The notes under the pieces: generated by a model
Databases searched by the model: none
What the model saw: the letters and a program-made list of their open reading frames with translations, nothing else
What the model was told of the DNA's origin: nothing
Shown here: piece by piece, positions 1-64,000 of the stretch
Layout: each line of letters opens with the position of its first letter
Numbering within the stretch: the stretch's first letter is position 1
Assembly: GCF_003171515.1 (NCBI RefSeq)
Contig: NC_089392.1
Coordinates: forward strand, 2,790,001 to 2,854,000
Length of the DNA: 64,000 nt
Reading direction: 5' to 3'
DNA from: Pyrenophora tritici-repentis
Lineage: Eukaryota; Ascomycota; Dothideomycetes; Pleosporales; Pleosporaceae
Translations under genes and position numbers: made by a program

Positions 1-114
1 GCTTAGGTGTACCTTCGTAGCAGCTATGTTCGTAGAAGATCAATACCAATACCAGTCACCAGAAGAACCTCGTTGTTGTTATTCACCCGTACGATCGTAC
101 AAGGCCTACCAACA
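1..114 (+). repeat. Left LTR of the copia element, 3' part
   Basis: Identical to 5742-5855 over all 114 bases. It ends CCAACA, then internal sequence starting CTGATCAGTG, which would be the primer-binding region. The matching tRNA is not identified. Confidence 0.93.
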
Positions 115-359
115 CTGATCAGTGATTGCATGGCAGTCACAGACAGTTAGGTTAGAAGAGACAGATCCTATAACCCCGCGCGTTCCCTAGATCGCCTATA
201 TCAGCGGCGGAGTTATCTGTGCTAAGTTCACTGTTAGCTGTATCAGGCGTCTCATCCGGCTTGAGACCGACCGTTCCAGCCGTATCAGAGCGTTCCCAGA
301 CGCAGTCCATACACGCACCGACCCCCACTTGGTCGCGCCATTGACCCGTGTACAACCCA

Positions 360-470
360 CGACTACCGACGAGTCCCTGGCGAACGCAGCCAGCAAGGCA
401 CACGTCAACAATCTACGACAACCGACGTATCCCTGGCGAACGCAGCCAGCACGGCACGCGTCAACAACAA
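360..470 (+). repeat. Imperfect tandem duplication in the retrotransposon leader
   Basis: A segment of about 50-58 bp starting with TACCGACGAGTCCCTGGCG (from 363) is repeated from about 421 with a few substitutions (CCCTGGCGAACGCAGCCAGC is shared exactly). The duplication sits between the LTR and the first gag ATG at 471, in what would be the untranslated leader. Confidence 0.8.
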
Positions 471-2048
471 ATGGCGAGCGAAACAGCAAGCAGTAATGGA
501 GGCTGTACACTCACACGAGAGGAGTTGCTAGGGACCACAAACCTAAAGGCAAGAGAGTGGCGTCACATTGATCCAAAGATCTGGGACGATGAGATCGAAG
601 CCCCAGACGACGAGGTAGACGGAACTGCAGCAACAACGTACATTGCGCGTGCGATCGCAGACTACACAGACCGGCCAACAGCAGACGCAGAGCTCTTTGG
701 TGAGTTCTGTCAGGACTTTGAAGGCTGGACTGAAGCTATGTTTATGCGCGCGCATGCAACGTATACTAAGGAACTAAAGCGGATCCTCCGCTTTAAGGGC
801 GTGTACACTGGCCGTGTTAACATGCCGCCAAGCGAAGCTGTGGCCAAGCTACTGCACAAGGAGGATTGTCCGAAGTGGCCGGACGATCAGTTCCAATCTA
901 CTGCCTTCGACGAGCGGTCAGCGGCGTATATGCTGCAACAGCGGAGGCTACTAGGACGACACACTACGGGATCGGTACAACCTACAAACGTAGGGACAGC
1001 GAGTCGAGCGCAGAGCCAAACCTCTGCAAGGGCAAGAGACCAAGACGCAGAGGATCAACAAACCGATGTCCAAGACGAGACCCGCACCCGTACCCAGGTC
1101 AGCCAACAACTAGCAGATCCGCTTGTAGAGACAATTGAACAGACACCACAGGCAGACGGGCGACACCAGGCGGACCAGCGACAGCAAAGTCATCAACCTC
1201 GCTTAACGTACAACAACTTTGACAGATTCCGCGAATACACGCCAGCATACCCACAACGCCCAAAGGGACCGAGCGTCCCTCCAATTATACCTTCAGGGGA
1301 TACAGACCCATACAAGGCAGTTCCCCCAATCGAGTTTAATAATGGGAAACTAGATCCGAAGACAATCAATGTCTTTACAAAGATGTGGGATCGTGAGAAG
1401 AAATACACAGGGAAGCCGTACGACCTCCTAGACGACAAATTGAAGATCTTCTACAGCATCTGCTATCACGTAGACATCCAGCCAGACCAATTCCATGCAG
1501 TCTTTCCACGGATCCTGGAAGGCCGTGCGCAAGACTACTACCTCCACTTCGTTGATCAGCGGACAGATACATTCTTGACTGTATACACGAAGCTTAAGAA
1601 CCACTTCGACACGGACGTCAACCACAGTCACTACTATGCAGACTGGACGACGACATCCTTTGCTAAAGTCCATAGGGAGAATCCTGACAAGACACTCCAT
1701 GAGGTCCTTGACATTATGCTAGACAAACTCCAGTTATGCCAGAGGGCGCTTGGGCAGCAGTATATGGGAGAATATGCGCTCCGGACCACAGTAATCACAG
1801 CATGTCGAGGCGTTAAAGAGTTCGCAATGGCGCTCTACAGGCCGTCTCTAGAATGCGAGGTCCTATTTGGAGATCTACGATCTTCGATTGAAAACTCACT
1901 CGCTATGACTACCTCTGTCAACTTCACAGAGGTAGACCAAGGTAACCAGTACTACTTAGACCGCCGGTACAACAGCAATGGAAGAAACCGAGGTGGGTCC
2001 CGAGGCGGAACTAGAGGCGCATTTCAAAAAAGGCGAACAAAGCTTTGA
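471..2048 (+). CDS. Copia-type Gag polyprotein segment
   Basis: The first in-frame ATG (471) gives about 525 aa; the frame is open further 5' but only through a GTG. The protein has an acidic and Gln-rich N-terminal half, then a globular Gag-like region (roughly codons 290-500). It ends in an Arg/Gly-rich tail typical of nucleic-acid-binding Gag C-termini. The frame stops at TGA 2046-2048 just before the zinc knuckle, which lies in the +1 frame. The last sense codon and stop form CTT TGA C, discussed as a possible recoding site. A run of six A at 2026-2031 is an alternative place for a simple indel. Confidence 0.85.
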   Translation: MASETASSNGGCTLTREELLGTTNLKAREWRHIDPKIWDDEIEAPDDEVDGTAATTYIARAIADYTDRPTADAELFGEFCQDFEGWTEAMFMRAHATYTKELKRILRFKGVYTGRVNMPPSEAVAKLLHKEDCPKWPDDQFQSTAFDERSAAYMLQQRRLLGRHTTGSVQPTNVGTASRAQSQTSARARDQDAEDQQTDVQDETRTRTQVSQQLADPLVETIEQTPQADGRHQADQRQQSHQPRLTYNNFDRFREYTPAYPQRPKGPSVPPIIPSGDTDPYKAVPPIEFNNGKLDPKTINVFTKMWDREKKYTGKPYDLLDDKLKIFYSICYHVDIQPDQFHAVFPRILEGRAQDYYLHFVDQRTDTFLTVYTKLKNHFDTDVNHSHYYADWTTTSFAKVHRENPDKTLHEVLDIMLDKLQLCQRALGQQYMGEYALRTTVITACRGVKEFAMALYRPSLECEVLFGDLRSSIENSLAMTTSVNFTEVDQGNQYYLDRRYNSNGRNRGGSRGGTRGAFQKRRTKL

Positions 2049-2736
2049 CAGTAGCCGTGGATTCAAGCCACGCTGGAAGAAGAAGTGCTTTGTCTGCCAG
2101 AAGGAAGGATGCTGGTCCACAAACCACACAGACGAAGAGCGCAAGACTGCCCGTGCGCAGTTCTTCTCTATGCTGTATTTTACAGGTGCGCCACCACCCA
2201 AGGACTTCTCAGTACACCTTGCAGAGTACGAAGGAATTGAGCACACCAGCCAGTATAACCAGAGAGGCTGGAAAGAGGAGGAAGACTGCGAGGATGACGA
2301 CAATGACGACGGCACTGGCGAACAACAATACTTTGAGCAGCAGTTCTTCAAGGAGCAATGCCTTGCAGACCAGGCGTTCTTGCATCACATTTCTGGCGAC
2401 GACATATACGGTCGAGGCGCGCCGTCAGCACCAGCGTCGCAGTTTCTGCTCGAGGACCGCTATACACGATCTCTGTACCAAGGTATCCTCCCGGATACAG
2501 GCGCTGCCAACGTATCTACAGTTGGCAAAGAGCAGTATCTTGCACTCACACGAGAAGATCCAACAGTTAAGATAGACACATCTACAGCTGGGAAAGCATC
2601 TATCAAATTCGGAAAAGGCGAGGCTACAGCGTCTATTGGAACAGTGCAGGTCTCTACAGAGATTGGAAGATCAACTTCGAAGTGCTCGAGGCGCCTACAC
2701 CGTTCTTGCTGTGCCTTGCAGATATGGACCGCTTAA
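1978..2736 (+). CDS. Copia zinc knuckle and aspartic protease, in the +1 frame
   Basis: This frame overlaps the gag end by about 70 bp. It encodes a Cys/His cluster (C-x2-C-x4-C-x4-H, near 2085-2130) in a Lys-rich context. An aspartic protease signature follows, with Asp-Thr-Gly at 2494-2502 preceded by hydrophobic residues. It has no plausible start of its own, so it must be reached by frameshifting from gag or be separated by mutation. The frame loses its family-like sequence near 2665 and stops at 2736; the protease C-terminal sequence continues in the frame of the downstream pol region. That is the pattern expected from one lost base in a short A run (GGAAG at 2665-2669). Confidence 0.8.
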   Translation: MEETEVGPEAELEAHFKKGEQSFDSSRGFKPRWKKKCFVCQKEGCWSTNHTDEERKTARAQFFSMLYFTGAPPPKDFSVHLAEYEGIEHTSQYNQRGWKEEEDCEDDDNDDGTGEQQYFEQQFFKEQCLADQAFLHHISGDDIYGRGAPSAPASQFLLEDRYTRSLYQGILPDTGAANVSTVGKEQYLALTREDPTVKIDTSTAGKASIKFGKGEATASIGTVQVSTEIGRSTSKCSRRLHRSCCALQIWTA

Positions 2737-5600
2737 AAGTCTACTTCAATAACACTACAGATGAGCTTGTTCAGGACAAGATACGCATCCCTGTTCTACG
2801 CAAATGGGGACACCCATGGTTCCATCTCAACAAGAGAGAGAGAGCAACGGTGTTTCTCACTGAGACAGAGCTGAGACGGCTCCATCGCCGGTTTGGACAC
2901 CCAGCTGTCACGCGACTAGTTAAACTCTTAAAGGACGCTGGCCATAACGACTTTGAAGAGAGAACCCTAGAGGAGGTCACTGAATTCTGCCACCACTGCC
3001 AGCTCCACAGCTCCGCGCCGCGCCGATTCAAATTCACTCTGAAGGATGATCACCACTTCAACTATGAGATCCTGGTGGATGTGATGTATCTCAGCGGCAA
3101 GCCAGTATTACATGTGGTTGATTCTTCAACTGCTTTCCAAGGCGCAAAATTCCTCAGCGCTATCTCAGCTAAGGAGACATGGCAGGCACTGCGGATGCTA
3201 TGGATCGACACGTATCAAGGACCACCAGACATCATCACACATGATGCAGGCACCAACTTTGCAAGCGCAGAGTTCCGTGCTGAGGCAAAGATCATGGGAG
3301 TTACATGCAAGCAGGTGCCTACAGAGGCTCACTGGTCGGTGGGCAAGACTGAGAGATACCACGCACCACTTCGCCGAGCATGGGATATACTCCATGACGA
3401 GCTCCAAGACGATATGTCTGATGAAGCGATCCTTCAAATGGCCGTGAAAGCTGTCAATGACACCGCTGGACCCGATGGTCTAGTCCCGACTCTACTAGTC
3501 TTTGGAGCATACCCACGAATGACTACAGAGTCGCCGCCGGCACCTTCAATGGTTAGGCGCAGCGAGGCTATTCAAAAGGCGACGAAAGCCCTGCGCAAGC
3601 TTACTGCAGAGCGCCAAGTTGCAGACGCCTTGAACACCCGCAATGGACCAGCCACTGCAGACATGCTCGCGCTCCCACTCCAGAGTGAAGTCTTAGTATG
3701 GAGAGAGAGTGATGGCTGGAATGGCCCGTACAAGATCGCCAGTATAGACGGCCACAACGTTACTGTCGATATGGTCAATGGTCCAACAACATTCAGATCT
3801 ACTGTCGTCAAGCCATACTACAGACCGGACCATCTTTGGAGCGACCCCGATGCGCCACACGCGCTGAATGAGCCGCATGAGCCGGTAGCAGTACCACCGG
3901 CAGTGCAACCACGCAAGAGAGGCCGCCCTCCAGGATCAAAGAACAAGCGGAAGGGGCACGCGTACATCACCAAGAAGGAGCAGGACGATCTTGAGCTAGC
4001 TATCAAGCTACGTAACGATGGAGTTATCACAACACCAGGCGCACCCTTTGAAGCATCTGATGACCAAGAGATCAGCGACCTCGTAGGTCGTGGAGTCTTC
4101 AAGTTTGAGCAATACGACGAGAGGCTACACAGCAAGATCCGGATCTTCAAGTCACGCCTGGTACGTGAGGTCAAGGGAAAGACAACCAAGCCCTATGAGA
4201 AATCCCGCCTGGTTATCCAAGGCTACCAGGACCACGGCAAAGAGGCTATCTTGACGCAATCTCCAACCATCCAGCGATGCAGCCAGCGCCTGATCATGTC
4301 GCTGGCGCCCGAGATGGTACAACGCGGAATGAACATAGAGCTCCGTGATATCACGCAGGCGTATCCCCAGGCGCAGACAACCCTGAAGAGGACGATACTC
4401 GCACATCTTCCTACTGAGCTGGTACCACGATATCCGAGGGGCACGCTACTCCATGTGATCAAGCCACTGTATGGAATCGCAGAGGCAGGAGTCCACTGGT
4501 GGACAACCTATCATGGGCACCATTGCAAGGAACTGGACATGGCAACATCTACGTACGACCCATGCCTGTTAATCACAAACAGCGACACCAGCATCTTCGG
4601 CATCGTTGGCATGCAAACAGATGACACTCTCATGCTTGGGACACCCGCGTTCTCGTTACTTGAAGAGAAAAAGATCCAGAAGGCAGAGTTTAGATCGAAA
4701 CCAAAGTCTGTCCTTACACCAGAAATTCAATTGGATTTTAATGGATGTACACTCACGATCGACGCTAGCAAACCAATTCTGAACCTTAGGCAGAAAGGAC
4801 AAGGAGGAAAGATCAAACTTGTGGACGTTAGGGCACCCGACCGCGCGCAACAGTACACAGAGCAGCGCGCCCGCGGAGCGTACATCGCATCAACATGCCA
4901 ACCAGAGGCGTCATTCGATCTGTCCGTCGCCGCTCAGGCGCAGCAACCATCAGATGAGGACATCAAGGCACTCAACAAGCGCCTGAAGTGGCAGATAGAG
5001 AACCTCGATCGTGGCCTCCGTTACATCACTGTCAATCTCACGGAGGCTAAGTTGATGGTCTTCGTAGACGGCTCCTTTGCCAACAACAAGGACCTCAGCT
5101 CACAGCTCGGCTTTGTCCTCATGCTCGTCAACGAGTCTATTGACGCTAACACCTTCACAATCCAAGGCAACATAATCCACTACAGCTCTACAAAATGTAA
5201 GCGCGTCACAAGGAGCGTACTAGCCTCTGAGATTTATGGCATGGTCAACGGCTTTGATATAGGCATCGCTATTGCCACTACCTTAAGAATAGTCACAGAA
5301 CGACTTAGAATACCTGAGGTTCCCTTGGTTGTCTGTACAGACTCGTACTCCTTGTACGAGTGCCTCGTTAAGCTTGGAACAACGAAGGAGAAGCGTCTTA
5401 TGATCGACATCATGGCGCTGCGTCAATCATATGAGCGTCGCGAGATCACTGAGATCCGCTGGATCAATGGTGACGATAATCCTGCTGACGCCTTCACGAA
5501 GGCATCGCCAAACCGCGCTCTTGAACGCTTTATTGACGGCAACAAGCTGACAGTCCGAGTAGATGGATGGGTGCAGAGGCCGACAAGCTTTGATGTTTGA
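2682..5600 (+). CDS. Copia Pol: integrase, reverse transcriptase, RNase H
   Basis: This 972-codon frame has no ATG near its beginning and is open upstream, so it is the distal part of a polyprotein. Numbering from 2682: a gag-pre-integrase HHCC zinc site (H68, H73, C103, C106), and an integrase core with D133, D188 and E224 (D-x35-E). An AT-hook-like basic stretch with GRPPGSK follows, then the reverse transcriptase with Thr-Asp-Asp at 4617-4625 as the catalytic pair, and RNase H with Val-Asp-Gly-Ser near 5060. The Thr before the Asp pair departs from the Tyr-x-Asp-Asp usual in reverse transcriptases; I have the impression, not checked, that some fungal copia elements share it. There is no internal stop, so pol itself is intact. 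Confidence 0.93.
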   Translation: MLEAPTPFLLCLADMDRLKVYFNNTTDELVQDKIRIPVLRKWGHPWFHLNKRERATVFLTETELRRLHRRFGHPAVTRLVKLLKDAGHNDFEERTLEEVTEFCHHCQLHSSAPRRFKFTLKDDHHFNYEILVDVMYLSGKPVLHVVDSSTAFQGAKFLSAISAKETWQALRMLWIDTYQGPPDIITHDAGTNFASAEFRAEAKIMGVTCKQVPTEAHWSVGKTERYHAPLRRAWDILHDELQDDMSDEAILQMAVKAVNDTAGPDGLVPTLLVFGAYPRMTTESPPAPSMVRRSEAIQKATKALRKLTAERQVADALNTRNGPATADMLALPLQSEVLVWRESDGWNGPYKIASIDGHNVTVDMVNGPTTFRSTVVKPYYRPDHLWSDPDAPHALNEPHEPVAVPPAVQPRKRGRPPGSKNKRKGHAYITKKEQDDLELAIKLRNDGVITTPGAPFEASDDQEISDLVGRGVFKFEQYDERLHSKIRIFKSRLVREVKGKTTKPYEKSRLVIQGYQDHGKEAILTQSPTIQRCSQRLIMSLAPEMVQRGMNIELRDITQAYPQAQTTLKRTILAHLPTELVPRYPRGTLLHVIKPLYGIAEAGVHWWTTYHGHHCKELDMATSTYDPCLLITNSDTSIFGIVGMQTDDTLMLGTPAFSLLEEKKIQKAEFRSKPKSVLTPEIQLDFNGCTLTIDASKPILNLRQKGQGGKIKLVDVRAPDRAQQYTEQRARGAYIASTCQPEASFDLSVAAQAQQPSDEDIKALNKRLKWQIENLDRGLRYITVNLTEAKLMVFVDGSFANNKDLSSQLGFVLMLVNESIDANTFTIQGNIIHYSSTKCKRVTRSVLASEIYGMVNGFDIGIAIATTLRIVTERLRIPEVPLVVCTDSYSLYECLVKLGTTKEKRLMIDIMALRQSYERREITEIRWINGDDNPADAFTKASPNRALERFIDGNKLTVRVDGWVQRPTSFDV

Positions 5601-5741
5601 TGCTACACACACTGTCACTACCGATACAAGCAGAGTTACTAGCTATCCAGAAAGAAAAGACTTCCAATGTCGAATCGTGAGTATCGGTAGAGACGTCGGC
5701 TGCTTGACACTTCGGCCCGACTTCGGCCCACCTTGCGCAGA

Positions 5742-5855
5742 GCTTAGGTGTACCTTCGTAGCAGCTATGTTCGTAGAAGATCAATACCAATACCAGTCAC
5801 CAGAAGAACCTCGTTGTTGTTATTCACCCGTACGATCGTACAAGGCCTACCAACA
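5742..5855 (+). repeat. Right LTR, part matched by the left copy
   Basis: Identical to 1-114. The true LTR starts upstream, somewhere between the pol stop (5600) and 5742; TG dinucleotides at 5601, 5613 and 5700 are possible starts. It ends CAACA at 5855, followed by ATATATACT of the flank. Confidence 0.9.
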
Positions 5856-7153
5856 ATATATACTATTCTACCACGATGATCAGGAGTTCACTGATCGTAC
5901 GTACCTTTTTGGTTGCATAGCGTAGTGGGCGTAGACCTACGTTCTGACAGTCGTCTTCCTAGGTATCTCGGCTAGTACTTTTACCCCATCCGCAAGTACA
6001 GTATGGGGGCTGCACTAACTTTCACACATTCTACCTATATTTAACTTTCCTTTTCTCCACTCTACTTGTCTCTTGTGGCTATTTCCACCAATGCACGCCG
6101 CTACTTGTTCACTTAGTCTTCTAGATGAATCTTTATTCGAGAAACCGAGAAACTGATCCTCCTCCCTTCCTAGCTTTACTATAGCGCTTAGTATTTGTAG
6201 AGAGTGATATATGACCTGTTTGTGTTGGACGTTTTTAGGTGTAGCGGATGTGAGTGTGAGCGATAGGGCGAGGAAGGGGTGGACGGTAATGCTATAGAGG
6301 AGGAGAGGTGGGTAGGCAGTATCACAATACAATACGATTATAGAATTTCGAGTAAATCAAGAGCAGAAGGAAACAGAGATAATAAGGGAATAAAATACCA
6401 TTCGTGTCGGACTCCCGCACAGGGCAGGCTTGGGCAATCGAGTATCTTCTCCCATTTCCCAACGGCGACAATAATATGCAAAGCGGTTACATTGACGGTA
6501 TATAATATTTTCAATGGAAGGTTTTTCCATGCGTTCATCGAGTACTCGAAGACGCGCAGTATCGTGGTGAGCGTTGGTCACGTGAGGGTTGCTGACTACC
6601 GTTGTCTCACACGCAGCCCATTTCACGAGTCATGTTCTTCGCGCAAGCATCTCACTCAAGGGAAAACGTAATCTCTCCGTTCTTCATTCCACAGCCCAGC
6701 CCAGCCCGTGGCTTGGTCTATATTTCTTTTCTTTTCTAAAGAATAGCTGTATAATAATCGATTGGCCCTGTGAAATTGCTGTAATATTTCCTTATGCTAT
6801 AGCGGCATACATCCAGTATGGTCAAGGACAAGCTGTTTGATCGTCACCAGCGGTAGCATCACCACAGCAACAGCTTCCTCATACGCGCTTTCGTGTAAGG
6901 TCCCGATTCCTTCTTCTTGTTCTTCCGTTATATCCGTCCCCAGCTTGTCGTTTAAAGCCACAAATGCCGTCCTACCCGCTCGCTTCCAGCGCCGCAATCT
7001 TGGCGACCTCCACATTGCACAGCCATCGTTCCCTATGTGCGGCTCGCAGGTGGGAGGGAGGCGGGGAAAGCCTCATGCCCTGCCCCCATCCAAGAGAAAA
7101 GGTAGTCGTCGAAGATAAAAGTAAAAAAAACTTGATCATTTGCAGCCCAGCTC
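5856..7153. other. Intergenic, no gene recognised
   Basis: About 1.3 kb between the retrotransposon and the next gene. Open frames of up to 130 codons exist on the plus strand (for example 6279-6671) but show no domain, no codon-like regularity and no splice logic. I see nothing further in it. Confidence 0.5.
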
Positions 7154-7615
7154 CTATTCTTTCTGGTCCTTCTTGTCCTTCTTGCAGGCCCAATTGTACC
7201 TGACCAAACACTGATCCGCACACTCATCGTACTGAGCAGTGAGCCCCATGGTCTCGCGGTCAATGTATAACTTTGCGCACTCGTCCAGACAAGGCTGTGC
7301 GGTGAGGTAAATGGCACAACATTCCTGACTCCCGACGTTCTGTGTGCAAAATGAACTTTTTTCGGTTGACGAGTTGCCGAGATGTGAGGTGATGAAGTTG
7401 TTGATGGCCTGGGTTAGGCAGGGTAGAACATGGTAGAGGACCAAGGGGACGCAGATGAGGAGGAGGATGAGCGTTGTTATGGGCCGACTGCGGGAGGTGT
7501 ATCTGCGGTGGAGGCGGGCGGTTGTAGTGGCGCGGGGGGTGGGTTTGGTATCGATTCTAGAGGGGCTTGCTTCTTTCATGATTGGTGATTGTTGCATTTG
7601 GAGGTCTTGTTGCAT
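7154..7615 (-). CDS. Small single-pass membrane protein with a cysteine-rich C-terminal domain, function unknown
   Basis: The first ATG on the minus strand at 7615 gives 153 aa; two more in-frame ATGs follow closely (7597 and 7576). The layout is a basic, Arg/Thr-rich N-terminus, one hydrophobic segment at about residues 45-65 (Leu/Ile/Val-rich), then about 85 residues with eight or so cysteines including a Cys-Cys pair, ending in a Lys-rich tail. This looks like a type II or single-anchor protein with a disulfide-bonded or metal-binding lumenal part. I do not recognise the family. The frame remains open upstream of 7615 without an ATG, so a 5' exon is possible. Confidence 0.55.
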   Translation of the reverse strand: MQQDLQMQQSPIMKEASPSRIDTKPTPRATTTARLHRRYTSRSRPITTLILLLICVPLVLYHVLPCLTQAINNFITSHLGNSSTEKSSFCTQNVGSQECCAIYLTAQPCLDECAKLYIDRETMGLTAQYDECADQCLVRYNWACKKDKKDQKE

Positions 7616-8817
7616 TTGGGATTGAGCCAAGGGAGACAAGTGCGAGAGAAACTGATGATTGTAGTGTGACCTTGGTTGTGATAGTGGTTCGCTAAATGAA
7701 TGTTGATAAAATGACGACAAAATATTTCAAGATGGTGAGAAGAGAATGTTGGACGCAAAGGGGTTGGGTTTGCAGAGAATCTAAAATCAGAAATGACAGC
7801 TTCGCTGGCGGTATGTATGTATGACAAGATCGACAGCCACATAAATGTGATCGTCAACACGGTACGGCGGCAGCGCTAGTGTGCTTCGCTGACAAGTGCG
7901 GTTTCTTCACCAATCTGCTACCCGCAGCGTCTTGGGCCTCGTATGATTAGCTGAATTCGTCCAAGGGCTGATGATATCCAAGGAGTGGGCCAATCGCGCA
8001 AGGCTAGTGTAGGCATGGGCTGTAATGACTTTCGTATGCAGGAAGAAAACGGTTTCCACATGCGCTACGTACCCAATCGGTGGGGTAGCTGGTGCACGAT
8101 TGGTTTGTGAAACGGGGACGGGTAACTGGCAGTTTCTACCTGTTAAGGTTCTACGACCGTTAGTAGACAGGGACCCGACCGCAGCTGCGGTAATGAGCGT
8201 GGCCCGGTCGAGATGTCTTGTGTGGCACAGGCAGGAGATCTGGGGAAGTTTCGCTCGTGCTCTCGGGCGCTTGGCCTGATATTATGTCCGTCCGTAAGCT
8301 TCCGAGAATACGAGGTAGTTGGTGCTGGGTACTGTAGCCATTGGGCTTTCCATGTGGCCGCACCCTTTTTGACACGGTGACCATGCCAATTTGCTGACGT
8401 AGAAGAGTGTGCCGTTAACAAGACCAAAAACGAATGGAAGTTGAGGTATCTCGGTAGTCGCGCTTTATCCTTTCACTGTTCTGCGACACCGCGTTCGTCT
8501 CACATTGACCCTCCAAGGGTAACGCGCCAGAGGCTAGCACGGTTCAGGCGATAAGCGTGGTCCGCTTTAGTTTCCATCTTCACAGATCGTGGACGATCGC
8601 TGCAAGGATGCGATGAGTACGTATTTTTTGTTCAACGCCGATGAATGCTATTCGCTGCTTGTATACCGTACATGATGCACAAAGGGCGCGTCTACTAGAC
8701 TGAGCCTCACGCTATGCCAGATGAAGATGAAAAACGCACAGATGTCCAGTCGGAGTCAGATGAGAAAGGCCAGAATGACAGGCAAATTACCGAATATCAC
8801 GTACACGATAAAAATGT
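7616..8817. other. Intergenic, no gene recognised
   Basis: About 1.2 kb between two minus-strand genes. It should hold the promoter of the small membrane protein. Short frames (for example 8025-8279) look random. Confidence 0.5.
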
Positions 8818-10216
8818 TCAGTGCCATGAGATACTGCGCATGTTAGCTTGTGTTCAATCAATACAATTACATAAACTTACTACAACATGATGCCGGCACC
8901 AGTGAACATGGCGCTGAACTGCATCAGGGTCTTTCTCAGTTCTTGACCCTTGTTCGGGCCGGTCTCAAGTAGTTCTGGTATGACAGCAACTGTTCCGACA
9001 TACAGAAACGTGCCAGCGGTGAATGGGAGCAACATGTCACCCCATTGCAGACTGGTACCCATAATTCCAGGGCCGTGGGCGCCGGCTGACGCGGAGTTTC
9101 CGCCGAATTCTTGGATAGCGATGCCAATGCATGTGCCTAGAAAAGCGCCGACAGCTGTGACAAATTGCGCGCCCATAGCTGCGCGCTTACTAAAGCCCGA
9201 CTGTATTAGGAGAGCAAAATCGCCCACCTCGTGAGGGATTTCGTGAAAGAACACAGCCACAGTAGTTGTAGCTCCGATTGTGGGTGAGGCGTAAAAGGAA
9301 GAACTGAGCGCGAGCCCGTCGGTGATGTTGTGAGTGAAGTCGGCGATAAGGTTGAGGTAGCCACCAAGTTTAACGCTGGCGTTGATCTCCTTCTCGGTTG
9401 GTGCGTCTGCGGTGGCCGATGTAGCGTTTGCACCAGACTTCCTGGCGCGAAGCGTATCTTTCGAGTCCTTTGTGCCGATGCCTGTCGCCTTCGCAGTTGC
9501 TTCGACCTTCTCGTGCGAATGTCCATGGGAGTGATCGTGGCCGCCTTGGCCTCCAGTCGCAATGCGCAACCCCTTGTCCATGGCCACAAACGTGACAAAG
9601 CCCACCATGATGGCCACGCCTAGCAATAGATTCTTGTTGGGCTCCACCATAACAAATTTGACCGAATCGTGTTCGTCCTCGCCCAAGAAGATCTCTGGTA
9701 GCAGATGGAAAAGCGTGTCACCTAGCAGACCCCCGACAGCGAATGCTACCATGACAGACAGCGAGGACGGGTCGATGTTGGGCGGGCATAGTGCGAGGAG
9801 GAAGTTTGGTGGGCCGGATATGTAGAGCGTCGCCAACAAGGAATTGACTGCAGGACTGCCGGGGAAGAGGAAAGCGAAGATTTGGGAGGCGACAGACGAT
9901 GTTGTCGGACTCGAGGCTACCTTGTGCTGATTGAGAGCTTGCACCAGAGGACATTCCTAATACGTGTCAACACTGCAACAAGCACGCGACATGTCGTCCT
10001 GTCGATACAGTCCGAAGTAGGATAAAGTGAACAAGGCATATTAAGACATGCATCAAGTGAATAGCATACCTGTAATTGCTCCTCTATTTGATGGGTAGTC
10101 AAGTCCTCCACTGACACTCCCGTCTCGCCCTTGACAGCTGCAGCAGCCACATTCCACGCCAACACTGCAACAAATATCGCCAAGGACACCAAGGTTCTGT
10201 TGCGACGCGAAACCAT
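8818..10216 (-). CDS. ZIP-family zinc/metal transporter, KE4/SLC39A7-like
   Basis: Three exons: 10216-10070, 9956-8881 and a 16-nt last exon 8833-8818. The introns (10069-9957 and 8880-8834) have GT-AG ends and the joined frame is 412 aa. An N-terminal signal-like hydrophobic stretch is followed by ZIP membrane segments. A His-rich loop lies at about residues 189-197, and the two ZIP metal-site motifs HNITDG (about 258-263) and HEIPHEVGD (about 287-295) are present. Family knowledge: KE4-type ZIPs export zinc from the ER/Golgi to the cytosol, so an endomembrane location is inferred. Without the last exon the frame would stop four codons after the final GAG of the membrane segment. The gene is divergent from NOP16 with 234 bp between the starts. 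Confidence 0.93.
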
Positions 10217-10450
10217 GGTGACACGTGATTCAATTAAACTCGACCAAATAATTGATGGCGGGGGTTGATAATGGAAGCATTTAGGGACCTGTGAGCTGCC
10301 GATACATAAGTACTATCGCCAGTTCCGTTATCGATAAGGCTAGCGCCGTGGTAACATAAAGTTCGCCAAAAGTTTTGGAAGTTGCGACTGGCGCCTCTGC
10401 AACACTCCATCACCCTGCCATATTCTCCAAACGCCCAAAAATAATATACA
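10217..10450. promoter_or_regulatory. Bidirectional promoter between the ZIP transporter and NOP16
   Basis: The two start codons point away from each other across 234 bp, so this segment must contain both promoters and both 5' leaders. I see no clear TATA box for either gene, which would fit constitutive expression. Confidence 0.6.
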
Positions 10451-11228
10451 ATGGGTCGCGAACTCCAGAAGAAGAAGAACAAGTCTTCCATCCCCAAGAA
10501 GCGCCAGAATGGCCCGTCCAAGAAGAAGATTCTGCAGAACCCCATCATAGCCAAGCACTGGTACGTGCCACCACCTTGTACTTGGATGCGCACATCTAAT
10601 AGCCGTGTGTAGGAACCAGAAAGAAACTCTATCGCAAAACTACCGCCGTCTCGGTCTCACAGCACGCCTCAACCACGCAACGGGTGGTACCGAGAAGACG
10701 ATTGCCCTGCTCGGCCTCAACGACGCAAATTCCTCGCGCGCCGACATAGCCGCTGGTAGCACCGCCGATGCCCTGAACATCGTATCCAAAGCCAAAAAGC
10801 CCGAGAACATCCCCACTGAGGAGATCGAAGTCGAGCGCGACCCCGAGACCGGTGCCATTCTCCGCGTAACAGGCACCCTAGAGAAGAAGGACAACCCACT
10901 CAACGACCCGCTCGTCGAGATCGAGAATGAAGACGAGGACATAGAATGGAATGGTTTCGCCATGGTGCCCGAGCAAAGGGGTGGCGAAACAGAGAACCCA
11001 GTCATCAGAGAACTAGAACAGGCGGCGTTGAACGGTGCGAAGAAGGCTCCCCGAGGCCAGAGTCAGCGTGAGCAAGAGTGGGTTGAGCGCTTGGTTGCCA
11101 AGTATGGGGACGACTATGCCAAGATGGCACGGGATCGCAAACTCAACCCTATGCAACAAACGGCTGCGGACATCAGGAAACGAGTTACCAAGTGGCAGAA
11201 ATTACAAGGAAAGCCATGGACAGGATAG
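10451..11228 (+). CDS. NOP16: Nop16 family ribosome-biogenesis protein (60S assembly)
   Basis: Two exons, 10451-10560 and 10613-11228, with a 52-bp intron (donor GTACGT, acceptor TAG) splitting a Trp codon; the product is 241 aa. The N-terminus is MGRELQKKK followed by a Lys-rich tract, the hallmark of Nop16. The C-terminal half carries the conserved region with aromatic and Lys residues near the end (KWQKLQGKPW). Yeast Nop16 is of similar length. It is a nucleolar component of pre-60S particles. The middle is acidic and variable, as usual for the family. Confidence 0.92.
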
Positions 11229-11749
11229 GCGGATGAGGCATAAGAAGCGGCGTTTTGGAGTTTTCGGTGCATGAGTCACTCAAAACTAGCTCGAACTATC
11301 TACTTACATACAGTATCTTACGGCTTACCAGCGATGATCGTCTTCGGTAGCTATCTCAATCTTTGCCAATTCTGGTATCGGCACCTCACTTTCTTCCAAA
11401 CACATCACAGGTATCATTTCACATGCGTTCCAGGACAAGTAGTGGTGTGTGGTCTGTATTGTTGGACGTCATTCTCTTTTTTGCTGTACCCGCGCGCCCA
11501 CCGCCTATCATCCTAGACATAGCTATGAATTTCGGTATAAGAAAGCACATCAAATCCAAGATGGCGGCATGCCTTTACCTACCCTTGGACCCACTGATCA
11601 GTACAGCAGTCAGACGCAGCTAACACGGCATCATATATAACGAGTCTTTTACCTCTTCCTTCGACCTTACAATTCCTACAACGAACTTAGTCATCTTATT
11701 TCTATCCACAATAGACATCAAGTCTTTCAGTCATCGACCACACCAAAGC
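11229..11749. promoter_or_regulatory. Intergenic with a TATA-like box upstream of the RBR gene
   Basis: TATATAA at 11634-11640 lies about 110 bp before the RBR start codon and is followed by a pyrimidine-rich leader. Nothing else is recognised. Confidence 0.5.
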
Positions 11750-13073
11750 ATGTCCGAGAACACAATGGCTAGCTTCACACCCAACGACAACACCTTGAGC
11801 AATGCTCCCCACCCAGATGATATTGACATTGCACCCCGCATTTGCGGCTACTGTAACGAGTATCTTGCCATAACCGACAAGGCTAAATCGAGTGGGAGAT
11901 ACTGGAAAGGCTGTAAAAGGTGCCTCGATGAGCGTGCAGCGAAAGAGCAGAAGCGGATAATTTTCAAGAGAGCGAAAGCTGAATTAGTAGGTGCATCATT
12001 TCCCACATTTTCGTGCCAACTGTGAGAGTTTCAAGTCGACAAGTTTATCCCATCACGAGATAGCGTTTACTAGACGACAACGCAGAATATTGATATCGCG
12101 ACCAGACATGGTGGCAGATGCTCCTACGACTTTAGAACAGATGACGAGCAAGACAACGAAGAAACCTTCTTCATCAAGCAAGAAACATCATCCGCCTTAG
12201 ACCCCAGCAGCTTCTGCAAGTACAATGCAGGAGACACTTCCGACGACACCAACCTCGAAACCGCCGAATGCACTGTTTGCACACTCCCCTACTCAACCCA
12301 CACGTTCCTCGCGCTCCCATCCTGCACCCATCCCCCCTCCGTCTGCAGCACTTGCTTTATCGAATGGCTCACCACCCAAATCCCCAACCTTCAACCGATC
12401 CCCTGTCCCTCCACTGCCTGCACTACCTTCTTAAGTCACACCGGCATTCACACCCACGCGCCCCTTCCTCTCTTCACCCGCTACGACGACCTCACCATGC
12501 GCAGCCTCCTCAGCTCAGACCCTTCCTTTCTCTACTGTCTCAATCCCAGCTGTACCTCTGGCCAGATTCACGATTCCGGTACCGCAGGCCCTATTTTCCG
12601 GTGCGCGGAATGTGGCTTCAAGATGTGTACGGCGCATGAGCCTGTGGTGCCATTTCACGAGGATGAGACGTGTGCGGTGTATGTGGAGCGTGTAGAGAGG
12701 GAGAGACAGGAGAGGGAGGCTAGACAGGAGGAGGATGAAAAGAGGAGGCGCGAGGAGGAAGAGGCGAGTAGGGAGGCGGTTAAGAGGGATGCGGTAGAGT
12801 GTCCCGGGTGTGGGGTTATGATTCATAAAATGGCGGGGTGTGATCATATGACTTGTAAGTTTGTCTGGTGGTGTGGTCGACCGTTTGGAAGGGATGCTAA
12901 CAATGATAGGTCGAAGGAAGGGGTGTAGGTTTGAGTTCTGTTACATATGTCGGGCACCGTACAAGCGGGAGAGGGGTATTTGGAAGGTGGGCAATTCGGC
13001 GCATGAGAAGGTCTGTATGCATCATTCAGATAGGCTGCCAGAATTTTTGGCATTCTTGCCAAGACGAGATTGA
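11750..13073 (+). CDS. RING-IBR-RING (RBR) type E3 ubiquitin ligase-like protein
   Basis: Exons 11750-11986, 12086-12854 and 12910-13073 join in frame to give 389 aa; the introns are 99 and 55 bp. The N-terminal exon has a small Cys motif (C-x2-C ... C-x2-C) and a basic helix. Exon 2 begins with an acidic linker, then RING1-like cysteines (C-x2-C at about 12270, further Cys/His to about 12345), then an IBR with its Cys pairs (12530-12650). A long Arg/Glu coiled coil (12680-12790) separates these from the RING2-like region C-x2-C ... C-D-H-M-T-C. The last exon adds a C-x2-C and the terminal His-Cys residues. RBR ligases pass ubiquitin through a RING2 cysteine; the substrate is unknown. A second start at 11765 is possible. 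A decayed paralogue lies 0.9 kb downstream. Confidence 0.82.
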
Positions 13074-14000
13074 GTCAGGGGGTGTTGAGGGTGTTACTTT
13101 GGGGTTTATTTGAAAAAATTCTTTGGGAGTTGAAAAGCCTACATGGGGCTGAGGCGAGTTTCTACGGCCGAAAAAGACAACTTGCACATGTGTGAGGAGG
13201 TGTGCTTTTGTTCTTTTTTCTCGATCATCTATGGATCTTGGTTTTCATGGCGTTGCTATATCTTTGGGTGTCTGGTATAGCCATCTGAGCACATCTTCAG
13301 ACTGTTTATCCCAAGTCTGATAAACACCTTTCCTTATCTTCAAATGGTATTAATATCACACAGGTCCCTACAGGAGCTTCATGTAGAAGGTTCCTACGAA
13401 TTCCTCGCCCTCTGAGTAACGAAAGACGACACAGAAAGAACTCCGTCTATTCATTTCTAAATAGTGACAACTCGATCATACCAATTCACATCTATGCTCT
13501 TTTCCTTTTTCTCTTGTTCCATCAATCAAGCGGCTAGGACCATCATCTCCAGAATCTATGGAACGAACACATTCATGACTCCCCTCACAAGATCACATGT
13601 CTTCTCTACCCCTTCTCTACTTCATTTCTTTTCCTCGGGTAAATTTTTGGCATTCCACTTATCGCTCACGGCTTCGTTTCGGGCGTTCCAAAGGCTTCAT
13701 CCATAGCCACATGCAGTCACTGATAGATCCGCCTGGAGTACTTCAGTACATCTATGCTGTGACTTAGGTTGCTGCGTATCTCGTTCACGCATCTCTGTAT
13801 AGCTGAATGCTTGGGGAACCCGTTATTCACAAATCACTCTACTTCAATCAGGCCCTAAAGCTCGCCTCAGAGCCGTTCACCTTTCTTATCTGCGTGTTCA
13901 CGAAGTACGGCGCGGCTGTCAGCCTCCCCGCAGGTCGTCGCTCACTGGTGTGCTGTTCAGCTCGCTCTTGGGGATAAACAAGCTGGTTAGTTGGTAGAGG
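13074..14000. other. Intergenic, no gene recognised
   Basis: About 0.9 kb between the two RBR copies. The 80-codon frame at 13464 is hydrophobic and Phe/Ser-rich with no support. The lost 5' exon of the RBR pseudogene may have been here. Confidence 0.45.
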
Positions 14001-15138
14001 CTGGCTCTTCCGATTTTCCAGTCAGCACGACTCTCAACGCAACTGACAGAGGAAATCACGGACCCACAAACCCCTGCCTACAAGGGCTGCGAGGAACACT
14101 TTCAGGACCCCGTGGACAGGAAGAAGGATGGGAACTGGTATGTGAATTGCATCACTTGCCGGAACAAAGCCAAAGCTATCCGACGTCGGGAGAAAGCTGC
14201 ATACGGGATGTGTTTTGGGCAGAAGAAGAATCGTAAGTGGAATCATATTATTGAACAGAATGGAAACTAATCACTGCAGCCAGACGCATCGCAAGGAAAT
14301 ATTCACGACGAGGAACCCGGCTCAGAGGATGCTCTGTAAGTGTGTGGTCGTTGTGGAAATTCCTTCTGCGCGCACGACCTACCACGCCTCACGTCTTGCG
14401 AACACGAGCCAGAATACTGCGAAGCATGATTCATCGAAGGACTGTCAGTCATGATCAACGGCGCGAACCCAGAAATCATCCAGTGTCTATCCGGTTGCCC
14501 CACCCGTATCACCTACGAAGATATCCGCAACCTAGCCCCATCGGATATGTTTGAACGGTAAGCCGCACACCCATTTATACCAGGAGAAAAATCTGAAAAA
14601 CATATAGTTACGACAACATCCTTACGTGCCGCGCAACCAACGCCGACCCTAACTTTCAGCGGTGTCTCAATCCAGGTTGCAATTCTGGTCAAGTTCACGA
14701 CAGCACCCATGGGCCCATCTTCACCTGCATCCAGTGCCGCTACCGCATGTGCACCAACCACGATCCACCCGTCCCTCTCCACGAAGGCCAGTCTTGCGCG
14801 GAGTACATATTTCACAACGATAAGGACCAGCAAAATGAGGCGGCTCAAGCAGAGGTCGCTAAGATGTCTGTCGCATGCCCGGAATGTGGAGCTATGATCC
14901 ACAAGTATGATGGGTGTGATTACATGACTTGTTAAGTTTGGACCGATTGATGATGTGGCAGAGGGTTTAGATGTAATCAGATCGGATGCTGACTAGTATA
15001 GGTGGATACCCGAAATGTGGCACTCAGTTTTGCTATCTTTGCCGTGCGCGGTATGCTGGAGAGAAGGGTATCTGGAAACTTGGCAATGCGGCGCATGAGG
15101 CTAAGTGTAGGTACCATTCTTCTCGGCTGGGTAGGTGA
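14001..15138 (+). pseudogene. Decayed paralogue of the neighbouring RBR E3 ligase
   Basis: Exon-like blocks 14001-14232, 14284-14557, 14608-14930 and 15002-15138 join in one frame across introns of 51, 50 and 71 bp. They reproduce the RBR order: an N-terminal Cys motif, an acidic linker, RING1, IBR, a linker, and a RING2-like C-x2-C with C-D-Y-M-T-C. The same last-intron position splits the final Cys codon as in the gene at 11750. The frame carries TAA at 14337-14339 and TGA at 14427-14429, the second at a RING1 cysteine position. The last donor is GTTAAG, and there is no in-frame ATG upstream of the first block (TAG at 13995). Both stops survive any intron choice I tried. It is therefore probably non-functional, although purifying selection was clearly lost late. 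Confidence 0.75.
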
Positions 15139-15982
15139 GATGTTGCATTTCTGTCGACTTGGCTAGGGATAATGTGACCCAATGCTGAATGAGGAGCGGC
15201 ACGATGGGAGTCTCAATGAGTCTTGGTCACGGGATTTGATGGTGTGTATCCGGCTTTTTGGCCGCGAATGAGGTCGATTTACTGGCCTAGATGGAAGATC
15301 AACACTTTGAGGTACTGGATAACATGTCACGCTTCCCCCCTTTCCATACCTGGCTTTATTTTCCTTTCCCTGAGTTTCCGTAAGCCTTGGCAACAACACT
15401 TTCTGACATCAACACGAGATCTGCATCCCAACCCTCTTCAACCCTCATGCGATCTGAAGTCTCCAAGATCCGCCTTCAAACTACGTCCAATAACACATAA
15501 CTCGTTTACTTCTCCTCCTCCTCCTCATAACGCATATACCCAGTCGTAATATCACATCGATCCCGACGCCGCGCTCAGACCAACATGCAACAAAGCAAAG
15601 CTCCATCTGTGCGCAGCTGAAAGGTCCCACAGAGATCCACAGTAACGATACTATTGGGACACAGAACCGCGATCAGACCTACATCCAACAAGCTGACGAA
15701 ATCATGTTTGCGCGGCTGAAGATTCGCACTCAAGTACACGATGATGCCATGAAGTCAGACCCTGCGCTTGGAAAGATTTCGAACAAAGAAGTGAAGTGGA
15801 GTCTGCACGGATGGGGAGGTATATGAAGAGTCAGAGGTGTTATAAAAAGGTCGCGGTGCAGCGAGGAAGATGGGTATCCAAGAACTTTGACAGCACTACT
15901 ACATACAAGTCATTATAATAACATTTATCACATCTTTACCTACGTATCCAAAGATCCAGATATTACGGATTATCTACCTACA
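15139..15982. other. Intergenic with one unconvincing open stretch
   Basis: A plus-strand frame is open from about 15493 to the TGA at 15824-15826, but its only ATG is at 15704 (40 codons). It could be the remains of a 3' exon. No domain is seen. Confidence 0.35.
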
Positions 15983-16384
15983 ATGTCAAGCTCAAACCAA
16001 GGCCAGTCCACTCGTCCCCCAAACCAAGCAGAGATAAGGCTTGGCCAAACAGCCCAGAACATACGTTCCGGAGAATTAGGCGGTCATCAGTTCGGCACCA
16101 GGGATAATCCACACAGGGAAAGTATCAAAGAAATCACAAGAGGATACGATGGTTTCGATAAGAACGCGACAGTGGAGGAAAACAAAAAACAGGCCTCCTC
16201 GACCCAGATCAATCCCAGCCTCGGTGAAAGCTCCAAAGCCAACCCGCGCATGACCAACACACCTGCTGGTGACGCTGCCGGAAGTTCCAAGAAGGAAGGT
16301 GGTGCGAACCCGACACCTACGGCGAATGCAGAGTGGAAAAAAGACCGGATATTCTATTTCCGAATTGACGAACTAGTCGGATGA
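15983..16384 (+). CDS. Hypothetical small hydrophilic protein
   Basis: The first ATG (15983) gives 133 aa rich in Ser, Asn, Gln, Gly and Pro, with no membrane segment and no signal peptide. It is probably intrinsically disordered, ending in a more ordered basic/aromatic stretch (Trp-Lys-Lys ... Phe-Tyr-Phe). I do not recognise it. Support is the length of the frame with biased hydrophilic composition, and a CAATG context after an A/T-rich leader. Confidence 0.45.
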   Translation: MSSSNQGQSTRPPNQAEIRLGQTAQNIRSGELGGHQFGTRDNPHRESIKEITRGYDGFDKNATVEENKKQASSTQINPSLGESSKANPRMTNTPAGDAAGSSKKEGGANPTPTANAEWKKDRIFYFRIDELVG

Positions 16385-18696
16385 TTAATCTATGGAGAGT
16401 GTTGGGGGCTGGGACATATGAGTCTTGTAGACTGGATGTTAATGATGGACATTTTCGGCTAAGATAGATGGATAACTCTGTACCGCATTCTTTACATCTC
16501 GTTTGCTTTCAACAAGTATACCAATTCCAAGTAATCTTGCTAAACCTTGTGAGATCTGCTCGTGCCATCACGCTGGGAATGATGAATCATACATTCTGGT
16601 GACATCAGAGCGGCTGGGGCTTTATCCCCGCTGATGTGGCGGATGACACCTGAGCGCCAGAAAGTGATCATCGCGCTGTAAATCGCAGTCATGTCTCTCA
16701 TAACTCTATGCCCACATTGACTCATATTTGGAGCTGTTGAGTCATTTCAGCATATAGATTGCATTCGCAAACGACGTTCGTGTTCGCAGCAATATTAAAG
16801 TCGGAGGGAACTCTATCGCATAGTTAACATTGCCCCCAACAACCGACAATCCTAGAATTCACGGCTATCACTAAATATCTCAACAACGTCACTATGTCTT
16901 GTTTCTAAGAGAACCAACGCGAAAGTCAATAGGGAAGCGCCTTTGCGGACAAAAAAGCCAATCAGGCATCAAAAGCCCACTCCAGTATCGCTGCTGCAGA
17001 TCAAGGCAGCGCGGATCCAGACCAGAAACCTCGAACTGCAAACGAGAATGCAACGGAGGGTATTCTGGGAAACAGGCCAACAATTCCACTGGAGGAACGT
17101 TCTAGGGGAAAGGGCAAGGGAAAGGCGGGAGACGGGGTAGCGGGGAAGTAGCGTCGGAGATCATGTGGGTGTTTAACTAAACGGCGTCTCAACAGCTTCC
17201 TGGGGTTTGAAATTCCGCTTTTGTGGCTTTACTCCATATATCTATATATATTTACCTCGCTGGAGATCTTGTCTGCAGGATGAGGTTGTCCAGTGAGGTG
17301 GTGCGGTATGGTATTCACTAAGTAGTTGCAACGTAGCGACATTCGAGCACAGCGCCGTGCATCGGTATAATCCTCACTAAACGAGTATGAGGACAAGTGA
17401 CAATGGTTGCGAGATATTTGTATTGGCCGTGATGATGATCGCAGGCAACGCCTCGACAGATAGATCTGGTTGTCCCCTACGCCGTATCTCAATGCATCCG
17501 TTCGGGATGTTCCACAAAGGACCTCGATATCGCACTACTCAGAGGCGAATCGTCGCGAACCAAACGCATCGTCAAAGGTAGCGCGCATACATCGAGGGCG
17601 GCGACGTGCGCATCAAGAGAAGTGTAGCTCTAACCCTGCTGAAGGTTTAATGTTGTGGCGTTATTGCAAACACACAAGCCATCCAACACACATGCTCACA
17701 CATGTCAGCCTAAAAAACGTCGCATCTTCCCAAGGCCACCGGCTCATTATGTTTCGCGCTCGCCCTGCCCGATGTTTCGGAACCACGACGACGGACAAAG
17801 AAGAGACACCTCTCGCCTCAACAAACCGCGCAAATCGATGCAATCGCCACGCAGTGGCAAACAAAATAACGCATCGGGACAGCAATGTCGCATGGCTAGA
17901 AGTAAAATGAGGCCGAGAAGCGCGCATACGGCAATGTTGGTCAATATCGATGTTCCCAATTACTATAGCCCGGGTACGCACCGCTGCATAACCGGCGTCT
18001 GCACTCGCCAACCGGAGAGATCCCGATGTGGCATTACCCGCAACGCCATGCCCGTTGTGATACCACACGCTGACTCAATGCATACTACCGTTTCACACTC
18101 CGCGAGCGGTGGAGAGGCGTTCTGCTCGCAGAAGAAGCTTGGTGTTGCTGAGACAGACTGCGACACCTTGCGCAGGTACGGCGGACGGAACCGGGCGTTT
18201 CCGAGGTGTATGGGACAGGGGTTTTGTATGCCTTGGGCGCGGTTCTGTCAACGTGGAAGGACTTGCGAAGTCGGAAAGCGCGGGAAACGAGTCGAGCTGA
18301 ATCGCAGTCGGGAACAGAACAGGGGCACCTGTCAGTCTGTTCTGTCCGCCTGTTCTGTGGCTTGTTAATAGGCTGCGGGAATAGGGAAGGGCTCACTGGA
18401 AAATAGAACAAAGGTGCGAAACTGAATGATTGAGAATCATTGATTGAAGTGTCTATATTTCCGTACACAACGTGTCGTCCAACCATCAATACCGTTAACC
18501 GCGAACTCCTCATCATCCGGTCCGCGTTGCGCAGGATCCTGCAGATGTAATGTGAAAGAAAAGATGGTACTCAAATATAGAAACCATTGAGTATTAACAA
18601 CATTGACGTCTGGAAAAATTGCAATTGCTCCATGTGCAGTGACGTCTTTTGGATGAAATAACCAGGGCCGAAGAAGGACTAAACAGAGTAAACTGC
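16385..18696. other. Gene-poor stretch of 2.3 kb
   Basis: No confident gene. Between 17655 and 18516 open frames overlap on both strands: 237 codons plus, 135 and 143 codons minus. A minus-strand frame at 17747-17959 holds a strongly hydrophobic segment followed by several cysteines but lacks an ATG. It could be an exon of an unrecognised minus-strand gene. The rest looks non-coding. Confidence 0.4.
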
Positions 18697-19290
18697 TCAG
18701 ACTTCGGTGATGGCTACGAGGGTCATCTTGGGCGCATCCTCCTCCTCGACGACCTCGTCACGCTTCTCCTTCTTCTCACCTCCACCGGCGGCGGCGGATC
18801 CAGCGGGGACGTTGACACCGGGGTTGACGATGATACCGACACCGGCGTTCTCAGTGCCCATTTCGACCTTGGGCTGGTCCTTGAGGGCCTCCTTGGCGTA
18901 TCCGAGAGCTGCGTTGAAGCCAGCGAGGTCGCGCTTGATCCACTGCATGGCCTCCTCGACGGCGTCCATCTTGGACTCGACTGGCTCACGCTTGGCGATG
19001 GGAGCGTTAGCGCGCTTTCCGAGAATGTCCTCGATCGCGCGGCGAAGGTTGGCGCGTTTGGCGGGAGGTGCTGCTGCAGCGGCCTCTGCAGCGGCGGGCC
19101 TAGCACCACCGCCACCAGCTGCGGCTCCGGAAGCAAGAGTAGCCATCAGTTCTGAAGCTGATGCTGTAGATCCCAGCGAGATCTCTCCATCACCGACTAC
19201 CAGGGCAGGAGAGTAGGCACCCAAGTTGATGTTAAGGGGGACGGCAGCGACAGTGGCGACGAGGGCAAAAAGGACGTTCTGGGCAAGCAT
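18697..19290 (-). CDS. Secreted Ala/Gly-rich protein with dibasic (Kex2-type) sites
   Basis: A single exon of 197 codons from ATG 19290. Residues 1-17 form a signal peptide (hydrophobic core LFALVATVAAVP). The mature part begins with a conserved-looking Asn/Leu/Gly segment, followed by an Ala/Gly/Pro-rich linker. Several Lys-Arg pairs come next (in GKRAN, AKREP, IKRDL and EKRDE contexts), spaced so that Golgi Kex2 protease would release several peptides. It then ends in an acidic tail. No cysteines. The function is unknown; it may be a cell-wall or processed secreted protein. The upstream region on the minus strand has a TATA-like GTATAAAT near 19365. Confidence 0.7.
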   Translation of the reverse strand: MLAQNVLFALVATVAAVPLNINLGAYSPALVVGDGEISLGSTASASELMATLASGAAAGGGGARPAAAEAAAAAPPAKRANLRRAIEDILGKRANAPIAKREPVESKMDAVEEAMQWIKRDLAGFNAALGYAKEALKDQPKVEMGTENAGVGIIVNPGVNVPAGSAAAGGGEKKEKRDEVVEEEDAPKMTLVAITEV

Positions 19291-21737
19291 CTTGTCGGTT
19301 TGAAGTTGATCTTTCGATTAGATGAGGGGTAATAAGTATTGGTGGTGGATGGATGATTCAGTGTATAAATGAATAATCAAAAAGTAGTACTAAGTGATAG
19401 AAATTGGTCGCACAGCGATTGGATTGAAGTGAATGTTTGGTGGTTGGTGAAGATGAGTGACCGGACTGAAGAATAGTAGAAGTGGGCTCATGAGCTTCTT
19501 ATACACACATGAACCTCGAATGAATCGCCTTAGCATCTTCGTGGGTCGTCCATCGTTGTGGCACTATGCCAAGCTGTATTAGCCCAGTTGGATTAGGTGT
19601 GAAACTTTCATGCGGCCGCCAAGTGTCGGTAAGCATAGCATGGCAGAGCTTTTGCTTTTAGACCGGTTGTGCCAAGCTGCTCTGGCCGTTTGATGTTGGG
19701 TCGAAACTTTTCTGATGCGGAGCCAAGGGACGATAAGCGTGTGCTCGATGCTAGTTGCGGGTGGTATAGCATGGGTGCCCTGGAACTCTCAGGCTCGAGT
19801 TCCGGCCTGAGGAGTAATGAGAATCCCGTTCTCAACTATGAGGCCACTTTTTTTCAGGCTGCATGTGGCCGCAGCTTCCTGTGTTGTCACAAACTTGGAC
19901 AGGCTCGGAAATCGATCTACCCCATGGATAATGGAGCGCGAGGTCCACTAGAGTGCAGCTCACCTGGAGGACTGGGGATCCTTTGGTAGTAAAGCTAGAC
20001 CGCCCGCGTCGAACCGTCCCGTAGTCTTCTGGGCGCATCAAGAACTTCTTGGGGGTTCAGAGAAAAGCCAAGATGCAATCTAAAGCGATGACAGGTGGAG
20101 AAGGAAGCCGTACAATGCTTGTGGTTCCAAGACGGTTCGACTTTCTTGTGTGGCTTGCCAAGTAACGGTGATGCAGGCAGTCCAGCGGAAGGGGACTCAT
20201 CCACCCAGATGAGCATCGATCGCCGGTTCCTGAATGCCCAAGGCAACGGGGGAGTGCCTTAGGCCGGCCCCTAGGTGGCCTTCCTCCACAGCGTTCGTCT
20301 GGGGGCCAAAGGCCAAGAATGACAGCGCTAGGCAATGAGCTTCGAAGGGGTAAGCCTTCAGCGCAACACTTGGCGTCTGACCCGTGTGGAGATCAAAATG
20401 CTTCAGCGGGACCAAAGACGAGGGTACCGGCAGGAGAGTTGCCGTGCCAGGTTTGAGAAGTCGACGTTATTAGGTGATTCCGTACTAAACGGGCTAGCGT
20501 GCTCCTTTGAGGCTGGAACTCCTACGGAGGTGCGACATCTCGATTTCTTGGCTATGGGGACGCGAAATCGACGACGTGCCCCCAGACGCAAGCTGGAACC
20601 AAAGCATGAGCCTAGACGTGGTACTAGTTGTAATTGGACAGTGCGGGACCTCCCATGTGACGTGCGCCTGTCGACAGCCTCCCGGGAGCGTGGCCTCATT
20701 GTCACATATTCACGACTTGGCAGGACGGGTTCATCGTATCAGGACTCGCAGACGTAAGCGATCAAGGCCAAGAGATATCGCAGCCTTCGCCAGAGGATGC
20801 GCGTCCTTCAAGTGCCGATGTTGAATTAGGATGTTCGGCCGTTGACCCGGAGTATTAAGCCTCTTGCACGCGCCGTTGTCGATCCCGAGCTGATCTCACC
20901 CGCAATGCGAATTTGCACACAAACACGAGCGGAGTGGAAACTCTTTTCGTGGCCTTAGGTGGTCGTTTCCCTTCCTGAACCTTCTCGGGGCAATTGTTGA
21001 TTTGAAGCATCATCAAACGCGCCTTCTCACCGGAACCTTTCTCTGATGACGGGCGAGGAAACATTTTACCCAGCCGTTCACAGCGCGCTCACCAATACCC
21101 ATTCGGACGGTACACTTCTAGAAGCCCTGCAGTGGTACGCCGCCCAACCTTCTCATCACACCCAGAAACTGCCAACGTTTCCAAGCTGTCAGTAGTCTTC
21201 TTGTTTTTAACAAGCTTCGCTCTTGTGGGTCTCGACCACGAGAGTCATGTCTTTTAACTTTCGCTTCATCCGTCACATGCGCACCACAGGCGATATGTGC
21301 ACCTTTATAGCAGCCAGCCACCTCGCGCCAGCAGCTGCGCACGCATTGAGGCCACAACAAAGCATGTTCGCCGCCACTATACTTAGGCAACCCTCAGCGT
21401 GGTTTTGGTGTGACTGCCAATGATTCACGTGCGCCTGTGGCTGAGAGGAGTTTTCTCCGCCATGCAAAGGCATACGGCACTCAGTCTCACGATGTGTTAG
21501 TTGATCCCTGTTTGAGATCTGCAAATCCGGAACACTACCTTGTACTGTATGTCCCCTTCACGTGGGAATTGTCATCATATCTGGAGTTCATTTTGCGCCC
21601 GCAATGAAACCAAGATCGCAGAGTCAGATTGTAAGTTTGCGCCGAGAGATTTTGCATGATATTGAAGTCAGTGATAGTGAAGGAAAGTGAGCACATTCAC
21701 ACGTGATGTACCGGTGGTACATGTATAGGTGAGCATG
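19291..21737. other. Gene-poor stretch of 2.4 kb
   Basis: The longest ATG frame is 140 codons (20335-20757), Arg-rich and without domains. An imperfect 70-bp duplication lies at 19567-19635 and 19670-19740. Nothing else is recognised. Confidence 0.4.
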
Positions 21738-24700
21738 CTAATGAGCACACCTGAGATCAATCAAGCTAGCTTGATAGCTTGATTGGAAGATTGATGCCAA
21801 GCCAATTCAATCAATCCAGCCAAACCTCATACAAAAACGCAATCAATCCAGCTGAGCTTTTCCGTGAGCTTGATTCAGATTGATAGCTTGATTGCCTTAA
21901 GTATATAGTAGATTTCGGTGATGAGGCAGCCCATGAGGCAGCTTAGATAGCTGTAAAAGCTCTATACTGAGCTTTTTTTGGTGTTTTAGTTACGCCGTGT
22001 AACATTGAGTAATATCCGATAGCTCCGTGTAACTAGCAGCCAGCGCGTCGTCTCATATAGTATACTCCATCTCCATCTCCATCACCCACAATACTATATA
22101 CTTTTGGTGTTGCAGATCTATCGCCGTATACCTCACCTCATCGTCGCCCTCATGCCGCCCAAAAAACGCGTCTCTGATAGCGCTCCCTCGCCTAGAAAGC
22201 GCGCGCGCGGCACTGCGAGCCAGCCCGTCGCGATCGACTCGCAGTCATATCAATCTCAGCCATCTGCTCTATCTCCGCCGCCTCCATATACACATACTTT
22301 CGAGTCGCGATTGCGCGAGTCGCAGCCCGAAGACGCTATCGTCGCGCCCGCCGAGGGCAGTGAGCAAGCTACGCTCGCTCCGTCTTCTGAAGCCGCCGAC
22401 GACGCTGTAGATGAGGCTTTTGACGCCCATCTCGAAGACAATTATGATGGCATAGATTGGGGTCGCCTTAAGCTGTATACGAAGCCTATCACGACGCACC
22501 AACACAAGCGGAGTTGGATCTATCGCCACGGCTATCGCGTCGCTCTTCTCAAAGATCCAACCCGCGTATTCTTCATCTGCCACTGGTGTTTCAAGCACAA
22601 GCTCACGGATATTGGTATTGGGATATACAATACAAGCGCAGCAGTCTCGTCAGCCGCGCGCCACCTCAGCGAGCAGAAACCTGGCCATAGGCTAGTAGCA
22701 CCAGGCAAGACTCCAGTTGCTAGTGTTTACAACGCGCTCACCACTGCGAGAGTCCCTATCTCACAGGCAGTAGCTAATCAGATTAACGGGTTTAGCAAGC
22801 AGCGCTTTAGGTTTGCCGCAGTAGACTGGCTCGTCGCGAACAACCACCCCATCTCTGAGTTCGAAACACCAGCTTTTCGACGCCTAATTGCTATCGCCAA
22901 CCCACTTGCAGAAGCAGCGCTCTGGAAGAACCACAAGAGCGTCTCCCAATACGTCATACGACTGTTTGACTGGCTCAGGCCCCGCGTTGTCCACGAGCTG
23001 TCACAATCGCTTAGCAAGATCCATATAAGCTTTGACGGATGGACAACGAAAGGCGGCAAGCGCGGGTTTCTCGGTATCGTCGCCCACTACGTCAACTCAG
23101 ATGGCAAGCTCCGAGACCTGCCTATCGCGCTGCCTCAGCTCACAGGCGCTCACTCCGGCGATCGATTAGCTGAGGTTGTATTATCAATCTTAGAGCAGTT
23201 TAGCATAAGCGAGCGCACACTCGGTTACTTCGTCCTCGACAATGCCTCTAATAACGACACCGCTGTCGCTGCGATTGCCCACGAGCTTAACTTCAATCCT
23301 ATACACCGACGCCTCCGCTGTGGCCCTCATACGATCAATCTGATTGGGCAGAGACTGCTCTGGGGCAGAGATGCAGACTCATACAACAACGAGGGAGTTG
23401 ACGAGCTCGCCGACGAGGCAGCGTTTATAAAGGAGTGGCGAAAGCACGGGCCTTTAGGCGTACTTCTCGATATTGTCAACTATATCCACACACCGCAGCA
23501 GTACAATCTTTTTGAGAAGGCGCAGCGTACAGCTTACCGTGAGCTACCTCACGACGCAGACGACAAGCTCACGATACTACAGCCAATCAAGCCAGTAGTC
23601 ACACGCTGGAACTCATACTTCGACTGTTTTGAGCGAGCTATAAAGCTCGCGCCGGCCATCAACGCGTACGCGAACACCCACATACAAAATACAGCAAAAG
23701 AGGATATCTACGCCGACTCACAGGGCAAAAATCGGCCTGCTGCTCCACAGTGGATGAGATCAGACGGCCTCACAGCTGCCGATTGGGCTGTTGTTACCGA
23801 CTATATAGAGGTTCTTAGGCCACTTAAAGAGTGTACAAAGCGCTTTGAGGGACGTGGCGAGTATAGCTTTGGCGCGATCGCTGAGGTGATCCCAACGTTT
23901 GAGTTTCTACTCACTCAATTAGAAGCTCGCCTCCTCTACTACGATTGCGTAGTCCATGACGCTCACGACGAGGCACCCGAAGATCACCTTCCTATTAATC
24001 TACGCGCAGCGCTACTTAAGGCGAACGAGTACTACGCTAAACTCGACGACTCGCCAGCTTACTACGCTGCTACAATACTCCATCCTCGCTACAAACACTA
24101 CTGCGATCAAGCGTGGGCTGAGAAGCCTGACTGGCTGGCGCTTAATAATCTTAATTTCCAGGCACTGTGGGCGGATTACAAGTCGCTGCCGTTACCGAGG
24201 CCTTGCTACACACGCGCACCGAAGAAACCGAGCAATATTGACGACGCGATTGACGGCATTATTGATCCCACACGCGGCAATACTAAGGAGGATGAGTATG
24301 AGCAGTGGAAGCGCGAGCCAATCGTTGGCAAGGGCACCGATCCTATACAATACTGGTTCGGGCTGCGCGATCAATATCCCAACCTTAGTAAGATGGCGCT
24401 TACTATACTCTCTATACCCGCTTCAAGCTGTGAGTGTGAGCGCGTCTTCAGTGAGCTCGGAGATCTACTAGAGCCTCGCCGACGCTGTATATCACCTGAG
24501 CTACTAGCAGCACTACACTCAGTACGACGATGGAGACGGGCAGGTTTTGGTGGCGGCGACAACGACGATATGGGCCAATCAAAGCTTACCGACGAGCAGA
24601 TGGACGTTTTGTACGAGCTTAGCAAGTGGGTGGGCGAAGACGACGATCTAGATACATGGGACGACGGCTGAGACTCAACACCAAAAAATATATACAACTT

Positions 24701-24857
24701 TCCTATTTGGGAATCAAGCACCCAAGCTACCAATCAAGCTAACAACTTTCCGCCAAGCCAATTCAATCAATCCAGCCAAATCTCATACAAACAGCCAATC
24801 AATCAAGCCGGGGGCTGTCAGCTTGCTTGATTGATTGATCTCAGGTGTGCTAATGAG
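21738..24857 (+). mobile_element. Intact hAT DNA transposon with 8-bp target-site duplication
   Basis: The element spans 21746-24849 (3104 bp). It starts CACACCTGAGATCAATCAAG and ends with the inverted form CTCAGGTGTG. The flanks are perfect 8-bp duplications CTAATGAG at 21738-21745 and 24850-24857, the hAT target-duplication length. Subterminal blocks of about 40 bp (from CCAAGCCAATTCAATCAATC) occur in direct orientation near both ends, at about 21798 and 24755. Its single transposase frame is open, so it could be autonomous. Confidence 0.96.
22152..24671 (+). CDS. hAT family transposase
   Basis: The first ATG (22152) gives 839 aa without introns. A basic N-terminus with nuclear-localisation-like KKR and RKR runs comes first. 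A degenerate BED-type zinc finger follows (C-x2-C near 22578, later His residues near 22665-22685). The RNase-H-like core has the first catalytic Asp in an S-F-D-G-W-T context near 23035 and the second in L-D-N-A-S-N-N near 23240. The C-terminal dimerisation block has Cys-Glu-Cys-Glu-Arg-Val-Phe-Ser near 24430. The length and order match fungal hAT transposases. No stop or frameshift is seen. Confidence 0.95.
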   Translation: MPPKKRVSDSAPSPRKRARGTASQPVAIDSQSYQSQPSALSPPPPYTHTFESRLRESQPEDAIVAPAEGSEQATLAPSSEAADDAVDEAFDAHLEDNYDGIDWGRLKLYTKPITTHQHKRSWIYRHGYRVALLKDPTRVFFICHWCFKHKLTDIGIGIYNTSAAVSSAARHLSEQKPGHRLVAPGKTPVASVYNALTTARVPISQAVANQINGFSKQRFRFAAVDWLVANNHPISEFETPAFRRLIAIANPLAEAALWKNHKSVSQYVIRLFDWLRPRVVHELSQSLSKIHISFDGWTTKGGKRGFLGIVAHYVNSDGKLRDLPIALPQLTGAHSGDRLAEVVLSILEQFSISERTLGYFVLDNASNNDTAVAAIAHELNFNPIHRRLRCGPHTINLIGQRLLWGRDADSYNNEGVDELADEAAFIKEWRKHGPLGVLLDIVNYIHTPQQYNLFEKAQRTAYRELPHDADDKLTILQPIKPVVTRWNSYFDCFERAIKLAPAINAYANTHIQNTAKEDIYADSQGKNRPAAPQWMRSDGLTAADWAVVTDYIEVLRPLKECTKRFEGRGEYSFGAIAEVIPTFEFLLTQLEARLLYYDCVVHDAHDEAPEDHLPINLRAALLKANEYYAKLDDSPAYYAATILHPRYKHYCDQAWAEKPDWLALNNLNFQALWADYKSLPLPRPCYTRAPKKPSNIDDAIDGIIDPTRGNTKEDEYEQWKREPIVGKGTDPIQYWFGLRDQYPNLSKMALTILSIPASSCECERVFSELGDLLEPRRRCISPELLAALHSVRRWRRAGFGGGDNDDMGQSKLTDEQMDVLYELSKWVGEDDDLDTWDDG

Positions 24858-24860
24858 GAT

Positions 24861-24987
24861 CACCTGGGTGACAGATATCTGCCAACTAGTATACCTACAA
24901 AAGTCACTGTAGGCGCCAGAAATGCCTATCAGTAATAGAATACTGGGGTTCACCCACACTGTCGCTGTCAAGTATTGTGTGTCACCC
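24861..24987 (+). repeat. MITE copy A
   Basis: A 127-bp copy of a short inverted-repeat family. It begins CACCTGGGTGACA and ends TGTCAAGTATTGTGTGTCACCC as read in two parts, so its ends are inverted (GGGTGACA/TGTCACCC). It shares internal blocks with copy C (CTAGTATAC, GTAGGCGC, GGGGTTCA, ACTGTCGCTGTCAAGTATT). It lies three bases beyond the right target duplication of the hAT at 21746. Confidence 0.75.
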
Positions 24988-25186
24988 ATATGGACGTTTT
25001 TGGAACGTGACGTCAGTGTTGGTGGCAGGTGGGGGCGAAGCGAGTCGAGCGGTTCCGCTGCGTCTACCCCGCATTGAAAAAATTCCGACATCCGCCTGGT
25101 TGTCACAATACCTACACACCAGCATTTTAGCACCATCAAAATTCAGGATATTTATAAAAGTAGTTTAAATCATTTCATCACAACAG

Positions 25187-25272
25187 GGCTCGGTGGTGTA
25201 GTTGGTTATCACGTCAGTCTAACATGCAGTTAGATCCACTGAAGGTCCCGAGTTCAAACCTCGGCTGAGTCA
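25187..25272 (+). tRNA. tRNA-Val(AAC) with a 12-nt intron
   Basis: The acceptor GGCTCGG (25187-25193) pairs with CTGAGTC (25265-25271) using two G-U pairs; the discriminator is A at 25272. The D arm reads TGGTGTAGTTGGTTATCAC. The anticodon stem TCAGT (25214-25218) pairs with ACTGA (25238-25242), anticodon AAC is at 25221-25223, and a 12-nt intron lies at 25225-25236, just after position 37. The T arm is CCGAG-TTCAAAC-CTCGG. The mature length of 74 nt fits. Confidence 0.92.
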
Positions 25273-25302
25273 TGAAAGCCGGAGCTCGTAAGAGCTTCAT
25301 TC

Positions 25303-25310
25303 TTTTTTTT
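25303..25310 (+). terminator. RNA polymerase III T-run terminator of tRNA-Val
   Basis: Eight consecutive T 30 nt after the tRNA 3' end, preceded by a short GAGCTC/GAGCT hairpin; a further T run follows at about 25315. Confidence 0.75.
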
Positions 25311-25378
25311 GCTATTTTTTGCAAAAATGAATTGATCATGCACCCTGAACGCGGAGACCAAGGAGGCCACCTGGGGGA

Positions 25379-25494
25379 CACCTAGGTGTCATGAGATACT
25401 TGACATACTAGTGTACAAAGACGACTGTAGTCGCCAGACATGTTATTAATTGCTGTTTACCCACACTGTCAAGTATTTTTATGACACCTAGGTG
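25379..25494 (+). repeat. MITE copy B
   Basis: A 116-bp element with inverted ends CACCTAGGTGTCAT...ATGACACCTAGGTG, each end itself a palindrome (CACCTAGGTG). Internal blocks ATACTTGACA and CACACTGTCAAGTATTTTTA match copies A and C. It abuts copy C on its right. Confidence 0.75.
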
Positions 25495-25758
25495 GTGACA
25501 TGAAACCTTAATACTTGACAGCGACAGTATGGATGAACATACATGGGCAGCTTAACGCGTTTGCGTAAAACGTTTTAGCTTAAAACGTTTTAAAACGCTT
25601 TAACAGCTTAAACTGTTCACGCGTTTAAGAAAATCCTTAAACGCGTGAACGATTTAAAAACGCTATAAGAGGCTTGGCGCCAAGCACCCCACCTTTGCAT
25701 CTCAAAAACTCTGCAACCACTCCCCACTAACCTGAAATCTCAACAAATCCATTATCTA

Positions 25759-27616
25759 TAACATGATCCATGGGCGAGCGGCGCACACGGGCGAGCGGCG
25801 CACCCCACCAACTTTTGCAACTTTAAAGCGATGCATCTCAACAACGCGATAATATTATTGCTAGATATTGATACAGTAGATTACTCTATATTAATAGTAT
25901 CAGTCTTGCATGTGCGCGAGTTGTGCCCAGTCTCCTTGCACCTAGTGCAGCGCCTTTGAGCCCGCTGGCTGAGGCCTGATCGCGCTCCTCCTTGACGCTC
26001 TTCATGAGCAATCTGCTGGTCAGCCTCATTTTGAGCCAGTATATCCTCTCCAGCTCCCTTTGTGAGTACTCCATGCTTCTGTATACGCCTTTTAGAGCGC
26101 CGCCTACGCTCTGAGGCTGCGCTATTGGCCTTCTCAAGACTAGAGATCCGATCGCGCATCAGCTCAGCAGAGAGCATCATCACCTCGGCGCCCTTCTTTA
26201 GCTGGTCAATCGCCATAATAATTGAAGCTGGTGATGAGCTCTTGTGCTGGCGCACGCGCTCACGTATTAGGCTTGACTGAGCCTCAAGCTCACGCGCGTT
26301 GCTCGGCGTTTGAGCTACCCAGGGAGCCTCTGGCAGAGCTGCTGGAGGAGTAGGTGTACGCAGTTGTACATCTACCTTTGATAGAACAGCCTCTGGTTGT
26401 AGAGGAACAAGGCCTGCGCCGCGGAAGGCTGAGCAGATATTGGCTGGCGTGAACGCTTGATCAAATGCTGCCTTGAACGCTGGCAGAAACTCTAGCTTGG
26501 TGATGTGGTTGATGTGGTTGCGCATAAGGCTCTCCACCTCACGGCTGTACGCGCGCTTCAATGGCGAGAAGCAGCCAACATCAAGTGGCTGGAGTAGGTG
26601 AGATGAGTGAGGAGGCATACAGAGCGTATGGATATTGTTCTCCTTGCAGAGCTCCTGGAACTCTAGAGATTGGTGGCTCTTATGGCCATCAATAATAAGC
26701 AGGCGACGCGCGCCTACACTACGAGCCTGCGTGTGAGCGTTGAAGTGCTTTAGCCACTCAACTCCAAGCTCATTATTCGTCCAGCCATTATCGCTGACTG
26801 CGATCGCCCAGTCGCGTGGGATCTCAGCTTCCTTATACCAGGCTGATAGGTAGTACTGGCCAGCGAAGATGAGGAACGGTGGGACTGACCAGCCAGCAGC
26901 GCTGATAGCAGCGATCAGCGTTACCCACTCGCGATTGCCTGGCTGAATACTCTTCGGCCTGCCTCTCCTCTCTGCTCCTGTTATAACTAGCTGCGTTGTA
27001 ATCTTGCCCATCATAAAGCCAGCTTCATCAAAGTTGTAGACGTCCTCATCGCAGATACCTAGCTCAGCCTTTGTCTCTTCTACAAGCTTAAACCACCTCT
27101 TTATTAATGTTGCATCCTCACAAAGAGCTCTCTGCCTATCGTACGCTTGGTTGAAACACGTCCGAAGACTGTCTGTACGCTTAACAAAGGTAGATGGCCA
27201 GTTGACTCCAACCTGCTCTCCACCACGCGCAGCCAGCAGCTTATCAGCCATATCACGTACAGCTGTGTAGGTAGGCGCAAATCCACGCAGATCTAGCTGA
27301 AGTATATAGCTAATAATCACCTCCTCTTCTCTCTGGGTAAGCTTCCTTGAGTTGGGCGGGCAATCGCGTCGGGCAGGTATACCAGCGCGTCGGCGGCGGA
27401 GCGTTGTTTCGGCTACGTTGTAGACTACTGCAGCAGTACGGGTACCTTGGATCTGGTGCGCATTAATAGATGAGATAGCAAGCTGAATATCTGCTTCATT
27501 TGATAGTAATTGAGTAGCGCTGCGTTGAGCCATTGTAGATTAAGATCAGTAAGGTGAGTAAAGTTGGTGGGGTGCGCCGCTCGCCCGTGTGCGCCGCTCG
27601 CCCATGGATCATGTTA
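25759..27616 (-). mobile_element. Intact pogo/Fot1-like transposon nested in the hAT
   Basis: The element is 25761-27614 (1854 bp). Its 54-bp terminal inverted repeats (25761-25814 and 27561-27614) start ACATGATCCATGGGCGAGCG. Flanking TA dinucleotides at 25759-25760 and 27615-27616 are the TA duplication typical of Tc1/mariner-pogo elements. Inside each repeat the unit GGGCGAGCGGCGCAC is present twice in tandem. One long transposase frame on the minus strand fills the element. Confidence 0.96.
25881..27533 (-). CDS. Pogo-like DDE transposase with C-terminal zinc knuckle
   Basis: Intronless, 550 aa from ATG 27533. The N-terminal helix-turn-helix (psq-like) is at about residues 12-50, and a CENP-B-type second DNA-binding region at about 65-130. 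The catalytic triad is D169 (Y-N-F-D-E-A-G), D282 (I-I-D-G-H) and D318 (L-Q-P-L-D-V), giving D-x35-D. The C-terminal part is a Lys/Arg/Glu-rich helix, then a CCHC zinc knuckle C-x2-C-x4-H-x4-C close to the end. It is complete and, with perfect ends, the element could be mobile. The start lies 28 bp inside the right terminal repeat, divergent from the hAT transposase. Confidence 0.95.
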
Positions 27617-27631
27617 GCATCTATTATCGTT

Positions 27632-29993
27632 ATGTCATCGAATACCTTGTCAGCAAGTGCGATATCAACGCCACCGTCGCGAAGACCCGCAACGCCGCCA
27701 CACTTTGACGCTGTTATACGAACCGAAACTGTCTGTAACACCAGCAATGCAAAGCGCCAGCGTTTGAAAAAGCAGTATGTGTGCAAACGCTGTCGCTCAT
27801 GGTTTAGCAGTCACCGAGTAAACTCTATCCACCATGTTCTAGCATATCATACAACGTCAGAGTCTTCTCAGCCCTCGCAAACTTCTTCTTCGTCGTCGCA
27901 ACCAGCTATCACTTCAGTGTTTAGGACTGTCTCTGATCAGACAATTATCCGCAACGCCTTCAATGAACAAGGGTATCGCGATGCGCTTGTCGGTCTTCTG
28001 ACTCGACGTCGAATAGCCTTTTCATCAATCGAATGGTCTGAAATGAGGGATCTAGCGCTTGCTTGCAATCCATTTATTGAAGACCAGCTTATCACAAGTC
28101 GACGTACAGCCGTACGTCTTATCGCCTCGAATTATCAGCTTTATAAAGGCCATGTAATTAAAGGCAGCTTATCGACGGCTGTGAGTCCTATCCACATATC
28201 AACAGATCTCTGGACATCACCGTTCCGTTCATCTCTCCTTGCTGTATGCGCACAGTGGGTCGATCACGAATATAAGCTTCAGAAGGCTCTTTTAGGACTG
28301 CCAGAATGTCGTTACAGCCACTCTGGAGAACAGCAAGCACACTTACTTCTTCAAACCCTCGAGGAATATGGGATACAGTCTAGAGTTGGCTGGCATACGG
28401 GTGATAACGCAACATCTAACGATACCTGTTTGGAGCATCTTGAAACCCTCCTTCGAACTAAGCACAACGTAAGCATGGCTTTTAATATAAAAATCGGCCT
28501 TCGCTGCTTAAGTTACGCGATGGTGCTAATATTAACAAGGTTAAATTTACTGCTAAAGAGCGCCGTATCCGATGTATCGGTCATATTATCAATTTATCCT
28601 TGCAGGCATTCCTGCTTGCATCCTCTAAGGAGGCTCTTACCGCTGCTCTCGACGCCGTAACGGATGTTATGGGGGAAGAGCTTCTCGCAGAGTTTTCAAG
28701 CGTTCTTACTTCTCGACAGAGAAACCCTAGAGCCCAAGCCCAAGCTGTTCCACAAACCTCACAGAGACAAAGGTTGTCTCGCCGAAGACGCAGCGTTGAT
28801 AGCCATGGGTCTGTTGATGAGGACTTTTGTGGTATTGAGAACATCTCTACACTACGCAAATTACATCAACTATGTGTCTGGCTGCGCAACTCAAGTATAC
28901 ATGCAGCAGAGTGGGATCGCAAGGTAGGCCTCCGCTTAGGGATTGACAATCAGACTCGGTGGTCTTCATGGTACTCAGTTATGGATCGGGCTATTAAGAA
29001 GATGGCTGCAATTAAGGTCTTTATGCACGATAACGAGAAACACCTTAACGAGATCCGTCTTACTTCTGACGACTGGGATATACTACAAAAAGCACATACA
29101 TTTTTACAACCATTTGCATCAGCAACGCTATACGCGGAGGGAGATAAATCGTCTATCTCTCAATCTCTTTTGATTATGGACTCTCTTTTAGTCCACTATG
29201 AGCAGCAAAAGGTAAGCATTAACGTGTTATCCGAACTTTAAGTCTTCGGTTAACAGCTTTATAGATACATTACTCTAAAGATGAAAATGAGGACCTTCGC
29301 ATGGTTCGATCGATCGAGATGGGCTGGTTCGTACTTGAGAAGTACTACAACATGACTGATCAGGTTCCGGTGTACGCTTCCGCTATTCTTCTAAATCCCG
29401 CAAGTAGAGCAGCATATCTCAAGAAGAACTGGCCAGCCGAATGGTACGAACCAGCTATTAACGCTGCTCAAAACTTTTGGGTGAATGAGTTTAAGGACGC
29501 TTTGCCTTTAGCTAGCCCTACAGCTTCTCAACAAATGGCTCCTCCTTTAAAGCAACGCGGTGCCGTTCTCGATCAGATTCTACAACAGATGTCAGTTGCG
29601 GCGGCAGATCAATCAAACAGCGACGATCTTAAAATTTTCGCAGAAAGTCCAGTAATACAAATCGACTGTAGCCCTCTTGAATGGTGGTGCCGATCGGAGC
29701 AACGGCAGCGCTACCCTAGGCTAAGCAACATGGCTATCTCTATTCTTTCTATCGCTGCAGAGTCGTCCGAGCCAGAGAGAACATTCTCAGGTGCAAGAAG
29801 AACCTGTTCATGGGATCGGTCGAGGCTCACTTGCGACAACATTGAGAAGATCGAGTGCATTGGCAGTTGGCTTAGGGAAGGCCACATAAAACCGTGTTCT
29901 CTCAACGGAATGGGTCTACCAATGGAACCAGAGCAAGATGACGAAGCAGAGATGATAAGGGATGAGGTAGAGGAGATTCTAGAATGGACATAA
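27632..29993 (+). CDS. hAT transposase (second element), two introns
   Basis: Exons 27632-28468, 28540-29211 and 29265-29993, all in phase 0, give 745 aa; the introns are 71 and 53 bp with GTAAGC donors. A Ser/Thr-rich N-terminus is followed by a BED-like zinc finger (C-x2-C near 27783, His-x4-His near 27830-27845). The core has Asp in T-D-L-W-T near 28202 and G-D-N-A-T-S-N-D near 28403. The C-terminal dimerisation block carries S-S-E-P-E-R-T-F-S near 29763. The nested element ends 17 bp before this ATG, and an in-frame ATG at 27611 lies partly inside it. The frame is intact. An alternative is loss of expression through the insertion. Confidence 0.9.
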
Positions 29994-30242
29994 CCCGGTC
30001 TTGGCATGATGTATCTTATATCGTTTTTGTATCGTTTATATCGTTAAACGCTTTAACGTTATAAGGATTTTTGCTTAAACGCGTTAACGTTTTAAGGTTT
30101 GCCAAAACGATTTAAAAACGATTTGCCCATGTATGTGGATGAACCCCTCTATGTCATTTCTAATAGGTATATCTAGCGCCTACGATAATTCTGGTATACT
30201 AGCGTGTCAAGTATTTCATTTCATGTTCATGTCACCCAGGTG

Positions 30243-31529
30243 AGACTTTCTTTTGGCGGGATGAATCGAACGAAGCATTGGCTGTTTCCTTTTTTAGAGA
30301 TCCACCCACACGATCTGAAGAACGCAGCACGGTCGATGACACAGCCAAGCCTTTCCCGGATTTGACAAATAGCCTTTTTTGTAACGACAATGAAGCGGAT
30401 GAACGAAGTTGTGTTGCGGCTAAGGCGACAAAAGCTATAATTGATTGTAAACAGTAAAATGTGTTTTGCATGAGAACGTGGTTGACACGTTAACTTAGTG
30501 TCTCTTCCTAATGTCGCGTCTCTCGTACGAATCCCATAGCCGTAACAGATCCACAAAGCTCAACCGACGAAAAGACCGAGAAAATTTGCTATCCCGTATA
30601 GCGATATTATTGTCGCTGTTTCAGTGCATTTTCGAGTGATTCTGAGATAGATTTGCTGTGTTCAGAATATTATTCGTGGTTTGCGGACATGCGCAAATAT
30701 ATGACAAATTGTGTCAATAATACAGGCAAAAGAAAGAAAGCTCCCAAGATGACGAGTAACGACATAATTCGTCTACCGGCGTCTTCTTGACTCACTGACA
30801 CAAAACATCGCACAACGCCAGTTCGAGCAAACCCCACATACTTCTACTTAGTGCACCTTTATCCCTCTTCTCCACAGCTGGCTGTGGAGATGTAACTAAG
30901 AACTAAAGAGAGATCTAGAAGATCTATAATAATTACAGGACCAGATTATACACAATCTCTTGAAAGAGTACTTAATCTTTGTTTAGCAATTAGTGAAATT
31001 CAAATGCCGGATTCAACGACATAAGTTTTTTAGGGCACAACGAAGAAACAGATAGAGTACTTCCACCAAAGAGTTTCTAGATGCTCTAGGAGCTCAACCT
31101 CGTAGACTGATAAATGAAACGATGTGCACTTATGAGTCAGAGAAGATTAAAAGCAAGTAGGTGATAATTTATATACGTGCTACAGCGTGTATATAGAGGC
31201 GTAAATATAAAGAAAGAAGTTATCAAAGTTCTATCGTCGCAAAAGACTCGGCCACGTCGTTTCTCGTGAACCGGATAAAATACATCAAAACATCACAAGC
31301 ATTAGTCAAATGAAGATGGTGCTTACAGTAAACTTCTTGCAAAAGTACTTCTATTTCTATTTCTATCTTTAAATCAAGTATCTTGCCAACTAGCCCAGGA
31401 GATCCAATCGACAATGGTGCTCTACCGTAAAGTCGTGGTTTGTTGAGATAGGTAATAATGGAAAGATGCTTGTAGTTCGCCCGAGTGGAAATGAGTGGAC
31501 ACACTCGTGCTTTACATGGTTGATAATAC
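30243..31529. other. AT-rich intergenic, no gene recognised
   Basis: About 1.3 kb. A minus-strand frame at 30227-30556 reads through a tRNA-like relic rather than a gene. The remainder is AT-rich, without long frames. Confidence 0.45.
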
Positions 31530-33401
31530 CTATGCGTGTCCAGCGGCGGCAGAGCCGGCATTCTCAGCTCCAGCATCTGCATTCGCGGCTCCACCCTTTC
31601 CCATTCCACCTTGTGCACCACCGGCTGCTGCAGCTCCACTGTTAGCTGCACCAGAGTCAGCAGCGCCTCCAGCATCTCCTCCAGCAGCGCCTCCAGCGGC
31701 GGCACCACCTTCTGCACCAGCACCGGCTCCAGCTCCAGCTCCATTGTTCTTGCCCTTACCAGCTCCCTTGCCAGCTGCATTAGGAGCGCCAGCGTCGGCA
31801 GCGCCTCCAGCATCTCCCCCAGCGGCGGCGCCAGCTTCGGCACCGGCACCAGCAGCAGCCCCGTTGTTCTTGCCCTTTCCAGCCCCTTTGCCAGCTGCAT
31901 TAGCAGCGCCTCCAGCAGCGTCGGCACCGCCAGCTCCAGCTTCGGCTCCAGCTTCGGCACCACCAGCAGCAGCTCCGTTGTTTTTGCCCTTGCCAGCTTC
32001 TTTGCCAGCTGCATTAGCAGCACCAGCGTCGGCACCGCCAGCACCAGCGTCGGCACCGCCAGCTCCAGCTTCGGCACCGCCAGCAGCAGCTCCATTGTTT
32101 TTGCCCTTGCCAGCTCCTTTGCCAGCTGCGTTAGCAGCATCTCCAGCTCCAGCTCCAGCTCCACCAGCAGCTGCTCCGTTGTCTTTGCCCTTGCCCTTGC
32201 CTGCAGCAGCTCCGCCCATGGCAGCATCTCCGGCTCCAGCTTCAGCTCCACCAGCAGCGGCATTTCCGGCTCCAGCTCCAGCTCCACCAGCAGCGGCTCC
32301 GTTGTTTTTGCCCTTGCCCTTGCCTGCAGCAGCTCCGCCCATGGCAGCATCTCCGGCTCCAGCTTCAGCTCCACCAGCAGTGGCATTTCCGGCTCCAGCT
32401 CCAGCTCCACCAGCAGCGGCTCCGTTGTTTTTGCCCTTGCCCTTGCCTGCAGCAGCTCCGCCCATGGCAGCATCTCCGGCTCCAGCTTCAGCTCCACCAG
32501 CAGCGGCATTTCCGGCTCCAGCCCCAGCTTCGGCTCCAGCTCCGCCAGCAGCGGCTCCGCCCATGGCAGGTGCAGTGGCGTTAGCAGCACCAGCAGCGGC
32601 ATCTCCGGCTCCAGCCCCAGCTTCGGCACCGCCAGCAGCAGCTCCGTTGTTCTTGCCCTTGCCCTTGCCCTTGCCCATAGCAGCTCCGCCCATGGCAGCA
32701 TCTCCGGCTCCAGCTTCAGCTCCACCAGCAGCGGCATTTCCGGCTCCAGCCCCAGCTTCGGCTCCAGCTCCGCCAGCAGCGGCTCCGCCCATGGCAGGTG
32801 CAGTGGCATTGGCAGTTCCAGCATTGTTGGCTGCATTATTGGCGGCTCCCTCATTGTTTGCACCTCCAGCGTTGGCAGCTCCGCCATTCGCCTTTTCACC
32901 CTTCTGAGCGCCGGCGGCGGCGGCAGCGCCGTTGGCAGCTCCAGCATTGCCGTTGGCGTTGGCAGCCTCTCCAGCGGCTGCAGCACCACCGGCGGCGGCG
33001 GCATCACCACCAGCAGCACCAGCAGCACCTCCGGCAGCAGCGTCGCAAGCAGCTATGTCTGTGTTAGTTCAAATCGCAGTGAATGATGTTGGTATCAACT
33101 TACTCTTCTGTGCTGTGCACTGATCCACTGTCAATGTCGCATCACCACCATTTGCCGCGTTGGAGCAGCCATTGAACTGTTGATCACAGCTCCTCGCTAC
33201 CGCAGCAGCCTCCTTCACAAATGTGTCACCCTTGACTTCAAAGCCACGGGTAGCATCGCCAGTGGCAGTGACGGGGGTGGCTGCGATACCGCCAAGAGCA
33301 CCTGTGAAAGTTTGGACGTTACCACCAGCCTGACGACGATAGACAGCCGGCGCGCTGAAAGCGGAGCCAATAAGGGAAGCGGTGATCAGGGAGTATCTCA
33401 T
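31530..33401 (-). CDS. Secreted protein: Cys domain followed by long Gly/Ala-rich repeats
   Basis: Exon 1 is 33401-33104 and exon 2 is 33052-31530, with a 51-bp intron; the joined frame is 606 aa. A signal peptide (residues 1-16, ending SAFSAP) and a dibasic Arg-Arg at about 22-23 precede a domain of about 75 residues with C-x6-C ... C ... C spacing. From about residue 103 it is almost wholly Gly, Ala, Glu, Asn and Asp with repeated GKGKGKNNGAAAGG blocks. Three copies of a 123-bp (41-aa) unit start at 32176, 32299 and 32422 and are nearly identical, so they arose recently. Such proteins are usually cell-wall or matrix components; no enzyme function is visible. The antisense frame of 470 codons is a shadow of the repeat composition. 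Confidence 0.85.
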
Positions 33402-36400
33402 CTTGAAAATGGGTTGAAAAGATGAATGTAAGGGTGAAGACACCTGCTTCGTTGAGAAGAAAAGTTGGTAAGGGATTATAAAATGAGTGACCAGACTCGA
33501 CAGAATAGATGCGAGATTGGAGACTGGATAACTTGGTAGTTGTTGATGATGGTAAGATATGATAAGGTGATGGTGCCTGGATACTTATACCGCGACCTGA
33601 GGTTCAAGCTCGCAATGAAGCTGCTTAGTCTGTACGCTTTGTTAGCAACCGTCCAACAGGCGTGTGCGACGCGCCGCGTGGTCCGATACTATTACGGAAG
33701 GCATCTTGGTAGATGAAACCACTGACAGCTGCCAGAACCGCCGAACATGCTTGTGACATTTCTCGAAGCCTCTCCCAACTCTTCAGCATGATGGACGATC
33801 ATCTGGGGTATCGTTGGATGTGCTTCGCCCAAACAGGTTTGAGCGAATGGTATCGTCGCTCGTTGTAAACATTTAGTCCTGATCATTGTTTGAGAATCCT
33901 TTTCAGAATCGCATGAAGATGGTTTCGATTACGCGTGACGTTTCGTGTGCGCCCGTGAACGACCGAGGTCGATGGCATGTAAATTCCCAATACTTCTCAG
34001 CGATGCTTTGCGCAGTAGAGAACTCCCACTGAATAAGGTTGTTGTAAACCACGAGATGAAGTCCCTGGGTATTTTCCTGTATCACAGTGTATAAGATTCG
34101 TGTTGTATAGTCATATCGACAGATTCTCTGCGGACTCGGAGAGCTTGCGTAAGCCGGGATCCCTGTAGCAATCAAGCGCATCCTGATACAATTGGTGAAA
34201 GAGCTCCTGGCTGGCCGCAATGCCTTGCATAATTAACCAATGGCCTTCTTGGGAGTGATGACAGCAGGTACTAAGAATATTGAGAGGCTGATCAAACGCA
34301 TGATGCCATGGCTTGCCGTGCCTCAAGCGATCGCGGGCGATCGTTTGCCTAGGTTTGCGGATTCCGGGCTTTCGAGCAGAGAAACCGGCAAGGCATGCGT
34401 GAAAAGGGCCGCCAGAGGTCGATACTATGAGACTGAATGAAGCAAGCATGTGACGAGAGATTGCTACGTTGGATGCGAGTGGTACGTAAACAGTCGATGG
34501 CTGGTGTAGAAGCGACGGGTTGAAAGCACAAGACGTGGCCCATGCATGCCAAGCCCTCCCCGCGTCCTGGTTTCCGTCTCCACCAGCTGACGTTTTTCTC
34601 CTCACCCGCTCGTGCCAGATGCTGTTAATTGGAATTGTCTCACACTGTTTGGAACAATCACGCTTATGATGCCCGCATAATGGCAGATCGTCAATAGTGA
34701 CCGTATATTGTTCCCTCTAGCACCTATAACGCGTCTGTGTACCTGTCTTCTCCTTTATGCATTTCCTATCTTAGAAACAACTAGGGACAAGTGGTCAGAT
34801 TGCTCATGCAACTCCGACTCTTGGCATAGGATGTCCTACTGGTCCGTCTCCATCATGCCCGTGTTTCGCAATCAGTGTATTCCACGGCATACCAGCACTC
34901 AACCTGACTCATCATCTCTCCCTACCATAGATGGCCTAAACTCGAATAAGCGAGGAATTCCTGAAGTTCAACCTTCATATCCGACAACGTGGACTAACAA
35001 TCTATAATACGCTGCACACAAACAATGGAGGTTGGAAGGATATCTCAATTACGTTATGTATTACCTGGTATCGAGAAGTGTGTAGTCATCATAGCTTTTT
35101 AGGAGATCTAAATTGGTGAACTTAGATTTTACGGGAAAAATAAGATTGTGAACTTGTGAACATAGTGAGCAAGCGTCCACGCCGTGTATACATGGATGCC
35201 GCTTACCTGATTGCGTCATCAAAGGGGATTCCGCCAACAATTTGGTTTCCTTGATGACATATTGCTGCAAAAGTCAAAGTATCTATTAGCAAATCAAAGC
35301 ACAGCAAAAGCGTATACTCACAGTCACGATTAATGGATTGCTGTTTAATGATCGTGACGGTGGTAGAGAAGGCAGATGAGGAGACGGCAGAGGTACTAGC
35401 GGAAGATCAGGTATGGCTGCTACCACTAGGATCGGATTCCCCGCTGCATCGCGTCGAAGGGGCTATGTCTAATCGCATGTCGTACAACATCCCGCTCACA
35501 TGGATATATCGGTATGATATCACGCCCTGGTGGCAACCCTGGTAGAGCTACCGCGCCTCAGTGAGCTTCATAATAAGCTACGATTTCACCATCGCCTTCC
35601 AATATGGTATCAATAGTGGTTTCAACTATGCGAGCGTTCAATATAGTCTGTGTATATTCCGGAAAGCATGGGTGTCGCGGCGGAAGTATGGTTTGTGTTG
35701 AGACAAAAAGTGGACACTCTTTGCCACTGCGTTGATTGGTATAGATACCTTTCTAACAGTTTGCCTGTTTTCCATTGGGGAACATTTGGATTCTCTTGTA
35801 CCATGATCGGAAAAGAGGAAGACGTTAAGACTGATTGTATGGTAGCTTGCAACTTGAGAGAGAATTAAAGATTATGGATATTGTAGGCTGCCAGATCGCA
35901 CATGGAGCCAAGGCATACTAGAACTTCTACAAAGAGGACGTATGGTGATGGAAACCCGGCGGTGATACTTATCAAAGCGAATCTTGAAACTCATCATGTC
36001 TAGCACAGAATAATGCAAATCGTTTCATGCCAGAATACGATTGTTTTTCCAAGTGGCAGAGGTCTGTATATAGCGAGGCAACGTTGAAGGATCGATCATG
36101 GTGCGCTCGCGAAGCGTCAAAAGGGTCCAGAGAGCATGCAAAGATGCATCGGTGACAAAAGGAGTTCATAAGGTCTCGATACATCAATAATATGCGTCTC
36201 TCTAGCCTTGGAGTTTCCTGTCTCAACAAGGATCGGTACGCGTTGTAGATGGAGGTGGAACTGAGCCGTGACGCGTGACATCATCGTGTCTCATATCACT
36301 GCTTATTAAGCAGCCTAGCGCGTACTCTCAGCCTCGGCCACGCTTTCATCCGACCGTTCATCCCCCACATGCACACCTCTAATCCTAGCGTCTCACGGTT

Positions 36401-36887
36401 GGCCCAGTACTTGATACGAGATACGGGCATAGAAAAGCCACGCCTACCCCTACAATCACACCATAAATGACGCAGCACGGACTCAACCACTCAATGGAGC
36501 CGACCTCGCATACCGTTCATGTCGCTACAGCGTTATCTACCATTGCTGCGCCGCATAATAAAAAAATGCTTGATTGTGATTGCTCGTGAAAAGAGGCCTA
36601 CCAGTGCCAATATGTAAAGCTGGCAAGGCTATGCGTTGCTTGCAGCGAAGGACCTCCAACGACAAATCAAAACAGACGAGGCCACGACATCGATGTGAAA
36701 GCGTGTTTGCCTGATAAAAATCGTTCACCGGTCCGTTGCAAACGGTTGTAGCAAACGGAATGCTTCTCTGATTGGTGCCCTCAGATATGATCACACCAAG
36801 GCAGTTCTGTGTCATTCTAGCTCTCTGTGAACCACTCCTCGTTAGCATCCAGTTTGGTACGAGCTTACACCACCCCATCCCGCCATA
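33402..36887. other. Gene-poor stretch of 3.5 kb
   Basis: No confident gene. A minus-strand frame of 164 codons (34111-34605) lacks an ATG at its start but ends in a helical-looking segment. An adjacent frame at 33903-34220 could be an exon; no consistent splice solution was found. The last 400 bp before 36888 should contain the promoter of the fusion gene. Confidence 0.4.
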
Positions 36888-39800
36888 ATGGCCACTCTCG
36901 AGACGCTACAGCGAGCGCTACTCAAGTCAGCAAGCGAATTCACACCGGCAGACTCCCCTAGACAAGCTTTATCGGACGAGCAGTATGCCACCGGCTTCTC
37001 CGTCTTCTCCCAAGAGCCCGGGCGCTCAACATACAGCGAATTCATCATACCCGAGCTATCCTACCTCCTAGCGCCTCTCCATGATACTGAACCCGAAACA
37101 CGCATCTCGGTGCTGGAGATAGGACCGGGCCCAAAAAGTGTTTTTGGTGATCTTCCTCAGAGCTTGCGACGCAAGATCGAAACCTATACTGCTTTCGAGC
37201 CCAATGCGGTCTTTGCGATACAGCTGGAAGATTGGCTCAAGGGTAGTGGTGGGATCGAAAACAAAGCTCCACTTCCCGGTCTCAAACGGGTTGCTGTCCA
37301 TCCTGTTGAGTTTTCCGATGTTAGCGATACAGAGAAAGACTATCGGCTCAAAAAGTATGACATTGTTCTGTTTTGCCACAGCATGTACGGCATGAAACCG
37401 AAGAACAGTTTCATTGGAAGCGCTCTGGGGATGCTTGTTGAAGGGGGGATAGTAGCGGTTTTTCATCGGGATGGCGCCCTACATATCGAGGGCTTAGTAT
37501 GCCATTACACGGTTTCATTCCCTACTGGAGTTGTCGGCGTTCCAGACCGATACAAAGACTTGAACCAGTTCGCGTCTTTCGTGGCTGGGTTCGGCATGCA
37601 AGACGAGATGGCGAATACCGCAGTTCAAGCGCAGTGGAGAGCACTATGCCGTTCGATGGGTCGTCGGGACGGAGCATACCCAGAGTACCTTATTTTCAGC
37701 GCACCCGAGGTCATGACAGTATTTAATGAACACGCCGACAGTTTGCCAGAGTTGATGTGGCAAGTACCGCAAGGTCGGAAGATAGTCAAGAACAAAGAGG
37801 CTTGTCTGCACAGTCCGGCTTATGTTGCTCGACCAAGGGATGTCAAAGACGTTCAAATTTGCGTTCGGTGGGCGCTACAATATAACGTCGGCTTGACCGT
37901 TATCGGGGGAGGCCATAGCACGCACTGTCTCAGGCCTAACGTTGTGGCGATCGATATGAGCGGTTTCGACTCGGTACACATCCTGAGAGCCGTTGGAGAC
38001 GAAGGCAAGCCAGATCCTATCTCTAATTCATTCGTCATCGCAGGGACTGGGTGCAAGACTGATGGTCTCATAAGCCAAGCCATGTGCGAAGGTTTGACAG
38101 TGCCTCTGGGATCGCGCCCAAGCGTCGGTGCAGGTTTATGGCTACAAGGAGGCATAGGACACCTTACCAGGCTCCATGGACTAACTTGCGACATCATCGT
38201 CGGTGCTGTCATGGTCAGCGTTAAATCTGGCGAAGTCTTCTATATTGGTAATGTGCCAGAACAACATCGGCCACCTGGCGCCTTTCTTCCCACGGACGAA
38301 GCCGATATCCTTTGGGCGATAAGAGGTGCTGGAACAAACATGGGGATCGTGACGAGCGTTACGTTCAAGGCTTTCCCTGCTCTACAATACCTGACAAGGA
38401 ACTGGGTGCTACCACTCAACGATGAGATCGACGCACGGAAACGACTCAATCAGTTCGACAAAATAATCGCTGGACGACTGGGGCGATCTGAACGCCACTG
38501 TTCAGCAGATGCGTATCTGTACCATGAGGCTGGTCAATTGAGACTTGGAATGACCACATTCGAGCTAGTGGAGCCTTCTTTCAATGTTTCAGCTATCAGA
38601 CATGAACCCATGGGAGAAATCTGGGGGCCGGTGACGGAGTCTAAAGTCGTTGATGGTTTGGAATTGTTCGAGGAAGAGATGTACATGTCTGGGATGCATG
38701 GCGGGCATGGTGGCGGCAAGACTTCTTCGTTCAAACGTTGCATACTCATGAAGGATATCTCGGAAGAGGGCATTGCTGCCCGCTTGATATCTGCTGTGGA
38801 AACTCGTCCGTCGCCGCTATGTTACCTCCACTTACTACATGGAGGTGGAGCGGTTCGCGATCTCGCAGCCACTGCTGTTGCCTTTGGATGTCGCACGTGG
38901 AGTTTCGCATGCGTCATCACCGGCGTTTGGCCACGCGATGAAGATGGCACTGCACTTGCTAACGCTTGTGTGCAGTGGGTATACGATCTTGCAAAGGACT
39001 TGTTGCCCTTCAGCAGCGGAGCTTACGGAGTTGATCTCGGACCGGATCCCAGAGATGCCGAACTCGCGGTCAGAGCCTTCGGACCAAACGGATCGCGACT
39101 AGGTCGTCTGAAACGTGATATGGATCCGCATGGGATGCTAGCGTATGCCTGTCCGTTACCTAAAGCACCACCACCCAAGCTTGTCGTCCTTGTCACTGGC
39201 GAGAGTTGCGCTGGAAAAGACCACTGCGCACATATATGGGCCTCCCTGTTCTTGCAACACCGGAACAATACGGAGTTCTCTGCCCAAGGCCCGAATTCGC
39301 GCGTTATGAGCATCAGTGATGCCACGAAGCGTGAGTATGCAGCGGCTGTTGGGGCTGATTTCGATCGCCTGCTGGAAGATCGTGCCTACAAGGAAGAGCA
39401 CCGCGCACCATTGACAGAATTCTTTCAGCAACAGGTGCAGAAACGACCTCAACTACCCGAAGAGCATTTCTCGAGCACCGTACGCGATGCCACAGCCGCA
39501 GATGTTGATGTGCTGTTCATTACGGGTATGAGAGACAAGGCACCTGTCGCATCCTTTGCTCACCTGGTGCCCGAGAGCAGACTGGTTGAGATTCGTGTAG
39601 AAGCCAAGGAGCACACGAGAATTGAACGTGGAGCGGATACCAGCAAGTCCAGTATGAAGGAGCTGGAGCATCGGCCTAGCCTGATCTTCCAGAACGACAA
39701 GTCTGCAAATGAGCCTGCCGAAAGCTTCGCCAGATCCAATCTCATACCTTTGATTCACGATGACTTGCAGCAACTTGCAGACATGGTACGCTCAATACCC

Positions 39801-40343
39801 AGCTTCCCAACCCCAGGTATCGAGTTTCGCCACGTGCTTGACATCGCTCAGCAGCAGGGTGGGATGCGTCGATGTGTATCCTTATTGCAGACTCTGTTTT
39901 CTGGTAATTGGGACAAAGTCAAAGCCATCGTGAGCGTCGGAGTAGGTAGCCTCGTCTTTGCGTCTTCTTTGACCGAACGGGTTGACAAGCCTCTCGTTCT
40001 GGTTCGCGAAGAAGGGAAGCTTCCACCACCGACCATATATACGTGCAAGCCACGATCTCACATCTCTTTTGTGTCGTCTTCGAAGCAGAAGGTTACGCGT
40101 ATCGAGATGGAGCGAGACGCCGTCCCCGTTGGCGCATCTGTTGTCGTGGTGGACGATGTACTAGCAACAGGTGAGACGCTTTGCGCGGTGTTGCAATTAT
40201 TGGTTAAAGCCGGCGTTGCTCTTGAGGATGTTAGTGTGATGGTCGTTGCGGAGTTCCCGGTTCATCGCGGTCGCGCGTTACTGTATGAGCGCGGATATGG
40301 TAAGGTGAATGTGCAGAGTCTATTGGTGTTTAACGGAGTCTAG
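36888..40343 (+). CDS. Four-part fusion enzyme: methyltransferase-like, FAD oxidase, P-loop kinase, phosphoribosyltransferase
   Basis: One exon, 1151 codons, ATG 36888 in the context CCATAATGG. Residues about 45-275 form a Rossmann methyltransferase-like region with VLEIGPGPKSV (75-85). Residues about 305-755 are a berberine-bridge/PCMH-type FAD oxidase: IGGGHSTHC with the usual flavin-linking His at H343, P-S-V-G-A-G ... G-G-x-G-H-L-T-R (411-428), and a typical C-terminal L-K-R-D-M-D-P segment. The second flavin-linking Cys position appears to be Arg409. Residues about 764-965 form a P-loop kinase with TGESCAGKD (770-778) and a body like animal-type phosphomevalonate kinase. Residues about 968-1151 are APRT-like, with a PRPP loop VVVVDDVLATGET (1085-1097). 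No signal peptide or membrane segment, so it is probably cytosolic. The pathway is unknown; modified purine or nucleotide-like metabolites would use all four activities. Confidence 0.88.
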   Translation: MATLETLQRALLKSASEFTPADSPRQALSDEQYATGFSVFSQEPGRSTYSEFIIPELSYLLAPLHDTEPETRISVLEIGPGPKSVFGDLPQSLRRKIETYTAFEPNAVFAIQLEDWLKGSGGIENKAPLPGLKRVAVHPVEFSDVSDTEKDYRLKKYDIVLFCHSMYGMKPKNSFIGSALGMLVEGGIVAVFHRDGALHIEGLVCHYTVSFPTGVVGVPDRYKDLNQFASFVAGFGMQDEMANTAVQAQWRALCRSMGRRDGAYPEYLIFSAPEVMTVFNEHADSLPELMWQVPQGRKIVKNKEACLHSPAYVARPRDVKDVQICVRWALQYNVGLTVIGGGHSTHCLRPNVVAIDMSGFDSVHILRAVGDEGKPDPISNSFVIAGTGCKTDGLISQAMCEGLTVPLGSRPSVGAGLWLQGGIGHLTRLHGLTCDIIVGAVMVSVKSGEVFYIGNVPEQHRPPGAFLPTDEADILWAIRGAGTNMGIVTSVTFKAFPALQYLTRNWVLPLNDEIDARKRLNQFDKIIAGRLGRSERHCSADAYLYHEAGQLRLGMTTFELVEPSFNVSAIRHEPMGEIWGPVTESKVVDGLELFEEEMYMSGMHGGHGGGKTSSFKRCILMKDISEEGIAARLISAVETRPSPLCYLHLLHGGGAVRDLAATAVAFGCRTWSFACVITGVWPRDEDGTALANACVQWVYDLAKDLLPFSSGAYGVDLGPDPRDAELAVRAFGPNGSRLGRLKRDMDPHGMLAYACPLPKAPPPKLVVLVTGESCAGKDHCAHIWASLFLQHRNNTEFSAQGPNSRVMSISDATKREYAAAVGADFDRLLEDRAYKEEHRAPLTEFFQQQVQKRPQLPEEHFSSTVRDATAADVDVLFITGMRDKAPVASFAHLVPESRLVEIRVEAKEHTRIERGADTSKSSMKELEHRPSLIFQNDKSANEPAESFARSNLIPLIHDDLQQLADMVRSIPSFPTPGIEFRHVLDIAQQQGGMRRCVSLLQTLFSGNWDKVKAIVSVGVGSLVFASSLTERVDKPLVLVREEGKLPPPTIYTCKPRSHISFVSSSKQKVTRIEMERDAVPVGASVVVVDDVLATGETLCAVLQLLVKAGVALEDVSVMVVAEFPVHRGRALLYERGYGKVNVQSLLVFNGV

Positions 40344-40900
40344 GTGGTTAGCTGGACAGCTACATCACTAGATCAGCGAGAAGAGCTTCTTAAATAGAGT
40401 TCCGGTCGCAAAGTACCTCTATCAGAGGTTTGGGTGGTCTGAGACTTGGCAACGTGATGGAAGGCGCGGCGGGAAACACGGGCCATGCCATGACATCATC
40501 GTAGATTTCCAGGCGCAGATGAGGCTATCTAAGAATTAAAGAATCGAGAATATCGAGAATTGAATGACTAGTTCAAATCCACTAATCTGGCTTGGATGTT
40601 TAGCCTATCTCGTGCTGTGGACTAGTCACTTGGTTCTGATGACGATTTCCAACTGTACCTAGGAGATGTAAGTGCTCTTTAGGTGGAATATGTAGTTAGA
40701 CTTGGGCATAAATACACTCGCACTGTCATTGGGGAACGTGCGACTGTGATTGGTTCCAAGTGGTTCGCTCATGTTGTGAATTGGTACTAGAAGACCTCGG
40801 TTTCATCTACAGTCTACGTAAAAGTCATGACATGTACTTTCCAAGATTTCCGGCAATGGAAGACATTTTACTCTCAACCACCAAGCGAGCCTGTCTTGGC
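40344..40900. other. Intergenic between convergent genes
   Basis: About 560 bp shared by the 3' ends of the fusion gene and the secreted-protein gene. Nothing recognised. Confidence 0.5.
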
Positions 40901-42070
40901 TTACTGCACAGGTGGGCAGTTTAGATCAGGGCTGTTGTTGTCAGAACCGGGATCGCAGCCATTCGGCCACTGCGGACGCTGACAGCCAGAGCCTTCATAC
41001 CACTGCTCCCGGATCTTCAAGCTCTGTTTGAAGCAAGGAGAATCGGCACAGAAGGTAAACGGAAGAATCTTGTCCTTGGGCCATGACATTGTATCAGCGA
41101 GGCTGTCCCGATTCTCTCCCCACATCAGAGCGTCGATGGCGTTTTGAGTGGTTTCGCAATGAAAGCTGTTGTGTGGGGTTTTCTTTTCCCAAGTGAGCTC
41201 GACGTTGAGAACACCAATAATTGGACCGCCATTTGTTGCAAAAGCTAGTTCCAATTTGCTAGCGACGTAGCAGATCATGGTGCGTCTAGTGCCCGGGAAG
41301 TCCCAGTATGCGCAGTTGTTGTTGTCGTCTGCCATTGTCTGATAGATCTTTGCGACCATTCGGAACTTTAGGACGTCAGTCACTGCCGTTGATATGTGAA
41401 TACGTCTGCACTTACTGCGAGATCCTGAATGCCCGGGTAATCTTGGTTGTTAAAATACGAATAGTGCACGGTGAGACTCGTCTTTGAATCCGCCTTGTAC
41501 GTTGAGTGACCGTTACTGTAGACGACGTTGTAGAGGTTGCATTGCTCTTTGCATTCGGGTCGAGTAGTCTCGCAGTAGCCCGGGATAGAAATGCCTTTCT
41601 TTGCTATGCAGCAGTCCTTCAGCATACTGTAGATCCGGTTGTAGAGTCGCTTTCCACGGAAAGTCCCAATGTGGGTGGGGTTTCGGCCGATACGCAAATC
41701 GACGGCGTATCGGCCCTCCATGTTCGGAACCGGTCCATCGTCCCCGTCGTTGTTGGCGAAGCCTCCTTCTGGCGTACTCGCGTTTGAGTATAGACCCACC
41801 GACCAAGTCACGTTCTCACCGGTCTTGACTGCGAGTTCAGCAAGCAGGTCCTCACCACTGACGTACTTGTTATCAGAGCCCAATCCCAGTTGCGGATTGG
41901 ATGTCACTGGCCTAGATCAGTAACGTGATTGCTTGCTTAATTGCCCAAAGTCACTTACCAACGGGGCTGGTATCAATCGTCGCAAAAGGTGGGGAGAGTG
42001 CGGAGGGCGTGGAAGCGGAGAGGGCAAGAGCCGACAGTAGGGCTATCAAGAAGAAGAAGGCGCACTTCAT
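40901..42070 (-). CDS. Secreted cysteine-containing protein, function unknown
   Basis: Three exons, 42070-41959, 41906-41416 and 41365-40901, join in frame to 355 aa; the introns are 52 and 50 bp (donors GTAAGT). The first exon is a clear signal peptide (MKC then FFFLIALLSALAL). The mature protein has about a dozen cysteines, including a Cys-Cys pair and a C-x3-C in the middle, several Trp/Tyr, and a Pro/Cys-rich C-terminus. The composition suggests a disulfide-stabilised extracellular protein or enzyme. I recognise no catalytic motif. The joins were chosen because they alone keep the frame without stops: acceptors GCCAG at 41907 and AAAG at 41366. Confidence 0.75.
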
Positions 42071-42745
42071 GTTGGCTAGACTCAATCTGTGTTGCACGAA
42101 AACACCTGGGCTGAAGGAATGTGAGGAAGGTGTGGTTTGAGAGAAATCAAAGGCTGTCGGAGCTGTGCAGTTATAGATGGCGGCAAGCGCTAGTGCCCCT
42201 CCACGACCCTACAGTTGGGCGAGTGAGAGTGAATTAGATGCGCCAAGACCATGGAGTCGGGGTCAGTGCAGGCACGACCTTCAGTGAGGAAGGCATGGCA
42301 TCTTGTTGAATGCACACTCAGCTACGTACTCTGTGTCGAAGAACAAGGACACCTGCGAGGCATTTTAATATTTGCTGTTATCTGGAATATAGTGGGGATT
42401 GAGGCGGAAGTAGAATCGGGCGCATTCACCATCAAAGCACGCAACAACACCGTCCATTCTAAAAAAACATCAATCTTTAAGTAGCCTACTCCAAAAACGA
42501 CCTCGTTCGATGTCATTGACTGTACAAATGGTCCACGGGTGATTTACACATGTCTACGACGCGTGGTTCAAGACCTGTCAATGGCGTACCGGCGTATCTG
42601 GTAGTGGAAATCGGTCTAGGGTAAACGCTTCTGCTATATCGTCTTGGATTTGCAGAGGATGTGTTGGTTATGTTGCACTCATTGGAAGACTGGAAGTCTT
42701 GTGCCTCAAGAGAACATTGGAGACGCATGCTTAGGTAAGCTGGGC
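42071..42745. other. Intergenic, promoter side of the secreted-protein gene
   Basis: About 670 bp. At its right end (about 42732-42745) is a partial extra copy of the transposon terminal sequence GGTAAGCTGGGCAG, directly before the relic element. Confidence 0.45.
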
Positions 42746-42751
42746 AGATCA

Positions 42752-44523
42752 GTAAGCTGGGCACCCTACCGAACCTGACCTGACGCTCTACGCAATTGAG
42801 CCACAACAACGCAATAATATTAGATAAAATTAAGAGATGTAATTAATTATCTAGCTATGCATGAAGTTAGAGTATGCCCTTGAACGTGGCACTTCGTGCA
42901 CGTCGGCGGCGCGCGCTGACGTCGCTCACCAGTCTGGTTCTGGTTACCCCCCATAACTACCCTTTCTGCCTCTGTAGCTATCTGCTAAGCCTGTTAGACC
43001 TAGAGCACTCTACTAGAAGCAATATATTGACGCTGTTGCTCCTAATTTTGTCGTTGGCGCTGATTATCTGCACGTAGCTTTTTGTTCTCCTCTGCAAGAA
43101 TTACTGCTAATTACATTGCAAGCTAAGCGCTTTTAGCAAGCTGGCGTATCGCAACGCTTATTAGGCTCTCTGATTTCCGGCGTAGCCGCTCTTAGAGATA
43201 GCGCACCTGCTGCCGAAGCTCTGCTACTGTATGTGTTGTCTCTATCTGCGCTGCAGCGTTATTATCTATAGTTGTCTGTGGCGGAGACGGTGTCCTGGCT
43301 ACTGTAAGTGACGACAGGATGCGATCGGGACAAGGAAGGACAAGGCCTGTTGCTTGGAAGCCTACCTAGATGTTCTGCTGCGTAAAAACCATTAGCCGGA
43401 TCTGTTGATAGACTGTAAGGAAGTCTATCTTGTCAATGTGGTAAACGCCTTAGCAGGCGAGCTTCTCAATTTCACGTCCGTACGCCCGCTTGAGCGGCGA
43501 GAAGCAGCTAACATCAAGCGGCTAGAGAAGATGCGACGTGTAAGGCGGCATACAGAGAGTAATAATCTTGTTCTTAGCGCAGTAATAGTCGAACTCTGGC
43601 GTAGCGTAGCTACTGTGGCCGTCTAGGACAAGGAGACAGTATACCCTAGCTGTACGAGCCGCTGTATAGTAATTAAAGTGCTTCACCTACTCTACGCTAA
43701 GCTAATTAGTTGTCTAGCCGCTGTCTAAGACGCTAATAGCCTAGTCTAGTAAGAGCCTATTATACTAGCTGCTTTGGTGGACCTTGCTAGACAGGATCAC
43801 TAACGGTGGCAGACACCAGCCAGACGCGTTAACGCACTCGATCGCTGTAACCCACTCGCGATTGCCTAGCTGTACGACAACTGCTCGGCCGACTCTGTTA
43901 GAGCTTGTGACTACCTTAGACATGCCAGCGACGCCTATCGCGAACCTAGTCTCGTCAAAGTTGTAGATATCTTGGTCTAGGACGCCGTACGTCTGGCGCG
44001 TCTCTTCTACTAGCTTAAACCAGGCTGCAATTGCAGTAGGGTCCTTATAGTCAGCCCGCTAACTATTAAATCTCCTGATCTACTTTGTCTAAAGCTCTGG
44101 GTAGCTCTAGACAAAGCGCGACACCTACTTCTTGCTAATAGGTTGTGGAGGTGGATCTTGGCCGCGCGCAGTGAGTAGAGCGTCTGCCATTCGTCGTACG
44201 TTAATGATATGAGGCGGAAAACCGCGTTAATTAAGGTCTAGGGTCCACTATACGAGAGACTGCCATTCAATAGGCGATAGCTTGCGGTTGACAGAGACTG
44301 TCTCTGATCGTGGCTGGACACCATGGATATGCGTGTGTAGTGTAGATTGTGGTATATCAAAAGCTTTCGCGAGAGCACGAATAGACTGTTTTGGATTATT
44401 ATGATAAGAAGCTATAGCAAGGCTTATTCTGCCTTCACGAGAAGTCTGTATAGAGCGTTGTTGTCGCGGCATTGTGGTGGTTGTGTAGAGTGTCGGGTCA
44501 GGTTGGGTGGGGTGCCCAGCTTA
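42752..44523 (-). mobile_element. RIP-damaged pogo/Fot1-like relic
   Basis: The inverted ends are AGCTGGGCACCC... (from 42754) and its complement ending at 44521, flanked by TA at 42752-42753 and 44522-44523; the symmetry extends outwards to GATCAG/CTGATC. The size (1768 bp) and the inner sequence match the intact element at 25761. For example, both contain ACCCACTCGCGATTGCCT with the same surroundings. Where they differ, CCAG/TGG in the intact copy is often CTAG/TAG here, the CpA-to-TpA change of repeat-induced point mutation. The reading frame is full of stops. Confidence 0.85.
44248..44472 (-). pseudogene. N-terminal transposase remnant of the pogo-like relic
   Basis: Seventy-four codons from ATG 44472, with a recognisable psq-type helix-turn-helix (S-I-R-A-L-A-K-A-F-D-I-P-x-S-T-L). 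Beyond this the frame is destroyed by stops and shifts across 42840-44250. Confidence 0.8.
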
Positions 44524-44752
44524 CTGATCCCGCACGTTAACTACGTTAGTTAGCCTCGGTACGAAGCCAACCGTGCTCATCATCTTCCCGTTGACAAGCT
44601 GCAGGTCGCCAATCGCGTTTCCCAACATGCGGTTATCGTCTGCTATACCCGTCTGGTCTTCTATATCCGGCGGGGAAGCCGTGACAAAGTAATGTGCGTG
44701 TATGCGCATATGTCCAGCTCCCTACCATGTACAACCAACCCCAGTACTTACC

Positions 44753-45797
44753 ATGTCTACAGCTCACCTGATGCCTTCGTCGCTCCTCCGGGCCACCCAA
44801 CTGTTCAGATGTCGCCCACAACGCGTTGAATTGCCTCTTCATCGTGCCCTAGCGACATCTTCCAGGGCCTGTCAAGCGTCCATCACGACAGGCGCTCGCG
44901 TGGACTATGCCGAGTCGGACGAGAACCGTACAGTGGCAGCAATGGGCCGCACAAAGTCGGGCACAGCGCTGAAAGTGCGTAAATACCCCACTTTCTTGTC
45001 CCTTGAAGATGAGCGCCTCTATCGCAAACAACATCTCGCAGCTGCATATCGCATATTTGCCTTGCGTGGCTTCGATGAGGGTGTTGCCGGCCATATCAGC
45101 GTACGCGATCCGATCTTGACCGACCACTTCTGGCTCAACCCGCTATCTGCCCACTTTTCTTTGATCCGTGTGTCTGATTTGATATTGGTCAATGAGGAGG
45201 GCGAGGTCGTGGAGGGAGACCAGCCGATCAATGCTGCTGCATTTGCCATTCACAGCGCCATACATAAACGGAGACCTGACGTGCATGCCGCGTGTCATGC
45301 GCACAGCGTACATGGAAAGGCATTCAGTGCCTTTGGGAGGGAACTGGATATGATCACACAAGACAGCGTACGTTTCTACAAGAGCCACGGCGTGTATAAT
45401 CAATTCGGTGGCGTTGTATTAGCAAGCGAGGAGGGAGAGCGGATAGCCAAAGCGCTCGGTATGTACTCTGCTGCTATGTTGCAGGATACGCCTTTGCTAA
45501 GTAACATTCTTTCTAGGCGACGGCAAAGCAGCTATCCTGCAAAACCACGGCATCCTCACCGTAGGCGGGTCTGTCGACGAAGCGGCCTTTTGGTTCCTAT
45601 CGCTCGATAAAACCTGCCAAGCACAACTCCTTGTAGACGCGGCGGCGGCTGGGAGCGGACACAAGCCCAAGATTATACCGGACCGAGAGGCGGCCGAGAC
45701 GTACAAGCAGGTAGGAACGCCCGAGAAGGGCTGGCTGGCTTTCCAGAGCTATTATGATGAGATACTCGCCAAGACCAAAGGGGAATTTTTGGCCTAA
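44753..45797 (+). CDS. Class II aldolase/adducin-family protein
   Basis: Exons 44753-45458 and 45517-45797, with a 58-bp intron (GTATGT...CTAG) splitting a Gly codon; 328 aa. An in-frame ATG at 44702 would add 17 residues; I prefer 44753 for its ACCATG context. The N-terminus is Arg/Ser/Leu-rich and could be a mitochondrial presequence. The fold shows zinc ligands in C-H-A-H-S-V-H (about 182-187) and the later I-L-Q-N-H-G-I-L motif with the third His. Members are aldolases, epimerases or non-catalytic adducin heads; fungal homologues of this type are mostly uncharacterised. The catalytic acidic residue was not located with certainty. Confidence 0.88.
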
Positions 45798-46475
45798 GTT
45801 GATATGTCAAATCGATCACGCGCGGAGCTGCATGACTTGAGCTTTGCCTGATCATAGTCTGCGAACCCTGCATCTAAGCGTAGGAAACTTTCTATCCTTC
45901 TCCCACGTTCAACGGGAGGTAAGTGTGAGAAAGCCCTGTAGAGCTCTCGCCAAAATCAGGTAATCGATGGTTCTTCAGTTTGGGACGCCAAGGATGGGTA
46001 CTATGGTACTGTAGAGGAGATAGAAAATCTCCGTTCAACCGGACCTCATCTGTATTGCGTATAGCTGTTCCTTGACATTCGCAAACTTGCCACGCCTTTC
46101 CTTAATACTTTTCGAGAGTCTTGTCGCAGTCAGATGGCTGGTAGTACGGACTAGATAGAAGAGCTCATATCTTCAGACAACACCTGTTACTTCGTGGTAC
46201 GGTATTGCTGCGGCCACTGGCATGGTGCTGTTTCGGCGTGGTAATATTTTCCTGCGCGCGCCACCCTTGTACGATCATGTCTACTTCCTTCACCTCTCTT
46301 ACATCATAGACGCGCAAAATATACCGCGCAGCCGCAAAGTACGCTAGTGGCTGAGCGCTGCCAAGGTGGTGAAGCCCTGTTGTGCTACACTATTCCATTA
46401 ATCCTTTACGCTCACTTCCACCACAGGCTCAATTCTGGCTGCACACGAGAACTCGATACGCCTGAAAACCGCACC
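45798..46475. other. Intergenic between aldolase and F-box genes
   Basis: About 680 bp. CAAAATCAGGTAATCGATGG at 45951-45970 resembles a segment at 51215-51234, a possible small dispersed repeat. Confidence 0.45.
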
Positions 46476-47996
46476 ATGTCGCTCCTTGCGCTCTCAACCG
46501 AGATGGATATGAGAATCATCGGATATCTCGACAAGATCAGTTTAATCCGTATGGCGCGAGTCTCCAAGTACTATCAAAGCATCTGCGAACGAACCCTGTA
46601 CAAGACTATTAAGATCAACCCAAGAGAGACACCCCATGGACTTAGAGTACTACTACTCACTCTTCTCCGTCGAAAGAAACTCCGGCTGTTAGTTCAACGC
46701 ATCTCGGTATCCCTCCCAGAGCCGCACCAAGGAATTTCAGACCCAAATTACCGCGATATATCTTATCCCGAAGATCCCAAGGGGAGCCATCTTTACGATC
46801 AGCTTTGGAAACACGTCGTAGAGATCCGGGATGCTATAGATGCGCTGGTACTCCACCAACTTGCATGTACCCAAGAAAAGACCATTTGGCTCTCCAAGAT
46901 CTTCGAGCCTTATCCACTCTTCGACGGGACGCTGTCGCTTATACTCTGCTGGGCCACAAACCTGCGTACTCTCCATATGGAATTATGCCTGGATCATCCG
47001 CTGCGCATGACTCGCCATATACTCCAGGACATTGATTGGGATTCTTCAGAACCAAGTAAAACCGGACGGCCATTCGCGAAACTCCAATCGCTGTCATTAC
47101 AGGGCAAAGGTCTCTCTACAGTCCCGCTTGAGCTCATGGTTTTACCCAATATGAAACACTTGGTCGTAGAGGGGGTCAGCTCGCCTACCGCCCTATTGGT
47201 ATGCCCTCAGCATATCGAGACGGGCAACCTTCGTAAAATCAAGCTAGCCAATGTGAATATCAATCCCGAGATAATCACACAGGCGATCCAAAATTCGCGT
47301 TACCGTGATTTAACCTGTCTTTACTTGAAAGGTGTCGGATGCAACCCCTGGGAAGAAGGTGGCAGCTGGGAAGTGTACGATTACCGGAAACTGAAGCTTG
47401 CGATGCTCGAAAACCTGCCGCTTCTGCAGGATTTCTCCTGGCAGAAGATGGAATGTAACGACGATCCAGATTTCACTGCTTTTGGGTCCTTCGCCGAATT
47501 CAAGAACTTGCTGTTTCTGAGTATTGACTTGCATCTGCTCACAGCCATACGTCCCGAGAAGACTCCTGGAGACAAGACGCCATTCCTGGAGGAGCTTCGT
47601 CAGAATCTACCATCCAAGCTGCGAAGCCTCCGCCTGTTCAACATCAGATTCGCCACCGTTCGAGCCCTGTACGCAGACTATTCGGCATTGAGGAACATAG
47701 AGAAGGTAGCCGTGCTCAACGAATTTGTGCATGCTATAAACTCGCACAGTATCCAGGATCTGGCGCTCTGGATCCGGTTCCAGAGGTTTTGGCAAGTGCG
47801 GGATGCTCAGACGGGTATTGCCCGTTATGAGCGACAGATCAATGTCTGTGTATCCGTCATGGAGTTTCTCCAGGCCGCGGCCGACGCAATGGATTACAAA
47901 GTACGGTTGGACTTCGTGTACGTTATGCATCCGGCGTTGCGTGAGAAACTTATTGATCTTGGTTTCGATGTCCGCGAATACTGTAAGATGGAATGA
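46476..47996 (+). CDS. F-box protein with leucine-rich C-terminal part
   Basis: The first ATG (46476, ACCATGT) gives 506 aa, single exon. The N-terminal 45 residues are an F-box: L-x-L-S-T-E-M-x-M-R-I-I-x-Y-L then S-L-I-R-M-A-R-V-S-K. The rest has irregular leucine-rich segments (T-L-H-M-E-L-C-L, K-L-Q-S-L-S-L-Q, L-R-S-L-R-L-F-N). This is the usual layout of large fungal F-box families. Such proteins link a substrate to Skp1-cullin ubiquitin ligases. The substrate is unknown. The frame is open upstream through a GTG at 46347, but no ATG is there. Confidence 0.8.
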   Translation: MSLLALSTEMDMRIIGYLDKISLIRMARVSKYYQSICERTLYKTIKINPRETPHGLRVLLLTLLRRKKLRLLVQRISVSLPEPHQGISDPNYRDISYPEDPKGSHLYDQLWKHVVEIRDAIDALVLHQLACTQEKTIWLSKIFEPYPLFDGTLSLILCWATNLRTLHMELCLDHPLRMTRHILQDIDWDSSEPSKTGRPFAKLQSLSLQGKGLSTVPLELMVLPNMKHLVVEGVSSPTALLVCPQHIETGNLRKIKLANVNINPEIITQAIQNSRYRDLTCLYLKGVGCNPWEEGGSWEVYDYRKLKLAMLENLPLLQDFSWQKMECNDDPDFTAFGSFAEFKNLLFLSIDLHLLTAIRPEKTPGDKTPFLEELRQNLPSKLRSLRLFNIRFATVRALYADYSALRNIEKVAVLNEFVHAINSHSIQDLALWIRFQRFWQVRDAQTGIARYERQINVCVSVMEFLQAAADAMDYKVRLDFVYVMHPALREKLIDLGFDVREYCKME

Positions 47997-48554
47997 GACG
48001 GACCAGCTACGGTAGGACGTGCAGACGATGGTGATGATGGAAGCGGTGTGGGAGGGATTGAACCATCAATAGTCCTTTCCGGCAACACGTTCTGTACCTC
48101 ACCGGGCTTACCCACTGTACGTGCTCACGTTTTGGTCTTTATGAGATCAGTGTAGAATGAAATTATAGCGCATACATGCACCTTATTGGAACGGCGCACG
48201 ATGTACGAAGACGTGTACTTGTAGGCTCAAAAGAATACTGGCCCCTCTATAAGCAAATCAGATAGAAACTCGCCCATTATCAGATACTAACACACTTTTT
48301 CCGGGGTTCTAAGGGGATTTCTATAACTACAAAAAGTGTACTCTGTATTTAGAAAGGCAGCGCGCCCACCAATCCATACTCAGAAGCCAAGACAAGAATA
48401 TGAAGATCATGAAGAGGAATTAAAACAGTGGCTAGATCTGCTGGCCCTTGGAGAATGGGTGTCGCTGGGCATCAGCGCTAGGTAAGGTCCAGAACTCGGA
48501 CCATCGTCGGATAACTTATATCGTTGAGGTACGGTTGCTCACTCTTCGTGTCAT
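47997..48554. other. Intergenic left of the secreted-protein cluster
   Basis: About 560 bp. An inverted pair ACACTTTTT / AAAAAGTGT lies at about 48293-48340 around a GGGG-rich centre, possibly a small MITE. No gene. Confidence 0.4.
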
Positions 48555-48627
48555 CTCAGCACTACAGCTCCTTTGATCTCACCATACTAGCCAGGGGAAG
48601 ACCGTGAGAGATGAGACCCTGGGTATA
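48555..48627 (+). promoter_or_regulatory. Shared promoter module, copy 1
   Basis: CTCAGCACTA at 48555-48564, then CCATACTAGCCAG at 48592-48604, then GGGTATAAGA from 48621 as a likely TATA box 131 bp before the first small secreted gene. The same succession recurs upstream of the other two paralogues. Confidence 0.6.
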
Positions 48628-48751
48628 AGAACCTTCATGTTACCGTTTTTTTTTTCACATCCTTCTGGCTCATTGTTCCGATTTCATCTCATAAGCCTTT
48701 ACCGACTCACCCCCTGCATCTTATTCCGTGTGGTATCACCTAGCCACAATT

Positions 48752-49091
48752 ATGCGTTTTACAGTCGCCACCCTTGTTGCCGTCCTTGCATCTCTCGCAG
48801 CTGCTAGGACTTCTCCTCCAGGACTTCCGGACGGATGTACAGATCTCTCCGACGCCTGTAGCAAGGGCACGTCGTCCACTTGCACAATATCTTGCCGCAA
48901 AAGCGTTCCCCCAACCGATGAAAATCGCCTTACGACTATTGAATTGAAGGCTGGCTTCGGCAACTGTATCGGGTACGACCGTTTATCACAACTTTAGTCT
49001 CTTCGCTAATTCACTGCCTAGTTACTCGGCTAGGGCACAACAGCGATACAAAAAGAAGGGATATTGCTCTCCAACTTGGATTCAGGATTAG
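48752..49091 (+). CDS. Small secreted cysteine-rich protein, cluster member 1
   Basis: Exons 48752-48972 and 49022-49091 with a 49-bp intron (donor GTACGA, acceptor CTAG); 96 aa. Signal peptide about residues 1-18 (hydrophobic VATLVAVLASLAAA). The mature protein has six cysteines spaced C-x6-C-x7-C-x3-C-x22-C-x16-C. The intron follows the fifth cysteine closely, as in the two neighbours. Without the splice the frame ends 8 codons later and loses the last cysteine. This layout is typical of fungal effectors or antimicrobial-like secreted proteins; the function is unknown. Confidence 0.78.
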
Positions 49092-49457
49092 TTGTTATTT
49101 CAGAACCCTTATATCAGCAGTCAAACACCTGAGCAGCGCGATGGGCGGTTAATAACGCATCGACGGGGTGATGGTGGAAGCGATGTAGATGGTCTGGACA
49201 GTCATGCTTGGCAATACTGTTCGGTGCGTCCTCGGGATTGCGAATTGTATTCATTTCTTGGTCTTTGTAAAGTTAGACGGCGAAGCCATGTTAGCGTAGA
49301 GCGAATTTCAACCAGTGTTCAGCGAATTACCTCCAGCTTACTGGAACTTGGCGGATATGCTCTTGGCACATAAGCAAGCCAAGAGCCATAAGCCCTCTTT
49401 GACGAAAATCAAACGAAATTATCGCTTCCTCCAAGTACATGTCATCTCTCCGCGTAC

Positions 49458-49530
49458 CTCAGCACTACTGTCCCCCTTACCCCGCCATACTAGCCAGCAT
49501 GAGACAGTGGGACGTGAGACACGGGTATAT
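49458..49530 (+). promoter_or_regulatory. Shared promoter module, copy 2
   Basis: CTCAGCACTA at 49458-49467, CCATACTAGCCAG shortly after, and GGGTATATAA from 49523. It lies 348 bp before the second gene instead of about 135 bp, so about 200 bp has been inserted in the leader or a leader intron exists. Confidence 0.6.
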
Positions 49531-49870
49531 AAACTTGCCTGTTGTTTTTATATTCTTCTTACTCTCCTGCAAATCACTCAAGCTCACTACTCTTAACTTA
49601 TTTAAAAACCCTCTGCGAAATCAGACCTCGAACCTCATCCCTGCTTATCTGTGGGGGATAGTGGGTGCTGGAAGAATTGAAGGATTGAACTGAGGTTGTA
49701 TTGTCTGAGTCTACAAACTGTATATGTAGGTGGGTGACCGTAAACAGCGCTAGTCCCAGATAGGCATTGGTCCATTACAAAGGTAAGTTGCGACTACAGG
49801 AGCAGAGCAGGAGAGACCCCAAACCGTGACATTATCACATCATATCCTGTGTGGTATAACCGAGCCAGCT

Positions 49871-50178
49871 ATGCATTTTACAGTCGTCGCCCTTCTTGCT
49901 ATTCTCGCACCTTTCACAGCTGCTCAGAGGTCCCGCTTTCTTCCAGCTGGATGTAAAGTGCTTGGTCCAGACTGTCCAAGTCGACAGACATCGTGTACGT
50001 GGTACTGCGGAGACCCCAAAGAAGTTTTCAAGAATGCAGCCACAAATGTCGGGGTTTGTTACAAGTACAGCTCTCTATGCCAAATCTCAGCTCTGGGCTT
50101 ATGGCTAATTCTGTACCTAGCTATGGCCCTGCTGGGCGGGCAAAACCCGGAAAGACAAGTTATTGTGGCACACAATAG
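49871..50178 (+). CDS. Small secreted cysteine-rich protein, cluster member 2
   Basis: Exons 49871-50064 and 50121-50178, with a 56-bp intron after the first two bases of an Asn codon; 83 aa. Signal peptide residues 1-18. Mature cysteines follow C-x6-C-x6-C-x3-C-x16-C-x16-C. The second exon starts Tyr-Gly-Pro and is Lys/Gly-rich, ending a few residues after the last cysteine. The leader just before the ATG (GTGTGGTAT, CCTAGCCA/CCGAGCCA) resembles that of member 1. A long unspliced read-through of 126 codons exists but breaks the family pattern. Confidence 0.8.
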
Positions 50179-50580
50179 TAGAATTAGCTACGGTATCGGC
50201 ATCTGGATGTCAGCAAGAAAGCAATCGCGCAGCGCTTTAGACAATTGACATCGCATAGAGAGGCGTAGAGAGGCGTATCAAAGGCCAAGTTGGAGCCTCG
50301 CTGCAAAAATACTGGTGTTGGTTGTGAGCGGTGGTTTAGGTGGCTAGTTGGGCAAAGAGCGATACACATCATGATCGATTCGAATCGTCGTATGCGACAA
50401 CCAGTCATCGTGTATATAGCTCTCGGTCTTTCCGTTTTTGATTATACCGACATTTGTAATAATTCCAAATACGCTTCTGTTCCAACAACATAAGCTCGGC
50501 GCGTCCTCGTATTACCCCTTGAATTGCGGTTCGTCTCCCCGTAGAAACCCCGGAATGTGGTTCGTTTCCTCACGCGTCCT

Positions 50581-50645
50581 CTCAGCACTAGTATTCCGCT
50601 GAACCCCCTGTCCTAGCAGCGGTGAGAGATAAGCATTGGGTATAT
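50581..50645 (+). promoter_or_regulatory. Shared promoter module, copy 3
   Basis: CTCAGCACTA at 50581-50590, a diverged TCCTAGCAG, and GGGTATATGA from 50638, 138 bp before the third gene. Confidence 0.55.
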
Positions 50646-50775
50646 GAACATGCGTATCGTGACTGTATCTAGTTTTCTCTCAATCACAATTCAACTTTAC
50701 GACAACATCTACCTCGGTTACGGGTACCACCTCTATATACTACATCATCTTTAGCCTGCTGCAGGACGACCAGCT

Positions 50776-51041
50776 ATGCGTCTCTTCATCGTTACCCTCC
50801 TTGCTCTTGTTGCACCTATTTCAGGCCAAACATGTAGAGGAGGAGACGTTTCACCGTGCCCCACGTCCTGCACCAAGATGTGCTGGGATTCAGCCAAGGT
50901 TGGGTTCAATAGCGTACCGGGCAGTTGTCATAAGTATAGCCTTCCATCTTTTCTTTGAGCTTTGAGCATGTTCCTAATGTAGTGACTAGAAACGAGCCTG
51001 GAGAGGCTGCCAAGACGGGACGAGAGTATCAATGCAAGTAG
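50776..51041 (+). CDS. Small secreted cysteine-rich protein, cluster member 3
   Basis: Exons 50776-50933 and 50990-51041, 56-bp intron in the same phase and place as member 2; 69 aa. Signal peptide residues 1-17 (IVTLLALVAPISG). Mature cysteines follow C-x7-C-x3-C-x3-C-x14-C-x16-C, so the C-x3-C and the final C-x16-C are invariant across the three paralogues while sequence otherwise diverges. The 3' flank of this gene (AAGCCTCGCTG and GGTGGTTT...GGCTAGT) repeats that of member 2, showing tandem duplication of a unit of about 0.9-1.1 kb. Confidence 0.8.
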
Positions 51042-51578
51042 CAGTTATTCCGGATTCCGATGTTAGGAATCAGGGATCAGGGATCAGGCGCACAAGTTGA
51101 AGCCTCGCTGTAGAAATTTGTTCTCATCTGGAAGCGAGGGGTGGTTTGAATGGCTAGTCGGGTCAGTAGGGAGAAACTCCCGAGGTCAGGTCGAAAAAGC
51201 TCGGTGGGGCTTTCGTCAAATCAGGCAATCGATGGTTTCCTACTTGATCTATCATTAGCCATGCTTATCTGGTGCTTCTTCTGCTACTAAAGGTATCGAT
51301 ATGTAGTGATTTCTAATGCGCTTCTCTTTCACTTTCACACTGCTTTCACTTTCATGATGATTCTATTGTGCCTCGCACCAACGCGTCATTGTTAAAACGC
51401 CTATTCGCTCTGCGATAAAGTCATTGTTTTGAGAGGAACCAGGTCCCCGCAGCCTAGATACTATAGCTACTCAACTTTGCGAACCACTCTCAAGAATCAT
51501 CTTCGTTTTCCAACCTAGCAGATGTTCATAGTGGTATCATCTCTACTTCAAACCCATGTTTTCATACACAAATCTACA
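51042..51578. other. 3' flank of the secreted cluster and leader of the next gene
   Basis: About 540 bp. It contains the duplicated 3' block (51090-51175) and a segment similar to 45951-45972. Confidence 0.45.
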
Positions 51579-51920
51579 ATGTCACCCAAGAAACCCATCA
51601 AAGTAACGGCCGAAGCCTGCCCACATCATCATCTCGACCACTCTCGCTCAGGCTACGGCGATGCACACGCTACAACAAACTATGCGCTACTAGTAGAACA
51701 TGCTGTTCACCTTGGAACCGCCGGTTTAATCGATAAGATAATGGTAGCTGAGTTGACGAAGCCCATCGGAAAAATGCGTGAGCAAGGGATCAAATACAGT
51801 CATCGGTATCTCACCGCTCATCCAGACTACACGGGAGAAAACGCCGATATAATACCGAGCATGCAGCTGGCAATGAAGCATCAGAAAGATAGAGACGCGG
51901 CGCAGGAAAAGCTGCTTTAG
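51579..51920 (+). CDS. Hypothetical small soluble protein
   Basis: ATG 51579 gives 113 aa; an in-frame ATG at 51522 would add 19 mostly hydrophobic residues. It is His-rich near the N-terminus (C-P-H-H-H-L-D-H), then an amphipathic helical part with many Lys/Glu and Met. No domain recognised. It could share a transcript with the following SAP-like frame 95 bp downstream, but I found no splice pair that joins them. Confidence 0.5.
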   Translation: MSPKKPIKVTAEACPHHHLDHSRSGYGDAHATTNYALLVEHAVHLGTAGLIDKIMVAELTKPIGKMREQGIKYSHRYLTAHPDYTGENADIIPSMQLAMKHQKDRDAAQEKLL

Positions 51921-52014
51921 GACTACCTATCATGCGGGGAAAGTTGACATCTCGGGCTGCCGCCTAGATGGGCATGGGAGCGGGATATCATCCTCGAGCA
52001 GCAGTGATGTGAGC

Positions 52015-52719
52015 ATGTCAGATCGGAATACGATGGATCGAATGGGTGACATCAGCCTTTCTCACATCGAAGAAGACATGATGAGCGGCACTACCGAGTC
52101 AGCTGATCGTTCCTTTGCGGAATCGTCACTTCCCACTCTTCCTAACGAGGCATTTACGACAAGCTCGGGCCATGCTCATCCTTGTGCGGAAAGCACACAC
52201 TCCGATGGATTCGGTAGTACCCAGCTTACCCCCACATCGTCGCTCAGTTCCCCCGTACAAGGCCGTGCCTTCCCAACCGTCATCCCAATCCCACGGCACC
52301 CACCCCTCTGCCTCCCTACGAGCTCCGACCCCACCCTCCCATTAAAATCCAGTCCACCCAGGAGTTCCCAGCTTGTACCAGCCATATCATTGTCTTCTTC
52401 TTCTTCTTCTTCTTCTTCTTCTTCTTCTTCACGCTCATCTAAGCCGTCTTCTCAGCGCACCCGGAACCGTCATACCCGCCATGTCTCGCCGCTTCAACCT
52501 CTTCTGGGCAACCCAAACTACGATGCAGTTGGCTACTACGAGGCCGCAGCTTTGTGCCGCGAGCGCGGGATCCCAAGTGGCGGTAACGTGAAAGAGGTGA
52601 GGAATGCGCTTGTTCAGGATGATACAAATGTCAAGTTGGGATTGGCGAGGGCGAAGGCGCCGTCGCATCCAAGGAAGGGCCATAAGACTGTGGTGCCAGG
52701 CAACGGGGAGGGGCATTGA
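52015..52719 (+). CDS. Ser-rich protein with a C-terminal SAP-like motif
   Basis: ATG 52015 gives 234 aa. The N-terminal two thirds are Ser/Thr/Pro-rich and disordered, including a run of 13 Ser encoded by a TTC/TCT microsatellite (about 52392-52430). A basic stretch with RTRNRHTRH follows. A helix-extended loop-helix like the SAP DNA-binding motif comes next (Y-x-A-A-A-L-C-R-E-R-G-I-P-S-G-G-N-V-K-E-V-R-N-A-L). The tail is basic. DNA binding is inferred from the SAP resemblance only. Confidence 0.6.
   Translation: MSDRNTMDRMGDISLSHIEEDMMSGTTESADRSFAESSLPTLPNEAFTTSSGHAHPCAESTHSDGFGSTQLTPTSSLSSPVQGRAFPTVIPIPRHPPLCLPTSSDPTLPLKSSPPRSSQLVPAISLSSSSSSSSSSSSSRSSKPSSQRTRNRHTRHVSPLQPLLGNPNYDAVGYYEAAALCRERGIPSGGNVKEVRNALVQDDTNVKLGLARAKAPSHPRKGHKTVVPGNGEGH
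52392..52430 (+). repeat. (TTC)n microsatellite inside the SAP-like gene
   Basis: About 13 uninterrupted TTC units coding for a serine tract; repeat number should vary between strains. Confidence 0.9.
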
Positions 52720-53234
52720 GGGGGTGAGGTGGGATCAGGAGATGAGCAAAGAGAATTGTACTGCGTTTGCGCCTGTTTTTGAACATGGCAGCCATGCCGA
52801 TGGATTGTAGGCGTGATCAACGATGAGGTTCGAGGTACCACAGCTTTGCGGGCGAAATAGCAGAGAAGGCGTGGCAATTGAATGGAATTGCCATATATAC
52901 ACATATCAACAAATTCCAAAAATATACATTAAACTTTCAGATCTTGTTGCGATGCCCGTCATGCATGTACCACAGCATTTTGAGCCGACCGGGATGCAAG
53001 AGGGAATGGCGACTGCCATAGTTGCAACCGCTTAGGATATCAAGCCAGATCCTGGAAAGTGATCAGTTGCATTTGCAATACTGGAGATGGCACAACAAGA
53101 GAACCAGGATGCAAGAGGGTGGGTACAATGTGAATACAACCCAGTAGAGGGTGTTGAGAATTGACATGAGAGGATGTAGATTGAAGGGATCGGTAGCTAC
53201 TTCGACCAACTTCCCAACATTGGCATTGGACAAT

Positions 53235-55569
53235 TTACATGAAATTCCACATCATCACCGCTACACCAACCAGTATCTGAAACCACCCCACACCAACTCC
53301 ATGAGATCTCCCAGCATTATTGCCCGCCAAAGGTCCACTATAACTACCGTTCACTGGACGTGGAGTTCCTAGTCCTACGCCTGCTTCGAGCACAAGGCTG
53401 TCAATACCGCCGTCTACTTCTTTTAACGGAGCAACGAGTGCCATCTGACTCCAGCTGAACAGTGTGTTGCGCCCTCCAAATACGAATACTTCAAAGCGGC
53501 CTGCAAACTTTTCATCAATCCAGACACGACTGCCGTTCAGTATGTCTGTCTCAATACGCAACATGGCAGGGAGAGTGACGGATACAGGCTCATGCGAGGA
53601 TGTAGATTGGTTCGTCCAGATACGACCTGGATGTCCGGGGTCGTGTCCATCATCTGAGGATACAGAACGCAAAGGGTATGGGAATCCGTCCGCGGTGGTG
53701 AAGATGAGTGTAGTGATGTCGCCGCTGGTGTTGGTGGAGAGCTTACTGAGAGAGAGCGAGGTGTCTGGCCCAGAAAGATTGAATGATGACGATACACTCA
53801 TGGCCAGTGTATACGGCGGTCCATAAGAGCCCATTTCCAAGATTTGTTTCGAGTTGCCAGAGGATCCCCGTTTCCACGACACGAGTGGCGAGGTTTGCGA
53901 CGGATTCTGCGCATTCGGTATCCGGCGATCGAGATTTTGTCCAGGGGCTTTGGGTGCCTGAGATGTCCGCGCATTAGCCGCTGATTGAATTACATGCGTT
54001 TTCCATGCATACCAAAAGTGCGGTACTATCCGATAGCTCTCCTTCGACGATCTTTTCGCCCCGAGCTCCAGCCCAGGCACGTGCGGCCATGACAGGTATA
54101 CCTTCGCGCATCGCATAGTAAGCTTCAAGCTGCGTCGTGGCATCTGCACCGTTATCGTTCCAAGCTGCCAAGATAGCACCCTTGTTGCCGATAGCGTTGG
54201 GCTGTAGCTGCTCCGTGGTGTTGATGGGATTGTAAACCGAGGGTTCCCATTGCCAGCTTGGTACGTTCGCAAAGTTCACTGTCCGTGTAACATTGTAGAA
54301 CTGCGGGTATCGAGCTGGTAGGATAGGCATATGATCATTTTTGAGACTCATGTATGCCCACCAATCCTCTGAATTGATTAGATCATAGCCATCATTCTGA
54401 AGCTCCACAGGATCCGATTGACCATACTGCCAATGCTGTACGATGACTTCCCTCGAGATGGTGAGGTTTTCAGAAGGTTCATGTGTACCCCATATACGCA
54501 CTCGCTTCTGCGACGTTGTGTTGACGAAGTCTGCCATCTCGTTCACAAAGTGGATGTAATCATCTGCCAGAGTAGAATCATATTCGTCTGCGCCAATGTG
54601 CACTTCTTTTGTCTGAAACCAGGGAAGGAACTCTGACCAGATGGCTTTTACTGTGGGGATCGCGTCCGGATGGCTGAGGTTCAACAAGTCTTTTTTTGCA
54701 AGCGCAAGTTCTGGTTTCCATTTCGTAATCGCCAAAGCGTGGCCTGGTGCTTCAATCTCTGGAACGATTGTGACACCTCTTTGTGCGCAATGCCGCTGAA
54801 AATCTTCGAAATCGACGCGCGATAGTGTTTCGTTTGGACGTTGAACCAGGCCTCGAAGCTCGGTATTCTTTTCCGGGTACAACGAGAAATGAGAGAATAC
54901 ATCCTGCCACGTCTCATTGTGACCACGATTAAGCGGATAGTTGTCGCTAGAGTGGTAATGAAACTCTGACATCTTGAAGAATGACGCGTAGGAGCAAAGC
55001 TCTTTGAGGAAATCCTTGCTGTACCATTTGCGGCCTGCGTCTAGCATGAAACCACGTGTAGCATAGGCAGGCGCATCTACCGTCCGACCGTGTGCCAGAG
55101 ATCCATTCCCAATCAACAACTGTTGCAGCAAAGTTCGTGTGCCCCAAAACATGCCTCGCGCACCGGTTCCGCCTATGTAAATGCGGCCATCTGTAACTTC
55201 GATTTCATATCCTTCTTCTGTCGCAACACCATTCTCGTATGCCAACTGGCTTTCATCACCCCGGAAAGACCCAAGATTGATACCGTCCGACTGAAGGCCA
55301 TCGACGCGCTCCAACTTCCAGTTTCCACCTAACAGCAATGAAATGTCGGCGCGAAATGTCTCAGCAAATTCATAAGCTGATGGCGGGATGAGAGTCAGGC
55401 CATTCGCATCTCTTGTATCCGCAAAAGCGCTGTCAATGTATATCTTCGTGGATAACGTGTTGATCGAGATGTCAGCGCCATTGCTGCTGGTGTTCGATGC
55501 TGGCACTGGTGGGAGAGGTTGGAGAGCAACCACGAGCTCAATCAATAATACCAAAACCAAAAACCACAT
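53235..55569 (-). CDS. GH20 beta-N-acetylhexosaminidase, probably GPI-anchored
   Basis: Exons 55569-54013 and 53957-53235 (55-bp intron) give 759 aa. The N-terminal signal sequence is MWFLVLVLLIELVVA. A GH20 N-terminal alpha/beta domain spans about 30-160. The catalytic barrel carries P-E-I-E-A-P-G-H (about 270-277) and H-I-G-A-D-E-Y with the Asp-Glu catalytic pair at 328-329. Many Asn-x-Ser/Thr sites are present. After the barrel comes a further beta-rich region of about 230 residues. The end is a hydrophobic C-terminus (W-F-Q-I-L-V-G-V-A-V-M-M) after a Gly/Ser/Asn stretch, as in GPI-signal proteins. It cleaves terminal GlcNAc/GalNAc, for example from chitin oligomers. Secretion or wall anchoring is inferred. 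Confidence 0.9.
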
Positions 55570-56212
55570 GTTGGACACGGGAGGAGGGAAGACATGATGG
55601 CGAGAAACAACCAAGGATGTTTATCGTGATACGACAGCCAAGGCATCCTAGTCGCTGTCAACACTCGCTTCGCCCCGCACCTGCGAGACCGATGTAACCT
55701 TTGCACCGACCAAGTAAGCACGGAATACGATAAGGCACATCGGACCTAGTACAAGAGGAGGGAATTGGAAATGGAGATGGCGGTAGCATGATGCCGATGA
55801 AAGTTGGTTTAAAGATGCTGCTTGCTATGCGTAGCTTGGGGCGGGCATAAACATGTGGAGTTCAACCCCCGGTCCTAACCAATACAGGATAGCGCGGTCA
55901 TCTACTCCGAAGCCCTGGAGTTATCACTACGTCTTCGAAACAAAGACAAGTAACTTAAGATTCTTTTGAGCAGCAACCTTTATTTATCTAGGTATATGGC
56001 ATGATGTGTCGTTGGTATAAGTCGCTGTTTATGTCTACGAGAACATGCATCCCTGAACACCCCTTAGTACGTCTTCAATCCGACATTTCGACACTTGAGC
56101 TGACCACAAGGCCCAGCATACCATGCCTGGGAAAAAATCCAAGACTTCTCTCTCCTCCACCAAGCACTCATCATTCCTCATCCTCATTCCCTCTCCCAAA
56201 CACCTATCACAA
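55570..56212. other. Intergenic, promoter side of the GH20 gene
   Basis: About 640 bp; no gene recognised. Plus-strand frames at 56001-56440 are shadows of the minus-strand gene that follows. Confidence 0.45.
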
Positions 56213-56602
56213 TCACATCCGACTAAGTCTCTCGCCATCCCCCTCTCCGCCTCCATTCCCATACTCATACCTGGCCCGCACATCCGCTTCCAGACCCCTG
56301 ATAAATTCCTCAAACTCCGCCAGGAACTTCTGAAAACGCGTAATTTTCTTCTGCATGAAGAACAACTCAGCAACTCCATCAATCACCTTCTGCATGTCAT
56401 TAAACCCGTTCCTCAGCGGAATAAGCTCATGGTAAGCTGACATATACATCCTATAATAAGAGACATATTGGGTCGTGAGCATGATACAGTGCGTGCGTAA
56501 TATAATCAGGAGATCGGGCGCGGGCGCAGACGACAAGGACGGTGTAGTTCGTGGATGAATGGAAGTCGAGAAGCTTCGCGCAGCAGGGTTGAAACGCGGC
56601 AT
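56213..56602 (-). CDS. Hypothetical 129-aa protein
   Basis: ATG 56602, single exon. An N-terminal Ser/Arg/Pro-rich stretch resembles an organelle presequence. A hydrophobic patch (L-L-I-I-L) follows, then a long amphipathic helix rich in Phe/Glu/Lys, ending in a Gly-rich acidic tail. Not recognised. Support is frame length with helical patterning; it could be spurious. Confidence 0.4.
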   Translation of the reverse strand: MPRFNPAARSFSTSIHPRTTPSLSSAPAPDLLIILRTHCIMLTTQYVSYYRMYMSAYHELIPLRNGFNDMQKVIDGVAELFFMQKKITRFQKFLAEFEEFIRGLEADVRARYEYGNGGGEGDGERLSRM

Positions 56603-57646
56603 AGCTATGGTGTGTTGGAGGTGGAGGCGCTTGGGTTGAGCGGCGAACAGGTTTGGACTCTAACGGTATAGATTTGTGACGGTATTTATAGGTAGAGAGA
56701 TGTGTGTAACGCGATTTGGGGAGTTGCAATCAAATTTCGCCTTATAGTTTGGTGGGTGAGGCGGGAAGTGAGTGTCAATGTGTGCAAACTCGACAGCACG
56801 TTGTTGGCGGTGATAGCCTTATGATGTTCAAGACTATTTGTTTGGGGTGGCGACACTAAATAGGCGAACTTGAGAACCATGAGTGAACGAGGGTCCCACT
56901 CAGAGATTAGCGTATGCGTTCCATGGCTGCAGCTCTCTACGTTTTATGCCCTTCCCGCACTTGACCTCGATACTTGAAATCACCAGACGTTCTTATGTAA
57001 TTGTGTGTAGTTTTGCTGAGCTTTTTGTTACTAAGTACTTTGATGAGACACCAATTTGCACAAAAAAACAGAGCGATTACAGCTACAACTCCACCCTGAT
57101 CCGAGATTGAACACCTCCACCAAACTTGAGACGGCAATTCGAGTGGTGGTAGACCACAAAGTAACTATAATGTTTCATTTGATAACAACCAAAGAACATT
57201 TGGACTCAAGGAATAATTGTATTAGTCCTGCTGTTGGATATATCTTTTGGACTTGTCTGAACAAAGTCACTCATCTTGATTAGGAGGGCCTCTTAGAACC
57301 CCACATTTGCAGGCTGTTATGGCAACTGACTACAACATCGACCAGGTACATTGTCACCACCACATCAACTTTGTTCTCAAACAAGAGACCGAAAACTTAT
57401 GGCAGCGTCAGAGCAACCGATAACTACATTACCAATCGATAGTATGGTTTGAGTTGCCGAGAGAACACAAGCAGATTTATTTTGGAGGAACTTCATGGGG
57501 TTAACATTATCATATTGTGTACATGCTGTATATCACTGCGCAACTGAGAAGCTATATCCTAATCTTCATATCAAATAGCTAGATATCCATACCTCTAAAC
57601 ACCAAAACACCTTACGAGTGGTAGCGACTGACAGCTTCCACTGCAA
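56603..57646. other. AT-rich intergenic, no gene recognised
   Basis: About 1 kb between two minus-strand genes, with short frames only. Confidence 0.5.
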
Positions 57647-60600
57647 TCACCAGAGTGCAGCATCTTTATCGAAGCGTACAAGCTCCTTACCCGCATCTTG
57701 AACGTCTTTCCTCGCCTTCATCCGCATGTAGAAGATTGGGCAATCCTTCGAAGCACAGATGACCTCGCAGTGAACACTTCCCTGACAACGCTGGCATTGC
57801 GTCCAAAGTCGAGAGAAGCGGACCTCCAGCTCGGACACCTTGCTCAGTGTCTTTGTATATAGCTCTCCGATACGAGGTCTGCAGTTTTCACACACGGCGC
57901 CATCCTTTTCGTGTGCGGCGACAAGAGGTTTCTTGCAACCCATGCATGTCGATGTCTTCTTTGCAAATTTCATCAGACCGCCCATGGTGGGTGCGGCAAC
58001 GGTGATGGAGCGTGTGTGGTCGCCAGTAAGGAGCGAGGCCGCCTTCTTTTCGCCTAGAATGGGCTCGAAAATTCTGCCCAATGGTTTGGCGAGTTGATTG
58101 TCGAGATAGTAACGCGTGTCAATGGGCAAGTTGTTCTCGAGAACGTAGAGTGGGTCCTCTGATTTCTCAAAGTTCTTTGCACCGGTGGCGGCCCTAATCA
58201 TAACATATGCGACACGGTCACCTAGAGCAGGGGCAGAACCCGCGTCACGCTTTTTCATGCGTTCTGCCAGTTCCACGTGTGCCTGCTTGTTGGCATAACC
58301 ACCCTTGCCGTCCTTGTCTTCTTGTTTCGTGAGGGCTTTGGTGATGACGAGGTTGGACATGTCGACCTTGTTCTGCAGAAGATCCGCGATGGTTTCTTTG
58401 ACGAACCTGGAAATGTCAGCTTTGATGCAGCTGCTGGGTAGGCTTACTTACGCTTGTGCACCCTCTGGGTCTTGATCGATCAACAACATGCGTAAGGAAG
58501 TTTCGATGACCGTTTGCACCAGACGACAATTGTCACGACGGACTGTCTCAATACCCTTGGTGTCCATCTTGTCCCACTTATGGGGATTTGTCCAGTAGAG
58601 ACCAGCGTATCGCTTCTTGTTGATGAGCAGGTAAGGGAAGTAGACCTTTTCAAACTCCAGCTTAATGGGCTTGAGGAACTTGGACGTCACGTATGTGGCA
58701 GCCTCCTCACCCAATTTCATAGCTTCTTCAAGATTTGAGGTACCGAATTTGACCATGACAGAATCTGTGTCACCATAGATGACCTCCGCGTCATGTGTGT
58801 ACCCGTTGGCAATGTTGTATTTGGCCTCAACCTCAGCCTTGGTCCTTTCGATCATCTGACGACCGAAACTGGTGGTACTACTGGCAATAGCAAGACAGGG
58901 TAGCTTACCATTGGTAGCGCCTGTTAAACCGTAGACGGAGTTTGCAGTAACCTTCAGGGCTAATTGACGACCGTTCAGCACAGCCTTCTTGAAAGGGTCG
59001 GTCTCAGTCGCCAGCTCTCTCTTGGCTTTCTTACGTGCGCTCAGCACTTCTTCCAGAATTTCTGTCAATAGCCCTTTCCTCGTCTTTGCTGTACAGAACA
59101 TGTCCCCGTGTGGTGTAACAATGTAGTCTTCGTCTTTCTTCATCTTCAGCTTCTCCACTGTCTGCTTATCGAGCCAAGTTGTGTAACAAAGGTTGTGAGC
59201 TTGCATGATACTGGGGTACAGGGAGGCGAAATCCAGAGTTGCGACAGGGTCCCTGTAATAACCACGTTTAGGCTCAATGACCGTGGCACCTTCATACTGA
59301 TCATTGCTGTCGCCTTGGTTGGGAAGATCAGGTATGATGAGCTGATGATCGAGGGCTTTTCGGAACAGTTGACTGATGAAGCGGATTTGTTGTCCTCGGG
59401 AAAGAATGTAGTTGAAAGGCACACCTGTAACACGAGCCATTTCTGTATAATTGACCAGACACATCAGTTTGTCGAGCAGTCGCTGAGGTAGGTAAGCATC
59501 CTTCAAACAGTATACAGCCAGACGCCTCCGTGAGTTGCAGTCGCCGTTGAACAACTCTGTGATCATACTGTGATGTACGTCCTCTTTCTGCTCCTTGAGG
59601 AAGTGAGCGCACACTGAGTTGAGCGTATAACTTCGCAGATGATGGTCTCGCTGGATGAGTTGAAGCAGGTCCAGTTGCAGACGACCATTGGTGTTTGTCG
59701 TCTTAGTATCTCGGTTTCCCAACTGTTTGCTCGAAAAGTGCGAACTTTCAACCTTGGACTGCACAGTCTTGAGACGGGTCCAGTAAGGGAATTTCTGTAG
59801 CTTGAGATGCTTCGCCCGGTCGAGCAGATACGGAAAATCGAAGTTGTTGATGTTGTATCCGATGATGACGTCCGGATCGACCTGCTCCACGAAGTCGCGC
59901 CACTTCATCAGCATCTCGCCTTCGCTTTGATATGAAAAGATCTCCGTCGAAACAATGGGGCTGACCGTGTCCAGACAGAACACGTTCCTGACAAATGGCT
60001 TCTGTTCACCGTATCTTGTAACGACATTTGCGATCTGGATGACAGGGTCGACGTTCGCCTCTGGAAAGATACCCTTGCGACCAGCACACTCGATATCGAA
60101 AGAGAGAACGCGGAGGGGTGCGAGCTTTGCCCATTCGCCTTCGGATGAGTGGGCAATGAGATCTTTGTAATGCACTTGTGCCTCGAACTGGCAATTGGAA
60201 TGTCGCTCGCGGGGGTTGATCATCCTGTACTTTGATGCGGGGGCCTCAACCCAACACATTCCGGTGACCGATGTATCGATCATAAAACGCAGCACGTATG
60301 CAATATTATCGAATGTAAGGATTCCGTCCTCTCTGGCAGGCCAAAGCCGTTTGTAGTTGGCGTTGCCCTTTTGTACCATCATCCGCACACGGTTGATCAT
60401 CTTGGGGTCACAGACGGTGATCTTGAGATAGGGGCTCTTCTGATTGCCCTGAAATCGCAGGATGTTCTCTCTCATGCACATCTGCACTGATGCTATGACA
60501 GCCGAGTGTTGGTTGAAGTTCTTTTGACATTCACCCTCGAGGAAGAGCTTGTAACCTTCGCAGTCTTCCTTGTGGAAGTCGATGGGAGCGGCAACGTAGA

Positions 60601-61091
60601 AGTAGTGCTGGAAGCCTGTAACGTGAAGGAGGACGGAATGGCCATTCTGTAATGTCCGAGTTAGCATGAAGTCATCTACATGTATACAGTTTGCGCACCT
60701 CTGTCACACCAAACAGTTTTACTGTGGCCCTTCCGCCATTCAGCACACCCTCTTCGGCGTCTATCTGCTGAAATGTGAGGTTATGTGTCATCTCACTAAA
60801 GTCTTCTGGTATCGCAGGCCGGTGCCATTCCTGGTCCTTCTCTTTGTTGCCCTTCTTCACTGACTCGACATCTTCTGCCATCCTCTCCAGCGTTTCCTCA
60901 AACTGGCTTGGTGCCGGCTGGCTCGAATTGAAAGAGCCATTTGCTGTCTTGATTGGCGCTCTGCTCCTCTCATTGGTATTTTCGAGTTTCAACTTCTTTG
61001 AGGAGCGGGGCGATAGTTGCACGTTGTTGCGCTTGCCAGACGTTTCGGAGAGGGTGCGCTTTGACGGCGCTTTTGAGTCTGTACCCGCCAT
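57647..61091 (-). CDS. POL3: DNA polymerase delta catalytic subunit
   Basis: Exons 61091-60699, 60646-58452 and 58406-57647 (introns 52 and 45 bp) give 1115 aa; yeast Pol3 is 1097. The 3'-5' exonuclease has F-D-I-E-C (D315, E317), Y-N-I-N-N-F-D and Y-C-L-K-D-A. Polymerase motifs follow: D-F-A-S-L-Y-P-S-I (603-611), K-x6-N-S-V-Y-G and Y-G-D-T-D-S (755-760). The C-terminal CysA zinc site has C-x2-C ... C-x2-C. CysB, with C-x2-C ... C ... C, binds an iron-sulfur cluster in this family. The N-terminal exon is basic and disordered with a nuclear signal. It replicates the lagging strand and takes part in repair, with the small subunits. Everything needed for activity is present. Confidence 0.97.
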
Positions 61092-61787
61092 TGTTGTAAT
61101 ATAGCAGCAGAATTAATACTACGCGGTTGTGATATGCCCACGGCGATGGATACAATGTTTGTTGTGTGGAGTAGATGTGGAAAGTGCCTGTGGGACAACG
61201 CGACCGCGTAGAAGGCGCGACGTGCATCCCTGCTAATTGATTCCGCCACGCTAGCTTCGCCTCCCGTCCCATTCCGCATTAGCTCCTACACTCCACCATG
61301 CCCCTCCTCATGTCTCCCTTGGGTCTCCCCATGCTCTCCATTCGCGCTAGAAAAACTGCTCGGCCAGCCGCGATACACGTATACTCATGTTTAGAATTAG
61401 TTTATCGTTACGTAAGTGACGACGCTCATCGCGCTGGCCTCACCTATCTTTCATAGTGAACTCAAAGCATCGTGGACATCAGTGCCTCGTCCACGTAATA
61501 CTCTGTTCGGATGTCGTAGCTTTGGTCCGGCCCACTCCATGATGAAGTTCCGTCGGCCTTGGAACTTTTCCACAACCACATTATCAAGATGTACGCTCGG
61601 CCAGAACAAGGCGCCAAGCCTTCCGAGCAGGGCGGCCGCCAGGTGACGCCGTTATGCCATGTCTATAAAACCTACTAAACTCCTTCACTCTCTGCCAAAC
61701 ACTACTGCTCTATTTCCCACTTAAATTGACCTGACTCTCCAACATACTACCGAAAAAGCTTCGGCAAACAACGACTCTATCCCCACC
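61092..61787. promoter_or_regulatory. Divergent intergenic region between POL3 and the GNAT gene
   Basis: About 700 bp containing both promoters. CTATAAAA at about 61659-61666 is a plausible TATA box about 125 bp upstream of the GNAT start. No gene recognised. Confidence 0.55.
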
Positions 61788-62528
61788 ATGGCTACTGAGA
61801 ACGACCAAGTCATCGTTTCCCCTTTCGAGACTGAGAAAGATGTCGAACAAGGATATCACTGTATCTCTCAAGCATTCGGCGCTCAGGCAAAAGACGGACT
61901 TTGGATGATGACGAACCTTGGATGGGACACCCCAGAGGGAAAAGACATCCACACAAAACGTTTGCTGCAACGATGGCAATCTGTCAAGACGAACAAAGAT
62001 GGAAAACCCAACACCGTTTTCCTCAAAGCAACCCTCCCTGATCCGAATAACCAGGGCGAGAGACGTGTCGTTGGAGTTGCCATCTGGCAGCAATTTTCCT
62101 TTGTCGACGGCTACGGCGATCCATTCGACAGCGATGTCTCCGAGCATCTTGGCCATTTCGGCGAGCAAGATGGGCGTTTCGTACAGCAAATGACTCATTC
62201 GCTATACAAGAGACGCATCGAGTACATGCGTGAAGTCGAAGCGTCCGGTCGCAACCCTCCTGCAATCTTCACTTTGGACCTGTGCACCGTAGACCCGGCA
62301 TACCAACGCCGCGGTATCGCTGGTAAGCTAGTTGAAGCAGGTCTCGCCGAGGCAAAAGCACGAGGCGACCTGGAATGCACTACAGAGGGTAGTGCCATGG
62401 GAAGAGCACTATATAGGAGAATGGGGTTCAAAGACGAAGAGGGTAAGGGTGATATCCAGTTTGAAGTGGATGATGAGTTCAAGACGCGGAATATGCCGCC
62501 CAACGTCTTTCTGAGGACCCGTGCTTGA
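61788..62528 (+). CDS. GNAT-family N-acetyltransferase
   Basis: ATG 61788 (CACCATGG) gives 246 aa, single exon. The C-terminal half has the GNAT acetyl-CoA signature: V-D-P-A-Y-Q-R-R-G-I-A-G-K-L-V (motif A, about residues 167-181), preceded by a beta-strand (I-F-T-L-D-L-C) and followed by a Y-R-R-M-G-F motif (about 209-214). The N-terminal part is the variable substrate-binding region. Fungal proteins of this type are often annotated as acetyltransferases of small molecules; the substrate is unknown. Confidence 0.9.
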   Translation: MATENDQVIVSPFETEKDVEQGYHCISQAFGAQAKDGLWMMTNLGWDTPEGKDIHTKRLLQRWQSVKTNKDGKPNTVFLKATLPDPNNQGERRVVGVAIWQQFSFVDGYGDPFDSDVSEHLGHFGEQDGRFVQQMTHSLYKRRIEYMREVEASGRNPPAIFTLDLCTVDPAYQRRGIAGKLVEAGLAEAKARGDLECTTEGSAMGRALYRRMGFKDEEGKGDIQFEVDDEFKTRNMPPNVFLRTRA

Positions 62529-62914
62529 TGAGGTTTCCATGTATAGCAGATTCGTTGCCCCGTTACCGCGGCTTCGCGCATATAGTATACAATACGACAC
62601 ACGAGTATGACATGTTTTGCTCGCGGGCATCTCCGTCGACCATGGCTCCATAGCTTGTTGCCGCTTGGGGAAGGTGGGATGTCTTGCTGCCGTGAAGTGG
62701 GGGCATTAGGAACGTCGAACAGCTACCCCGCCAAGTATTGGAATGTTATGAGACATGCAGCTACACCCAGCCCCTTTCTGAATTATCTACTTGAAACTTC
62801 GATATAGTTCCCGGGGCGTCTTCACAAACCTCTCCCACCACTCGCTTTCACCCTGAATACCTTCTCCATTCTACACAGAAGAAGTGACGTACCCCGCGTC
62901 CCCAACCACCCACC
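62529..62914. other. Intergenic, no gene recognised
   Basis: About 390 bp between two plus-strand genes; it should hold the promoter of the amidohydrolase gene. Confidence 0.5.
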
Positions 62915-64000
62915 ATGCCAATCGTAGACATCCACACACACATCTACCCTCCAAAATACGTATCCCTCCTCCAATCCCGCACAACAGTCCCCTACATCCG
63001 CACCTTCCCCGAAGCCCCCAACTCCCCACGCCTCATCATCCTCCCGGGCGAAGACGATGCCTCCATGCCCTCAACCTCGCGCGGCCGCCCCATCGGCCCC
63101 GAGTACCACGACATCACACAAAAAATCGCCTTCATGGACCTCCACAAAATCGACAAATCAGTAATCTCCCTCGCAAACCCGTGGCTGGATTTCCTGCCTG
63201 CGGAAGAGGCGGCGGCTGCGGCGAGGGAGATCAATGATGATGTGGATGGACAGTGTGCGAGATATCCGGGGAGATTGTACTTTTTCGGTACATTGCCGTT
63301 GTCGGGGACAACGGAGAAGATTGTCGCGGAGATTGAGAGGCTGGGTACGTTGAAGTACGCAAGAGGTGTTATCATGGGTACGTCGGGTTTAGGACAGGGG
63401 CTAGATGATGAGAAACTCGATGCGGTATATGCGGCGCTCGAGAAGAACAAACAGCTCATTTTCTTGCATCCGCATTACGGGCTGCCGGCGGAAGTTTACG
63501 GTCCCCGCGCCAGCGAGTACGGACACGTGCTACCGCTTGCATTGGGTTTCCCGCTCGAGACGACCATTGCGGTGACACGCATGCTGTTGAGTGGGGTATG
63601 GGATCGGTTCCGCGGGCTGGATGTTTTGCTTGCGCATTCCGGGGGTACGCTGCCGTTCTTGGCGGGTAGGATCGAGAGTTGTGTGCTGCATGATGGACAT
63701 CTCAAGAAAGCGGGTAAGACTCAGAACAGGAGGGATGTATGGGATGTGCTCAAGACGAATATTTTCCTGGATGCGGTTATCTATAGTGAGGTGGGGTTGA
63801 AGGCGGCATTGGAGGCGTCTGGGTCGGATAGGTTGTTGTTTGGGACTGATCATCCGTTCTTCCCGCCGTTGGAGGAGGGAGTCGAGGAGTGGCATAGTGT
63901 TAATGCTAATTACAAGGCGATTTCTAAGACGTTTGGCACAGAGGATGGGAAAGCGAAGGAGGTTTTGGGAGGGAATGCGGTGAGAATATTGAGGTTGGAG
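62915..64000 (+). CDS. Amidohydrolase family 2 (ACMSD-like decarboxylase), 3' end beyond the window
   Basis: ATG 62915 (CACCATGC) opens a frame of 362 codons that is still open at the window edge. The metal-site motifs are in order: H-T-H at residues 7-9, H-P-H about 187-189, A-H-S-G-G about 235-239, and G-T-D-H-P-F-F about 294-300. These are the features of 2-amino-3-carboxymuconate-6-semialdehyde decarboxylase and related 2-hydroxy-aromatic decarboxylases. ACMSD acts in tryptophan/kynurenine breakdown; the substrate here could also be another aromatic acid. The length suggests only a few residues are missing. Confidence 0.9.
   Translation, partial: MPIVDIHTHIYPPKYVSLLQSRTTVPYIRTFPEAPNSPRLIILPGEDDASMPSTSRGRPIGPEYHDITQKIAFMDLHKIDKSVISLANPWLDFLPAEEAAAAAREINDDVDGQCARYPGRLYFFGTLPLSGTTEKIVAEIERLGTLKYARGVIMGTSGLGQGLDDEKLDAVYAALEKNKQLIFLHPHYGLPAEVYGPRASEYGHVLPLALGFPLETTIAVTRMLLSGVWDRFRGLDVLLAHSGGTLPFLAGRIESCVLHDGHLKKAGKTQNRRDVWDVLKTNIFLDAVIYSEVGLKAALEASGSDRLLFGTDHPFFPPLEEGVEEWHSVNANYKAISKTFGTEDGKAKEVLGGNAVRILRLE

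Follow-up and report, generated by a model that had tools for sequence, protein, structure and literature searches.

A conserved four-domain fusion gene of fungi that may encode a multifunctional enzyme for a small N-heterocyclic substrate

What would a filamentous fungus do with a single protein that joins a methyltransferase, a flavin oxidase, a kinase and a phosphoribosyltransferase (PRTase)? The gene that raises this question sits on contig 3 of the 40.9-Mb genome of Pyrenophora tritici-repentis, in what we call the window, the whole 64-kb stretch of DNA that was analysed. Its frame is open throughout on the plus strand (36888-40343; 1151 codons, ATG to TAG), and the product differs by one residue from the Pyrenophora tritici-repentis database entry P0002. 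The chain of four blocks, in the order in which the first-pass annotation had read them, was borne out in this one frame. A search of the whole genome found one full-length copy, along with six partial matches to the protein (one APRT-like and five oxidase pieces).

The rarity that the annotation had implied was overstated, since the fusion is a widespread, conserved family occurring in many moulds and lichens. Searching for the same architecture in other proteomes, as had been proposed there, we scored 7991 candidates and obtained 1040 matches; the 120 of these that are listed align over 96-100% of the query at 56-100% identity, and the three Pfam domains are present in them. By source name the family rows include Dothideomycetes, Lecanoromycetes, Leotiomycetes and Geoglossomycetes (at least one species each looked up), and also Sordariomycetes and Eurotiomycetes. 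Separately, a piece of the fusion protein is deposited under a Sphingomonadales bacterium MAG (P0344), probably from a mixed assembly. Conservation was measured on 120 rows of 1100-1260 aa, comprising the window protein, a near-identical entry and 118 others, with P0108 (1404 aa) excluded; means over 50-residue blocks range from 0.75 to 0.92 along the chain, the single last residue aside. The features of the gene are as follows, with residue counts referring to these 120 rows.

36888..40343, plus strand: four-enzyme fusion gene, intronless and single, 1151 aa plus stop
36888..37757, plus strand: class I SAM methyltransferase with a histamine N-methyltransferase (HNMT)-like fold, residues 1-290
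37110..37142, plus strand: SAM motif I, VLEIGPGPKSV, residues 75-85
37758..39173, plus strand: FAD-linked oxidase of the BBE/EncM/6-hydroxy-D-nicotine oxidase (6-HDNO) type, residues 291-762
37902..37928, plus strand: flavin-site motif IGGGHSTHC with His343 (120/120), the presumed histidyl-FAD link
39174..39755, plus strand: P-loop kinase, animal-type phosphomevalonate kinase (PMK) family, residues 763-956 (PF04275, 72.6 bits, cut-off 33.8)
39195..39221, plus strand: P-loop TGESCAGKD, residues 770-778 (G776, K777 and D778, 120/120)
39756..40340, plus strand: APRT-like phosphoribosyltransferase, residues 957-1151 (PF00156, 51.3 bits; 1ore, E 5.6e-19; APRT fold, TMt 0.90)
40140..40178, plus strand: PRPP loop VVVVDDVLATGET, residues 1085-1097

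The cofactor signatures (SAM, flavin-His, P-loop and PRPP) are nearly invariant across the 120 rows, which supports the view that these are real enzymes. In the methyltransferase domain, a Rossmann-like fold is combined with the acidic, glycine-rich motif I (E77, G79 and G81, each 120/120) and an acidic end of strand 2 (E104 in 120/120), as in class I SAM methyltransferases; a PDB sequence search with this domain alone returned one row, at E 1. The oxidase has the FAD_binding_4 domain, the flavin-linking His and the BBE-like fold of BBE/PCMH-type enzymes; 21 of 40 members match the BBE Pfam family as well, and the window protein does not. H343 lines up with the GGH of 6-HDNO and EncM, families with a covalent histidyl-flavin link, which is presumed to hold for this residue too. 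Across residues 400-425, presumably the place of the second flavin link in bicovalent members, Cys occurs in at most 3 of the 120 rows at any position, so that a second, cysteinyl link is not indicated. Structure comparison found EncM to be the closest fold to the oxidase domain; EncM is a polyketide enzyme, not a purine enzyme.

How far the other two domains resemble their namesakes was judged from ten members aligned with human PMK and APRT. The kinase falls within the animal-type PMK family by its PF04275 score and its P-loop, and a PDB sequence search with the kinase alone gave a weak match to phosphomevalonate kinase (3ch4, E 0.11), followed by eight rows at E 1.1-1.2. R110 of human PMK is kept as R882 in all 120 rows. 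R111 aligns with an acidic residue at position 883 (Asp in 117, Glu in 3), which breaks the R110/R111 pair that we take as a family mark; a literature search on the role of these arginines returned nothing useful. In the window protein, R18 and R93 are replaced by Ser and R84 by Val, the placement of R84 being uncertain, as an Arg conserved in 113 of 120 rows (R853) lies three residues beyond it. The PRTase domain shares with APRT the type I PRTase fold and the PRPP loop (D1090, G1095 and T1097 in 120/120; D1089 in 118, with Glu in the other 2), and its TIGR01090 score of 74.8 bits lies far under the APRT equivalog cut-off of 185.85. The Glu-Tyr pair of the catalytic loop is missing. Human E104 corresponds to S1057 (120/120), Y105 to residue 1058 (88 His, 31 Tyr, 1 Asn) and R67 to residue 1020 (119 Gly, 1 Ser); we assume the roles usually given to these APRT and PMK residues, including E104/Y105 as the catalytic pair. 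With E104, Y105 and R67 replaced, adenine may not be the base. The earlier labels, phosphomevalonate-kinase-like and APRT, need care, since residues on the substrate side are replaced: they denote resemblance, not substrate use.

The genome has other matches for both housekeeping functions, namely an APRT match at C3:1917854 (147.6 bits, 126/169 positions) and an ERG8 match at C1:1952146-1953908 (257.7 and 62.3 bits), all of them below curated cut-offs, which exon-by-exon scoring need not reach. ERG8 belongs to a different kinase family from PF04275, for which the fusion gene is the sole match in the genome. The fusion gene is therefore not the housekeeping copy, and its identity as housekeeping APRT or PMK was rejected.

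The surroundings give no help on function. Of 81 frames (at least 120 aa) we scanned 20 against Pfam, and these showed transposons and genes without a link to the fusion; spliced or small genes would escape such a scan. Thirteen of the 20 matched: transposases, a reverse transcriptase, a ZIP transporter, IBR, a class II aldolase, a weak F-box, GH20, two DNA polymerase delta pieces, GNAT and an amidohydrolase. The other seven had no Pfam match, no biosynthetic cluster was seen among the scanned frames, and models of anti-phage defence gave no match. Upstream of the gene lie hAT transposase frames (22023-24668 and 29265-29990) and a DDE_1 transposase (25884-27539, minus strand); a reverse transcriptase frame (RVT_2) is found at 2571-5597. 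A GC-rich tandem repeat array at 31226-33083, with units of 123, 117, 84 and 36 nt among others, holds long open frames in several phases on both strands. Directly downstream, two minus-strand frames (40901-41907) are without a Pfam match, and the region 40350-41950 has no second DNA match in the genome. Between the fusion gene and the class II aldolase gene, two inverted arms at 42747-44529, each 49 nt long, are 90% complementary and separated by 1.7 kb; they look like a terminal-inverted-repeat element.

Does the chain divide anywhere? We picked 13 pairs of database entries in which it is split and whose contigs are equal in length, a non-exhaustive survey that takes equal length to mean that both members of a pair lie on one contig. 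In 3 of the 13, the N-terminal part ends at 757-761 and the C-terminal part starts at 764, at the border between oxidase and kinase. These are Endocarpon, where the two halves are numbered consecutively (loci GJ744_006071 and GJ744_006070), Polyplosphaeria, whose N-terminal entry holds the oxidase alone, and a single contig from a metagenome. For the other 10 pairs, the two ends do not both fall at the border, perhaps owing to introns, frameshifts or partial models; among them, a Diaporthe pair has consecutive numbers, yet is parted at 696/710. Two Fusarium oxysporum entries align only as far as 757, many database entries are without one half of the chain, and P0177, P0212 and P0230 pass from the family N-terminus straight to the kinase, a pattern in which a deletion and a mis-called intron look the same. 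The split forms whose halves meet at 757-764 support a chain of two modules, one of methyltransferase and oxidase, the other of kinase and PRTase. On a 47-row tree with many weak branches, the kinase-PRTase-only label needs 10 changes against a shuffle mean of 15.4 and is thus more clustered; one clade of three rows, Venturia and two from metagenomes, is starred. Since some half-only entries form a small clade of their own, the halves may also work alone. The idea that kinase-PRTase-only proteins are one older clade found no support on the same tree (0% of 200 bootstrap trees).

We put at about even odds (a probability near 0.5) the reading that the gene encodes a multifunctional enzyme whose two modules together run a short pathway acting on a small, purine-like N-heterocycle. 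The methyltransferase and flavin oxidase module would prepare or modify the heterocycle by methylation and oxidation, the APRT-like domain would place a phosphoribosyl group on it, and the P-loop kinase would phosphorylate the phosphoribosylated product; we infer the substrate, the sequence of steps and the activity of every one of the four domains, whereas the order of the domains, their folds, the conserved cofactor motifs and a border between modules come from the data. In favour of this pathway, the nearest relatives of three of the domains act on N-heterocycles: histamine (by fold), 6-hydroxynicotine (by sequence) and adenine. The cofactor motifs kept in all four domains, the single full-length copy and the separate APRT and ERG8 matches also count for it. 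Moreover, the persistence of the fusion, together with split halves that are neighbours, makes a pathway to one metabolite more plausible. Against it stand the replacement of APRT E104, Y105 and R67, the absence of PMK R18, R84, R93 and R111 at the aligned positions, the EncM-like oxidase fold and the many entries without one half. The four-step route to a single metabolite that the first-pass annotation had suggested is therefore plausible, with the fusion persisting and the cofactor motifs kept, but its chemistry is still conjectural.

The same replaced residues (APRT E104, Y105 and R67, and PMK R111) would also fit a protein of which only part is catalytic, for instance with the methyltransferase-FAD module acting on an unrelated small molecule and the kinase-PRTase half turned into a regulator or a sensor of nucleotides. 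A regulatory role is possible for PRTase folds, and the pur operon repressor is among the weaker matches. However, K777, D778, D1089, D1090, G1095 and T1097 are kept in 118-120 of 120 rows, and conservation is even along the chain, where we infer that a regulator would show less evenness; we regard this alternative as possible, if rather unlikely. It is doubtful that the protein instead serves salvage or detoxification, with the oxidase and methyltransferase stripping or capping an N-modified purine (e.g. a cytokinin-like one) and the PRTase and kinase returning the base to the nucleotide pool. APRT is a salvage fold, and the FAD_binding_4 domain also occurs in cytokinin dehydrogenases; against this, the genome has the separate APRT match, the catalytic Glu and Tyr are replaced, and the cytokinin-binding Pfam family is absent among the 7 families matched by 40 members. 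Identity as a cytokinin dehydrogenase found no supporting family among these. That two or more adjoining genes were taken as one frame, as separate entries for the two halves in some fungi might suggest, is practically excluded and, on the homologs, is counted as refuted, given an open frame of 1165 codons, where 100 simulations of a 64-kb window produced none longer than 275, and an identical domain order in 120 rows.

How did the gene reach so many fungi? Among 25 chosen named rows, with the fusion protein alone compared and the class of six species looked up, identity between classes (up to 91%) exceeds that within genera (67-85%). Three Pyrenophora species are 73-85% identical to one another and three Alternaria species 67-72%, whereas Lepraria (Lecanoromycete) is 91% identical to Trichoglossum (Geoglossomycete) and 87% identical to Glonium (Dothideomycetes). 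This comparison hints at horizontal spread. On a tree of 36 named rows, with classes assigned in the same way, the six classes jointly need 7 changes (minimum 5, shuffled mean 18.6), so the tree mostly follows class, and Sordariomycetes form one clade. In tests run after the tree had been seen, a single clade was rejected for 12 Lecanoromycetes (p 9.6e-6) and weakly for 14 Dothideomycetes (p 0.039), and holding ten Pleosporales rows together was not rejected (p 0.36); Pleosporaceae copies may therefore simply evolve fast. Several of the records from lichens and Geoglossomycetes carry the source label of a metagenome assembly, and the pattern may be explained by transfer, by duplication, by uneven rates or by contamination of lichen assemblies. 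The copies of three Xylographa species (P0042, P0062 and P0120) fall in different parts of the tree, one of them with two Dothideomycetes (99/96 support). We consider unlikely the reading in which this one gene supplies all four enzymes of a pathway to a nucleoside or nucleotide natural product not yet described, and moves by horizontal transfer among filamentous fungi and lichens of different classes as an intronless unit that needs no other genes. The odd divergence makes it a candidate for gene transfer between fungi that can be checked in existing genomes. Should the pathway reading be true, expressing the protein in a single experiment could bring to light fungal nucleoside chemistry that is new, and the chain could be cut where the split forms divide.

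Each domain is of a known kind, and for all four on one chain we could find no described function. Our open-access literature search gave no relevant paper on the four-domain architecture, in agreement with the earlier statement that no characterised pathway uses all four, and the database names of homologs each describe a single domain. Compared with HNMT, the methyltransferase domain is alike in fold at 14-15% identity and is here joined to three further enzymes. The oxidase domain has in common with 6-HDNO, EncM and BBE enzymes, which are usually single-enzyme proteins, the FAD domain, the invariant His343 and the whole fold; bicovalent BBE members have a second, cysteinyl flavin link, whereas no Cys is kept here at residues 400-425. 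APRT and the PRTase domain share the fold, the PRPP loop and the FPxPGIxFR stretch, with the LEYG loop of APRT replaced and longer here. Animal PMK and the kinase domain have the P-loop GxxxxGKD in common, and K22, D23, S44, K48, K69, R73, R110, R130, R138 and R141 of the human enzyme are identical at the aligned positions of the window protein.
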